The notes beneath the pieces are model-generated. The model was not told where the DNA came from, did no database searches, and saw only the letters and a list, made by a program, of their open reading frames with translations. Below are positions 1 to 42,880 of a stretch of DNA of 42,880 nucleotides, piece after piece. This DNA comes from a virus, in IMG/VR virus record IMGVR_UViG_3300048635_000074, positions 1 through 42,880 of that record; one strand, 5' to 3'. The translations under genes and the position numbers were made by a program. Position 1 is the stretch's first letter. Each line of letters begins with the position of its first letter.

Positions 1-48
1 ACATCTAATATATTTTTTTTTTTTTTTTTTTTTTCTCTAATAAAGCCC
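1..48. repeat. Left copy of terminal near-repeat with T22 run
   Basis: The window opens with ACATCTAATATA, then 22 T, then CTC, then TAATAAAGCCC. The right end repeats this order at 42828-42875 with one substitution before the T run and a small difference after it. The most likely reading is that both are the same locus, with the assembly broken at a homopolymer. A true short direct repeat is the alternative. Confidence 0.75.
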
Positions 49-287
49 CTCCTTCTTTTGTCTACCCTTTGCCCAGCCAAAAGCTCCAAGTCTCTAACTG
101 TAAGCTTTCCAACGCAGTAATAGATACTATTTATATTGACATCTGTTTTTTCTACTAATACCTCTAAAAATCTCTGAGGGTTTGGTAGCCAAAATCTACC
201 ATTCCTATAAATCGCCTCTTTTACCATATATTCCTCTACATACAGTAGAGAGGCTAAAAGCGAACGCTTAAATCTCTCATATCTCAT
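1..287 (-). CDS. Hypothetical protein, 3' end cut by window edge
   Basis: An open frame runs from an ATG at 287 to position 1 without a stop, about 95 codons, so the C-terminus is missing. The start has a good Shine-Dalgarno (AGGA) inside the 3' end of the upstream ERF gene, whose stop lies 2 nt away, so the two are co-translated. The product starts MRYERFKRSLLASL, has a basic patch (KRRRGFIREK), then a lysine run encoded by the poly(A) stretch. If the window ends are joined, the frame continues for about 17 codons past the run and stops at a TAA just upstream of the 42.77 kb promoter. That supports both the gene and the circular join. I recognise no family. Confidence 0.6.
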   Translation of the reverse strand, partial: MRYERFKRSLLASLLYVEEYMVKEAIYRNGRFWLPNPQRFLEVLVEKTDVNINSIYYCVGKLTVRDLELLAGQRVDKRRRGFIREKKKKKKNILD

Positions 288-288
288 C

Positions 289-858
289 TTATTTTCCTAT
301 TTTCTTATTTAGAGCCTCGATTAGATTATCAAATTGAGACTGCGTTAAATCGTTAAGGCTCTTTACACCATAAGCATTTTTGATTTTGTCTCTATCACTC
401 CCAGCCTTTGAGATGAGAGCGTTCATTAAGCCCCTTTGTTTATCTGTCATTTTCCATTTTTGAGGTTGTTGTTTTGGTTTTTCACCACCGTCTGCATCTT
501 TTACATCATCTATGCAAAAGAGACCATTTAAGCAATATTTTCTAGCATAGCTAGAGGTAGCCCCTGTAATTTGGGACTCATCCATACCTTTTTTAGTCTG
601 AGCTTCCCTTGCAAAAGCCGTAGCCTCAGCTATTTTTTTGCCATTCTCATCATATATAGTAGCCGTTGCTTTCACATAGAAACGCTCCCCTATTACTTCT
701 ATACTATCAGAGATAATTAAGCTTAAACCCTCTTCTGTGAGTAAGGGCTTCACAGCCTCTAAAATATCCTCGAGGCTTCTATAATCATATTTTCCAAAGC
801 TATTATATTGAGCTTTGGGAACTTCTAATTTTGCTACTACTTTTTGTAATCTTTTCAT
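289..858 (-). CDS. erf: ERF-family single-strand annealing protein
   Basis: This 189-residue protein belongs to the ERF family of phage recombinases, which anneal complementary single strands during recombination and genome circularisation. The family signature is clear at about residues 90-110 (GMDESQITGATSSYARKY), followed by the LNGLFCIDD segment. The stretch before it (FYVKATATIYDENGKKIAEA) matches the family's beta strands. The last 60 residues (from MTDKQRGLMNALI) form a separate small helical domain after a short proline- and lysine-rich linker. It is the second-to-last gene of the leftward operon and overlaps the ribosome-binding site of the partial gene downstream. SSB, its usual partner, is encoded at 11.6 kb on the other arm. 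Confidence 0.88.
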   Translation of the reverse strand: MKRLQKVVAKLEVPKAQYNSFGKYDYRSLEDILEAVKPLLTEEGLSLIISDSIEVIGERFYVKATATIYDENGKKIAEATAFAREAQTKKGMDESQITGATSSYARKYCLNGLFCIDDVKDADGGEKPKQQPQKWKMTDKQRGLMNALISKAGSDRDKIKNAYGVKSLNDLTQSQFDNLIEALNKKIGK

Positions 859-928
859 TTATTTTTCCTTTTTTTTGTTTTTAGGGGCTCTCAGGGTAGC
901 CCCCCCTTAGCCCCACATTTGGTTATGC

Positions 929-1567
929 TTAGACTGTGTAAATGTCTTCTACGATACAGTCCACCACTCTATTTAAAATATCTGGATTGTTTAAAAGAAA
1001 CGATGCCGTATCTTTTCTAAACTCAATAAACCTTTTCTCTATGTATTGAGAATCCATAATTTCATTTGGATCTAAAACCTCTTTAAACTTGTAATAATCG
1101 ACCTTGTTAAAAGCATAAAGCACTACCAGTTTAAACCCTTGTTTTATCTCATCACTTCTCATTTGGTATCCTTTTTTTTTAGATTGACCACAGCACGATT
1201 TAAAGGGTCCCACTCTAAGCTCAAAGATAGACTCGATAATCTCTAAAAGACTATCTCTATCTTCTATTAAAGCTACTATCCCCCTATCTCCATTTGTAAC
1301 GAAAACGCACCTAGTTGTAAACGATACTATATAGTTTAAACCATTCTCAAATGTCCCTTGTTCTATGCTACCAATAGTAGTTTTCTTTTTTAGCTCATCA
1401 AATATCGCTTTTTTCTTTGCAATCTCCCCTATTAGAGCATAGTAAGTCTCATCAAGTGGTTCTTTGTTTTCAAATGGAAACTCATACTCTAAAAGCTCCC
1501 CAGTCTCCAAGAATGGAGTTTCTATGTATAGCTTTGCATTCTCTTGGATTTTATTAAATATATTCAT
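929..1567 (-). CDS. Hypothetical early protein, 212 aa
   Basis: I do not recognise a family. The protein is 212 residues, acidic in its N-terminal half, with a Cys-Cys pair in a short basic loop (SCCGQSKKKG, about residues 124-133) and helical, charged C-terminal residues. It sits between the Gp157-like gene and the ERF gene in the leftward early operon, so a recombination or replication accessory role is possible but unproven. Its ribosome-binding site belongs to the shared leader motif AAAGAAAAGGATA-N2-AAATG found before several minus-strand genes. That segment can pair with the candidate small RNA at 39.4 kb with a single mismatch over 20 nt. Confidence 0.7.
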   Translation of the reverse strand: MNIFNKIQENAKLYIETPFLETGELLEYEFPFENKEPLDETYYALIGEIAKKKAIFDELKKKTTIGSIEQGTFENGLNYIVSFTTRCVFVTNGDRGIVALIEDRDSLLEIIESIFELRVGPFKSCCGQSKKKGYQMRSDEIKQGFKLVVLYAFNKVDYYKFKEVLDPNEIMDSQYIEKRFIEFRKDTASFLLNNPDILNRVVDCIVEDIYTV

Positions 1568-1617
1568 TTGGTATCCTTTTCTTTAAATTGATTTACCCCC
1601 CATATAGGGGGCTTTTG

Positions 1618-2103
1618 CTATCTGATTGAGAATATCTCTTTTGCAACCGTTGGAACTTCAATATCTCCATTCTTCACAGCCTCTTTTAGCTTGGTTTTAT
1701 CCAGCTCTCTTTTTACTCTAAAATAATCATCTCCCAAACTTTGAGTATCTAGCTTTGTGTAGTCTATCTCTTTTCTTACACTTACACTAAATGTGAACTT
1801 TGGAGTCTTGAGCTTAAAATCACCACTCGCAACTAAAGCATCTTTTGCAAGTTCTTTAAGATATTTAGCTTTATTCTCTAAGCTCTTTTTTCTGGCTTGG
1901 AGTCGCTTAATCTCATCTGAGAGCATCTTAACATCGCTTTCAATACCTTTGACAATGTAAGCCGTCGATTCCAACTTCTCACTTAGCTTAGCTCCAATCT
2001 CTGAATATAGCTCATTTACAGCCTTTATATCCTCTGGGCTTTGAGCCTCTAAAAGTAAAGTCTGTAACGCAATAAATTCATTGCTGAGGTCGAATAAATT
2101 CAT
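1618..2103 (-). CDS. Gp157-like phage protein
   Basis: The 161-residue protein resembles the Siphovirus Gp157 family. The sequence shows an N-terminal helical region, a long coiled coil at about residues 55-95 (IKRLQARKKSLENKAKYLKE) and the typical C-terminal strand region with FKLKTPKFTFSV, followed by charged residues. Members are common in phage recombination modules next to ERF or RecT genes, as here. The molecular role is not settled; some relatives were linked to phage resistance in Streptococcus thermophilus. It is the first gene of the segment downstream of the promoter at 2.16 kb, with a 5' leader of about 50 nt. Confidence 0.75.
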   Translation of the reverse strand: MNLFDLSNEFIALQTLLLEAQSPEDIKAVNELYSEIGAKLSEKLESTAYIVKGIESDVKMLSDEIKRLQARKKSLENKAKYLKELAKDALVASGDFKLKTPKFTFSVSVRKEIDYTKLDTQSLGDDYFRVKRELDKTKLKEAVKNGDIEVPTVAKEIFSIR

Positions 2104-2158
2104 TTTATTTTCCTTTATATTTTTATATCTAAGTCGGTTTTCCCTCTTTAGATGTAAT

Positions 2159-2181
2159 ATTATAGCCTACACTCACTTAAA
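2159..2181 (-). promoter_or_regulatory. Promoter for Gp157-ERF operon (TTAAG-N11-TATAAT type)
   Basis: On the minus strand a TTTAAG element is followed 11 nt later by TATAAT, preceded by GGC. The same spacing and the GGC before the -10 recur at 3.93, 9.73 (TATACT), 39.22 and 42.77 kb (AAAG version). It lies about 55 nt upstream of the start at 2103 and just inside the end region of the methyltransferase gene spacer. Confidence 0.65.
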
Positions 2182-2203
2182 TATTCCTTAAATATGGCTA
2201 TTC

Positions 2204-3898
2204 TTACGGTTTTTTTTGTAAGAGTTTTTGAGTCTTGACGATATGCTCTAAAACTCCAATCAAGACTCCATAATTTGGAGTATCGATACCCATATCTCTT
2301 TTAGCGTCCTCTCTGCTGTGTATCCAGCCTTTAAGCCTTGCAAATTCTACATTTAGAGTATCCATTATCTTTTTATTTATATTGATATGGACATTTCCAT
2401 TTTTGAAAAACTTCACTCTAAAGGCTATATCTCCATCTGTGGTTACCAGTTTGCCGTGGTAATAAGTTCCATTAATTAGATATTGATAGCCATAATCAAC
2501 TTCAAAAACATCTTCAACTTTTCCAATAGTTGTTTTAGCTCCTTTTCTCAGTCTGATTTTAGAGTAGTCTTTTTTGAGGTGGTATCGATACTCTCTATTA
2601 GCCTCTATTTCTACAAAACTATAGTCCTCTAACTCCCTATCTGTTACCACCCAACCCATAGTATAGAGTATTGTCTTAATATCTCTTATCAATCTTTTAC
2701 CACTCTCAGAGAGTGTAAGACCTCGGAAGTTGCACCTCGAATATGATCCTTCTATTACTATCCTATTTGTGAGGTAGTAGTGGGTGCTTTTCTGTATGGA
2801 TTCCCAGCGAGTGTTACAATCGTATATATTTTTGGTGCTTTTGAAACTCTTTATATTCTTTTGAGAAAACATCTCATCAAAGAGCGTAATTAATTGTTTA
2901 TCTTTGTATTTATTTGCCTTTTCTACAAAATGTTTAGCTATCATATAGATATTTTTTTCTGTAAAGTCGATACTATCCCTATATTCCATAGTCTCCCAAA
3001 TCCTATTGATAGAATTTTGAGTTAGATAGCGTCTTATCGAATCCAGCTTTTCAAACGCACCCCTCCAATAGTTACGCTTTAGCTCTTTTATTTTCTCATA
3101 AAATGCCTTTTGAAAGGTCTCTTTTTTGATGCCAATCTCTTTTAATGTTTTAGTTCCTATTTTTCCTATGGCTCGGTATGCTATTATCATCTCATTAAGT
3201 TCTTTTTCGTATAGGACCACCAAATCCTTTATACCCTTACCTACTATTTCGGTATTATGCTCACCCTCTAAATCCTCAATATCTGAAAATATAAACCTAT
3301 CAAAAAATAAATCCTTAGAGTCGATCGATTCTATCCCATCTAATCGGATTCTAACTATCTCTATTTTGGCTCTGGCTTTTCTATCTCCCTCTGAGAAGTC
3401 ATCTAATAGAATACTTTTTACATCCCTATCCTTTACACCTCTATCTCTAAGTGCATCTTGTAGTCTCCCATTCTTACGCCACCGCTGAGGTATAATGAGA
3501 TATACTATAGCGTTTGATTCTGTGATTATCTTTTCTACCCATTCGATATATTCACTATAAGGTGGATTACAGAAAACTATATCAGCTCTCTTATCCAATA
3601 GACTCTCTTTTAGGAAATCACTACCTATTACTGGTATCCCCTCGCTCCATAATTTGCTAATCATAAGCTCCGATTTTTCAATAGCTAAAAGCTCCCCTAC
3701 TCTATCACTACCGTTGCTTATTGCCTTTCCAACCCTGCCGTCCCCAGCTCCAATTTCTAAAACGGTGCAATTCGATACCCTCTTATCAGCTAGAAGTGAT
3801 GAGACATCACAAACTACCGCATCTATCATCTTCTGAGTGGTTGGATACCATTCAAAATCTTGATTAGCCCTTTTGAGGTCCTTTACTATTACTTGCAT
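2204..3898 (-). CDS. DNA methyltransferase with C-terminal DUF4942
   Basis: The 564-residue protein has two parts. Residues about 1-200 form a class I SAM-dependent methyltransferase: the SAM-binding loop VLEIGAGDGRVG at about 46-57 and the catalytic NPPY in IVFCNPPYSEY at about 107-117, as in amino (N6-adenine or N4-cytosine) DNA methyltransferases. The C-terminal region, roughly 240-560, resembles DUF4942, with the typical ending of a KNGNVHI segment and FARLKGWI. Phage proteins with this combination are thought to modify phage DNA, perhaps as defence against restriction; the target base is inferred only. No restriction enzyme gene is nearby. It has its own promoter at 3.93 kb. Its start region has the shared AAAGAAAAGGATA leader, a 21-nt match to the candidate small RNA. 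Confidence 0.85.
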   Translation of the reverse strand: MQVIVKDLKRANQDFEWYPTTQKMIDAVVCDVSSLLADKRVSNCTVLEIGAGDGRVGKAISNGSDRVGELLAIEKSELMISKLWSEGIPVIGSDFLKESLLDKRADIVFCNPPYSEYIEWVEKIITESNAIVYLIIPQRWRKNGRLQDALRDRGVKDRDVKSILLDDFSEGDRKARAKIEIVRIRLDGIESIDSKDLFFDRFIFSDIEDLEGEHNTEIVGKGIKDLVVLYEKELNEMIIAYRAIGKIGTKTLKEIGIKKETFQKAFYEKIKELKRNYWRGAFEKLDSIRRYLTQNSINRIWETMEYRDSIDFTEKNIYMIAKHFVEKANKYKDKQLITLFDEMFSQKNIKSFKSTKNIYDCNTRWESIQKSTHYYLTNRIVIEGSYSRCNFRGLTLSESGKRLIRDIKTILYTMGWVVTDRELEDYSFVEIEANREYRYHLKKDYSKIRLRKGAKTTIGKVEDVFEVDYGYQYLINGTYYHGKLVTTDGDIAFRVKFFKNGNVHININKKIMDTLNVEFARLKGWIHSREDAKRDMGIDTPNYGVLIGVLEHIVKTQKLLQKKP

Positions 3899-3924
3899 TT
3901 CATATCCTTTTCTTTGTATGCGGT

Positions 3925-3947
3925 ATTATAGCCACTTTTGGCTTAAT
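3925..3947 (-). promoter_or_regulatory. Promoter for methyltransferase gene with operator-like inverted repeat
   Basis: On the minus strand ATTAAG is followed after 11 nt by TATAAT. Overlapping the spacer is a perfect inverted repeat AGCCA-N4-TGGCT ending at the -10 box. Related AGC-N8-GCT symmetry occurs at the 9.73, 39.22 and 42.77 kb promoters, which suggests either a promoter consensus or a shared regulator site. Confidence 0.65.
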
Positions 3948-3981
3948 CTAATCTAAAAACACTTACAATATCACTATTCTT

Positions 3982-5079
3982 TTATGTTTTCGGCATTTCA
4001 TACACCACCTCTACGGCTTCGCTACTCTCATCTTCTCTCTTTTTTCTCACAACTGAAGCTATCCTTTTCACTTTCAGCTCATACTCATCATCTGTATATA
4101 CCGTCCTATCCTCTACCATACGCTTCGGGATTGTGATGGTGAAATTTTTCTCATCTATCCTATTTTTGATTATCGATAGCAACCTCGCATCTTCTCTATA
4201 TATGAAGTTTCCAGTTTGTGGGTCTTTTTTTGGTCTCTGAGGCGTTGCCATTATCTTCTCTTTTGAGAGAAACATTACATAATCAGCCATATATTGGAGA
4301 GCGTTACCGTTTTTTAGGTATAGCCCTCCCTCTTTTTCTGTGGTTTGGGAAACTTGAGCTATTAGGTAGATATTTATTTCCAATTGAGAGGCTAGTTTAC
4401 TTAGCTCTTTTGAGATATATTTCCAACTATCCACCTCTTTTGATGTGTGTATCCCTTTCACTTCTATGTTCATTATAGAATCTATCGCTATATGTCTTAC
4501 ACCCATTGCAGAGAGTAACTTTATCTCTATCTTAATCTCGTCTAAGCTCCTATCTCCTAAGTAGATTTTAATATTCTTACTATTCATAATCGCTCTATAC
4601 TTTAAAAGATTATCCCTCGCTTTCATTTTTCCCATCTCAAAATTGAAAAAAGCGACCTTGTTTTTTCTACTCAGAAAAGAAATAAGCCGCATAAAGAAAT
4701 TTGTTTTCCCAGCCCCTGAAACCCCAGCTAAAATAATCAGATTGGAGTGCCCACCTAAACCGTATCTCCTATCTATCACACGCCCCTTTTCGTCTGTGAT
4801 TTCCTGCTCCAAATACGCATCTAATAAGGGGATGCCAGTATAGACTTTTGGAACTTCAGGCTCGTTTTCCAACTGTTCAAGAAAATCATTAAAATCTATA
4901 GATTTTGCCCTTCTAGTCGATGAATCTATCATATCTAGAAGTTTAGCTCTCAGCTCGAGGTATTCCTTTTCTATTTTTCTCGCTTTTTCAAAATTCTCCT
5001 CACCCTCTAAGGTCGTTATCTCTTTTTTTAGCTTATTTGTAGTCTCTATCAGCTCACTCATCACTGTATTACTTCTCAT
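3982..5079 (-). CDS. Replicative helicase, RecA/DnaB-fold ATPase
   Basis: The 365-residue protein has a DnaB-type RecA-fold ATPase core. A Walker A motif lies at about 119-126 (GVSGAGKTN) and a Walker B-like strand at about 195-202 (RHIAIDSI). A glutamine-rich later motif (IYLIAQVSQ) matches the switch strand of DnaB-like ATPases, and there is a basic C-terminus. Residues about 10-55 form a charged coiled coil resembling a UVR motif in place of the usual DnaB N-terminal domain, which is unusual. It is likely the phage helicase for replication. The start at 5079 has a GGAGG site 6 nt upstream and overlaps the previous gene by 11 bp, so the two are translationally coupled. Confidence 0.8.
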   Translation of the reverse strand: MRSNTVMSELIETTNKLKKEITTLEGEENFEKARKIEKEYLELRAKLLDMIDSSTRRAKSIDFNDFLEQLENEPEVPKVYTGIPLLDAYLEQEITDEKGRVIDRRYGLGGHSNLIILAGVSGAGKTNFFMRLISFLSRKNKVAFFNFEMGKMKARDNLLKYRAIMNSKNIKIYLGDRSLDEIKIEIKLLSAMGVRHIAIDSIMNIEVKGIHTSKEVDSWKYISKELSKLASQLEINIYLIAQVSQTTEKEGGLYLKNGNALQYMADYVMFLSKEKIMATPQRPKKDPQTGNFIYREDARLLSIIKNRIDEKNFTITIPKRMVEDRTVYTDDEYELKVKRIASVVRKKREDESSEAVEVVYEMPKT

Positions 5080-5695
5080 TCCATACCTCCATTACTTTAA
5101 TTTGTATTAATTTTCTTAAATAATACTCCAATGTCTCAAAATCCCCATAATATGGAACAGTCAAAATATCTAAAACTCTATCTTGTTGATGAGGTGTAAG
5201 CTTTAGCCCCCAGTTTTCAATCAAATCTAAAACTACTGTAGATTTTAACCCCTTTTTAAGAATCTTGTTAATCGCCTCCACTATAGCCACTCTCTCAGCT
5301 GTAGAAAACCAATGTATAGATAGAGGCTCGGAATGCCCAATGAATAGGTATCCAGCTATTACAATATTCTCTATAGCCTCAATGGACGGTTTCAATCTGT
5401 GGGGATTTTTGCGAAAGTCATTAGTTGATATTTTCTTAATTTTTCTATAGATATTCACCTCTCTGAGCGTCTCTCCTACCAAAGGGAAAACACCTAAATC
5501 TACACCATACTCAAACGGTATCAGGGGTAAAGTATATGGTGCATCTTCTAGTCTAGATGCTATTACCTTAGCCAGAGGTTGGTCAAAATAATCGAATAGC
5601 GTCCAGTCAAGGGTGTTGACACCTTTCACCTCATCTAAATTCCAAATATAGGTCTCCAATAGCGAAGCTGAAACTGCGTAGTTTTCCCACAGCAT
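5069..5695 (-). CDS. Hypothetical protein coupled to helicase, possible loader or partner
   Basis: No family is recognised for this 208-residue protein. It is rich in aromatic residues in the first half and helical in the second (LKLTPHQQDRVLDILTVPYYG near residue 165). It overlaps the helicase gene by 11 bp. Such tight coupling often joins proteins of one complex, so a helicase-loading or N-terminal-domain substitute role is a reasonable inference, not evidence. Upstream lies the fourth structured leader RNA (5.79-5.94 kb) with a broken small ORF between, so expression of the replication genes may depend on that RNA. Confidence 0.65.
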   Translation of the reverse strand: MLWENYAVSASLLETYIWNLDEVKGVNTLDWTLFDYFDQPLAKVIASRLEDAPYTLPLIPFEYGVDLGVFPLVGETLREVNIYRKIKKISTNDFRKNPHRLKPSIEAIENIVIAGYLFIGHSEPLSIHWFSTAERVAIVEAINKILKKGLKSTVVLDLIENWGLKLTPHQQDRVLDILTVPYYGDFETLEYYLRKLIQIKVMEVWNEK

Positions 5696-5698
5696 TAA

Positions 5699-5786
5699 AT
5701 ACTCCTTAATTCTTCTACTAAGGCTTTAACGCCATGTCTTTTCTCAAAATCTCTTTACCATTGAGACTAATCATTTCTCTTTGCAT
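5699..5786 (-). pseudogene. Short broken ORF after leader RNA L4
   Basis: From an ATG at 5786 a 22-codon ORF begins MQREMISLNGKEIL and stops at 5718. A second frame running through the same stretch is open to a TAA near 5700 and ends with a protein-like tail (KRHGVKALVEELRSI). A single frame change at the AGAAAAG stretch would join the two. In the other three leader copies a full antirepressor gene starts at this position, so this may be a decayed remnant. A small leader peptide is the alternative. No known domain is long enough to identify. Confidence 0.4.
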
Positions 5787-5792
5787 AATCAC

Positions 5793-5942
5793 ACTTGACA
5801 GCTTGAAATTTGATTTTCTTTAAAGTGTGAGTGAGTCGTGAAGATGTCAAGCTTTACGGACTCTAAAACACTTAGAAAGGTAGCAGTCCGAGGGTGCTTG
5901 ACAAACCCAAAGCTACCTTACTAAATGCTCTAAAACTCAATT
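5793..5942 (-). ncRNA. Structured leader RNA L4 (double-pseudoknot family)
   Basis: The RNA follows a -10 box at 5949-5954. Helices on the minus strand are: basal stem 5935-5921/5875-5861 (15 bp with several G-U pairs); U-U mismatch; stem 5919-5912/5884-5877 (AAGGTAGC/GCTACCTT, 8 bp); hairpin GGGT/ACCC at 5908-5905/5895-5892; loop pairing GTCAAGC 5902-5896 with GCTTGAC 5852-5846; and CGGACT 5890-5885 with AGTCCG 5862-5857. Competing strands GTCAAG (5799-5794) and TCAAGC (5806-5801) lie just before the first ATG. The layout equals the leaders at 26.8, 27.8 and 30.6 kb, with the AGGU/ACCU hairpin changed to GGGU/ACCC, a compensatory change. The downstream ORF here is broken. Confidence 0.7.
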
Positions 5943-6012
5943 ACTGTGATTATATGATAGCTTGAAATGGATTTTAACAACCAAGCTACAACGGCATTAT
6001 ACCACAAAAGAT

Positions 6013-7119
6013 TTAACTACCTCTTAAAAACTCCTCTGTTTTGTCATAAAAGTTCAAATCGTCATCTGAGAGAAGGTAATCCATCCCATCTAATATAGTG
6101 AGTCTGCAATCCCAAAATCTTCTAATATCTACATCTGAATACCCACCCCTACGAAGTAGCCTTACTACTCCACCGTTCACATCGGATAGATTTACCTCTA
6201 TTTTAGTCGTATTTCCATTTTGTGGCGTTGATGCTGTATTGGTATGGGTCGGCATCTGGTTTGCGTTTCTCGTGGACGCTGGGGGGCTTTGGGGGGCTTC
6301 TTTCCTCTTTGATGTATCCATTCTCCTTAAATCCTTATCTGTCTTAGAAGACTTACTAAGCTCTACAGACTTATCTCTTTGCTGTTTAGGAGGTGAGACC
6401 TCCTCTCTTTGACTCTCTAATCTTCTCTCAAGTTCCGTAAGCAAAAAGAAATTCAATCTCTTAGCGTAATTTCTCTCTTCAGCAATATAACACGCGTAAG
6501 CGTTAGCCAACTCTTCTATATTTAGGTTGTCTTCTAGCTTTTGAAGCTCTTCAAAGTATTTTACAGTCTCCTCAGTCTGATTTACCTTTGCTTTGTATCT
6601 TAATAGCCTCTTCTCTTCAAGACCTTTGAGTATCAGACTGCGTAGATGCTGAAACTTCGATTTTTCTTTTTTATTTATTTTTTCTATCTTAGATGTAGTC
6701 TTAGATGTAGTCTTAGTAATAGTTTCGGGAATTTCCCTAAACTGTGATTGTGAATTTCCCAAATCTGACTGTTGGGTTTCGCCAACACTACTTTTCTTAG
6801 AAATACCCTCAAGTGCCTCTTTGTATGCAATCCAATCTATGGTATACCAAGTTTTCGCTGGAATACCTTTTCTCTCAATGATGATAAAATCAAGCTTTTT
6901 GATTGTTTTTTTTGCACTTCTAAGCTCATCTGTGGTTAATTGGGTCTCCTCTTTAATCTCGCTGTCTGTCTTGTAGAATGAGTCTTTGATGCTAAACCAA
7001 TACATCAACTGGCTAAGTAGAACTGCACCTGTGAGGCTTCCTGTTATTTTTCTATAAACTGGATAGTATGCAATCGGTCGCTGATTCAATTCTCTTAATA
7101 TGTCTGCACTAAAACTCAT
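6013..7119 (-). CDS. Replication initiator, winged-helix (lambda O-like role)
   Basis: The 368-residue protein starts with a winged helix domain at about residues 20-115, typical of phage replication proteins (LSQLMYWF, then FYKTDSEIKEETQLTTDELR, then an I-ERKG-PAKTWY wing). A Lys-rich segment follows, then a helical middle, then a low-complexity Pro/Ser/Thr linker (about 245-300) and a small C-terminal domain (VVRLLRRGGYSDVDIRRFW) that may contact the helicase or loader. Its start overlaps the stop of the Rha gene (ATGA). In lambda the origin lies inside the O gene. Here the 12-bp tandem repeat at 6688-6711 is the only obvious candidate, and it is weak. Confidence 0.75.
   Translation of the reverse strand: MSFSADILRELNQRPIAYYPVYRKITGSLTGAVLLSQLMYWFSIKDSFYKTDSEIKEETQLTTDELRSAKKTIKKLDFIIIERKGIPAKTWYTIDWIAYKEALEGISKKSSVGETQQSDLGNSQSQFREIPETITKTTSKTTSKIEKINKKEKSKFQHLRSLILKGLEEKRLLRYKAKVNQTEETVKYFEELQKLEDNLNIEELANAYACYIAEERNYAKRLNFFLLTELERRLESQREEVSPPKQQRDKSVELSKSSKTDKDLRRMDTSKRKEAPQSPPASTRNANQMPTHTNTASTPQNGNTTKIEVNLSDVNGGVVRLLRRGGYSDVDIRRFWDCRLTILDGMDYLLSDDDLNFYDKTEEFLRGS
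6688..6711. repeat. 12-bp tandem repeat inside initiator gene
   Basis: CTTAGATGTAGT is repeated twice back to back, followed by CTTAG of a third unit. In the protein it encodes TTSK repeats. It may be only a coding repeat; an iteron role at an internal origin, as in lambda, is speculative. Confidence 0.5.
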
Positions 7120-7880
7120 TTTAGCTCCTTTGGTTTATCGATTAAAATAATATCTGCAAACTCTAAAAGCTTATCTTTTGCCTTTTCATAGATACTCTTA
7201 TAATGAGTGCCTTTTTTCATTTCTCTCTCTATTAGGTCGCTTACGATTTTCTCAGCTAAAAAGAGTTGATGGAGCTGGAACATATCTAAGGCATCTCTGA
7301 CTTTGTTGGTCTTGTCTTTAGCTTGGAGTAGCTTTAGAGCTTTATATGTGGCATTTGTGAAGTGCTTATAGTAGAACTTGGCATTTTTTGAACCTTGCGA
7401 GGTTGCATACTCTACAAACTCTTTTATCGTATCAGTCTCTAGTCTTCTAGCAATCTTACCCTGCTCTCTTAACTGTCTCCACTCCTCACTTTGACTATTG
7501 AGTAATTTTTGTTGCATCAACTCAAAAGCATCTATAAATAGCTGTCTAGTGATAAAGAGTCTCTTTTTAGCCTCTAAGTTTTTAGGTGTCGATATTTCCA
7601 TTAGTAGAGTAGTAAAGCCTCTTTGGGTGAGTAGGTATTTTGGGTATTTCCTCTTTTTTGAGTCTCTGTAAGAGGATAAAATTATATGATTTTTGATTGG
7701 ACGGAAATTCGGCTGATTGAGTTTATCACTAAGTTCTAAAATATCTTTACATTTTTCTAATATATGTTTATGTCTTATTCCAAATCTCTTAGCAAAAATA
7801 AGAGTATCAGTGATTGGAATCTGTTTACCTTGTAGCTTTTTAGTTGTAACTAAGGTTTCTTTTGGTATAATTGTATCCAT
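7116..7880 (-). CDS. rha: Rha-family phage regulatory protein
   Basis: The 254-residue protein has the Rha domain in its first ~115 residues: the segment FGIRHKHILEKCKDIL near 33-48, then NHIILSSYRDSKKRKYPKYL and LTQRGFTTLLM. Rha proteins are phage regulators that interfere with growth of hosts lacking IHF in P22-type phages and behave like antirepressors. The C-terminal half is helical and unrelated to the well-known ORF6N or KilAC tails. It is first in an operon with the initiator gene (4-bp overlap). A hairpin holds its ribosome-binding site and a TATAAT box lies 44 nt upstream of the start. Confidence 0.75.
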   Translation of the reverse strand: MDTIIPKETLVTTKKLQGKQIPITDTLIFAKRFGIRHKHILEKCKDILELSDKLNQPNFRPIKNHIILSSYRDSKKRKYPKYLLTQRGFTTLLMEISTPKNLEAKKRLFITRQLFIDAFELMQQKLLNSQSEEWRQLREQGKIARRLETDTIKEFVEYATSQGSKNAKFYYKHFTNATYKALKLLQAKDKTNKVRDALDMFQLHQLFLAEKIVSDLIEREMKKGTHYKSIYEKAKDKLLEFADIILIDKPKELK

Positions 7881-7929
7881 AGGGTATCTCCTTATAATTT
7901 ATTTTTTTTTTTCGATACCCTATATTATA
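7881..7929 (-). promoter_or_regulatory. Promoter and RBS hairpin of rha
   Basis: A TATAAT at 7924-7929 (minus) is followed by AGGGTATC (7921-7914), which pairs perfectly with GATACCCT (7888-7881), directly touching the ATG at 7880. The 25-nt loop is A-rich and carries the Shine-Dalgarno AAGGAG at its 3' edge. The predicted transcript start falls inside or next to the 5' arm, so the hairpin is partial or complete depending on the exact start. This could tune translation or protect the 5' end. Confidence 0.55.
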
Positions 7930-7972
7930 TCTAATTAGGGATTAATAATAGCTTTAACTGCTTAAATCTTCT

Positions 7973-8023
7973 CTATTCCAAACCTAAGCTGGGATAATCA
8001 TATAGTATGTAGCCCTTGTTCAT
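7973..8023 (-). CDS. Tiny ORF, 16 aa, after KilA-N gene
   Basis: An ATG at 8023 is preceded by a strong AGGAG site inside the end of the KilA-N gene and begins MNKGYILYDYPSLGLE before a TAG. The start lies 2 nt past the upstream stop. The strong ribosome site is the only support. It may be a real micropeptide, or the start of a gene truncated by the later insertion of the rha promoter region. Confidence 0.35.
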   Translation of the reverse strand: MNKGYILYDYPSLGLE

Positions 8024-8024
8024 T

Positions 8025-8798
8025 TTAACTCCTCTTGGATAATCTATTTTTTAGCTCTTCAAAGTCTGTGATATTTGCATACTTTATATAGCCGTGGATA
8101 TCCCTCTCTACCTCTTTTATCGCTTTTAACTCATCTTCACTCATATAGTCTCTTATTGATTTACCCTGCTCTATTTCGATATTATGCTCATCTTTGTATT
8201 GCTTTGCAGTTTTGCCAAGTGCTATTTGATTTGCCAAATCTACTATCAGCTTGTAAGCCCATTTTTTTGCATTTTCTGTTCTTTGGGCTGGTATCCAAAT
8301 ATCCCTAATTACATCTGTAAGGGGTCTAAATAAAAGCTTTGTATCTTCTCTCTCAATGTGTAGGATAGTAGATTGTGTGATTATATTTTTAATGAGCTGG
8401 TCGCATTTGACGGCAAACTCTGTGTCTAAAAATCTGAAAAAATCAATAGCTAAATCTTTGTATAGCCAAGTTCCATTCAGCCAAGCTCTATCTTTTGTGT
8501 AGCCTCTTCTGGTAAACTTCAGCTTTATGGTTTTTTGGTTAATATCATCTTTTTGGGTGACATTATTATTTATTAATCTATTTAATATCTCTATATATTC
8601 TTTTGTTTTTTTTGACTTAAGATAGCTTTGCAATAAGATAGTGGCTTTTCTGTCAGTTTCTGCATATAATCTAGCAACTTGAGTTGCGTTAAAATAAGCT
8701 TCATCTCCATTTGACGATAAAAGCCTCTTAATATCGATTAAAATCGTGCCATACTGTAGATTTGTTTGATAGTTGTTTGACTTTCTACCTATAAATAG
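8025..8798 (-). CDS. KilA-N domain protein with unresolved start (in-frame amber)
   Basis: The frame encodes about 257 residues and covers a full KilA-N DNA-binding domain in its first ~130 residues (NQT-like start NYQTNLQYGTI, DEAYFNATQVARLY, then GTWLYKDLAIDFFRFLDTEF). The C-terminal half is helical and unassigned. No ATG, GTG or TTG gives the full domain. Upstream in frame is ATG GAG GTT TTG TAG at 8813-8799, so an amber codon stands at the fifth position, with GGAGG overlapping that ATG. Either the gene is crippled, it uses a non-standard start such as CUA at 8798 (8 nt after GGAGG), or there is a base error. A long structured RNA lies directly upstream. Confidence 0.6.
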   Translation of the reverse strand, partial: LFIGRKSNNYQTNLQYGTILIDIKRLLSSNGDEAYFNATQVARLYAETDRKATILLQSYLKSKKTKEYIEILNRLINNNVTQKDDINQKTIKLKFTRRGYTKDRAWLNGTWLYKDLAIDFFRFLDTEFAVKCDQLIKNIITQSTILHIEREDTKLLFRPLTDVIRDIWIPAQRTENAKKWAYKLIVDLANQIALGKTAKQYKDEHNIEIEQGKSIRDYMSEDELKAIKEVERDIHGYIKYANITDFEELKNRLSKRS

Positions 8799-8813
8799 CT
8801 ACAAAACCTCCAT

Positions 8814-9127
8814 AAAATGGGGCTTGGTTTGCTTGGCTGTTGTTTTAATGTTCGCCCATAGGCTGGAGGAAAGCCATCTCTTGATACTGCAATGGTATCT
8901 GAGCTGAGAAAAGGAGAGTAACGGCAGGTGTCTACCTACCGCAGATGTCTACGGCAACTCTCCAAGACTGAAAGGTAGTAGCTAATCCGCTTTAGTCAAC
9001 GGATACCCTTTAGCTTCGATATAGCAGACTTTCGGAGGTGCTATATCTAACGGCGACCTCAGCACTGAGCCCTCTACGCCTTAGAGAGGGTTGCAACTTC
9101 GATAACTCTTAGCTATCGACCTCTCCT
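8814..9127 (-). ncRNA. Large structured leader RNA of the KilA-N gene
   Basis: About 310 nt without coding frames, visibly richer in G+C than its surroundings, begins at the predicted transcript start of the 9.13 kb promoter. On the minus strand I see a UUAG(G)AGAGG/CCUCUCUAA stem near the 5' end, a CCCTCT/AGAGGG hairpin, CTCAG/CTGAG, GAGGT/ACCTC whose loop strand GATATAGCA pairs with TGCTATATC just downstream, ATCCG/CGGAT, a three-way junction closed by GGAGAGT/ACTCTCC with two inner hairpins, GATAC/GTATC and GGCT/AGCC. The density of perfect stems indicates an ornate RNA. It resembles no class I can name (not a tRNA; no group I or II intron core was found). Cis-regulation of the KilA-N gene is inferred from position. 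Confidence 0.6.
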
Positions 9128-9133
9128 AATGCA

Positions 9134-9170
9134 ATTATATACAAAAAAAAGAAAAGGATAGCTTAATTAC
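9134..9170 (-). promoter_or_regulatory. Campylobacter-type promoter of the structured KilA-N leader
   Basis: On the minus strand, TTAAGC overlaps the stop region of the upstream gene, then comes a T8 tract ending in G (the -16 element of Campylobacter promoters) and TATAAT at 9139-9134. The predicted start is near 9127, exactly where the structured RNA begins. Confidence 0.7.
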
Positions 9171-9697
9171 CTACCATATTTTGCGTATCTGCTAAATACA
9201 TCTCTATCACCTAATAGGTAAGCCTTAATGAGTGTATCCATCTCTATCATCTCCCAAGCTTTGACACCATCTAATAGAAGTTTGAAACCGCTACTCTCTA
9301 CTGTATAATAGCTGATATTTTTTCTACCATAGCTATCAAGTTTCACCATTTCTAAAAGTTCACCAACTACAAACTCTCTATTTTTTTTGATTTTGCCAAT
9401 TACTCTACCCCCTTTTAGCTCCATAGAGGCGACATACTCTCTCACATCACTTCTAACTGGAACTTTTGCAAGTTCGTTTTCTATAATTACTTTTGCTTTA
9501 TTTGCTTTAGGGGTGGCTTTTGGAATAACTCTCTCTTTTTTAATCTTGGTTGCTTTTTTGTGAGTCTCCCAAGACTTCTTTAAGGCGATACTTAACTTCT
9601 CTCTGATGTTTAATGCAATGCTTTTTAGTTCGGATTTGATTATCTCCCAGGCTGTAGTCATCACATCTCTCTGGATTTTAGGAGTTGCTGTTGTCAT
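9167..9697 (-). CDS. Hypothetical protein, 176 aa
   Basis: No family is recognised. The N-terminal 75 residues are lysine- and alanine-rich and helical (AWEIIKSELKSIALNIREKL, then THKKATKIKKERVIPKATPK), which suggests a nucleic-acid-binding tail. The rest is a compact mixed domain (YVASMELKGGRVIGKIKKNR, then FVVGELLEMVKLD). It is the first leftward gene after the divergent control region, with its own promoter at 9.73 kb and the shared AAAGAAAGGGATAC-type leader that could pair with the 39.4 kb small RNA. Its position, first out of the switch region, hints at an early regulator, without direct evidence. Confidence 0.65.
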   Translation of the reverse strand: MTTATPKIQRDVMTTAWEIIKSELKSIALNIREKLSIALKKSWETHKKATKIKKERVIPKATPKANKAKVIIENELAKVPVRSDVREYVASMELKGGRVIGKIKKNREFVVGELLEMVKLDSYGRKNISYYTVESSGFKLLLDGVKAWEMIEMDTLIKAYLLGDRDVFSRYAKYGR

Positions 9698-9728
9698 TTT
9701 GTATCCCTTTCTTTTCTAGCTTTTGGGC

Positions 9729-9750
9729 AGTATAGCCAAAGAATGCTTAA
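9729..9750 (-). promoter_or_regulatory. Leftward early promoter (TTAAG-N11-TATACT)
   Basis: ATTAAGC is followed after 11 nt by TATACT, preceded by TTTGGC. This copy of the recurring minus-strand promoter has a less perfect -10 and retains the AGC-N8-GCT symmetry. It reads into the 176-aa gene and on toward the early arm. Confidence 0.6.
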
Positions 9751-9796
9751 TGTTTTATTAAATAGGGACACAGAGAGGTAAAAAGCTAGAAAATCA

Positions 9797-9846
9797 TATA
9801 ATAAAGTAAGCATTTAAGGTATCCGCAAGGGTGGGATTGGTATAAT
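9797..9846 (+). promoter_or_regulatory. Rightward early promoter(s)
   Basis: Two TATAAT boxes lie on the plus strand at 9797-9802 and 9841-9846. The second is preceded by GGGATTGG and by TTTAAGG at 9813-9819. That spacing matches the KilA-N leader promoter. The rightward transcript would begin near 9853 and enter the structured RNA. Together with the leftward promoter at 9.73 kb this forms the divergent control region of the phage. Confidence 0.6.
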
Positions 9847-9852
9847 TAAATA

Positions 9853-10035
9853 TCTTAATTGAAAGGAGTTTTTTTTGATTAGAGGGGCTAAGGCTTCGGT
9901 CTTGGCTCAAATATAGTCTGTTTTTCGGAGGGAGTACCGTTTCTGTCCTTCTCCTTTTGCACTCCCTCCTCAAAGCAGATTAAGGATACGGAAGTGATGC
10001 TTCTGTCTTCTTTATCTCCAACTGCTTAATTTTAT
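9853..10035 (+). ncRNA. Structured rightward leader RNA with UUCG hairpin
   Basis: Three stable hairpins follow the rightward promoter: 9885-9908 with an 8-10 bp stem closed by C(UUCG)G; 9914-9982 with an outer stem TAGTCTG/CAGATTA plus TTTT/AAAG and an inner 9-bp stem GGAGGGAGT/ACTCCCTCC; and 9988-10006 with ACGGAAG/CTTCTGT around a 5-nt loop. No U-run follows, so it is not a simple terminator. A 13-codon ORF from a TTG near 9876 with a good AAAGGAG site overlaps the first hairpin (MIRGAKASVLAQI), so a leader-peptide mechanism is possible. The 9.70-10.11 kb interval holds nothing else that looks coding. Confidence 0.6.
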
Positions 10036-10116
10036 ATAAAAGGGTTTTACTGTGAAAATATTTGAAGTTGCAGATTATTATGAGTCTTCTTTTTTGTGTT
10101 AAAAAACGGTAATGTA

Positions 10117-10167
10117 ATGAAGGGGGCTAAATTTAGAGTAAATGCTAAGGTAGCAATAGGGGGGTGA
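10117..10167 (+). CDS. Micro-ORF, 16 aa
   Basis: An ATG with no strong ribosome-binding site opens a 16-codon frame (MKGAKFRVNAKVAIGG) whose stop TGA is 1 nt from the next start. The peptide resembles the putative leader peptide at 9876 (both have GAK and a Val-rich end). Support is weak and rests on coupling to the next small gene. Confidence 0.25.
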   Translation: MKGAKFRVNAKVAIGG

Positions 10168-10168
10168 G

Positions 10169-10243
10169 ATGTCATTAAATGATGTAATTTTAGCCATTGT
10201 GATGACAGTAATTACTTTTGTAACAGGTGCATTATGGAATTAA
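10169..10243 (+). CDS. Small membrane peptide, 24 aa
   Basis: The ATG follows a GGGGGGTGAG site. The 24-residue product (MSLNDVILAIVMTVITFVTG then ALWN) is nearly all one transmembrane helix. Its stop is 17 nt before the next gene. Short single-helix proteins of this type are common in phage early operons; possible roles include membrane-targeted host takeover. I cannot assign one. Confidence 0.4.
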   Translation: MSLNDVILAIVMTVITFVTGALWN

Positions 10244-10260
10244 AAGGGAAGGAATAAAAA

Positions 10261-10566
10261 ATGAAGCTTAAGGAAGTGATTAATAAAAGCACTCTTAGGA
10301 TTGGTAAAATGAGTGCTATATTAGAAATAGAAGGTGTAGATAAAGAGTTTAAGATTGAGAGATTAGATGTTTACTTTGCTCAAATAATTCGAGCTAGTGC
10401 CTTAAAAAAAGGTCTTAAGGAGCAAATAGATTTTGACAAATGTTATCTAAAAAGAGCATTAAAGAGAGTTAAAAAGCTAAAGAAAATAACTCCTGATATT
10501 GCTAAGAAAATTGCTAGTTATCTAGTTTTGATAGATAAGAATTTAGTAAATGAAGAGGAGATATGA
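10261..10566 (+). CDS. Hypothetical protein, 101 aa
   Basis: No family is recognised. The protein is small and basic, with alternating charged helices (KRALKRVKKLKKITPDIAKK near residues 62-81) and a short beta-like N-terminus containing EIEGVDKEFKIERLDVYF. The start has an AAGGAAT site. Its stop overlaps the next ATG (ATGA), starting a long chain of overlapping small genes on the rightward arm. Confidence 0.6.
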   Translation: MKLKEVINKSTLRIGKMSAILEIEGVDKEFKIERLDVYFAQIIRASALKKGLKEQIDFDKCYLKRALKRVKKLKKITPDIAKKIASYLVLIDKNLVNEEEI

Positions 10567-10753
10567 TAATGATTAATAAAGACAAAATAAATGCGATGTT
10601 CTCTCGCTCCAAAAGGCTATATCTAATAATGTTGATTGTGGTATTTTTGAGCTACTTTCAGATATTATTGGTGATGAGTATCAAAAAAACAAAGCTTTAA
10701 GGGTTGTTGTAGCTGAGTTGATAAAAGAGCATTTAATAGAGGTATGGAGGTGA
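10563..10753 (+). pseudogene. Small gene split by a frame change
   Basis: The ATG at 10563 overlaps the previous stop and opens a 45-codon frame to 10700 with a hydrophobic stretch. Another frame of the same region is open from about 10579 to a TGA at 10753 and looks more like native protein (SDIIGDEYQKNKALRVVVAE then LIKEHLIEVWR), covering sequence the first frame does not reach. A one-base change in the A-rich stretch near 10585 would make one protein of about 62 residues. Either a frameshift in the phage or an assembly error explains this. The alternative is two overlapping small genes. Confidence 0.4.
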
Positions 10754-10756
10754 AGA

Positions 10757-11026
10757 TTGGCGAATATATTCAAGACTACAATAGAGATAGAAGTGGGGGA
10801 GTTTAGATATGTATCTACCACTTCAGGAGAGGTGATATTTTTTAGTTGTTCTTTATTGGAAGATGGTGAACATAGATTTTCATTTGATTTGGGTGGGAAG
10901 CAAAAGGTGCGTTTTGATAAGGCTATAGAAGATTTGGAAAAGCAAGGGGAGGTATCCCTTGAGGATATAAAGAGAATAGTAAAAGAGATAAAGGAGAGTC
11001 GCGATGAAGACAGAAGAAGAGCTTAA
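10757..11026 (+). CDS. Hypothetical protein, 89 aa
   Basis: The protein starts at a TTG with GGAGG 7 nt upstream. It has strands in its first half (TIEIEVGEFRYVSTTSGEVI) and an acidic helical end (EDIKRIVKEIKESRDED). It overlaps the next gene by 23 bp. No family recognised; it belongs to the coupled series of small early genes. Confidence 0.55.
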   Translation: MANIFKTTIEIEVGEFRYVSTTSGEVIFFSCSLLEDGEHRFSFDLGGKQKVRFDKAIEDLEKQGEVSLEDIKRIVKEIKESRDEDRRRA

Positions 11027-11357
11027 GATTGAAATTAAGGCTATACAGGAAGAGATTAAAGAGTTCGACGAACAGATGGAAAAGCTGAATGACAAAATCC
11101 TGAAGTTATACGGTAAAATCGGAAGAGTTAAAGAGGGGCTTAGAGATTTAGACCCCCCTCAGTTACTTTGGCGTCCTTTTAAAAACGATCGTTATATAGG
11201 AGAGCTTAAGGTTAGGGGCGAAATAGAAGAAACGCTACACTTAAAAGAGGAGTGTGTGGAGGCTTTCGAAATGGAATTGAAGAAAATTAAAACTCCAAGC
11301 CTTGGAGATGTTTTTAAGATATTTTATAAGGAATGCAAAGATGAAGACGAGGATTGA
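11004..11357 (+). CDS. Hypothetical coiled-coil protein, 117 aa
   Basis: Residues 1-50 form a strongly charged coiled coil (KTEEELKIEIKAIQEEIKEF). The middle contains a Pro/Trp-rich stretch (DPPQLLWRPFKNDRYIG) followed by another helical segment. The gene overlaps both neighbours. Its role is unknown; coiled coils of this type are frequent in small phage accessory proteins that act in oligomers. Confidence 0.55.
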   Translation: MKTEEELKIEIKAIQEEIKEFDEQMEKLNDKILKLYGKIGRVKEGLRDLDPPQLLWRPFKNDRYIGELKVRGEIEETLHLKEECVEAFEMELKKIKTPSLGDVFKIFYKECKDEDED

Positions 11358-11502
11358 AATTGAACATTCAATAAATCGTAAGCGTCGATTAATTGAGTTA
11401 TACGAAGCTAAAATTAGGATTATGGAAAAGTTTATTGTAGAGACATACCTAGAAATAAGAAAAGAAAAGGAGAGGCTAAGAGAGATAGAGAAAAATGTGT
11501 GA
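11341..11502 (+). CDS. Small coiled-coil protein, 53 aa
   Basis: I place the start at ATG 11341 because AAGGA lies upstream at the right distance; an earlier in-frame start at 11302 lacks a site and overlaps the previous gene more. The product is one charged helix (SINRKRRLIELYEAKIRIME, then EIRKEKERLREIEKN). No family recognised. It overlaps the next ORF by 8 bp. Confidence 0.5.
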   Translation: MKTRIEIEHSINRKRRLIELYEAKIRIMEKFIVETYLEIRKEKERLREIEKNV

Positions 11503-11701
11503 TGATAAGATAGTGAGTGATGACCTAGCAGTCGTGGCGATTACATTCTTTGTAGTCTTTACGGTGTCGGTCTTTTTAGTGTTTAGCCTGAACGACGGCT
11601 TAAGAAATGAAAATAATAATACAAAAAGGAGACTAAATGTTACCAAAAGTAACAATGGTAGGGCGTGTAGTAAGAGACCCAGAGATAGAAACGCTAAATA
11701 G
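11495..11701 (+). CDS. Small single-pass membrane protein, 68 aa
   Basis: The first ~14 residues are acidic, then comes one hydrophobic helix (AVVAITFFVVFTVSVFLVF), then a basic tail. The last 22 codons overlap the SSB gene out of frame, so the tail (RACSKRPRDRNAK) could be a shadow of SSB coding, and the real protein may be conserved only in its first ~45 residues. The start overlaps the upstream gene. Confidence 0.45.
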   Translation: MCDDKIVSDDLAVVAITFFVVFTVSVFLVFSLNDGLRNENNNTKRRLNVTKSNNGRACSKRPRDRNAK

Positions 11702-12041
11702 TGGGACAGAAATTGCAAAGTTTACACTGGTTTCAAGTGAGAAGTTTGGAGACAAAGAGTCTACTTGCTTTATTGAGTGCGTGGCTTTTGGTGGCTTAGC
11801 CTCAAAGGTGATAGCTCCATATGTGAAAAAAGGAAATCAGATATACATCACTGGAAAGCTAAAACTGGATAGCTGGGTAGCTCAAGACGGCTCAAAAAAA
11901 AGTAAGCATAGTATCACTATAGAGGGCTTAGAGATGCTTGGAAGTAGTGGAAAACAATCGACTCAAAACGAGCAGAGAGGATCAGCAAACAGTAGCTCTG
12001 TGCCTCCAATTTCCACAGATGATAGTGATATTCCATTTTAG
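11637..12041 (+). CDS. ssb: Single-stranded DNA-binding protein
   Basis: The 134-residue protein is a typical bacterial-type SSB. It has an OB fold from residue 3 (KVTMVGRVVRDPEIE), the TLVSSEKF and FIECVAFGGLASKV strands and the GNQIYITGKL strand, a short flexible linker rich in Ser, Gln and Asn, and the acidic tail ending DSDIPF that recruits partner proteins. The start has AAGGAG upstream. It protects single strands in replication and works with the ERF annealing protein encoded on the other arm. Confidence 0.93.
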   Translation: MLPKVTMVGRVVRDPEIETLNSGTEIAKFTLVSSEKFGDKESTCFIECVAFGGLASKVIAPYVKKGNQIYITGKLKLDSWVAQDGSKKSKHSITIEGLEMLGSSGKQSTQNEQRGSANSSSVPPISTDDSDIPF

Positions 12042-12050
12042 GGGTGTGGT

Positions 12051-12242
12051 ATGAAGCTAGGTGATATATTGGCAGTTGCAGGTTTAGGTATCCTTATCTT
12101 GGCTTTGCTCATCTCTCTTATTCTGATGTTTCAAGAGCTAGAAATAAATGAGAGAAAAATTAAGCTTTTGGATAGGGTAATGGACTTCAATCTATCAATC
12201 GAAAAGGTATATAGTGATGAGTATCCAGCAGAGATAAAATGA
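12051..12242 (+). CDS. Small membrane protein, 63 aa
   Basis: A single N-terminal transmembrane helix (LAVAGLGILILALLISLILM, about residues 7-26) is followed by a charged helical cytoplasmic part. The ATG follows GGGGTGTGGT, 9 nt after the SSB stop, and the stop overlaps the next start (ATGA). No family recognised. Confidence 0.5.
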   Translation: MKLGDILAVAGLGILILALLISLILMFQELEINERKIKLLDRVMDFNLSIEKVYSDEYPAEIK

Positions 12243-12331
12243 ACTGTGAAATGATAATATTGGGTGTCTATACCAGAATGGATCTTACAACTGAGGGGGC
12301 TATATCGACGCTCGTTTATAGAGGCAAATAA
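12239..12331 (+). CDS. Micro-ORF, 30 aa
   Basis: The frame starts in an ATGA overlap with the previous gene and encodes 30 residues (MNCEMIILGVYTRMDLTTEG then AISTLVYRGK). Support comes from the overlap and from filling an otherwise empty gap in a dense operon. Unknown function. Confidence 0.35.
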   Translation: MNCEMIILGVYTRMDLTTEGAISTLVYRGK

Positions 12332-12360
12332 TGTGGCGGTAATTACGGGAGGTTATAAGA

Positions 12361-12792
12361 ATGGAAACTAATCAATTAGCGAGTGCTAACCTTGGCAATT
12401 TTGAGAAAAAAAAATGTCGTGTATGTGGTGCTACTTTTCAAGGTCGGCGTGGGCAAGTCAGATGTAGGAAGTGCATCGACTCGAACCTCACAAAACCATA
12501 CAGAAAAAAGTGTATCACTTGCAACAAAATATTTTTAGGAAAATATAAGTTTACGCGATACTGTAGTGAAAAATGCAAGAGAAAAGGGAGAAAAAGGAAA
12601 AAAGTAATATATCAACAAAAGTGTGTAGTCTGCAAGAGGTGGTTTTTACCTAGAAGTGAAGATGATAGAGATAGAGATTTTTGCTACGATACTTACTGTA
12701 TCAGGACGCAAAAAGAGGTAGATAGAAAAGAGATTTTAGAAAAACTATTAAGGGGAGGTAGTGTAAGAGATGCAAAAGAGGGACGATGTTAA
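12361..12792 (+). CDS. Multi-zinc-ribbon protein
   Basis: The 143-residue protein carries repeated zinc-binding knuckles: CRVCGATF with a CRKC partner at about 19-38, CITCNKIF with CSEKC at about 51-73, and CVVCKRWF with a C...C pair near 88-117. The regions between are highly basic. Such proteins are likely nucleic-acid-binding. Similar strings of small zinc ribbons are frequent in phage early regions, without a fixed function. It overlaps the next gene by 23 bp. Confidence 0.65.
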   Translation: METNQLASANLGNFEKKKCRVCGATFQGRRGQVRCRKCIDSNLTKPYRKKCITCNKIFLGKYKFTRYCSEKCKRKGRKRKKVIYQQKCVVCKRWFLPRSEDDRDRDFCYDTYCIRTQKEVDRKEILEKLLRGGSVRDAKEGRC

Positions 12793-13084
12793 TTTTGAGC
12801 TAATGAGGCTCAAGATAATTGAGTATGGCAATAATTTTGAGGATATATCAAAGGGTGCAGGTGTGTCTCCGGAGTTTGTAGCGAACATATTCTATTTGCA
12901 GAAGAAGTCAAGAGAAAATCACATTAAAAAGAGGTTGGAGACGATGGATAAGCATTCTCTATCGTATAAAGAGAGTTTGAGAGGGTATATAGACTCTATA
13001 GAAGATGCAAGGGTTTACGCTTGGATTAGAGATTATTATGATGACTACTTAGAGATTTGTAAGGAGGTTTTAAATGGCAAATAA
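12770..13084 (+). CDS. Hypothetical protein, possible helix-turn-helix
   Basis: The 104-residue protein is all-helical. A helix-turn-helix-like pattern is visible at about residues 22-42 (FEDISKGAGVSPEFVANIFY), which would fit a small DNA-binding protein, followed by helices rich in Tyr and charged residues. It overlaps both neighbours by 11-23 bp. The assignment is tentative. Confidence 0.55.
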   Translation: MQKRDDVNFELMRLKIIEYGNNFEDISKGAGVSPEFVANIFYLQKKSRENHIKKRLETMDKHSLSYKESLRGYIDSIEDARVYAWIRDYYDDYLEICKEVLNGK

Positions 13085-13457
13085 AAAAGAGATTAAAATT
13101 ATGAGTAAGATTGTAAGGTTGGTTTACCCAATATACAAAGAGAGAAAAGATGATTTTGAGAATGTGGCTTTACCTTTGGCTCTGAAGATGATAGAGCTGG
13201 AAAATGCAAAGAGTGAAAAAAAAAGGGTAAAGATAGCTTCAGAGTATGCAATGCTCCTAATTGGTGGTCTCCTATACCAAGCCGAGGAGATACTACAGTT
13301 AGAGACAGCCGTACCATTAGAGGGGTTTTTATCCGATAGAAATATTGAGAGTTTTACGGAGATGATAATGTTGGGGCTTGGCGATAATAATCTAAGTAAG
13401 ACTAATGTAAAACTTAAGAAAATTTACAAAAAGCTAAAGGAATACTGTAATGAGTGA
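13074..13457 (+). CDS. Hypothetical protein, 127 aa
   Basis: An all-helical, lysine- and glutamate-rich protein (FENVALPLALKMIELENAKS) with no recognised motif. The start has AAGGAGG upstream inside the previous gene, 11 bp overlap. It belongs to the coupled early operon. Confidence 0.55.
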   Translation: MANKKEIKIMSKIVRLVYPIYKERKDDFENVALPLALKMIELENAKSEKKRVKIASEYAMLLIGGLLYQAEEILQLETAVPLEGFLSDRNIESFTEMIMLGLGDNNLSKTNVKLKKIYKKLKEYCNE

Positions 13458-13758
13458 GGGTAGATATTACGATTTTAAGATTGGGGATAGTGAGTGGGGA
13501 GATGAGTATAGACTAAGGCATTGTCTAAGTCATAAGGGTTTCCAATGGTGCTTAAGAATCTTAAAGTTCAAAATTAAAAAAAACAAAAAGAAAATAGTTA
13601 AAACACTTGAAACTGAGTTACCGTTCTATTGCCATAGTAATTTAGATGAGATAGAGAGGTATCTTACTGAAAGCTTAAGGAGTATAAAAACCCCAATAGA
13701 AGTTTCTAAGGCTTTTAACGATGCAAAAAAATATTTTGGGGATACTTATGAAATTTGA
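13450..13758 (+). CDS. Hypothetical protein, 102 aa
   Basis: No family recognised. The protein has a Trp/Tyr/Cys-containing N-terminal half (YRLRHCLSHKGFQWCLRIL) and a helical end (TPIEVSKAFNDAKKYFGD). It starts in an 8-bp overlap with the previous gene, preceded by an AAAGGA-type site, and ends overlapping the RusA-like gene. Confidence 0.55.
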   Translation: MSEGRYYDFKIGDSEWGDEYRLRHCLSHKGFQWCLRILKFKIKKNKKKIVKTLETELPFYCHSNLDEIERYLTESLRSIKTPIEVSKAFNDAKKYFGDTYEI

Positions 13759-14173
13759 GATTGAGTACCCCAAGATTAGAAAAGGACGCTTCACTAATAA
13801 TGTAGTGTCTCTAAATAACTGGGGGTTGCTACATCATTACCAACGCTTGGAAATAAAGAGAGAGATTAAGGATGCTGTAAGATTAAAGATAGGTAGAGCT
13901 AAAAGTAGTAGTTATAGGTTGTTTATAGTTGTTGAAGTGATAAGGGGTTGTAGTAGAAGACTAAATGCCATAAATACAGCTCCAATAATAAAAGTAGTAG
14001 AGGATACACTCCAAGAGATGGGCTGGGTAAAAGATGACTTCAAAGATGATATTCTAATCCTATACACAAAAGTAGATAGAGAGCTACCATATGATGAGAT
14101 ACGGTTCGAGGTTTATCCTTTGCAAAAAGGGGATAGAGTAGTATGGAGTATAGAGAGAAATGGGACCCTATAG
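13748..14173 (+). CDS. RusA-like Holliday junction resolvase with altered acidic residues
   Basis: I choose ATG 13748, which has GGGG upstream, over an earlier start lacking a site. The 141-residue protein has the RusA layout: an early NN motif, a strand-rich middle, then a helix leading to ALQ/TLQEMGWVKDD, which matches the DAL..G.i.DD end of the family. In RusA the pattern before that helix is R-D-x-D-N; here it reads RRLNAINTAPIIKVVED, with Asn where catalytic Asp residues are expected. The fold is likely shared but nuclease activity is doubtful. In phages RusA resolves branched DNA before packaging, which fits its position just upstream of the terminase genes. Confidence 0.6.
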   Translation: MKFEIEYPKIRKGRFTNNVVSLNNWGLLHHYQRLEIKREIKDAVRLKIGRAKSSSYRLFIVVEVIRGCSRRLNAINTAPIIKVVEDTLQEMGWVKDDFKDDILILYTKVDRELPYDEIRFEVYPLQKGDRVVWSIERNGTL

Positions 14174-14573
14174 AGAGAGAGAATATGTAGAAATAGATGG
14201 TAGGGAGGTAGCAGTATATGATAGAAGTGTGGAGCTACTACTGAAAGTAGAACAAGAGGGTAGAGCAGAGCCAACTATAGAGGAAATCCTACGCGATGCT
14301 ACCAGTCTGAAGATGCCAGAGATAGAAACGCTTGATAGTGTTGTGATTGATTTTCTTTTGGACAGGATTGTAAGATTAGAGAGTAGAGCTATCAAAAAAA
14401 ATAAAAAGAGCACTAATAGGAAAACTGCAAATGTGAGAAAAATTGTAGCAGACCTATTGGTGAATGGGATTGATTGTTTACCATTTGGTGTTGTATTCTT
14501 AAGCTATGTAGTAGATGCTTTAAGGGAGAATAAAGAAATGGAGATTAGATTAGCTGGATATGATTTAAAGTAG
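14160..14573 (+). CDS. Hypothetical protein, 137 aa
   Basis: No family recognised. The protein starts with a strand-rich segment (EREYVEIDGREVAVYDRSVE) and ends with a hydrophobic helical segment (CLPFGVVFLSYVVDALRENK). The start overlaps the RusA-like gene by 14 bp. It is the last larger gene of the early rightward operon; position suggests a late-gene regulator as one possibility, but no motif supports that. Confidence 0.5.
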   Translation: MGPYREREYVEIDGREVAVYDRSVELLLKVEQEGRAEPTIEEILRDATSLKMPEIETLDSVVIDFLLDRIVRLESRAIKKNKKSTNRKTANVRKIVADLLVNGIDCLPFGVVFLSYVVDALRENKEMEIRLAGYDLK

Positions 14574-14578
14574 TAGAG

Positions 14579-14707
14579 ATGCAAAACCCCCATAAAATGG
14601 CACTTTGTAGGTTCTGTGAGGGCGTGAGGAGGTTAAGGGGGCAAAAGCCTTGCGACATTTACACAGTTTTTAAGAAGTTATTAAGGTTAATTTGTTACAG
14701 TTTGTAA
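14579..14707 (+). CDS. Small CxxC protein, 42 aa
   Basis: A 42-residue frame begins MQNPHKMALCRFCEGV and ends in a basic, hydrophobic tail. One CxxC pair (CRFC) and later single Cys residues give a partial zinc-knuckle look. There is only a weak ribosome-binding site. It fills the gap before TerS, where a lambda-type cos site would also be expected, so the reading frame may be incidental. Confidence 0.35.
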   Translation: MQNPHKMALCRFCEGVRRLRGQKPCDIYTVFKKLLRLICYSL

Positions 14708-14709
14708 CA
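14693..14709. promoter_or_regulatory. Inverted repeat TGTTACA-N3-TGTAACA upstream of TerS
   Basis: A perfect 7-bp inverted repeat separated by GTT lies 29 nt before the TerS start. In lambda the terminase binding sites and cos lie at this position, upstream of Nu1. It is a candidate binding site for TerS or a late regulator. No late promoter with a clear TATAAT is visible in the gap. Confidence 0.45.
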
Positions 14710-14737
14710 CAAATCAAAAGAGAGAAGAGGTAATAAA

Positions 14738-15259
14738 GTGGAAAAGATAAATAGAATACAGACGCAAAAGGAGGTGTCGAAAATACTCGGAGTTTCAGAG
14801 CCATATTTGTCAAAATTGGCAAAGCAAGGGAAAATAGAAAAGAAGTTCGACCCTCTCACCAATAGGATTATTCTAGATATTGTAGAGGTTGCCAAAGCCA
14901 CGAAAAGAGAGACCATATTAGCAAAATACAACATTGAGGGCTACACACCCCCAGCAATTACAATAAACGATGTGAAGCTAAAACACGAAGCTGAGAAAAC
15001 TAGAATAACTACGATAAAAAGAAAAGAATTAGAGGGTAGCTTAGTTGACAAAGATAACGCTATAAGTATAGTAAAAGAGCTATCTCTACAAGCAAAAGAG
15101 AGGCTTATGAATGGAACTTTGAAGCTTAGTCAAAAGATAAAAGGGCGTTATCCTGATGTGGATTTGGGAGTTCTAGATAGTGAGATTAAAGAATACCTAA
15201 AAAAAGAATTGGGTGAGTTGGTAGAAAAGGAGATAGAACTAATAAAAAAAAACGATTAG
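14738..15259 (+). CDS. Terminase small subunit, Nu1-like
   Basis: The 173-residue protein has the Nu1-type N-terminal winged helix at residues ~5-55 (QKEVSKILGVSEPYLSKLAK) followed by a helical region (KHEAEKTRITTIKRKELEGS) resembling the self-assembly domain of small terminases, and a charged C-terminal helix. It starts with GTG after an AGAGG site. It should bind the packaging site and deliver DNA to TerL. Its last codons contain an A9 run ending in the canonical -1 slippery heptamer A AAA AAC, 6 nt before the TAG stop. Confidence 0.8.
   Translation: MEKINRIQTQKEVSKILGVSEPYLSKLAKQGKIEKKFDPLTNRIILDIVEVAKATKRETILAKYNIEGYTPPAITINDVKLKHEAEKTRITTIKRKELEGSLVDKDNAISIVKELSLQAKERLMNGTLKLSQKIKGRYPDVDLGVLDSEIKEYLKKELGELVEKEIELIKKND
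15242..15253 (+). promoter_or_regulatory. Candidate -1 frameshift site joining TerS to TerL
   Basis: In the TerS frame the codons read ATA AAA AAA AAC GAT TAG. The last seven bases of the A-run plus C form A AAA AAC in the correct phase. A -1 slip enters the TerL frame, which is open from here (CGA TTA GCT GAT) into the terminase domain. TerL has no ATG, GTG or TTG with a ribosome site in this extended frame before 15295. Confidence 0.45.
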
Positions 15260-15294
15260 CTGATAGTCTAAAAGCTGTAGCTACCAGTTTTCTT

Positions 15295-17079
15295 TTGGGG
15301 CTACTGCCACCTCCACCCCTTTCAGCTGTAGAGTGGCTCGATAAATACTACTATCTACCTACTGAATCATCTGCAGAGGCTGGAAAGTTTTCATCTGATA
15401 GAGTTCCATATATCAGAGAGATTGCTTACCATCTTAGCCCCCAATCTCCGACCAAAAAAGTAAGTGTAGTGAAAGCTGTGCAAATGGGGTTAACCGAGTT
15501 TGCTAATGGACTTTGCTTTTATTACGCTCATCTCCACCCCTCGCCAATGCTATTTGGAATGCCTACAGAAAAACTATGTCTTGACCACGCGACCGATAAA
15601 ATGTGGGCTGCAATTCAGGCTACACCAATCTTGAAAAATGAAGTTATTATACCACGCAAAAGAGAGAATGGTAGTAGTCTGCTAAATATCCGATTTGCTG
15701 GGGGGTTCATAAAATTAGGACACGCTGGTAGTGCTGTTACATTTGCATCTAGGAGTATTAGGATACTCATCAAAGATGACCTCGACCGTTGGGGCGATGA
15801 TGTGAATGGAGAGGGCGACCCTTCAACATTAGCTGATAAGCGAACTACGGCGTTCCCACATACAAAAAAGATATATTCAAACTCATCTCCAACAATGAAA
15901 AGAAACTCCAAGATTTGGAGAGAGTATCTAGACGGCTCACAGGCTCTTTTTAATATCCCTTGCCCGCATTGTGAGAATTTTTTCCCATTTGAAAGAGAGA
16001 ACTTTTCATATGAGACAGATGGACACAGCAAAATAGAGGGTGATGTGGTATGTATTTGCCCACATTGTGAGGGTGTGATTGAGGAGTGGCGAAAAGGTGA
16101 ATTAATGCTTAAGGGTGTTTTTATACACAGATACCCAAAGAGAGAACATAAAAGCTATAGAATACCAGCGTATTACTCCCCTTTTGTATCTTGGAAAACC
16201 ATATTTGGAGAGTATGAGAGAGCAAGAGACTATTTCAGAAATGGATATGAAGGTGAGTTAAAGGACTGGGTAAATACAAGAGATGCCAAGATATGGGAAG
16301 TTGAAAAGGAGATTGAGGAGCAGTTAGACATCTTGAAGCTTAGAGTTTTCTTAGATGAGGGTGAAGTTCCAACTGATACAGTAGGCTTATCTATGGGTAT
16401 AGATGTCCAAAAGGATCATATGTGGTTTATCGTTACGGCTTGGAGAAATAATGACTCTTGGCATATAGTGGAATATGGACGCGTTACTGAGTGGGATACT
16501 TTAGAGGAAGTGTTGAGAAGAGATTATTATGATGAGAATGGGGTGGTATATAATGTAAAGATGTGTGCCGTGGATAGTGGCTATAAACAACAAGAGGCTT
16601 ACAAATTTGCAAAAGCAAATAGTAGAATCGTTGTTCCAGTAAAGGGTGGCTCTCACTCAATGCCTACAGCATACCGTGCATCTACAGCTGAAAAGGATAG
16701 AAGAAATAAAATCTTGCTTAAGCTATATATCCTTAATCCAGACTACTATAAAAATCAAATTCACGATAAAATAATAAGAAGCTTAGTTTTAGAAGAAAGT
16801 GGTGAAAATATATATGAAAAAAGTAACTGCATCACTCTAAATGAGAAATCAGAGGAGCAGATAGCGATACAATGGACCCGCGAACACGAAACTGAAAAAA
16901 TTAGACATAATGGAACTTCTTATCTAACTTGGATGTTAAAAAATCCAAACGATAAGAATAACCACCTTTGGGACTGTATGTATTATTCAGTTTTCGCTGG
17001 AGATTTCGCTGGATTGCGACATAAGAGAGTAAAGAAGATTACAAAGAGAAGAGATAGAACAATAAGAAAAGGGTTTTAA
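15295..17079 (+). CDS. Terminase large subunit, GpA family
   Basis: The protein is a GpA-type packaging motor and nuclease. The family N-terminal signature (SAVEWLDKYYYLPTESSAEA) starts near residue 10, followed by VVKAVQMGLTEFANG at the position of the GpA ATP-binding loop. A zinc-knuckle pair (CPHCENFF and CICPHCEG) lies in the middle, then the nuclease-domain strand LSMGIDVQKDHMWF with Asp, then a late Asp in KMCAVDSGY. Length is normal for the family (~600). The only standard start is TTG 15295 with no ribosome-binding site. The frame stays open upstream and encodes RLADSLKAVATSFLLGL, which corresponds to the short helix preceding this signature in lambda gpA. Translation may therefore come from upstream, perhaps by frameshifting from TerS. 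Confidence 0.9.
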   Translation: MGLLPPPPLSAVEWLDKYYYLPTESSAEAGKFSSDRVPYIREIAYHLSPQSPTKKVSVVKAVQMGLTEFANGLCFYYAHLHPSPMLFGMPTEKLCLDHATDKMWAAIQATPILKNEVIIPRKRENGSSLLNIRFAGGFIKLGHAGSAVTFASRSIRILIKDDLDRWGDDVNGEGDPSTLADKRTTAFPHTKKIYSNSSPTMKRNSKIWREYLDGSQALFNIPCPHCENFFPFERENFSYETDGHSKIEGDVVCICPHCEGVIEEWRKGELMLKGVFIHRYPKREHKSYRIPAYYSPFVSWKTIFGEYERARDYFRNGYEGELKDWVNTRDAKIWEVEKEIEEQLDILKLRVFLDEGEVPTDTVGLSMGIDVQKDHMWFIVTAWRNNDSWHIVEYGRVTEWDTLEEVLRRDYYDENGVVYNVKMCAVDSGYKQQEAYKFAKANSRIVVPVKGGSHSMPTAYRASTAEKDRRNKILLKLYILNPDYYKNQIHDKIIRSLVLEESGENIYEKSNCITLNEKSEEQIAIQWTREHETEKIRHNGTSYLTWMLKNPNDKNNHLWDCMYYSVFAGDFAGLRHKRVKKITKRRDRTIRKGF

Positions 17080-17451
17080 ATGAGAAAAGTAAAAAGAATA
17101 GACACACTAAGTTTAAGTTTTCCTTTGTGGGTAAAGGAATACGAGGAGACAAATAAGATAATCGGTAGAAAAATGCTAATGGCAGACGGTAGCACCACGA
17201 TATTCACTACTGAAGCCATAAACCCCCAAATTACCTTAATTTCAAAGCGTAATGAGTTTGTGAGTGAAGCAGAAAAGGACGCTTTAGAAAGTCTCTATTT
17301 TGAGCAAAGAGAGTTTGAGATAGAGTATATGGACGGTTATCTGGAAAATGTAATTTTTGACTACTCTATACCGCCAAAGTATGAGCCTCTATGGTTAGGA
17401 GCTAGGTATTACTACCCAACCTTAACATTTTTAAGGAGTGGAGATGTTTAA
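17080..17451 (+). CDS. Virion-associated protein, 123 aa
   Basis: The gene starts directly at the TerL stop (TAAATG). The product is strand-rich and aromatic (RKMLMADGSTTIFTTEAINP, then LWLGARYYYPTLTFL). It sits where lambda has gpW, but its sequence resembles a tail- or neck-type beta protein more than gpW; a gpW-like protein is encoded instead at 38.6 kb. Structural role inferred from context. Confidence 0.5.
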   Translation: MRKVKRIDTLSLSFPLWVKEYEETNKIIGRKMLMADGSTTIFTTEAINPQITLISKRNEFVSEAEKDALESLYFEQREFEIEYMDGYLENVIFDYSIPPKYEPLWLGARYYYPTLTFLRSGDV

Positions 17452-18013
17452 ATTTTCAGTCGATAAGGATAAACTAAAGAGGATGCAAAAACAGCTCAAT
17501 CCGAGAGTATTAGAAAAGGCTATTAGCTACAGCTTAAACGAAGTTCAAAGGTCGGCTATTGCAAAGGGAACTACTGAGACTACAAAATACTACAACATTA
17601 AAGCTAGTGATATAAAGAGAAATATAAGGCAAAATAAAGCTAGAATAGGAGAGTCATCTATAGAGATGAGCATAAAAAGCGACCCCATTCCACTATATCG
17701 CTTTGGAGCTTCAGAGGTGATAGTAAAGAGAAAAGGTAGAAAAATATACTATGGAGCTAAGGCAAAGGTGCTTAAGAAATCTAGAAAAAAGCGATATAGA
17801 GGGGCTTTTATAGCCACAATGAAAAGCGGCCATACTGGAATTTTCAGAAAAGCACCCACAGCTGAAAAACCAAATAGGATAAAAGAGCAATATGTATTTT
17901 CACCTACTACGATGTTGAAGCGTAAAGGTTTGCCAGTTATGGAGCGAATATTTGAAACTAAGTTACTACCTACGATTGAGAGTAAATATAGGTATTTTCT
18001 AAGTAAGATTTAA
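17438..18013 (+). CDS. Tail completion protein, gpZ-like
   Basis: The 191-residue protein matches the prophage minor tail protein Z family. It has an N-terminal helical region (LEKAISYSLNEVQRSAIAK), a stretch with PIPLYRFGA, then GAFIATMKSGHTGIFRK, which is the family's best-conserved segment, and a C-terminal helix. In lambda gpZ is needed for correct tail-head joining. Its place between terminase and portal is not lambda order. It overlaps the upstream gene by 14 bp, with AGGAG before the ATG. Confidence 0.7.
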   Translation: MEMFKFSVDKDKLKRMQKQLNPRVLEKAISYSLNEVQRSAIAKGTTETTKYYNIKASDIKRNIRQNKARIGESSIEMSIKSDPIPLYRFGASEVIVKRKGRKIYYGAKAKVLKKSRKKRYRGAFIATMKSGHTGIFRKAPTAEKPNRIKEQYVFSPTTMLKRKGLPVMERIFETKLLPTIESKYRYFLSKI

Positions 18014-18037
18014 AGTTTAACCATAGGTAAATAATAC

Positions 18038-18077
18038 TTGCCTTAAGCTTTTCATATATTGAAATAATGAAAGGCAA
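18038..18077 (+). promoter_or_regulatory. Hairpin over the portal ribosome-binding site
   Basis: TTGCCTT (18038-18044) pairs with AAGGCAA (18071-18077), and an alternative CTTTTCAT/ATGAAAGG register exists. Both enclose the AAAGG that lies 6 nt before the portal TTG start. The hairpin could restrict portal translation, which is needed in only 12 copies per capsid. Confidence 0.4.
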
Positions 18078-18080
18078 ATT

Positions 18081-19490
18081 TTGGGCTATAAAGTAGCAGA
18101 CGCTAACAGAACAATTATCTCTGGTTGGAATGTTGGAGCTGGAAATAGTGATATAGATGACCTTTTCAGCTTGGATTCACTCCGAGCCATATCTAGGGAA
18201 GCGTATAGAACCCAACCAATAGCAAAGGCTATAGTTGATACCTGGACCTCAAATGTGGTAGGTAAGGGGCTCAAATACCACGCTACACCGAACTACGATT
18301 TCCTGAAAATGAACGGTGTCTCTGATGCTGAAATAGAGGAGTTTGTTTTTCTTGCAGAGTTCTACTTTGAGCTTTTAGCATCTACACCACTTTTTGACTT
18401 CACGCGAAATGAAAACTTCTACGAAATGCAAAATACGGCTTTCCGTAGTATGTATTTGAGTGGAGATATAGGTTTCTCTATCCAGCAAAAAGAGAAAAAA
18501 GGCTTTCCATTTTCTACTACTGTGAGGCTATATGAAGCTGATAGAATTTGCAATCCATACGATGCGGAGGACACAGAGGAAGTCGCTGGGGGTGTAGAGG
18601 TGAAAAATGGTGAAGTAGTAGCGTATCACCTAGCAGAAGATAGACACCCAAACGGTATGGAAATGCCCACAAAATGGGTAAAGATAAAGGCGTTTGATGA
18701 TAATGGCTTTCAGAATTTCGGTCTTGTTTTTCAATCTCTAAGACCTGAGCAGAGGCGTGGTATTCCAGCTTTGGCTACGGCACTTGAGGCACTAAGAACA
18801 CTAGATGAATACACAGACCTAGAACTCGCTGGAGCTAGAAGTAGTGCGTCGCTACTTTTTGCATTCAAAAAAGAGGAAGCCTCAGAAGATAGCGAAAACG
18901 AGGGTATTCCTCAATTCGATACAGCACCTGGTTCTGTGGTAGGTCTCTATGGAGATGAATCGATAGAGGCTATCAGCTCCAACCGTCCAAACCCAAACTA
19001 TGGGACTTTTTTCGAGGCAATTATTAAACAGACCTCAGCATCGCAAAACATCCCTTTTGAAATCGTAATGAAGCGTTTCGAGGCTTCATATAGTGCAACC
19101 AGAGGGGCTATAGTAGAGTTTCGCAAAGCCAAAAATGAGAAAAAATCACATCTGGTTCGTAGCTTCTGCAATCCTATTTTGGAAAACGCAATAGCTGAAT
19201 TTGTAGCGATTGGTGCATTGAAAGCAAAGGGTTTTTTTGAAAATCCACTAATGAGAAAAGCGTGGCTTCAGTGCGATTGGGTAGGTGAACCTCAGGGTGT
19301 CATCAATCCAAACCAAGAGGTTACGGCTTATGCGAAAATGGTAGAAAATGGCTGGGTAACAAATGAGAGAGTAGCCCAAGAATTAGCTGAGGTCTCATTT
19401 TCTCAAAATATGAGAAGAATCAAAAAAGAACAAGAGCAACTGGTAGATGCTGGATTGAAGGTAAAGCCAGTTGAAAATGGAGGGAAATAA
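18081..19490 (+). CDS. Portal protein, lambda family
   Basis: The 469-residue protein belongs to the lambda gpB portal family. It shows the N-terminal SGWNVGAGNSDIDDLFSLDS segment, REAYRTQPIAKAIVDTWTSN with NVVGKGLKYHAT, a central PEQRRGIPALATAL, and the FEIVMKRFEASYSATRGAIV segment typical near the crown. Portals form the dodecameric ring through which DNA is packaged. The start is TTG with AAAGG at 6 nt; no ATG in frame precedes it. The stop overlaps the protease start by one base (TAATG). Confidence 0.9.
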   Translation: MGYKVADANRTIISGWNVGAGNSDIDDLFSLDSLRAISREAYRTQPIAKAIVDTWTSNVVGKGLKYHATPNYDFLKMNGVSDAEIEEFVFLAEFYFELLASTPLFDFTRNENFYEMQNTAFRSMYLSGDIGFSIQQKEKKGFPFSTTVRLYEADRICNPYDAEDTEEVAGGVEVKNGEVVAYHLAEDRHPNGMEMPTKWVKIKAFDDNGFQNFGLVFQSLRPEQRRGIPALATALEALRTLDEYTDLELAGARSSASLLFAFKKEEASEDSENEGIPQFDTAPGSVVGLYGDESIEAISSNRPNPNYGTFFEAIIKQTSASQNIPFEIVMKRFEASYSATRGAIVEFRKAKNEKKSHLVRSFCNPILENAIAEFVAIGALKAKGFFENPLMRKAWLQCDWVGEPQGVINPNQEVTAYAKMVENGWVTNERVAQELAEVSFSQNMRRIKKEQEQLVDAGLKVKPVENGGK

Positions 19491-20596
19491 TGACAATAGA
19501 GATTAGTGGCGTGGTTGGTTATGATATTTTCGCTGAAGATGTAAAAAGAAATCTAAAGAAAGCAACTGGGGACATTTCTGTTCTGATTGATAGTTATGGT
19601 GGTAGTGTTTTCGAGGGGTTCGCGATATACAACGAACTAAAAAACTATGGCAAGGGCAAGGTAACAGCGATTCTAAATAGCCGTGCTATGTCGATAGCTT
19701 CATATATTGCGTTGGCTGGAGACAGAATCGTAGCTCACCAAAATAGCGACCTGATGATACACAATGTAACAACTGGGATAGTGGGAGACCACCACGACCT
19801 GAGGGAGGAAGCAGACCTAATTGAGAGGCTACGCGATGTAATAGCAGATGCAATCGCTAAAAAAAGTGGAAAATCCAAAGATGAGATTACGGACGCAATG
19901 GATAAAGAGACTCATCTAATAGGAAAAGAGATTATGGATTTTGGTCTTGCAGATGAGCTGATTGATACGCACGAATCAGTCGATATTGAGGCTCTGAGAG
20001 TGGAAAATAAAAAGAGATTTAAGGAAGTCTCAGCTTCGTTTAAGGGGCTAAGGTGTGATAAAGAGGGGCTTTGTGAGCTGATAAACTTCAAAAAATCCAA
20101 TATGGGAGGTGATAAGGAGGTGTTTAGTAATGGCTTAAGTGATAACGGTAAGGATAATAAACCAAACAAAGAAAAAACAGAAAATAATGGAGGTGAAAAT
20201 ATGGATTTAGAGAAACTGAAAAATGAATACCCTGAGCTGGTAGCAAAAATCAAAGCAGAAGAGAGAGAGAGGATAAATAGTATCCTTGCGGTCTCTACGG
20301 TTGGACTTGATGAGATGGTAGCAAAAAAAGCTATTGAGGCGTGTATTTCAGACAGCACGAAAACGGCAAATGACTTGAAAATTAATCTTTTTGAAATGAT
20401 GCAAAATATTGAGCGTGAAACCAAAAAACAAAAAGAGGATACTGTAAATAGTTTCTTAAGCCAAAAAAAAGAATTGGGTGAAAAGGTAGAGGCTATCGCA
20501 GTAGGGAATCCTATCGCAGTGGGGAATCCTGTGGATAGTGATTGGGCTCAAGATTTTGAGAGTTTTATGTTAAGTTTAAATAATGATAAGGAGTAG
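19490..20596 (+). CDS. Capsid assembly protease (ClpP/S14-like) with C-terminal scaffold
   Basis: Residues ~1-170 form a ClpP-fold serine protease: DSYGGSVFEGFAIYNEL, the nucleophile Ser68 in RAMSIASYIA, His91 in DLMIHN, and the GLADELID end. Residues ~230-368 are helical and charged, and correspond to a scaffolding domain, as in lambda gpC/Nu3. Between them is a Gly/Asn/Lys-rich linker. An 18-bp tandem repeat near the end encodes IAVGNP twice. Translation is coupled to the portal gene. A strong internal ribosome-binding site (see the nested scaffold entry) supports the lambda-type arrangement. Confidence 0.88.
   Translation: MTIEISGVVGYDIFAEDVKRNLKKATGDISVLIDSYGGSVFEGFAIYNELKNYGKGKVTAILNSRAMSIASYIALAGDRIVAHQNSDLMIHNVTTGIVGDHHDLREEADLIERLRDVIADAIAKKSGKSKDEITDAMDKETHLIGKEIMDFGLADELIDTHESVDIEALRVENKKRFKEVSASFKGLRCDKEGLCELINFKKSNMGGDKEVFSNGLSDNGKDNKPNKEKTENNGGENMDLEKLKNEYPELVAKIKAEERERINSILAVSTVGLDEMVAKKAIEACISDSTKTANDLKINLFEMMQNIERETKKQKEDTVNSFLSQKKELGEKVEAIAVGNPIAVGNPVDSDWAQDFESFMLSLNNDKE
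20201..20596 (+). CDS. Nested scaffolding protein (Nu3-like internal start)
   Basis: Inside the protease gene, an in-frame ATG at 20201 is preceded by GGAGG 7 nt upstream, one of the best sites in the region. It would yield 131 residues (MDLEKLKNEYPELVAKIKAE...) equal to the protease C-terminal domain: helical, acidic, with a coiled-coil segment. Lambda makes its scaffold Nu3 from an internal start in gene C in the same way. The internal initiation is inferred from the site and the analogy. Confidence 0.65.
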   Translation: MDLEKLKNEYPELVAKIKAEERERINSILAVSTVGLDEMVAKKAIEACISDSTKTANDLKINLFEMMQNIERETKKQKEDTVNSFLSQKKELGEKVEAIAVGNPIAVGNPVDSDWAQDFESFMLSLNNDKE

Positions 20597-20599
20597 TAA

Positions 20600-20941
20600 A
20601 TGGCTGATGTAGTATCAACTAGCGAGTATGAAAATTTAATTGTTGGTGTTGGTGAGAGGACTTACGAGGGTGTTTTGGCTGGTGGGCAAACAGTCGTAAG
20701 AGGGCAAATTGTAGGTAGAGGTGCTACAGATAAGGCATTTCAACCTGCAAATGACACAATCCCAGCTGAGGCTATTGTAGTAACAGATGTGGACGCATCA
20801 GACGGTAACGAGAAGCCGTTAGCCCTGTATATGCAAGGCGATTTCAATATTGAAAAGGTGGTCGCAGATAGCAGTTTGGATATGGATAGAGCGAAAATCG
20901 ACTTAGCAATCAAGGGTATTTTTCTAAGGGAGGTAGTATAA
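20600..20941 (+). CDS. Head decoration protein, gpD-like
   Basis: The 113-residue protein matches the lambda gpD decoration family in size and content: an early NLIVGVGERTYEGVLAGGQT, a GQIVGRGATDKA segment, then AEAIVVTDVDAS and LALYMQGDFN. Trimers of gpD stabilise the expanded capsid. It lies between protease/scaffold and major capsid genes, the lambda order, 3 nt after the protease stop, with AAGGAG upstream. Confidence 0.85.
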   Translation: MADVVSTSEYENLIVGVGERTYEGVLAGGQTVVRGQIVGRGATDKAFQPANDTIPAEAIVVTDVDASDGNEKPLALYMQGDFNIEKVVADSSLDMDRAKIDLAIKGIFLREVV

Positions 20942-20942
20942 A

Positions 20943-21962
20943 ATGATTGATATGATTACAACGAAAGCACTTGCAAAAGCCGTAGAATTAGCTCCAACAA
21001 ACCATAGTTTTTTTAGAGATAATCTCTTCACTTCAAGGTTCTACGCTAGTTCTACAGTGTTGTTTGATGTGAAAAGAGGAAATATGGACTTGGCACCGTA
21101 TGCAGACCCAAGATTAGAAGCTCCAATCACAACCAGAGATGGCTTTGTAACAAAAGAATTTAGAACGGCTTATGTAAAAATCAAAGAGATGATTACCGAA
21201 GCTGATTTAGAGATGAGAGGCTTTAATGAGAAGCTATTCAAGACAAAAGAGGGGCAACAGAAGATAGCAAACTTACTTAAGGAGTCCACCTCAAAATTTA
21301 AGCAGATGCTAAAAAATAGAGAGGAAGCTATGTGTGTAGAGTCTCTAAAAACAGGAAAATTAATCGTAACAACCCAGTCAAATAGTAGGGAGATTGATTT
21401 TGACAGAAACCCAGACCATACGGCAATTAATGCTGGGACGGCACAATGGACTGATGCAAACTCATCTCCAATCTCTGATATTACGCAAGATGTGAGAAAA
21501 ATCAGAATAAACGGACACGGAAACGCGACAGCTCTCTTTGGAAATCCTTATACATTGAGCGTTTTAATCAAACATAATGAAGTCCGTGAGTTGCTAGACA
21601 ATAGACGAATTATCTTAGGGCAAATTGATCCAAAAAAACTAACAGCAAAAGGCACGGCATACTACGGCACTCTAGCGATAGAAGGGGCTATGATTGACCT
21701 ATATTCGTATGTAGGAGCATACACAAAAGATGGCACACGATATGAGTATTTTGAGGATGGCGAGGTACTTTTAGTTGATGAGACTCAAAAACAGGATTTT
21801 TGGAATGCACCAGTTCTAAATCCGAAATCGGTCAACGCAAAAGGTACTTATGTTTCCAAATGGCCAATGGACGACCCAGCTGGTATTGCTGTGATGCTGG
21901 AATCTAACCTACTTAGCACCCTAAAGTACCCAGATGTAACTGCTTACAGAAAAGCATTCTAG
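20943..21962 (+). CDS. Major capsid protein, gpE family
   Basis: The 339-residue protein is a lambda gpE-type HK97-fold capsid protein: FFRDNLFTSRFYASSTVLFD near residues 25-44, the RGNMDLAPYADPRLEAP loop, the FRTAYVKIKEMI strand, and the late DLYSYVGAYTKDGTRYEYF and conserved KQDFWNAPVLNPKS region. Length is normal for the family (about 340). It follows the decoration gene by one base. Confidence 0.92.
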   Translation: MIDMITTKALAKAVELAPTNHSFFRDNLFTSRFYASSTVLFDVKRGNMDLAPYADPRLEAPITTRDGFVTKEFRTAYVKIKEMITEADLEMRGFNEKLFKTKEGQQKIANLLKESTSKFKQMLKNREEAMCVESLKTGKLIVTTQSNSREIDFDRNPDHTAINAGTAQWTDANSSPISDITQDVRKIRINGHGNATALFGNPYTLSVLIKHNEVRELLDNRRIILGQIDPKKLTAKGTAYYGTLAIEGAMIDLYSYVGAYTKDGTRYEYFEDGEVLLVDETQKQDFWNAPVLNPKSVNAKGTYVSKWPMDDPAGIAVMLESNLLSTLKYPDVTAYRKAF

Positions 21963-21972
21963 GGGAGAGGTA

Positions 21973-22257
21973 ATGATAGTTAAACTCAAAAAAGAACTTA
22001 ATTACGGGGGAGTTTACTATCCAGCCTCTTCTAAGGTTGATATAGACGATGCAGAGGTGCTAGATTTTCTAGCTGAAAATGGAGCTATAGATGCGAGTGA
22101 GGCAAATCTGATAGATGATATGGTGGAGCTGGAACTTCTTACACTTCGGACTCTGAAAAAAAAGGCAAAAGATTTGGGCGTGGAATACCCACGAAAAGTA
22201 ACAAAAGAGGAACTAATAGACCTACTATTGGAGGCTATAGAAAATGAAACTAGATGA
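21973..22257 (+). CDS. Head-tail connector candidate with HeH/LEM-like helix
   Basis: The 94-residue protein begins with a short strand domain (KKELNYGGVYYPASSKVDID) often seen in proteins encoded right after capsid genes, and ends in a helix-extension-helix-like segment (RTLKKKAKDLGVEYPRKVTK). It occupies the place of lambda gpFI. It overlaps the next gene by 14 bp. Role inferred from order. Confidence 0.5.
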   Translation: MIVKLKKELNYGGVYYPASSKVDIDDAEVLDFLAENGAIDASEANLIDDMVELELLTLRTLKKKAKDLGVEYPRKVTKEELIDLLLEAIENETR

Positions 22258-22537
22258 GTTGATAGAAGACGATTTTAGAGAGATATTTTCAAACCCTGAT
22301 GAGTTTGGGGGCGTGATAGTTCACAATGGACTTGAAAAACAGATTATCGAATCTGACCCCAGCTACGACGGTTTTGATACTCAAAAGGACTCTAATTTTC
22401 TATATATTAGTGGGCTACCAGCTGATTTTAGAGACATTGAAAAAAATCAAGAGGTGATATATAAGGATAAAACCTACTATATCCATAGCTGGAGCTTTTA
22501 TGATGGGCAAATTGAGATACTTTTGGGAGTGGATTAA
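22244..22537 (+). CDS. Head-tail joining protein, gpFII-like
   Basis: The 97-residue protein has the pattern of lambda gpFII: an acidic start, FGGVIVHNGLEKQIIESDPS, then LYISGLPADFRDIEKNQEVI, then a final strand pair (YYIHSWSFYDGQIEIL). gpFII closes filled heads and attaches tails. Sequence similarity is loose; size, order and strand pattern support the call. Stop and next start overlap (TAATG). Confidence 0.6.
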   Translation: MKLDELIEDDFREIFSNPDEFGGVIVHNGLEKQIIESDPSYDGFDTQKDSNFLYISGLPADFRDIEKNQEVIYKDKTYYIHSWSFYDGQIEILLGVD

Positions 22538-22818
22538 TGACAGAACAAGAGGCTATAGAGAAGATTAAAGAGTTAGTAAAACCCATAGATAGGAGCGTCC
22601 AAATCTTGGTTTTAGAGCGTAGTTTTTCGCAGAGTATGACATATACGCTATCTATTGGAGTGGTAGCTCAAAAGGATAATATCGAGCTACTCTCTGCTAT
22701 TGGAAAGTTCTGTATTGAAAACTACCCAAACTTTAGATTTGCAAATACAAAACTCCATATGGATAATGAAGTGTTAACAGATATTTACACGATTGAGACA
22801 AAAATAAACATAAAATAG
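22537..22818 (+). CDS. Tail terminator or completion protein candidate
   Basis: The 93-residue protein shows an alpha/beta pattern (TEQEAIEKIKELVKPIDRSV, then TYTLSIGVVAQKDN and a final EVLTDIYTIETKINI) and sits just before the tail tube gene, the slot of lambda gpZ/gpU. A gpU-like terminator role is inferred from size and position. No motif is decisive. Confidence 0.45.
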   Translation: MTEQEAIEKIKELVKPIDRSVQILVLERSFSQSMTYTLSIGVVAQKDNIELLSAIGKFCIENYPNFRFANTKLHMDNEVLTDIYTIETKINIK

Positions 22819-22828
22819 GAGAAATAAG

Positions 22829-23623
22829 ATGAGCCTACTACAAAGACGAGATGACATCGAAAAGGAGCTATACTACACAAACGGTAAGCTTCAGATTGCG
22901 TTTATTGAAAATGGTGTTCAGATGCCTTGGCAATATATGGGACAGACAAAAGACCTCACAGTTTCTATTGAGGTAGAACAGTATGAGCATCAGCAGACCG
23001 AGACAGCACCGACATCTGTCGATTTAACAATCGTAAAAGATGTAAAGGGAACACTAACGGCTGGAGTGGAGTCGGTATCTAATGCGATTATTGCTAAATT
23101 CCTACTCGGACATGAAACGAAAGCTACGCAACAAGCTGGGAGCTATGATGAGACAATCACAGTAAAAAAAGGTTACGATTACATTCTAGGAGATTTTGTA
23201 AACCTCACAAATGTTGTTGTAAAAAACTCAGATGATGATAGTATTACTTATGTTGCTGGGGTCGATTATAACTTGGACGCAGAGGCTGGGTATATCACTA
23301 TCCGACACGGTGGCAATATTGCAGATGATACAGAATTACACATCACAGCAGATTATCCACAAGTTGATTATTCCCTAGCTGAGGGGCTAACGAATACTAT
23401 GATTGAGGCTAAGTTACGATTTGTAACAGATAGTGCTATTAGCGATGCAGATAAGAGGATTTTCATATTCCATAAAGCGACACTCGTGCCAAATGGTGAG
23501 CTAAGCCTAAAATCTCCAGATGAGCCGTCTCCTATTCCTTTTGAGTTTACACTCACTAGAGATGAGACTATCCAAGGTGACCAACTGTCGCAAGTGGTGC
23601 AAGTGAAATCTATCCACAAATAG
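22829..23623 (+). CDS. Tail tube protein
   Basis: The 264-residue, strand-rich protein has the features of siphophage tail tube subunits with an inserted domain: LTVSIEVEQYEHQQTETAPT followed by VDLTIVKDVKGTLTAGVESV, a middle insertion (about 100-180) with DNVVVKN-like Ig-type strands and TYVAGVDYNLDAEAGYITI, and a C-terminal IPFEFTLTRDETIQGD. It is in the gpV position. It has an AGGAG-type site at the start. Confidence 0.75.
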   Translation: MSLLQRRDDIEKELYYTNGKLQIAFIENGVQMPWQYMGQTKDLTVSIEVEQYEHQQTETAPTSVDLTIVKDVKGTLTAGVESVSNAIIAKFLLGHETKATQQAGSYDETITVKKGYDYILGDFVNLTNVVVKNSDDDSITYVAGVDYNLDAEAGYITIRHGGNIADDTELHITADYPQVDYSLAEGLTNTMIEAKLRFVTDSAISDADKRIFIFHKATLVPNGELSLKSPDEPSPIPFEFTLTRDETIQGDQLSQVVQVKSIHK

Positions 23624-23636
23624 GAGGTGAGATGCG

Positions 23637-23867
23637 ATGAAAAAAGTAGAACTTTCACCTGATGAGTGGAGACAAATATCATCTACGAACGCCACTATCC
23701 AAAATGGAGGGGTTGGAAAGCCGATACAGCTCTATATTGGAGACCCTGCTCCTATAGATGATACGATTAGCTTTACCGTTCGGCACTCTGAATTATTTTA
23801 CCTCCCAGCGGACAGCCCAATTTGGGCAAAAGGGGCTGGTTGGGTATATGTGAGTGAGGTAAGCTAA
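23637..23867 (+). CDS. Small virion protein, 76 aa
   Basis: A strand-rich protein (SSTNATIQNGGVGKPIQLYI, then FYLPADSPIWAKGAGWVYVS). Similar small proteins encoded after tail tube genes cap or decorate tails. The pattern with WAKGAG and a final beta strand is familiar from phage virion proteins, but I cannot name a family. Its ATG overlaps a GATGCGATG start region with GGAGGTGAG upstream. Confidence 0.5.
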   Translation: MKKVELSPDEWRQISSTNATIQNGGVGKPIQLYIGDPAPIDDTISFTVRHSELFYLPADSPIWAKGAGWVYVSEVS

Positions 23868-24185
23868 ATGAAGTTGAAGCTCAAAGGTAACCTTTTATTG
23901 AAGTCTCTCTCGCAGATTATTATCTCTGGTAGCAGTCTCTTTTGGGATACGGTTCACTATTTCTCAGGGAATATTTACACGAAATTTATCAAAGAGGGCG
24001 TAAAAGGAATTAAACCTTTTTATAGTAATCTAAATATCTATGTTAAATTTGTAGTAGATGGGGCTTTAGATAGTGGTGTAGTCTATAATAGTAGCAATAT
24101 TTATGTAAAGTTTAATAAAGACGGCACTTTTGAGGTATCTTTGGGCTACGATAGCAATAATATAGCAAATAAGTTTTTGGAGTAG
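23868..24185 (+). CDS. Repeat protein, probable tail fibre component
   Basis: The 105-residue protein contains about four copies of a unit near 21 residues long, seen as SGNIYTKF, SNLNIYVKF, NSSNIYVKF and DSNNIANKF followed by a variable [KV]DG turn. Such short beta repeats are typical of fibre or adhesin shafts. It starts exactly at the end of the previous gene and precedes the discoidin-domain gene, so the two probably act in receptor binding. Confidence 0.55.
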   Translation: MKLKLKGNLLLKSLSQIIISGSSLFWDTVHYFSGNIYTKFIKEGVKGIKPFYSNLNIYVKFVVDGALDSGVVYNSSNIYVKFNKDGTFEVSLGYDSNNIANKFLE

Positions 24186-24188
24186 ATA

Positions 24189-25166
24189 ATGGCATTGGTA
24201 AATTGTGAGAGTTCAAACGGCTATCTTGAGGCTACGGCAAATGGTGGCTACGGTATATCAGAGGTGGAGAGTGCAAACGGCAAAACAATAGTGAATGTAA
24301 GAAATGTCCTTACGACTTGGGAGGCTACAACAAATATAAATCAATCGACTGAGAACGGTATCTTAGACTCGATTATTCCTCTCAAAAGAGGCGATAAGGT
24401 AGCTGTGATAGATGACAACGGGGAGGCACAAATAGTTGTGCTTGGTGAGCCAATTGTCAAAAATATAGCTATATGTGATGTTGAGTGTGATCCCAGAGCT
24501 ACAGCTATTCACTCCGAGTGGTGGACCTGCCCAGGAAAAGCGTTTGATGAGGATAATTCTACTTTTTGGTCTTCAAATGGTGGGCGTTTAGCCCCTTGGT
24601 GGATACAATGGGACTTTGAAGAGGAAGCAACTATTCTACAGTATAGACTTGCTTCAGACTCAACCCAACCTATTGATTGGATTCTCCAAGGAAGTTTAAA
24701 TGGTAGCGACTGGGTAGATATTGACGCTCAAGAGGGACAAAGTTTAGACAGTAATTTAACAACATATGATTTAGATGTGCCAGCTACCTTTAGATATTTC
24801 CGACTTTGGATAACAAAAGGAAAATACTACGCAAGCGTAAAAGTCAATACTTTTGAGCTAATCGGTCAAACCACCTCTTTTGATGTCTCCGATGTTCAGT
24901 CAGGGGCTGTAACTGCTTATTCTCTATCTGATAGAGTCTATTTCAGAGGCGAAAATACAGACGACACCTTTTACACCTCATCAAGTGTGAGTATAGATGA
25001 AAATAGTCTAAACTACGATAGCACCGTGCCTAAGCTCCAATATCAGAGTCTCCAGAAGAGGGTCGCCGTCCCTGAATGCACCGAAATAGTTTCAAAGTAT
25101 GAGTTGTCAGCAATTAATCAAAAGATGATTGAGAGTAGTTTCGATATTTATGTAGATGAGGAGTAG
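24189..25166 (+). CDS. Receptor-binding protein candidate with discoidin (F5/8 type C) domain
   Basis: The 325-residue protein has an N-terminal beta domain (about 1-95) and, at about 95-230, a galactose-binding-like discoidin fold: TCPGKAFDEDNSTFWSSNGG, then WWIQWDFEEEATILQYRL, WILQGSLNGSDWVDID, and FRYFRLWITKGKYYASVKV. Such domains bind cell-surface glycans. The C-terminal third is strand-rich and unassigned. Position next to the repeat protein and the lysis genes suggests a tail-tip or fibre protein that recognises host sugars. Confidence 0.7.
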   Translation: MALVNCESSNGYLEATANGGYGISEVESANGKTIVNVRNVLTTWEATTNINQSTENGILDSIIPLKRGDKVAVIDDNGEAQIVVLGEPIVKNIAICDVECDPRATAIHSEWWTCPGKAFDEDNSTFWSSNGGRLAPWWIQWDFEEEATILQYRLASDSTQPIDWILQGSLNGSDWVDIDAQEGQSLDSNLTTYDLDVPATFRYFRLWITKGKYYASVKVNTFELIGQTTSFDVSDVQSGAVTAYSLSDRVYFRGENTDDTFYTSSSVSIDENSLNYDSTVPKLQYQSLQKRVAVPECTEIVSKYELSAINQKMIESSFDIYVDEE

Positions 25167-25610
25167 ATGATGTATAAATTTGGAAAAAAGAGTAACCGCA
25201 ATCTAATCGGAGTCCACCCTATTTTAGCCTTTGTGATGATTGAGGCTATAAAGATTTGCAAGGTGGATTTTGGGATTGTCGAGGGGGTGAGAACAACAAA
25301 AAAACAAAGAAAACTGGTAAAAAAAGGCTACTCAAAAACTATGAATAGCTATCATCTCTACGGCTTGGCTGTCGATGCAGTTCCATATGTAAATGGCAAA
25401 TATGACTGGAGTAACAAAAAAGCCTTCAAGGAGATAGCAAAAACAGTAAAAAAAGTATGCAAAAAACACGGCATCAGGTGCATCAAAAACGGCTATGATA
25501 TGTGGGGCTGGGATTACCCACACTGGCAAATGAACGGTTGGAGAAAAAAATATGATGTGAGAAAAATCATAGACGCAGAAAAGTTAACAGAATTAAAAAG
25601 GGTCGCATAA
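25167..25610 (+). CDS. Endolysin, M15-family peptidase
   Basis: The 147-residue enzyme is a zinc peptidase of the VanY/D-Ala-D-Ala carboxypeptidase or L-Ala-D-Glu endopeptidase type. Ligands and catalytic residues are visible: His63 and Asp70 in SYHLYGLAVDAV, and Asp116 and His119 in WGWDYPHWQ. The VEGVRTTKKQRKLVKKGYSK segment before them is typical of phage lysins. No signal peptide is seen, so export would need the adjacent holin. It cuts peptide bonds in peptidoglycan at the end of infection. Stop and next start overlap (ATAATGG). Confidence 0.88.
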   Translation: MMYKFGKKSNRNLIGVHPILAFVMIEAIKICKVDFGIVEGVRTTKKQRKLVKKGYSKTMNSYHLYGLAVDAVPYVNGKYDWSNKKAFKEIAKTVKKVCKKHGIRCIKNGYDMWGWDYPHWQMNGWRKKYDVRKIIDAEKLTELKRVA

Positions 25611-25972
25611 TGGATTATAAAGACTTTGAAAACCTAACTACTATTGGCATCTTCTCAGCAATCGCAGTTTCAACTTGGAGTGGAATAGTGGCTTACCTTA
25701 AGAGAGACCTAAGAGAGGAGACTGTATCACATAGAATATTTATCTTCTTCAAAGATATTTTTATCAGTAGTGGCTTTTCAATCCTTACCTATATGCTTTT
25801 GGTTGGTTTTGGAGTATCCGAGCTTGTGGCTGTCGCTATTGGTGGCTTCGTCGGACACTTAGGTATCAGAAGTTCTTACCTTGTGGAGATACTTATCGCT
25901 GAAAAGCTGGGAAGTAGTAAAATAAAAGAGAGTGCAGAGAAAAGTTACAACCGTGAGGGGATTAAGAAATAG
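25610..25972 (+). CDS. Holin, LydA/phage_holin_3-like
   Basis: The 120-residue membrane protein has about three transmembrane helices (near 12-30, 48-70 and 72-90) with GFSILTYMLLVGFGVSELVA and AIGGFVGHLGIRSSYLVEIL, which resembles the LydA-type holin signature (a GFVGHxGxR segment). A charged, polar C-terminus follows. It directly follows the endolysin gene and would release it through the inner membrane. It is the last gene of the first late block; transcription then converges with the KilA-N gene. Confidence 0.75.
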   Translation: MDYKDFENLTTIGIFSAIAVSTWSGIVAYLKRDLREETVSHRIFIFFKDIFISSGFSILTYMLLVGFGVSELVAVAIGGFVGHLGIRSSYLVEILIAEKLGSSKIKESAEKSYNREGIKK

Positions 25973-25984
25973 CCCCTCCGTAGA

Positions 25985-26740
25985 TTAAAATCTCTCTATC
26001 ACTTTTAGTAGCTCTTTATAGGTAGTTATAGTTTTGAGCTTTATCATCTTTTCCAATAGGTCGCAGATATCCCCTCTCTTTTCCTGAAGCTTGGTATCCT
26101 TATTATTCCAACCCAGCTTTAGTTTGTCATTTACCTTTCGATTAATTAGAGTTGAGACCTCAATATATCTATCTGGTTTATCTGGCAATCCCTCGAGCTT
26201 ATCTATTGCCTTGTTTAGCCTCTTAAAAGCCTCTCCACCAAAATCTCTAAGGTTTAGTATATTGTCATCAATAAAAGTCTTATAAACTCTAGCTTCAACT
26301 GCTTTATCCACATTTCCAGCTATCTTGAGCAATATCTCCAATCTAGCCCAAGTCCCACCATATTTACCTCTTTTTGACTTTATCAGGTGTGGGAACATTT
26401 TCATAAGCTTTTCATATTTAACCTTCCCGTCTTTGTCTAAATTATCATAAATAATGGAATAGTCTGCTATAGTCTTTACATTATTTAATTCTGCCGAATC
26501 GGCAGTTTTAGAAAACTGCTCCTCTTCCATATCCAAGATAGCTACTTCAAAAATATATTTCCATAAATCAACACTTCTAAGGGCTTGCTCTATTTTATAA
26601 TTACCCTTGCCACCTTTTAGCTTGTCTGATACATTACACATATCTATCACATCTTGAACTTTTCCCATTCTGTCTTTGTGTCCTATATTCAACACACCAT
26701 AGTCTCCAATCTTGATTTGCATCATCTGATTAGTTTTCAT
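25985..26740 (-). CDS. KilA-N domain antirepressor-type protein
   Basis: The 251-residue protein carries a KilA-N-like DNA-binding domain in a central position (RGKYGGTWARLEILLKIAGN, then EARVYKTFIDDNIL). The usual early part is present as GNYKIEQALRSVDLWKYIFE; the C-terminal third is helical and charged. KilA-N proteins act as phage regulators, commonly as antirepressors. It is transcribed against the late genes from its own promoter at 26.89 kb, through a structured leader (L1). The start has AAAGG at a suitable distance. Confidence 0.7.
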   Translation of the reverse strand: MKTNQMMQIKIGDYGVLNIGHKDRMGKVQDVIDMCNVSDKLKGGKGNYKIEQALRSVDLWKYIFEVAILDMEEEQFSKTADSAELNNVKTIADYSIIYDNLDKDGKVKYEKLMKMFPHLIKSKRGKYGGTWARLEILLKIAGNVDKAVEARVYKTFIDDNILNLRDFGGEAFKRLNKAIDKLEGLPDKPDRYIEVSTLINRKVNDKLKLGWNNKDTKLQEKRGDICDLLEKMIKLKTITTYKELLKVIERF

Positions 26741-26762
26741 TATACGACCTTTAAATAAAATT

Positions 26763-26882
26763 TAGGCAAAAAAGTAAGTGGGAGTATTTGAAGTGCCTAT
26801 TTTCAAATATCGATATCCACTTAGAGGAGCTGGGATATTTGAGGTATAGGCAAACCTTTGGATACCAGCTCCACTAAATAGA
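26763..26882 (-). ncRNA. Structured leader RNA L1 (double-pseudoknot family)
   Basis: The RNA begins at the predicted start of its promoter. Minus-strand pairing: ATCTATTTAG 26883-26874 with CTAAGTGGAT 26824-26815 (10 bp); U-U mismatch; GGAGCTGG 26872-26865 with CCAGCTCC 26833-26826; hairpin AGGT/ACCT 26857-26854/26845-26842; its loop GCCTAT 26851-26846 pairs with ATAGGC 26800-26795; CAAATATC 26841-26834 pairs with GATATTTG 26811-26804. A third strand GCCTA (26767-26763), near the start codon, can compete for ATAGGC. TAAGTGG (26823-26817) can also pair with CCACTTA downstream, so at least two folds are possible. The same layout with different sequences occurs in L2, L3 and L4. Confidence 0.75.
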
Positions 26883-26888
26883 TAATAT

Positions 26889-26911
26889 ATTATATCATAC
26901 TAAGCTTAAAA
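26889..26911 (-). promoter_or_regulatory. Promoter of leader L1 / KilA-N gene
   Basis: TTTTAAG is followed after 10 nt by TATAAT (26894-26889). The predicted start at about 26882 coincides with the first base of the basal stem of the leader RNA. Confidence 0.65.
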
Positions 26912-26959
26912 TTAGACAATATGGGGGATTAAGAAAAGACATCCCTCTTTAGGTAGGAT

Positions 26960-27682
26960 TTAAATCTTCATTAGTAGCTTAAAAGTCTCTCTACCCTTTG
27001 GAGTAATTAGAGTTTGAACTCCAACTTTACTATCTCTCTTCCACTCTTTTATCTCAAAAAGGTCTGGGGTGTGGTCTGCATACGGTCGGAGCTGATTTTT
27101 GCTATCTCTATATACATACTTATTTTCGATAAGCCAATTAATAAACTCTTTTTGCTTAACCTTAAGCTCTTTTGCTGTGTCTCTAAAATTGGTTAGCAAG
27201 TTCCTATCTACCAAGCCGTCGAAATAATCAGCTTTTGGCTTCATCTTTTTGTTTTCTAACTCCAACTGTTCATTTTTCTCTATCTCTTCTACTAAAGCAA
27301 TCAAAGCCTCTTTGTAGGTTTGTGGTAGTTTTGGGAGATTAGCCTTGTATTGTTTTTCCACCTTAATAAAATATCTCCTAACCTCATCGCCTTTTGTATT
27401 ATTTTCCAACATCGCTATCATCTTTGCCGTATCAAGTGTCAATATGTAGTCTACTTGCTTTCCTTGTAAACTTAATCCTTTCTTAACTATCATAGGATTA
27501 TGAAATCTATCAATAACTACTCTTACATAATCAATACCCTCAATAAACCTTTCTAGTCTCTTCTTAATCCAATCAGAATATTGTTGTTTACTCTCTAAAA
27601 TTCTGTGTAACTCTCTTGCATTTACAGAGTTTACCTCATCAGCACCGATAACCGTTTGATTGATTTGAATTAAATCTCTCAT
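26960..27682 (-). CDS. Antirepressor, AntA + KilAC (ANT) domains
   Basis: I start the protein at ATG 27682 (AAAGG site upstream), not at an upstream ATG inside the leader RNA; this gives 240 residues. The N-terminal half is an AntA-type domain (SVNARELHRILESKQQYSDW, then IKKRLERFIEGIDYV, then YILTLDTAKMIAML and NTKGDEVRRYFI). The C-terminal half is a KilAC/ANT domain (DRNLLTNFRDTAKELKVKQK, then FINWLIENKYVYR). Such proteins inactivate repressors or regulate phage genes. It is a minus-strand insert in the late region, with leader L2 and its own promoter. A weak hairpin with GGGAT/ATCCC lies downstream at about 26915-26945. Confidence 0.85.
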   Translation of the reverse strand: MRDLIQINQTVIGADEVNSVNARELHRILESKQQYSDWIKKRLERFIEGIDYVRVVIDRFHNPMIVKKGLSLQGKQVDYILTLDTAKMIAMLENNTKGDEVRRYFIKVEKQYKANLPKLPQTYKEALIALVEEIEKNEQLELENKKMKPKADYFDGLVDRNLLTNFRDTAKELKVKQKEFINWLIENKYVYRDSKNQLRPYADHTPDLFEIKEWKRDSKVGVQTLITPKGRETFKLLMKI

Positions 27683-27704
27683 AAAAAAACCTTTAAGTAA
27701 AATT

Positions 27705-27833
27705 TGGACATAGAAAAAAAAGAGGGTAAGTAGTGAAGTGTCCAGCCTCAATAGCTTACGGTATCCCCTTAGAAGAGAGCAGAGCTATTAGGTGCTGGAC
27801 TTACCTTTGGATACTGCTCTCTACTAAAGAGAT
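27705..27833 (-). ncRNA. Structured leader RNA L2 (double-pseudoknot family)
   Basis: Minus-strand pairing: ATCTCTTTAG 27833-27824 with CTAAGGGGAT 27772-27763 (10 bp with G-U pairs); U-U mismatch; AGAGAGCAG 27822-27814 with CTGCTCTCT 27782-27774; hairpin AGGT/ACCT 27806-27803/27793-27790; loop GTCCAGC 27800-27794 with GCTGGAC 27746-27740; AATAGCT 27789-27783 with AGCTATT 27756-27750. A competing strand TGTCCA (27710-27705) lies before the ribosome-binding site. Every helix differs in sequence from L1 yet is perfectly paired, while the UATCCAAAGGT linker is kept. Confidence 0.78.
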
Positions 27834-27838
27834 ATGTT

Positions 27839-27883
27839 ATTATAGCATACAAACCTTAAGATAGTTTGATTTTTCGATATAAT
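27839..27883. promoter_or_regulatory. Divergent promoters sharing one CTTAAG site
   Basis: The palindrome CTTAAG at 27855-27860 serves both directions. On the minus strand it is followed after 10 nt by TATAAT (27844-27839), which starts leader L2. On the plus strand TTAAG (27856-27860) is followed after 17 nt by TATAAT (27878-27883), with a T-rich -16 region, and reads into the Cys-rich gene pair. Confidence 0.65.
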
Positions 27884-27915
27884 ATAGCAAGTATTGATAA
27901 AACAAAGGGGGTGTA

Positions 27916-28071
27916 ATGGCAAATCCAAAAAGTTCAAACGCTCTAAGTGAAGCGATTCACAAAATCGTAAAAAAAGAGAGTCGCAAAGAGGGCAAAAAAG
28001 AGACGAATGTAATCAAAGTCGGTGAGATACAACCAGAGAAAACCGTAATATTGGATAACCTCACAAAATGA
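27916..28071 (+). CDS. Small basic protein, 51 aa
   Basis: The ATG follows GGGGGTG. The product is Lys/Glu-rich (ALSEAIHKIVKKESRKEGKK) with a short beta-like end (NVIKVGEIQPEKTVILDNL). The stop overlaps the next start (ATGA), so it is coupled to the Cys-rich gene. No family recognised; it could be a chaperone or assembly partner for the following virion-type protein. Confidence 0.6.
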   Translation: MANPKSSNALSEAIHKIVKKESRKEGKKETNVIKVGEIQPEKTVILDNLTK

Positions 28072-28895
28072 GATGCACCACTACCAGTAGTAGAGGTTGC
28101 GTAGATACAGAAAAAAACGGCTGTGTAACAATCAATCCAAAAGATAGAGCCGTATCGACTGGACTATTTCTACCTCTCTATTCTATAGAGTTTGACAGTA
28201 GCATCAATCCACCATTTAGAGAAAATGTAAAGTGGCTAGAGGTATTTGTAGAAGATATTCCAAAAGAGGCAATTTCTATCGACTGTATAGCTAGATACAC
28301 CTATAGACCGTGTGGGCTGGATGTCTGCAACTCAGACCATTGCCCATATATAGATGAGCTTCACACCGACCCTTATCAATGCGTCCCTGCTGGTATGAAA
28401 TTTGTAGAACCAAGGGCAAATCTACTGATTGGTAGCACCTGCTACGATGAGCATCGATACTATGTATCTGGGCGTTTTCTAGGTTTTCCTTTTGTGTATA
28501 GGTCCCACTACTTTATGTCGCGTCCTATCTTCACAGATGAAAATGGGGACACAGCGTGTGTTTGCCAACCTGACCCATTTTCTACATTTGAGTTTGATAT
28601 TGGTGCTGATTTGGGCTATAGTGAGGAGTGGACGGCTAGGTATGTGAATGGGAAAAACATAGGAAAAGATATACCTGAATACCTGAAGCCACACCTAGAG
28701 AATGGTTTTTCACACTTTGGTTATTACTGTGCTTATTGGTCGAAATATAACACGCCCCCAGACCAAGAGGACGGCTCTATATCGTGTAGTGGACTTTGTG
28801 GGGGTGCAAAAGAGTTTTTTCGAGGAGCTATCCCTGATATATCAGGTAAAACACAGATAGTTTTGTCTCCATTGTGGGGTTTGAGATTGAGATAA
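28068..28895 (+). CDS. Cys-rich protein, probable virion component
   Basis: The 275-residue protein is rich in Cys (about 17) and aromatic residues, with clusters such as RPCGLDVCNSDHCPYIDE and SISCSGLCGGAKEFFRG. The Cys spacing suggests metal binding or disulfides, the latter fitting an extracellular virion protein. No known family is recognised. It is on the plus strand with the late genes but driven by its own promoter, and lies between two antirepressor units. Confidence 0.55.
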   Translation: MRCTTTSSRGCVDTEKNGCVTINPKDRAVSTGLFLPLYSIEFDSSINPPFRENVKWLEVFVEDIPKEAISIDCIARYTYRPCGLDVCNSDHCPYIDELHTDPYQCVPAGMKFVEPRANLLIGSTCYDEHRYYVSGRFLGFPFVYRSHYFMSRPIFTDENGDTACVCQPDPFSTFEFDIGADLGYSEEWTARYVNGKNIGKDIPEYLKPHLENGFSHFGYYCAYWSKYNTPPDQEDGSISCSGLCGGAKEFFRGAIPDISGKTQIVLSPLWGLRLR

Positions 28896-28956
28896 AAAAA
28901 CATACCAGATGCATCTGATAGTAAAAATCACATACAGAAAAAGGAGTAAAAAAAAA

Positions 28957-29793
28957 ATGAGTGTAGAGCTAATAAATGGTGATTGTGTGGGCATTATTGG
29001 CGATATGATTAGTAACGGTGAAACCGTAGATGCTATAGTTACCGACCCACCATATCAATACTTAAACCATAAAATGGATAAAGCTTTTAGAGAGGAGTTG
29101 TTTTTTCAGAGAGTTTACGACTTGTTAAAAGAAAACGGCTTCTTAGTGTTCTTTGGTAGAGGTTCAAGTTTCTATCGTTGGAATGTAATATGTGAAAAGA
29201 TTGGCTTCAAGTTCAAAGAGGAGCTAATTTGGGATAAAAAATCTATTTCAAATCCAGCTGGAGCAATTGGTAGATGCCATGAAACTATTGCAGTGCATGG
29301 AAAAGGCAATGCAAAACTTAAAAGAGTTTTTGTAGATTATTTTGAGCATAGAGAGGCAAACGAGCATTACGAAAACTACAAATATGACCTTAATAGAATA
29401 AGAACTCTATTTCGTAATAATAACTTTGATGAAATAAAAGAGAGATTAGAAAAGAAAACACCAGAAAAGAAGGTGGGGCATCGTGTTACACTTGCTAAAA
29501 AATGGGGCTGGGATAGAGGAGCTGAGACACTTAAGAGGTTAGATAGAGGATTGCTTTTAAGAAGTATTGTGAGAGAAAATAGAGAGCATTACAAGACAAA
29601 ACACCCCACACAAAAGCCATACAAACTAATAGAAAAGCTGATTAGCCTCACAACAAACGAGGGCGACACAGTATTAGACCCATTTATGGGGAGTGGCTCA
29701 ACTGGAATAGCCTGCCGCAACCTAAAGAGGAACTTTATAGGTATAGATATAGATGATAATTATGTCAAAGTAGCAAAAGAGAGGATAAAATAG
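28957..29793 (+). CDS. DNA adenine-N6 methyltransferase (DPPY, beta-type order)
   Basis: I start at ATG 28957, with AAGGAG 10 nt upstream; an earlier start at 28909 has none. The 278-residue enzyme has DPPY at about residues 30-33 (DAIVTDPPYQYL), VFFGRGSSFYRW, a variable target-recognition middle, KHPTQKPYKLIEKLI, and the SAM-binding DPFMGSGSTGIA near residue 247. The order (catalytic motif first) is the beta group that includes many phage orphan enzymes. It adds methyl groups to adenine in a specific site, probably to protect phage DNA or change regulation. No restriction partner is visible. It is the second methyltransferase in this genome. Confidence 0.9.
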   Translation: MSVELINGDCVGIIGDMISNGETVDAIVTDPPYQYLNHKMDKAFREELFFQRVYDLLKENGFLVFFGRGSSFYRWNVICEKIGFKFKEELIWDKKSISNPAGAIGRCHETIAVHGKGNAKLKRVFVDYFEHREANEHYENYKYDLNRIRTLFRNNNFDEIKERLEKKTPEKKVGHRVTLAKKWGWDRGAETLKRLDRGLLLRSIVRENREHYKTKHPTQKPYKLIEKLISLTTNEGDTVLDPFMGSGSTGIACRNLKRNFIGIDIDDNYVKVAKERIK

Positions 29794-29813
29794 CCCTCTC
29801 ATTAACTATTTGA

Positions 29814-30518
29814 CTAAAACAAGCTCAAAATAAAATCTCTACCAGCCTGAGACCAATGCCTATTATAGATAGTCTTGCCATTTTCTAAGACCTCTTGTTT
29901 TATTACTGTGTAGCCAAGATTTGCATAATCACTATACAATACCCAAGTTCCATTTTGTTTATATTGTATTTTCATTTCTGCCAACTTTTTATTGAGCTGG
30001 ATAGCACTCTTAAACCCTAACTCTTTTGCTATTTCAGTAGTAGTGTAGGTTTTATTCACAAACATTAATCTATTATTGATTGTCTTAACCTCATCTCGTT
30101 GTTTTTCAGCTTCGAGTCTCTTATCTCTCTCATCTTTGAGTTTTGTAACGACTTCCAATAATAGGTCTGGATTATCTAATAGTTCATCTTTTGCATACAT
30201 ACCGTGCTTTCTAATAGATGGCAAAACCTCACTTGTTACCCACCTTTTAAACTTTTTGGCTTCAGGCTTGCGACTCATAAATATAATTTGATAGACACCA
30301 CTTTCATTTATCAGCTTCATATCTCTCATCTGTCCACCTGAGTTAAGTTTAACTGAAGTCAGGTCTTCGACATCAACTCTTTTGAGAGTCTCTGTGATAT
30401 TTTTTAAACCCAAAATATCAACAACATCTTTAGCTACGAACCAAGGCTCTCTTGTCTTTTCATTGACAACGACTCTAACCTCTCCAAAATCACTATTTCT
30501 AAACACTTCTAAGTTCAT
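29814..30518 (-). CDS. Antirepressor, BRO-N + KilAC domains
   Basis: The 234-residue protein has a BRO-N domain (FGEVRVVVNEKTREPWFVAK, then DVVDILGLKNITETLKRVD, then LINESGVYQIIFMSRKPEAK and WVTSEVLPSIRKHGMY), a charged coiled linker and a C-terminal KilAC domain (TTTEIAKELGFKSAIQLNKK). BRO/KilAC proteins bind DNA and act as antirepressors in many phages. It sits between the methyltransferase and late gene block 2, on the minus strand, with leader L3 and its own promoter. Confidence 0.88.
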   Translation of the reverse strand: MNLEVFRNSDFGEVRVVVNEKTREPWFVAKDVVDILGLKNITETLKRVDVEDLTSVKLNSGGQMRDMKLINESGVYQIIFMSRKPEAKKFKRWVTSEVLPSIRKHGMYAKDELLDNPDLLLEVVTKLKDERDKRLEAEKQRDEVKTINNRLMFVNKTYTTTEIAKELGFKSAIQLNKKLAEMKIQYKQNGTWVLYSDYANLGYTVIKQEVLENGKTIYNRHWSQAGRDFILSLF

Positions 30519-30534
30519 AATAAAAAATCTTTCA

Positions 30535-30671
30535 CAGGAATATAGTAGTAAAGCAGTTACGAAATTCCTGAAGCTTCGCGACTTGTTACCTCTACTCTAA
30601 AGAGCTGTATTGAGCAGTTGCAGGTGCTTCAGGAAACCTTGAGGACTCAATACAACTCTATACAATAGAGA
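30535..30671 (-). ncRNA. Structured leader RNA L3 (double-pseudoknot family)
   Basis: A TGTTATAAT -10 (30683-30678) predicts a start near 30671. Minus-strand pairing: 30670-30656 with 30604-30590 (13 of 15 bp); mismatch or U-G; TGTATTGAG 30654-30646 with CTCAATACA 30614-30606; hairpin AGGT/ACCT 30639-30636/30625-30622; loop TTCCTGAAGC 30635-30626 with GCTTCAGGAA 30574-30565 (10 bp); GCAACT 30621-30616 with AGTCGC 30583-30578 (5 of 6). A competing strand TTCCTG (30540-30535) lies near the start codon. It has the same topology as L1 and L2. Confidence 0.73.
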
Positions 30672-30718
30672 TAGAGTATTATAACATATAACCTCAAAAA
30701 TGGCAAGAGGCAAAATAG

Positions 30719-30949
30719 CTACTTTTCACTCCACTTTTTAAGCTGATACACAGCCAACTCTATACCAAGATTAATAATAAACTCCGATGTATCCTTTGCA
30801 AACTCCCTTACTCTCTTTTTGACTAGCTCCCTTTTAGTTGCACCATCCAGTGACGAGTCCATATAGACAGCTACAATTTCTTTAATTGCATCGAATAGGT
30901 CTCCACCTATTAGCCACTTTGCAAACTTGCTAAATATATATTTTTTCAC
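30719..30949 (-). CDS. Small helical protein, 76 aa
   Basis: The protein starts MKKYIFSKFAKWLIGGDLFD and continues with helices rich in charged residues and an ending NLGIELAVYQLKKWSE. Small proteins of this make-up occur near lysis or holin genes in phages, but I cannot assign a family. It has its own promoter (TGCTATAAT at 30987-30982) and a GGGAGG site just before the start. Confidence 0.5.
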   Translation of the reverse strand: MKKYIFSKFAKWLIGGDLFDAIKEIVAVYMDSSLDGATKRELVKKRVREFAKDTSEFIINLGIELAVYQLKKWSEK

Positions 30950-30981
30950 TACTACCTCCCTATATTGTGTTTATCTTCTCA

Positions 30982-31000
30982 ATTATAGCATATATCCCCT
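30982..31000 (-). promoter_or_regulatory. Promoter of the 76-aa gene
   Basis: On the minus strand an extended -10 (TATGCTATAAT) with TATAAT at 30987-30982 precedes the start by about 33 nt. The terminator-like palindrome at 31046-31061 separates it from the ParB-like gene. Confidence 0.55.
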
Positions 31001-31036
31001 CTTTTATGTTTTTACTCTAAGCAAGGGGTAAAGATT

Positions 31037-31061
31037 CAATAAAAACTTGATTTAAATCAAG
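31037..31061 (-). terminator. Terminator of the ParB-like gene (palindrome plus T run)
   Basis: On the minus strand a perfect 16-bp palindrome CTTGATTTAAATCAAG is followed by TTTTTATT, 25 nt after the ParB-like stop, as in a weak intrinsic terminator. The same bases match the FNR box TTGAT-N4-ATCAA, but the terminator reading is simpler. Confidence 0.55.
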
Positions 31062-31085
31062 ACTCTCTAAACCTTTAAATTTATA

Positions 31086-31589
31086 TTAGCTTAAGACGCA
31101 CCCACAGTTAGGGCATCTTTTTTGAATTTTCACCTTGCCATCTACATCTTCTTTTGGAGTTTCATTTTCTATCTTCTCTATCTCTAAATCGTGCAAAAGC
31201 TCATCAAGTTCTGTATCATCAAATCCGAGTGAACTTAAATCAAAGTTCAACTCCTCTAATTCAGTTACGACGCTTTTAAGTAGCCCTTTATCAAAAAAGC
31301 TCTCATCTGCTACTCTATTATCTGCGATTGCAAAAGCTTTTAGGTGATTGGAGTCCAAATGCTCCGCTCTGATACAAGGTAGCTCTGCAATTCCCAATCT
31401 TTGGGAGGCTTCGAGCCTACCATTCCCAGCTATCACTATGTTGTCTCTATCTATTACTATTGGAGCTAGAAACCCAAAATCTTTAATCGACTTCATAATC
31501 TTTTCTATTGACTTTGAACTGTGGATATTTACATTCTCATCGTTGAGGTGCAGTTCAGAGGTCGGTATATACTCTATTTTTAGACTCAT
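31086..31589 (-). CDS. ParB-like nuclease-fold protein with zinc-ribbon end
   Basis: The 167-residue protein has the ParB/sulfiredoxin fold: ELHLNDENVNIHS, then IKDFGFLAPIVIDRDNIVIA, the box GNGRLEASQRLGIAELPCIR and FAIADNR. It lacks a helix-turn-helix, so it is the short ParB-nuclease type often linked to phage methyltransferases and replacing a regulator or nicking role. The end CPNCGC is a half zinc ribbon, perhaps completed in a dimer. It is on the minus strand, two genes from the adenine methyltransferase. Confidence 0.8.
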   Translation of the reverse strand: MSLKIEYIPTSELHLNDENVNIHSSKSIEKIMKSIKDFGFLAPIVIDRDNIVIAGNGRLEASQRLGIAELPCIRAEHLDSNHLKAFAIADNRVADESFFDKGLLKSVVTELEELNFDLSSLGFDDTELDELLHDLEIEKIENETPKEDVDGKVKIQKRCPNCGCVLS

Positions 31590-31605
31590 TTTATCCCTTA
31601 TGCTA

Positions 31606-31634
31606 TTTTAAGTTTATTATGTTTTGGGTATAAT
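31606..31634 (+). promoter_or_regulatory. Campylobacter-type promoter of late block 2
   Basis: TTTTAAGTTT (31606-31615), GTTTTGGG as -16 element and TATAAT (31629-31634) give an almost textbook Campylobacter sigma-70 promoter. It lies 21 nt before the ATG of the first tail gene of the second late block, which is otherwise cut off from block 1 by minus-strand genes. Confidence 0.7.
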
Positions 31635-31654
31635 ATAACAAAAAAGGCTTAAAA

Positions 31655-32275
31655 ATGGCTTTCAAAATCTACCATACAGACCCAAACGATTGCACCAAAA
31701 AGGGGACAGAAATAATTTCAGACACACTCAATAATGTATTTCCAGCTATTACATCTTTAGATAGGTTAGAGGGGAACTACGGCTCAAAAGTAAAACTATG
31801 GATTGAGTCAGACTATGATACTACTATTATTTTAGGGTTTCAGACTCCACAAATCCACGAAAAAATAAATGACTACCTATTTATGAGTGCAAATGATGAT
31901 GATTGTGAAAGCGACCTCGCAGGAAGTGAGGATTTAATAGCTGGAACTGTGATTACAGAAATTACAGATAATCAAAACATAAAAGCTCAAGGGATACCAT
32001 ACCGTATAATATTTAGAGACGGAGAGACTGCTATCATTAATGGAGAAACGGCTGAAATCTCTACAGCTACTACAGACTCATCAACTGGAGAGGTTACGAT
32101 TACTTTTGTAAACCCAGTCTTAACTCCAATGGCTGTTGGAGATACTATTAGCTCATCATTTACGCTTCAGCTCCAAGCGGACACGCCAAAGCCTTTTTGG
32201 AGACAATGCGATATAGACGGTGGGTTGCCATACTTATCTAGCGTAGTTAGACAGACTTTATTTATAGGTTATTAG
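31655..32275 (+). CDS. Virion protein, first gene of tail block 2
   Basis: The 206-residue protein is acidic and strand-rich (IPYRIIFRDGETAIINGETA, then EVTITFVNP) with a C-terminal DTPKPFWRQCDIDG. No family recognised. Its place at the head of the block with the tape measure suggests a tail or tip protein. Spacing to the next gene is 1 nt. Confidence 0.55.
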   Translation: MAFKIYHTDPNDCTKKGTEIISDTLNNVFPAITSLDRLEGNYGSKVKLWIESDYDTTIILGFQTPQIHEKINDYLFMSANDDDCESDLAGSEDLIAGTVITEITDNQNIKAQGIPYRIIFRDGETAIINGETAEISTATTDSSTGEVTITFVNPVLTPMAVGDTISSSFTLQLQADTPKPFWRQCDIDGGLPYLSSVVRQTLFIGY

Positions 32276-32276
32276 A

Positions 32277-33110
32277 ATGGCACTTACTCCGATTTCTATA
32301 TTTCCTTTGAATGGAGACTTAAACGATATAGTAGGGGGGTTATCTCTCACAGCAAACGGTAACTATATTTTTCAGGCTAGTGAACTTGAGGGGCAAAAAG
32401 TAGCACTAGAAGATGATGCCTATCTTGAGCTAGACATAAACATCAATAAAACCGTAACCGTAAGTCTATTTTATCGCTTTGATAGCTCATCACACAATAT
32501 TAGATTTTCAAACCAAAACGGTGATGAGTTAGTTATGTATTTAGAATTTGATGATTGTATTCTTTGGAAACTTAACGGTAACTACCTAGAAGACTATAAT
32601 TACATTCCAGATGCTGAAAGTAGTGAAAAATGGATACATCTGTCTATCTGCTTAGATTATGAAAATAATCGTCTCTCTCACATAATGAATACTGTTCAAG
32701 ATAGTTACAACTCTTGGGACTTAGGGGCACTTCCGACATTTGATAAAATTAGCTTTTATGACGGTGGGAGTAACACCCCAAAAGAGTTAGACTATATAGC
32801 CATTTACGATGGGGCTTTTACAAGTGAGGATATTTTAGATTTAGCTTTGGCTTACAAATCCTCAAAAGAGCTATTAAAAGAAAAGAGAGAGATAGAGCAT
32901 CTACATATAAGAAAATTTGTAGATGTTAGATATTTCGATATTTGGAGGTACTTTTTTATAGAGGCGAGAGCTGTAAGAAGTGGTGTAAAAGTTCATTTTA
33001 TAGAGAATAGAAGTATGCAACCAATGCAAAGATACAGCTTTTCAGAGTTGCGAAAAATGGTAAGCGACGGCAAGGCAAAAATCATCAAAAGGGTAGTAGA
33101 TGCTACATAG
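32277..33110 (+). CDS. Tail protein with LamG/concanavalin-like domain
   Basis: Residues ~5-195 look like a concanavalin A-like (LamG/laminin-G) jelly roll: FPLNGDLNDIVGGLSLTANG, YLELDININKTVTVSLFYRF, KWIHLSICLDYENNRLSHI and KELDYIAIYDGAFTSEDILD, the last being a typical LamG end. The remaining ~80 residues form a basic helical domain (RYFDIWRYFFIEARAVRSGV). Such domains bind carbohydrates, so it may be an adhesion component. It overlaps the next gene by 11 bp. Confidence 0.7.
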   Translation: MALTPISIFPLNGDLNDIVGGLSLTANGNYIFQASELEGQKVALEDDAYLELDININKTVTVSLFYRFDSSSHNIRFSNQNGDELVMYLEFDDCILWKLNGNYLEDYNYIPDAESSEKWIHLSICLDYENNRLSHIMNTVQDSYNSWDLGALPTFDKISFYDGGSNTPKELDYIAIYDGAFTSEDILDLALAYKSSKELLKEKREIEHLHIRKFVDVRYFDIWRYFFIEARAVRSGVKVHFIENRSMQPMQRYSFSELRKMVSDGKAKIIKRVVDAT

Positions 33111-34893
33111 ATATAGAAATGAGACACAGCAAAAAAACATCTCAATCAATGGAGTAGAAATCAGAGAGGTAGCAGATAGTAGCTTTGCAGTTCTCACTTT
33201 CCAAAAAGCAAATGATACCGAGGTAGTAATAGGCGATAGACTCTCTATTTCTATAGACGGTGTAACCAAATATTTCTATGCTTTTCTGAGTGAGAAAAAG
33301 AGTAAAGATGTCCTATATTTCGAGTGTAGAGGTGTATCGGCTTTTCTAGATGAGCCGTTTGAGACAGAAGACACTGTTTATGAGCCGTGCCAAAACATAA
33401 CCGAGCTGGTAGAATACTACAGCCAAAAATACGGTGTAGAGATTGACTATAGAGGGGTGTTTTTTGAGTTTGGAGAGACATATTTAAGAGAGGGGACACC
33501 ACTTGACTCTCTGAAAAATATCGCAACTGTGGCTGGTTGTGAAATGTATGACGACTGTGAAAATGAGAAGATAGTGATTGAGCCATATCGTGGTATTCTA
33601 GATGACTCTATCCTGATTGAGGATTGCGACATATTGAATTTCATACCTGATAGCAGAATTACGGCAAGGGCAAAAATAGGAGCTGTGGATATTGGAAAAA
33701 TAAGCCCTGAAATCACATCTACAGCAAAATGTAGCACTGAAATAGATAGTTGCACTGGCTACGGTATCATCTCTACCGTGCCAAAAAACAGCATCATAAA
33801 GCAGTTTGGGTTTCAGTATCTACATCAAGGGATAATAGAGTATAGCGAGGTGCTTTCAGTATCAGCGACAGAGCAAAAAATAACAACAAAGTATCCAATT
33901 CAGAAGATTTTGGAGTGTAAAATAAACGGTATAAGTCAAACAACGCTAGACTTTGTAGAGGATACTGTCATATTGCCTTACGGCTCGGTTGGGCTATTGG
34001 AAATCAAATATAACGCTTACTGTTATTTGGGTAAAATGAACTCGATTGATAAGCTCGGAAATCGAGGCTTCAAAGGAAATGTAATATATGGAAAAGTGGG
34101 CTTTGAGCAAAACGAAAATTTGATTTTTGAGAAAAGCTGTAGCACGGATAGTTCTATCGATGGTGAGGTTTCGTATGATGAGTTTGTGTTTAAAAACTAC
34201 CGTGTGAGGGTGTCTAAAAACTCCATAAAATCAGGTGTGAGAGTGAAAGTATTTGATTTAAGTCAAAATATCATACCTGCCGTAGTAGTAGTGGCTATAG
34301 ATATATTTGAGCAAGTGTTACCAATGGAGACAAATACAAAAATATCTCCTGAGCTGGTCTTCAGGGAGAAGTTGCAACCTACAGTTTTAGAGACCCCACA
34401 TAATGGGTATAACTATGTGGTATCGCTGGATTTCGAGCCAAAAAGTGTAAGTATAGTAGAGTCTGCTCTATGTCTTGCAAATCTACCATTCGAGGTGGTA
34501 GGAAATCGAATATATGTAGAGTATGCAAAGCCTGTTTATATCACCTATAGAGTGGACGGTGTAGCTCAAATCTCTACAGCTACTACAGGTGTAAAAGGTG
34601 GCTATTTTCTAAATATATACATAGAGAACGAGTTAGCTCTCCACGCTTGGACCCCATACGACTCAACAGCCCCTGAAAATATCAGAGATGAGCCAAAAAT
34701 AGACATTGTCAAAGAGAGTGAACTTTCCATAGATGACTTTGCAGACACAAAGGTAATAATAAACGATGACTACTACACAGTAGATGATAGTGGTTGTATC
34801 CACCTGGACCCTGATACTGAAAGGCAAACGATTACCACGCCAGAAACCGACCCTTGCCTTAAAATAGATGTAAAGGTAGATAAAAATGATTAG
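33100..34893 (+). CDS. Large tail/tip protein, 597 aa
   Basis: A long strand-rich protein. The first ~250 residues (SFAVLTFQKANDTEVVIGDR, then YFYAFLSEKKSKDVLYFECR, then PLDSLKNIATVAGCEMYDDC) have the pattern of tail hub proteins that form the tail-tip ring, followed by beta domains and an acidic end. The hub assignment is inferred from size, order beside the tape measure and this pattern. It overlaps both neighbours. Confidence 0.5.
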   Translation: MLHRYRNETQQKNISINGVEIREVADSSFAVLTFQKANDTEVVIGDRLSISIDGVTKYFYAFLSEKKSKDVLYFECRGVSAFLDEPFETEDTVYEPCQNITELVEYYSQKYGVEIDYRGVFFEFGETYLREGTPLDSLKNIATVAGCEMYDDCENEKIVIEPYRGILDDSILIEDCDILNFIPDSRITARAKIGAVDIGKISPEITSTAKCSTEIDSCTGYGIISTVPKNSIIKQFGFQYLHQGIIEYSEVLSVSATEQKITTKYPIQKILECKINGISQTTLDFVEDTVILPYGSVGLLEIKYNAYCYLGKMNSIDKLGNRGFKGNVIYGKVGFEQNENLIFEKSCSTDSSIDGEVSYDEFVFKNYRVRVSKNSIKSGVRVKVFDLSQNIIPAVVVVAIDIFEQVLPMETNTKISPELVFREKLQPTVLETPHNGYNYVVSLDFEPKSVSIVESALCLANLPFEVVGNRIYVEYAKPVYITYRVDGVAQISTATTGVKGGYFLNIYIENELALHAWTPYDSTAPENIRDEPKIDIVKESELSIDDFADTKVIINDDYYTVDDSGCIHLDPDTERQTITTPETDPCLKIDVKVDKND

Positions 34894-35161
34894 ATTCCAG
34901 CTAAGAAACGGCTCAGAAAAGAGGCTCACAGTAACCAACCCATACTACACAAATGAAGATGTAATGAAGCAAAAAGCTACCGAGCTACTACTGAAGCAAG
35001 GCTATACCCAGCGTTGGATTTCGTTCACTACAACGGTATCAGGATTAAGGATAAATGATATTGTTGAAGTGGGTGGCGTCGATTACAAAATCAAATCAAT
35101 TGTAACATCAATAGATGAGAAAACTACTCTTTTCCGTATTGATGCCGTAAAATATGACTAG
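34886..35161 (+). CDS. Small tail protein, 91 aa
   Basis: The protein starts in an 8-bp overlap with the hub candidate and has one strand-rich fold (KATELLLKQGYTQRWISFTT, then IVEVGGVDYKIKSIVTSIDE). It ends 9 nt before the tape measure gene. It probably acts with the large tail protein or as a tail assembly factor; no family recognised. Confidence 0.5.
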   Translation: MIRFQLRNGSEKRLTVTNPYYTNEDVMKQKATELLLKQGYTQRWISFTTTVSGLRINDIVEVGGVDYKIKSIVTSIDEKTTLFRIDAVKYD

Positions 35162-35170
35162 GAGATTACT

Positions 35171-38100
35171 ATGGCAAATACTCAATCAGAGCTGAATTTC
35201 AAAGTTGAAGCTGATGCAAGAGGGGCTATAAAGGCTCTAAATAATGTAACAAGAGAACTTAAGGTAATTACAAGGGAAGTCAGAAAAACATCAAAATCAA
35301 CTAAGGGAATTGAGAATAGTTTCAAAAGCTTTGAGAAGACGACTGAGGCTCTAACCAACCAGCTAAAGGGTGTAGTTGCTGGATTGATTGCATTCGAGGG
35401 TGCAAAAAATACAGTCTCTCTAATGGCTGATTTGGAGCAGGGTTTTATCGGAGTTGCAAAAACTACTGGAATGGCTGGAGATGAGTTTAATAACTTTAAG
35501 AGAGACTTACTTAAACTATCTACAAAAATGGCTGGGGTTTCAACTCAAGAACTTCAGCAGATAGCAGAAACGGCTGGGCAACTAGGTATCAAAGGCTCAA
35601 AGAATATCCTCTCATTTACAGAAACGATTGCCAAGATGTCGGTGGCTACAGACCTATCCGCAGAGGAAGCCGCGAAAGCTATGGCACAGTTGGGTAACTC
35701 AATGGGAGAACCTATTGCAAACTACGAAAAAATGGCAAGTGTCATTAATGAGCTATCAAATAATACAACTGCAACGGCTTCAAATATCGTAGATATAGCC
35801 CAGCGATTTGGTGGACTTGGTAAGACTATTGGACTCACTACTGAGCAAGTTTTCGGACTCTCAAGTGCTATGAAGGATTTCGGATTTGAGAACGAAGTGG
35901 CTGGAACTGCTCTAAATGCACTCTTTGGGAAAATGCTAACTGAAACTGAAAAGTTCGCTTATGTGAGTGGTAAGAGCTTAAAAGATTGGTCTAAAATGAT
36001 AAAAACAAAACCAGTTGAAGCTCTTAAGGTGTTTTTAAAAGAGTTCTCAAAGCTGGATAAAATCTCAAAAGCCAATACTCTAAAAGATTTAGGTTTAGGG
36101 GACCAGGGTGTAGTTCAAGCCGTTTATAAAATGTCCTCAAATATAGACACTCTTAATAAATCCTTAACTATATCAGCTAAAGAGTGGAAGTTAAACCAAT
36201 CAATGCAAAAAGAGTATGAAGCATCGAGTCAAGCGTTCAATGCACAGATAGAGAAGACAAAAAACAGCCTCAAAGCTCTAGCTTCAAAGGTTGGAGATAA
36301 ACTCCTACCAGTCCTCAAAGAGGGTAATAGCGAGTTCGCAGAGTGGATAAACAATCTAGATGAGAAATCAGTAAATGAGTTCGCAAAGTCTATAGCTACG
36401 ACTGCAACGGCGTTTGTGAAGCTATTTGAGGCTATTGGAGGCGTTACCTCATCTACAGCTGAGGGGTGGGTGAAGATATTGGCTTTTTTCAGCAATGGAA
36501 TGGAGGCGTTCGAGTCAAAAACTAAGAAGTTTACAAAAGCTATTCTAGATGCAAGAGAGTCCACAAAAAGGCTACAATTGGAGAGTGAGGGGGCTATGGG
36601 TGGAACGACTCAACAAGTCCAATTAGTTACCCTTGCTCTAAAAGCTCAAATAGCTCAAAACAAGGCAAATATAGCAGAGTTTAAGAAATACGACGGCACA
36701 GCTCCAGTTATAGCTGAAATAGAAAAGGAGAATAAAAAACTAAGTGCTACTTTAAGTAAGCTTGGAGTGGAAACTAAAAATATAGATGAGCTAAACGATG
36801 CCAATAAGAAAACAATCAAGACCACAAAAGAGGTCGCAAAAGCCACAGAAGACGCTACAAAAAAGGTAATAATTCTAAAACAATCAGAAATAAATGCCAT
36901 AGAAAAGGCTAACCAAAAAAGAGAAATTTCATACTCAAAAACCATAGTCTCACTTGAACAAAAAGAGGAGAGACTAAGCCAAAAAATAAAACAAATAAAT
37001 GAGAAACTACAGCAAGATTTACAGAGAATAAACAATGACAGACTGGCATCAATAGAGGGCATCGAAAATAAAATAAGAGAGATAAAACTAAAGGGTGCAA
37101 CTGATTATCAGCGATACAAAGATAATGAAAAGCAAATCGAAGTAAAGTATGCAAAAGCAAAACAAGCCTTAACTGAGGGTAACTTAGAGGCTTACAGAAG
37201 ATACTCAGCTGAATATCAATCCCTTGTTATGGAAAATGCCAACTCTGAAATAGGACAGATAAACAAAAATAAACAAGCAAACATCGATAAATTGAGGGCT
37301 ATAGAGGTATTAGAGGAGCAGTATTTTAACAAAAAAGAGCAGATGGTAAAAGCAGATGCCAACGCTCAAAAAGCATCAATAAACGCCCAGCTAGAAGGCG
37401 TAAAGGCTCAATTAGAGGCTACAAAAGCCCTTTTGCAGTTGGTGCAAAAACTCAATCAAACTATAGCAGATAGGAAAAGCTTCAAGGTGGATAGCGTAGA
37501 GGCTGAGAAGCAAATTAAGAGTCTTGATGAGCAGATAAATAGCATCGATGCAAAATTAAAAAGTGGCTCAAAAGTAAATATAAAAGCAGATGCAAAACCA
37601 GCCCAAAAAGAGGTAGAAAACTTCAAAAGTAATATCGCTAAAACCTCAACAACAATAGAGGTAAATAGCGATACCGAATTGGCAAAAAGAAATATAGAGA
37701 GTATTCTAACTTCTATCGATAACAGCACCTCAAAGTTTATAGTTGAAGCTGATACACAAGGGGCTTTAGCAGAGACACAAAAGGCTCTATCTGATATTAG
37801 AAATCTGCAGACCCTCGTTCCCATTTCAGGGGATACGGCTGGATTGATGAGTCAAACCCTACAAGCTGAAGAAAAAATTAGAGCTTTGCAAGTGGCTTTA
37901 AAGGTTGGAGCTGATACTACAGAAGTAGAGACAAAAACTAAGGAAGTTCAAAGCGTAATAGAGAGTATCAAGGCTATTTTCCAAGTTGAAGCCAATACCA
38001 CAGATGCAAAAAAAGAGGTGGCAACTGTAGCAAATGAAGCCCAAAATACGCAAAGTAATATCAAAGTTGGAGCTGATACTACAGATGCAAATAACGGCAT

Positions 38101-38617
38101 TTCTGAGGTAGAAAACAAGGCAAATAGCACGACTCCAAAGGTAAAGGTAGTAGCAGATACAGCTGAAGCTAACCGTGCTATCTCCGAGCTGGAACGAACC
38201 ACATACTCTACCCATATAGTGAGAGTGAAGACAGTATCTGAAAATTCAGGGGGTGGGCTGGTATATAGTGAGCCTCAAAGGTTAGCAGTTGGTGGCGTTT
38301 TTCGTGGTAGTGGAAAAGTGAGAGGCTACGACCCAACCGATAGCGACAAGGTAAACGCAAAGCTCACGGGTGGAGAGTATGTAATCAAACGAACAAGTGC
38401 AAAAAAGTTAGGATTGGATACACTAAACTTCCTAAATAGACTTGGGAAGCTACCGATGCCAAACTTTGCAAGTGGTGGTGCAACTGGAAAGGTAAACAAT
38501 TCTAATAGTATGATACCTATGAATATATATATTCCAAATATGCAAGAGCCGATAGAGGTAATGGGGTCTGAAGATGTAGCCCAAAGATTAGCAGATTTTA
38601 TATCAAAAACAAATTAA
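35171..38617 (+). CDS. Tail tape measure protein
   Basis: The 1148-residue protein sets tail length. Residues ~80-370 show the conserved TP901-type core (FKRDLLKLSTKMAGVSTQEL, then TAGQLGIKG, SNNTTATASNIVDIAQRFGG and NEVAGTALNALFGKML). Then come long coiled coils (about 580-850) and, from about 800 to 1050, repeated units around V-x-A-D-T-x-x-A, seen at least six times (KADAKPA, EADTQGAL, GADTTE, EANTTDA, GADTTDA, VADTAEA), which also echo the N-terminal KVEADARGA. The C-terminus has a Gly/Ser-rich region and a TGGEYVIKRTSA motif. Length predicts a tail of roughly 170 nm by the usual 1.5 angstrom per residue rule. Confidence 0.93.
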   Translation: MANTQSELNFKVEADARGAIKALNNVTRELKVITREVRKTSKSTKGIENSFKSFEKTTEALTNQLKGVVAGLIAFEGAKNTVSLMADLEQGFIGVAKTTGMAGDEFNNFKRDLLKLSTKMAGVSTQELQQIAETAGQLGIKGSKNILSFTETIAKMSVATDLSAEEAAKAMAQLGNSMGEPIANYEKMASVINELSNNTTATASNIVDIAQRFGGLGKTIGLTTEQVFGLSSAMKDFGFENEVAGTALNALFGKMLTETEKFAYVSGKSLKDWSKMIKTKPVEALKVFLKEFSKLDKISKANTLKDLGLGDQGVVQAVYKMSSNIDTLNKSLTISAKEWKLNQSMQKEYEASSQAFNAQIEKTKNSLKALASKVGDKLLPVLKEGNSEFAEWINNLDEKSVNEFAKSIATTATAFVKLFEAIGGVTSSTAEGWVKILAFFSNGMEAFESKTKKFTKAILDARESTKRLQLESEGAMGGTTQQVQLVTLALKAQIAQNKANIAEFKKYDGTAPVIAEIEKENKKLSATLSKLGVETKNIDELNDANKKTIKTTKEVAKATEDATKKVIILKQSEINAIEKANQKREISYSKTIVSLEQKEERLSQKIKQINEKLQQDLQRINNDRLASIEGIENKIREIKLKGATDYQRYKDNEKQIEVKYAKAKQALTEGNLEAYRRYSAEYQSLVMENANSEIGQINKNKQANIDKLRAIEVLEEQYFNKKEQMVKADANAQKASINAQLEGVKAQLEATKALLQLVQKLNQTIADRKSFKVDSVEAEKQIKSLDEQINSIDAKLKSGSKVNIKADAKPAQKEVENFKSNIAKTSTTIEVNSDTELAKRNIESILTSIDNSTSKFIVEADTQGALAETQKALSDIRNLQTLVPISGDTAGLMSQTLQAEEKIRALQVALKVGADTTEVETKTKEVQSVIESIKAIFQVEANTTDAKKEVATVANEAQNTQSNIKVGADTTDANNGISEVENKANSTTPKVKVVADTAEANRAISELERTTYSTHIVRVKTVSENSGGGLVYSEPQRLAVGGVFRGSGKVRGYDPTDSDKVNAKLTGGEYVIKRTSAKKLGLDTLNFLNRLGKLPMPNFASGGATGKVNNSNSMIPMNIYIPNMQEPIEVMGSEDVAQRLADFISKTN

Positions 38618-38628
38618 GGAGTAAAAAA

Positions 38629-38847
38629 ATGACTGAGCAAGAGATAGTAGAGATTCTAGAAGACTTAAAAGAGGCTTATAAAAGGACACTAAGGAGTGAG
38701 GAATACACCACTAAAAACGGGCAAAGATTAAGGAGAGCAGAGCTAACGGCAATAAGCAAAGAGATAGATAAATATGAGCGTAAATTGGCAAACATACGGA
38801 ACACTGGGAAAAGAACGGTTTCACAGATAAGAGTAAATGGTTTGTAG
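38629..38847 (+). CDS. gpW-like head-tail joining protein
   Basis: The 72-residue protein is one helical hairpin: helix LEDLKEAYKRTLRSEEY, turn TKNGQRLRRAELTA, helix SKEIDKYERKLANI. This is the pattern of gpW/DUF6148-type small connector proteins, in which a short 'sYT..gr.l.ra.l..i' turn links two helices. Lambda places gpW after TerL; here it ends the late region. AAGGAG precedes the ATG by 8 nt. Confidence 0.7.
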   Translation: MTEQEIVEILEDLKEAYKRTLRSEEYTTKNGQRLRRAELTAISKEIDKYERKLANIRNTGKRTVSQIRVNGL

Positions 38848-38880
38848 AGCGTCCGAAGTGAACGCCCTTTTTGAAGTTTT
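38848..38880 (+). terminator. Probable late terminator
   Basis: After the gpW-like stop, GCGTCC pairs with GAACGC (5 of 6) around a short loop and is followed by CCTTTTT. The stem is imperfect, so the call is moderate. A minus-strand gene ends immediately downstream. Confidence 0.45.
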
Positions 38881-39158
38881 TAAAAGTAGCAAATTTCGAG
38901 GATTCTATCCTCTTCCTCTACCGTAAGGGCATCGGGGAGGTCTTCGCCAGATATAAATAGATACACATCGACCTCAACACCCATAACAAGAAGTGCAAAA
39001 AGATATAACTCCCTTGGAGAATATTGTGGAATGTTGTCTCCATTTCTCCAATTCATACTATCTAGTGCATCTATCGCACTCACACCTCTCTCTCTATTTT
39101 CCTTTGCAAGTTCTTCTATATGGAGATACTTACTAACCTCTTTGCTTAGACTAGCCAT
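38880..39158 (-). CDS. Hypothetical acidic protein, 92 aa
   Basis: No family recognised. The protein has a charged helical start (SKEVSKYLHIEELAKENRER), a hydrophobic middle (ELYLFALLVMGVEVDVYLFI) and an acidic end (ALTVEEEDRILEICYF). It is a single gene with its own TTAAG-N11-TATAAT promoter. Its leader (39177-39156) is a 20-of-22 identical copy of the segment in the nearby small RNA; the two differences keep G-U pairing, so 22 consecutive pairs could form across the ribosome-binding site and start codon. Confidence 0.6.
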   Translation of the reverse strand: MASLSKEVSKYLHIEELAKENRERGVSAIDALDSMNWRNGDNIPQYSPRELYLFALLVMGVEVDVYLFISGEDLPDALTVEEEDRILEICYF

Positions 39159-39219
39159 TTCATATCCTTTTCTTTGGTTTCTTAGAAGCTTTGGGTGGCT
39201 TTCCCTTTGCTTCTGCTAT

Positions 39220-39241
39220 ATTATAGCCATAACTAGCTTAA
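39220..39241 (-). promoter_or_regulatory. Promoter of the 92-aa gene
   Basis: TTTAAGC is followed after 11 nt by TATAAT (39225-39220) preceded by GGC, the same layout as at 2.16, 3.93, 9.73 and 42.77 kb, with AGC-N8-GCT symmetry. Confidence 0.65.
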
Positions 39242-39285
39242 AGGAATATTAAATAGCGACCTTTTCGATAAAAAAGTTAGATTTT

Positions 39286-39384
39286 TTAGAGTATGGAAAA
39301 ATAAAAAGCGTATATATAGTGTAAGACTTGCAATTCGAGGAAAAATAAGATATAATAGAGATGAAGTAAAACAAGCTTCAACAT
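39286..39384 (-). CDS. Possible hydrophobic micropeptide, 32 aa, antisense to the small RNA
   Basis: On the strand opposite the small RNA, an ATG at 39384 follows a degraded copy of the shared leader (AAAGAAAAGAATAC, lacking the GG of the Shine-Dalgarno). It opens a 32-codon frame rich in Leu, Phe, Tyr and Ile (MLKLVLLHLYYILFFLEL...). No promoter of its own is visible; read-through from nrdB would be needed. If real, the pair has the layout of a type I toxin-antitoxin locus. T-rich DNA easily gives such peptides by chance, so confidence is low. Confidence 0.25.
   Translation of the reverse strand: MLKLVLLHLYYILFFLELQVLHYIYAFYFSIL
39328..39356 (+). promoter_or_regulatory. Promoter of the small RNA
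   Basis: TTGCAA (39328-39333), a 17-bp spacer and TATAAT (39351-39356) form the most classical sigma-70 promoter in the window, predicting a start near 39363. Confidence 0.65.
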
Positions 39385-39426
39385 TTCGTATTCTTTTCTT
39401 TGGGGGTGTAAGCCCCCTTTTTTTTT
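39363..39426 (+). ncRNA. Candidate regulatory small RNA with anti-RBS segment
   Basis: Between a classical promoter and an intrinsic terminator (GGGGG 39402-39406, 6-nt loop, CCCCC 39413-39417, T9) lies a transcript of about 62 nt with no ORF. It has a 5' hairpin TGAAG/CTTCA (39362-39366/39376-39380) and a single-stranded stretch at 39382-39403. That stretch can pair with the ribosome-binding site and start codon of the 92-aa gene (22 consecutive pairs, two G-U), the methyltransferase gene at 3898 (21), the 212-aa gene at 1567 (19 of 20) and the 176-aa gene at 9697 (19 of 20). Repression of early minus-strand genes in trans is inferred. The segment may have arisen from a decayed gene start on the other strand. 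Confidence 0.55.
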
Positions 39427-39427
39427 A

Positions 39428-40435
39428 TTAAAAATCATCAAAGTCAATACTATTCTTTGCGTAGCTGTTTACATTCGATTCAAAGAAGTTAGCTCTGCTA
39501 TTGTTGATATTCCTATTCTTTTCTACCAACTCTTGAAGATAGGTATTTGGACTCTTTGGAAAAATCTCATCAAGACCAATTATCTTAAGCCTCTCATTTG
39601 CGTAGTTATAGATAGTATTTCTAATTACGTCCTCAGTAATCCCCATAATAGGGAATCTTTGAGCCAAGTAGAGACCATAACTAAGCTCAATATCCACAGC
39701 CTCGCTCATCATCTCATATACTCTATCTATTGTTTTTATTGAGATGCTATTCTCTTTTTTAATTGTTTTGAAGATATTAGCAAAAAGTGGTAAGTGGGTA
39801 TTTAGCTCATCTCTGGCTATCAGCTGTATCATATCCCTTGCCCCTTGCACCTTATCCCCTATGGTATAGATAAAGCCAAAACCTAAAAGGAAATAGATAC
39901 CCTCAAGATTTACACTTGCCAAAGCAGATAAAAGAAGTTCGTCAGAGGTGCTACCCTCTATATACCTTGCAAACTGTCCTGAAATCCTCTCATTTTTCTC
40001 TCTCAATTTGTCATCTGTCTTGTATAGGTCGAAAACTTCACTAGAAACCCCACTTGCATCCAATAGGACAGCGTAAGAGTTTGAGTGATTTACCTCTTGA
40101 AAGCTTTGTAAGCTTAAGACCCCCCTTAAGATATTGTTTGTAGTATGCCTTGCAAAATCTTGAAGATAGAGGGTTTGAACGGAATCGTTAAAGCTCAATT
40201 GAGCAAAAGTAAGCTTGTAGATATTCTGTTCATTTTCACTCAGATTTTCAAACTCTTTTTTTTCATTTGCTGTATTTACCTCTGAGGGGAACCAGCTATT
40301 AGCATTCATTAAGTCATAGAGGTTAACCGACCACTTATATCTTGGTCGGTTAAAGTCAATAAATCCTGTGGGGTTAACCCCCAGAATGCTTTCATTCATA
40401 CTGTCGCAACCGTTGACATTGAAATACTTACTCAT
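39428..40435 (-). CDS. nrdB: Ribonucleotide reductase class I beta subunit
   Basis: The 335-residue protein is the radical-generating subunit that, with NrdA, reduces ribonucleotides. Visible residues: Asp84 (SFNDSVQ), Glu114 and His117 with the radical Tyr121 (QEVNHSNSY), Glu178 (NLEGIYF), Glu210 and His214 (RDELNTH). In most NrdB proteins the last pair is ExxH; here it is ExxxH, an odd spacing of an iron-ligand pair. The C-terminal tail ends DFDDF, the usual docking peptide for NrdA. No NrdA is encoded in the window, so it probably pairs with the host alpha subunit. Its start overlaps the previous stop (ATGA). Confidence 0.9.
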   Translation of the reverse strand: MSKYFNVNGCDSMNESILGVNPTGFIDFNRPRYKWSVNLYDLMNANSWFPSEVNTANEKKEFENLSENEQNIYKLTFAQLSFNDSVQTLYLQDFARHTTNNILRGVLSLQSFQEVNHSNSYAVLLDASGVSSEVFDLYKTDDKLREKNERISGQFARYIEGSTSDELLLSALASVNLEGIYFLLGFGFIYTIGDKVQGARDMIQLIARDELNTHLPLFANIFKTIKKENSISIKTIDRVYEMMSEAVDIELSYGLYLAQRFPIMGITEDVIRNTIYNYANERLKIIGLDEIFPKSPNTYLQELVEKNRNINNSRANFFESNVNSYAKNSIDFDDF

Positions 40436-40740
40436 TTTTCAACTCCCCTTAATATTTTTTTAATTAGTCTTCTATTGTCCCACGCTAAAATCCTATCAAC
40501 AAACCCAAGCTTTGGTTCAAACTCTTCAGGGAAAACCAGCTCGTAATAATCATAAAAACTCTCAGTCGATACAAAAGTCCGAATAAGGGTATCGCTTTTT
40601 GCTTCAAACCTGCTCTCTACAAAGCCCAATAGCTCCATAGTCTCCACAGTCTCATCTCCAAGGCTACAAATCAGAGACTCGTAGCTACCTCTTGGATTCT
40701 CCTTTAGCCACTTTAGATTTTCCAGAAACTCATTATCCAT
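40432..40740 (-). CDS. Hypothetical protein between thyX and nrdB, 102 aa
   Basis: No family recognised. The protein is acidic with helices at the start (NEFLENLKWLKENPRGSYES) and end (DRILAWDNRRLIKKILRG). It overlaps nrdB (4 bp) and thyX (8 bp), so all three are translated as one unit. A role in nucleotide metabolism or as a winged-helix-like adaptor is possible; nothing in the sequence proves it. Confidence 0.6.
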   Translation of the reverse strand: MDNEFLENLKWLKENPRGSYESLICSLGDETVETMELLGFVESRFEAKSDTLIRTFVSTESFYDYYELVFPEEFEPKLGFVDRILAWDNRRLIKKILRGVEK

Positions 40741-41371
40741 TTTTTACACCCCTCATAACCTCTTGAAGCTCCACGGTCATAGAATCATGAATATTTTGCA
40801 TCAATTCTCTATACGCAAAATGAGCCGTTTTCGCAGTCCTCAGATTCCACATATTTTGTAAACTTCTCATATTGATAGTCACTCGTAGGTCGCAAAGATA
40901 AGCCTCTGGAATAGCCATTTTTGCCTTGTCATTTGACACCCCATTTTCTACCAATTTTCGGACATTCTCTAAAGCTCTAACCGTTACCATATCTATCTCA
41001 ATATCACCTAGAAGATAGACATACTTCGAGGCTCTACCAAAATCAAATTGGTGCAATATGAAGCTATCCTTGCCTTTCAACTCTGATAGCGTCCACCGAG
41101 TGCTTTTTACAGTCATAGATTGCATTCTGTGTCTTGCCCACTCTTGGAGTATGAAGCGTGGCATATTCTCTATATAAAAGTGCATCACTATATGCTCAAG
41201 TGTAGAGCCGTGTTTCATCTGATTTCCAACCCTTTTAACAAGGTCCAACTCTTTTTGTTTATCCCTTTTTTTGTCTTGACTCTGATATGCAATTCTGATA
41301 CTATCAGAACACGCCTCAAGTGGTGAATGCCAAACCAGCGTAGACTGGCTGTAGTGGCTATACTTACTCAT
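40733..41371 (-). CDS. thyX: Flavin-dependent thymidylate synthase
   Basis: The 212-residue enzyme makes dTMP from dUMP with FAD and methylenetetrahydrofolate. The ThyX motif RHR-x7-S is at residues 80-90 (WARHRMQSMTVKSTRW), with the variant TVK in place of the common NE, and a HGSTLEH segment precedes it (54-60). RNLRTA-type conserved residues follow late (QNMWNLRTAKTAHFAYRELM). Length is normal. With NrdB it raises deoxynucleotide supply for phage replication. It overlaps the small upstream gene by 8 bp. Confidence 0.92.
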   Translation of the reverse strand: MSKYSHYSQSTLVWHSPLEACSDSIRIAYQSQDKKRDKQKELDLVKRVGNQMKHGSTLEHIVMHFYIENMPRFILQEWARHRMQSMTVKSTRWTLSELKGKDSFILHQFDFGRASKYVYLLGDIEIDMVTVRALENVRKLVENGVSNDKAKMAIPEAYLCDLRVTINMRSLQNMWNLRTAKTAHFAYRELMQNIHDSMTVELQEVMRGVKNG

Positions 41372-41540
41372 TTTCTATCCTTTTATATTTGCTTAGAAAA
41401 GCCTTTTTGCCGTAGCTTAAAACCTCCCCAGCTTCATTTTTCACAAAAAACCAAGTCGCCTGTGGGGTTGGTATCACCTCAACAACCTCGAATACTACTT
41501 TCAGAGTCGTGTGATAGTATCTCATACCCACTTCTATCAT
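41364..41540 (-). CDS. Small protein upstream of thyX, 58 aa
   Basis: An ATG at 41540 overlaps the upstream stop (ATGA) and opens a 58-residue frame: MIEVGMRYYHTTLKVVFEVV, then IPTPQATWFFVKNEAGEVLS, then basic GKKAFLSKYKRIENE. The stop overlaps the thyX start, and its end carries the thyX ribosome-binding site. The strand pattern resembles a small SH3-like or hypervariable phage protein. Unknown function; the tight overlaps on both sides support reality. Confidence 0.6.
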   Translation of the reverse strand: MIEVGMRYYHTTLKVVFEVVEVIPTPQATWFFVKNEAGEVLSYGKKAFLSKYKRIENE

Positions 41541-41845
41541 CTCTCACCCCTCGCTTCAAATAGGAAGGTAACATCTAGGTAGTATTTCCTCACACCCTTT
41601 ACCCAGATTCTTACAGTTTTACTATTTGCCATATATTCCAGCATTTCTACCGTAAAGTTTTGAAGACATATATACTCTCTTGAGTCTCTATATTGAAACT
41701 TCAATCTTGCTAAAAACTTTTTTGGCTCAGGTAGGAAAAACCCCTCTTTATCGCTTCTCCTACCGTCTTTGTAACTCGCATTTTTAATTATTTGAGCTAC
41801 CAAAAGCTCGTGGCTCTTTTCGAAACTTTTCTCTAAAAGTGTCAT
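41537..41845 (-). CDS. Hypothetical protein, 102 aa
   Basis: No family recognised. A helical start (LLEKSFEKSHELLVAQIIKN), a basic middle with PEPKKFLARLKFQYRDSREY, and a strand-rich end (TVRIWVKGVRKYYLDVTFLF). It overlaps the MYG1 gene by 4 bp and the small gene downstream by 4 bp. Confidence 0.6.
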   Translation of the reverse strand: MTLLEKSFEKSHELLVAQIIKNASYKDGRRSDKEGFFLPEPKKFLARLKFQYRDSREYICLQNFTVEMLEYMANSKTVRIWVKGVRKYYLDVTFLFEARGER

Positions 41846-42693
41846 TTTGCACCCCCTACTGTAGCCTCAAATGCTATTTGCTTTGATAGTTTTTCAGCGT
41901 AGTTTAATAATTTTTGTCTATTCTCAAAGACTCCAAAAAAGTTATCCTTATGTAGGAATATAGCATCTACACCTTCTATATATCTAACTGGGATACCATT
42001 TGCTTCAAAATTACCGTCTGCTTTTGGGATATTCTTAACTTTTACAGTCCCCTCTTTTGTGTCTATCCACGCTATCCAGTCTATATTTTGATATTTCTTA
42101 TTATCTCCATTAATGACCCTTTCCCAGTTTGGCACAAAGTGAGGTAAAACTACCATTTTTATATTAGCTCGTTCTACCACTTTACCCTTTTTAGCGATAA
42201 TCTCTTTTGCCTTTAACATATCCCTATCTTTACCAATCAGCCCCCTTAGAGCCTCTTTTGCAATCCTCACAGCCTTTTTGAACTGTGACTCTTGTTTTTT
42301 TGTATGAAGACTAGAGTGGTTTAAGTTGTTTATTATTGTAATTATTGAAAATTTATCTGCTCTTTCTATACCTATATCATTTTTATCCACCTTTTCGATA
42401 AAAGCTTTCACAGTCTCCCATTCTGAGTTAAAATAGCCATTCTCAATAAGGTAATCTAATGCCATACCGGCATTACTACGGCTTTCCTCTTTTGGTGTAA
42501 ATTGATGATGATCGAAATACTTTTTAGCGTCGTATTTTTTACCAATATCCACCACAAAATCAGCTTTGATTTCATCAATATTGCTTTGTGGTGGTATTCT
42601 TTGCACCTCTATTTTTTTAAATGCTATCTCCAACATCGCAATTGCAAAAACCTCATCAGCGTGAAATTTCCCATTATGCGTAATTACTTTCAT
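41842..42693 (-). CDS. MYG1-family (UPF0160) metal-dependent protein
   Basis: The 283-residue protein carries the MYG1 signatures: THNGKFHADEVFAIAML at residues 5-21, FVVDIGKKYDAKKYFDHHQF at 46-65 and a later KVDKNDIG. The Asp/His clusters are the metal-binding DHH-type centre. MYG1 is conserved from bacteria to humans; the human and yeast proteins act as 3'-5' RNA exonucleases. A phage-borne copy heading the nucleotide-metabolism operon suggests RNA turnover and nucleotide salvage, an inference. Residues 130-283 are more diverged than the N-terminal half. Its promoter is at 42.77 kb. Confidence 0.85.
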   Translation of the reverse strand: MKVITHNGKFHADEVFAIAMLEIAFKKIEVQRIPPQSNIDEIKADFVVDIGKKYDAKKYFDHHQFTPKEESRSNAGMALDYLIENGYFNSEWETVKAFIEKVDKNDIGIERADKFSIITIINNLNHSSLHTKKQESQFKKAVRIAKEALRGLIGKDRDMLKAKEIIAKKGKVVERANIKMVVLPHFVPNWERVINGDNKKYQNIDWIAWIDTKEGTVKVKNIPKADGNFEANGIPVRYIEGVDAIFLHKDNFFGVFENRQKLLNYAEKLSKQIAFEATVGGAK

Positions 42694-42767
42694 TTCCCCT
42701 CCTTTATATCTTGTAATTGTTTAATTTTATTACCTTTAATGATAGATAACACCTCAACAACTCATAC

Positions 42768-42790
42768 ATTATAGCCAAGCTTGGCTTTAT
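42768..42790 (-). promoter_or_regulatory. Promoter of the nucleotide-metabolism operon with perfect palindrome
   Basis: TAAAG is followed after 11 nt by TATAAT (42773-42768). Overlapping it is a perfect 14-bp palindrome AGCCAAGCTTGGCT, the best copy of the AGC-N8-GCT symmetry seen at several minus-strand promoters. The gene start is about 75 nt downstream. Confidence 0.65.
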
Positions 42791-42827
42791 TTCTTTTTAA
42801 AAATATGATATTGCACCAACTTTGTTA

Positions 42828-42875
42828 CATCTAATCTATTTTTTTTTTTTTTTTTTTTTTTTTGTAATAAAGCCC
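42828..42875. repeat. Right copy of terminal near-repeat with T24 run
   Basis: ACATCTAATCTA, 24 T, G, then TAATAAAGCCC. It matches the left end except for one base before the T run, run length, and one to three bases after it. If merged with the left copy, the lysine-coding poly(A) of the partial gene at 1-287 continues in frame to a stop about 50 nt on. Confidence 0.75.
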
Positions 42876-42880
42876 GAAAT

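What the first reader, a model, noticed from the sequence alone, without database searches (positions are those of the whole stretch)
26763..30671. A family of four double-pseudoknot leader RNAs, three of them in front of different antirepressor genes
Leaders at 26.76-26.88, 27.70-27.83, 30.53-30.67 and 5.79-5.94 kb (all minus strand) share one layout: basal stem of 10-15 bp starting at the predicted RNA 5' end, 1x1 mismatch, 8-9 bp stem, AGGU/ACCU hairpin (GGGU/ACCC in one copy), and two loop strands that pair with sequence after the stem. Helix sequences differ in every copy while pairing is kept, which is covariation. The downstream proteins belong to unrelated families (KilA-N, AntA-KilAC, BRO-KilAC), so the RNA module is shared rather than the coding gene. 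I know of no named RNA class with this layout, but could not search.
Basis: partly seen in the sequence, partly recalled or inferred. Interest (0 to 1): 0.92.

Follow-up and report, generated by a model that had tools for sequence, protein, structure and literature searches.

The report
Four C4-like antisense RNA leaders
A bacterial virus carries four differently keyed copies of a small RNA lock, each just in front of genes it probably controls; the lock has the layout of the C4 antisense RNA that helps keep phage P1 dormant, but in a diverged form that the RNA-family library does not recognise.

Summary
All four leaders lie at the stated places. Their stems covary (16 of 23 pairs change on both sides). 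Their two loop strands match two downstream strands with different sequences in every copy (11 of 13 pairs change on both sides).

The interpretation needs changing. The layout is that of the P1 C4 antisense RNA, which sits in the antirepressor operon and whose hairpin loop (b') and adjacent strand (a') match b2 and a2 just downstream. Order and topology agree. Differences: no P2 hairpin, no Rfam C4 match at E up to 10, target not on the ribosome-binding site, RNA start predicted at the stem itself. A cis double pseudoknot cannot coexist with the intact stem in at least three copies, because the 2-5 nt linkers are too short. Antisense pairing in trans, or stem opening, fits better.

Two further shared elements, less strongly supported: b2 sits in the loop of a target hairpin, and a second L1-like sequence near the start codon also matches b2.

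Copy D precedes replication genes, not an antirepressor. No homologue was found outside this phage. Verdict: a new variant of a known kind.

The parts
26815..26883 (-). Leader A, C4-like module: basal stem 26883-26874/26824-26815, U.U mismatch, inner stem 26872-26865/26833-26826, AGGU hairpin 26857-26842 with L1 26853-26846, then L2 26841-26834
26794..26811 (-). Leader A targets: a2 26811-26803 (matches L2), b2 26800-26794 (matches L1)
26763..26768 (-). Leader A L1' (UGCCUA), second sequence complementary to b2, 22 nt before the ATG
26889..26899 (-). Leader A extended -10 box TATGATATAAT
25985..26740 (-). Gene behind leader A, 251 aa, weak KilA-N similarity
27763..27833 (-). Leader B, C4-like module: hairpin 27806-27790, L1 27802-27794, L2 27789-27783
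27740..27756 (-). Leader B targets: a2 27756-27749, b2 27746-27740
27705..27710 (-). Leader B L1' (UGUCCA)
27839..27849 (-). Leader B extended -10 box TATGCTATAAT
26960..27682 (-). Gene behind leader B: AntA + KilAC (ANT) antirepressor, 240 aa
30590..30670 (-). Leader C, C4-like module: hairpin 30639-30622, L1 30635-30626, L2 30621-30615
30565..30584 (-). Leader C targets: a2 30584-30578 (one mismatch with L2), b2 30574-30565 (10 bp with L1)
30535..30541 (-). Leader C L1' (AUUCCUG)
30678..30688 (-). Leader C extended -10 box TATGTTATAAT
29814..30518 (-). Gene behind leader C: Bro-N + KilAC antirepressor, 234 aa
5865..5931 (-). Leader D, C4-like module: GGGU hairpin 5908-5892, L1 5904-5896, L2 5891-5885
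5845..5862 (-). Leader D targets: a2 5862-5857, b2 5852-5845
5794..5800 (-). Leader D L1' (UGUCAAG), 7 nt before an ATG
3982..5786 (-). Operon behind leader D: 22-aa ORF (5786-5718), 208-aa protein of no known family (5695-5069), DnaB-type helicase (5079-3982)

Best explanation
Each leader is a self-contained C4-like antisense control cassette. A promoter starts an RNA at the foot of a long stem whose far end exposes two antisense segments: a hairpin loop (L1, like P1 b') and the adjacent strand (L2, like P1 a'). Just downstream in the same transcript lie the targets, in the order a2 (for L2) then b2 (for L1). The module, freed by termination, processing or decay of part of the transcripts, binds the leaders of other transcripts in trans: loop L1 first touches loop b2, then L2 takes a2. 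This lowers expression of the gene behind it, as C4 does for ant in a P1 lysogen. Each copy has its own key, so the phage has four separate switches: three on antirepressor-type genes and one on replication genes. Shown: structure, covariation, position, target order. Inferred: action in trans, release of the module, repression (I put repression rather than activation at about 0.65 if the rest is right). Suggested only: b2 pairs with L1' to free the start region and the antisense prevents this, as in repZ control of IncI-complex plasmids.
For: Same topology and same target order as P1 C4 in its annotated record and Rfam alignment. Stem and loop/target covariation. Own-target duplexes -17.1 to -21.3 kcal/mol, all foreign combinations -9.0 or weaker. 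Stem and cis pairing are mutually exclusive in A, C and D, as the P1 geometry (3-nt linker) also implies. Antirepressor genes behind B and C. Target hairpin with b2 in the loop in all four (combined p about 0.004) and L1' near the start codon (combined p about 1.6e-4). C4 represses ant and is processed from a longer transcript (PMC5320573, PMC8198154).
Against: No expression data; release of a short RNA is assumed and there is no strong shared terminator or processing signal. b2 does not cover the ribosome-binding site, so the means of repression is unproven; in the folding computation antisense binding by itself hardly changes access to the start region in A and C. A blind energy scan finds other sites in the window of similar energy for C and D. 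No homologue outside this phage.
Confidence: 0.68

Rival explanations
1. Cis-acting switch: no antisense RNA is released. The stem forms first; later the leader refolds so that L1 and L2 pair with b2 and a2 of the same molecule, the basal stem opens, and its 3' strand is free to pair downstream, giving a terminator-like hairpin in A (and weakly in B).
For: Everything lies in one leader on one strand. Opening only the basal stem leaves about 14 nt to span the 8-9 bp inner stem, which is feasible. Basal 3' strand matches a segment before a U-run in A (p 0.004).
Against: The closed stem is very stable (modules -27.7 to -34.4 kcal/mol) and the downstream pairing is significant only in A (combined p about 0.04). 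P1 C4 has the same geometry and acts in trans.
Confidence: 0.18
2. Trans-acting activation, as for IsrK of prophage Gifsy-1: the a2/b2 region pairs with the L1' and Shine-Dalgarno region and hides it; the short RNA takes a2/b2 away and switches the antirepressor on.
For: Minimum-energy folds of leaders A and B pair a2/b2 with L1' and the Shine-Dalgarno region. IsrK is a same-promoter small RNA that activates translation of the read-through transcript for an antirepressor (PMC4825925).
Against: In C and D the fold is the target hairpin instead; blocking a2/b2 does not lower the computed cost of opening the start region (3.7 to 3.9, 3.5 to 4.8, 5.4 to 5.2, 6.4 to 7.6 kcal/mol). The extended a2-b2/start-region duplex is not clearly better than shuffles (p 0.05-0.36).
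Confidence: 0.1
3. A ligand-sensing riboswitch or other compact double-pseudoknot leader.
For: No Rfam match; a conserved UAUCCAA-AGGU patch in A and B.
Against: The patch is not kept in C and D, and the loop sequences change freely as long as pairing is kept; a binding pocket would keep sequence. The compact form with closed stem is excluded by geometry in A, C and D.
Confidence: 0.04

Closest known systems
C4 antisense RNA of phages P1 and P7 (Rfam RF01695; targets c4-a1b1, RF03163; clan CL00128)
   Same: Long interrupted stem, terminal hairpin with an antisense loop, adjacent antisense strand, two targets just downstream in the order a2 then b2, at the head of an antirepressor operon, variable loops in a constant frame (PMC5320573).
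   Different: No P2 (UUCG) hairpin; 4-bp AGGU hairpin; targets 2-4 nt apart instead of 22; b2 about 45-60 nt before the start codon rather than on an icd ribosome-binding site; RNA predicted to start at the stem, so no 5' leader for RNase P; no upstream a1/b1; no Rfam hit at E up to 10; copy D in front of replication genes.
IncI-complex plasmid RNAI (Inc RNA) with repZ activator pseudoknot
   Same: Antisense loop facing the loop of a target hairpin (kissing), and the same target loop able to pair with a sequence next to the start region.
   Different: There the antisense RNA is made from the opposite strand of the target; here it lies upstream on the same strand. Gene controlled is not a plasmid rep gene.
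IsrK of Salmonella prophage Gifsy-1
   Same: Small RNA and antirepressor mRNA from the same promoter, acting on each other by pairing (PMC4825925).
   Different: IsrK activates and has a terminator and a different structure; no comparison of sequence was made here.
CI RNA of satellite phage P4
   Same: Leader-derived antisense RNA with complementary sites in the same transcript, controlling replication genes (as described in PMC4825925); resembles copy D.
   Different: P4 has targets both upstream and downstream of CI and acts by transcription termination; not compared by sequence here.

Membership tests
C4 antisense RNA (RF01695) | Match to the Rfam covariance model | tested here: not met
   No match at gathering score in the window nor at E up to 10 around the leaders; P1 itself scores 68.8 bits. 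Reverse: model R1 gives P1 C4 only 4.1 bits.
C4 antisense RNA (RF01695) | Interrupted long stem closing on a hairpin with antisense loop plus an adjacent antisense strand | tested here: met
C4 antisense RNA (RF01695) | P2 hairpin (UUCG) between stem and P3 | tested here: not met
   A and B have unpaired UAUCCAA, C UCCUCA, D UUU at that place
C4 antisense RNA (RF01695) | Two targets downstream, a2 then b2 | tested here: met
C4 antisense RNA (RF01695) | b2 overlaps the ribosome-binding site of a small ORF ahead of ant | tested here: not met
   b2 ends about 45-60 nt before the ATG in all four
C4 antisense RNA (RF01695) | At the head of an antirepressor operon | tested here: inconclusive
   B and C yes; A weak KilA-N; D no, replication genes
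C4 antisense RNA (RF01695) | Second target pair a1/b1 upstream of the RNA | tested here: not met
   the predicted transcript starts at the stem in A, B and C
C4 antisense RNA (RF01695) | Short processed RNA acting in trans | not testable with these tools
   needs RNA data
RNAI/repZ system of IncI-complex plasmids | Target loop also pairs with a sequence next to the start region | tested here: inconclusive
   6, 6, 7, 7 complementary bases, other combinations at most 5; combined p about 1.6e-4; computed effect on start region in A, C, D, not in B
RNAI/repZ system of IncI-complex plasmids | Antisense RNA encoded on the opposite strand of the target hairpin | tested here: not met
   module and target are on the same strand
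P4 CI RNA; Gifsy-1 IsrK | Sequence or model relation | not tested
   compared only by description

The most novel reading that the evidence does not exclude
A C4-type antisense module and a repZ-type activator pseudoknot are combined in one portable cassette: the same target loop b2 is contested by the antisense loop L1 and by an L1 mimic (L1') near the start codon. One phage has spread the cassette into four mutually non-crossing keys on antirepressor and replication genes, probably outside the host range from which C4 RNAs are described.
Probability: 0.28. Interest if true: 0.75.

Novelty: new variant of a known kind. Interest (0 to 1): 0.58.

Why it matters
C4 RNAs were described from Proteobacteria and their phages (PMC2864571). 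A diverged form that Rfam does not see suggests that RNA control of antirepressors is wider than annotated and that it has to be sought by layout and complementarity rather than by sequence. Four copies with different keys in one genome are a natural swap experiment on antisense specificity, and show the RNA module moving independently of the gene it controls, from antirepressors to replication genes.

Tried and rejected
Homologues. Covariance model R1 on 397 Campylobacterota genomes: one weak hit, E 0.03, taken as chance. 30 Campylobacterota KilAC loci: none by model or descriptor. 79 new IMG/VR KilAC loci: descriptor hits weak and unconvincing, model run on 45 of them finds none. Phages NrS-4, SNW-1 and a Helicobacter prophage: nothing convincing. 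blastn of leaders B, C and D against phages: chance hits only. Terminase and helicase queries found no relatives in IMG/VR.

A fifth copy at 9916-9980 (+), E 0.009: rejected, no AGGU hairpin, loop/target pairing p 0.14. Leader peptides starting at TTG in A, B and D: rejected, absent in C and not aligned. A shared intrinsic terminator: supported in A only; the terminator scan lists none at the leaders. Extended pairing of a2-b2 with the start region: not better than shuffles.

Full report
WHAT IS THERE. The window is a 42,880-base virus record with terminase, portal, tail and replication genes. The host is unknown. The nearest terminase in the phage collection is that of a Sulfurimonas phage at 33%, and portal relatives at 35-39% occur in 4 of 397 Campylobacterota genomes, so a Campylobacterota host is plausible but not shown. 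Four minus-strand leaders, A (26.9 kb), B (27.8 kb), C (30.7 kb) and D (5.9 kb), share one layout: a long stem interrupted by a mismatch, a 4-bp AGGU/ACCU hairpin (D: GGGU/ACCC) with loop L1 of 8-10 nt, a strand L2 of 7-8 nt, the closing strands, and 2-6 nt further on two segments a2 and b2 that match L2 and L1.

IS IT MORE THAN CHANCE. A descriptor scan finds A, B and D as the three best places in the window (24.0, 23.4, 22.0), and no shuffled leader out of 3000 reached their totals. In shuffles of about 1 Mb of other DNA single scores of 24.4 and 22.4 do occur, so one copy alone would not be proof; several copies right behind promoters with shared layout are. On a structure-guided alignment 16 of 23 stem pairs have changes on both sides and 97.8% of cells pair. 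For L1:b2 and L2:a2 it is 11 of 13 pairs and 98.0%. No letter shuffle came near, and slid structures collapse. The alignments were padded by hand with N to fit the structure, so these counts lean towards it, and there are only four sequences.

WHAT IT IS. The annotated P1 genome and the Rfam alignment to it show the same topology for C4: basal stem, bulge, stem, hairpin P2, hairpin P3 whose loop holds b', single strand a', closing strands; then a2 three bases later, b2 after it, then icd and ant. C4 is an antisense RNA, processed from a longer transcript, that represses ant (PMC5320573, PMC8198154). The window leaders most likely work like C4. They are not members of RF01695 as curated: no match at E up to 10, no P2 hairpin, b2 not on a ribosome-binding site, no upstream a1/b1 targets.

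WHY NOT A PSEUDOKNOT AS DRAWN. L2 lies at the far end of a stem of 18-25 positions. a2 lies at its near end, 3 (A), 6 (B), 5 (C) and 2 (D) bases from it. In A-form geometry the ends are 40-57 A apart for 18-21 bp, while linkers of 3 to 5 nt span at most 26 to 39 A; B is borderline. P1 C4 has the same geometry (3 nt, about 17 bp). In cis the pairing requires the basal stem to open.

SPECIFICITY. Each antisense segment pairs with its own target at -17.1, -21.3, -20.3 and -20.3 kcal/mol and with the other three no better than -9.0. A blind energy scan of the whole window, ignoring structure, finds other sites of similar energy, notably for C and D. The case therefore rests on geometry and covariation, not on energy alone.

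FURTHER SHARED ELEMENTS. (1) In all four copies a2 can pair with the bases right after b2, which puts b2 in a hairpin loop; p 0.03, 0.09, 0.36, 0.01, combined by Fisher's method about 0.004. (2) Near the start codon each leader has an L1-like sequence, L1', complementary to b2 over 6, 6, 7 and 7 bases, against at most 5 for every non-matching combination; combined p about 1.6e-4. In a simple computation forming b2:L1' makes the start region easier to open in A, C and D (3.7 to 1.9, 5.4 to 3.9, 6.4 to 2.0 kcal/mol) but not in B, while antisense binding does not. This recalls repZ control by kissing antisense RNA and pseudoknot in IncI-complex plasmids (and its references). (3) Pairing of the basal 3' strand with a segment after the target hairpin, which would give a terminator-like structure, is supported only in A (p 0.004; combined about 0.04). 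I looked at several such features, so these p-values are optimistic.

CONTEXT. B and C precede antirepressors (AntA-KilAC and BRO-KilAC). A precedes a protein with weak KilA-N similarity. A, B and C are opposite-strand cassettes among tail genes. D lies between an O-like replication initiator gene and a DnaB-type helicase gene, so it probably guards replication, which recalls CI RNA of satellite phage P4 (as described in PMC4825925).

DIRECTION OF CONTROL. I favour repression because C4 represses and because the computation gives no release of the start region on antisense binding. IsrK of Gifsy-1 shows that a same-promoter small RNA can also activate an antirepressor, so activation stays open.

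DISTRIBUTION. No other copy was found in the collections searched (see tried and rejected).

SHOWN AND INFERRED. Shown by sequence: structure, covariation, order, position. Inferred: action in trans, release of the module, repression. Suggested: loop-loop contact and competition by L1'.

Noticed in passing
window 9870-10018 (+): Very stable structured leader (z -4.7) between divergent modules: a UUCG hairpin, then a long stem with a 25-nt loop, then another hairpin. Weak match to model R1 (E 0.009) but no AGGU hairpin and no significant loop/target pairing (p 0.14).
   Followed up: partly
window 30982-30992 (-): Fourth exact TATGNTATAAT box of the window, in front of a 76-aa ORF (30719-30949) without a C4-like leader; all four exact boxes lie in the opposite-strand cassette region.
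   Followed up: no
window 25985-26740 (-): Best PHROG hit of this protein is named amidase (phrog_6095), probably a carried-over misnomer; Pfam gives weak KilA-N and a Vibrio phage relative is called KilA.
   Followed up: partly
window 5718-5786 (-): 22-aa ORF directly behind leader D, followed by a well-spaced start for the 208-aa gene; could be a remnant of a lost antirepressor or a coupled leader ORF.
   Followed up: no
window 39428-41371 (-): Phage-borne ribonucleotide reductase beta subunit and thymidylate synthase genes.
   Followed up: no
window 7116-8633 (-): Rha-family and KilA-N regulatory genes in the early region: with B, C and A the phage has at least five antirepressor-like genes.
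   Followed up: no
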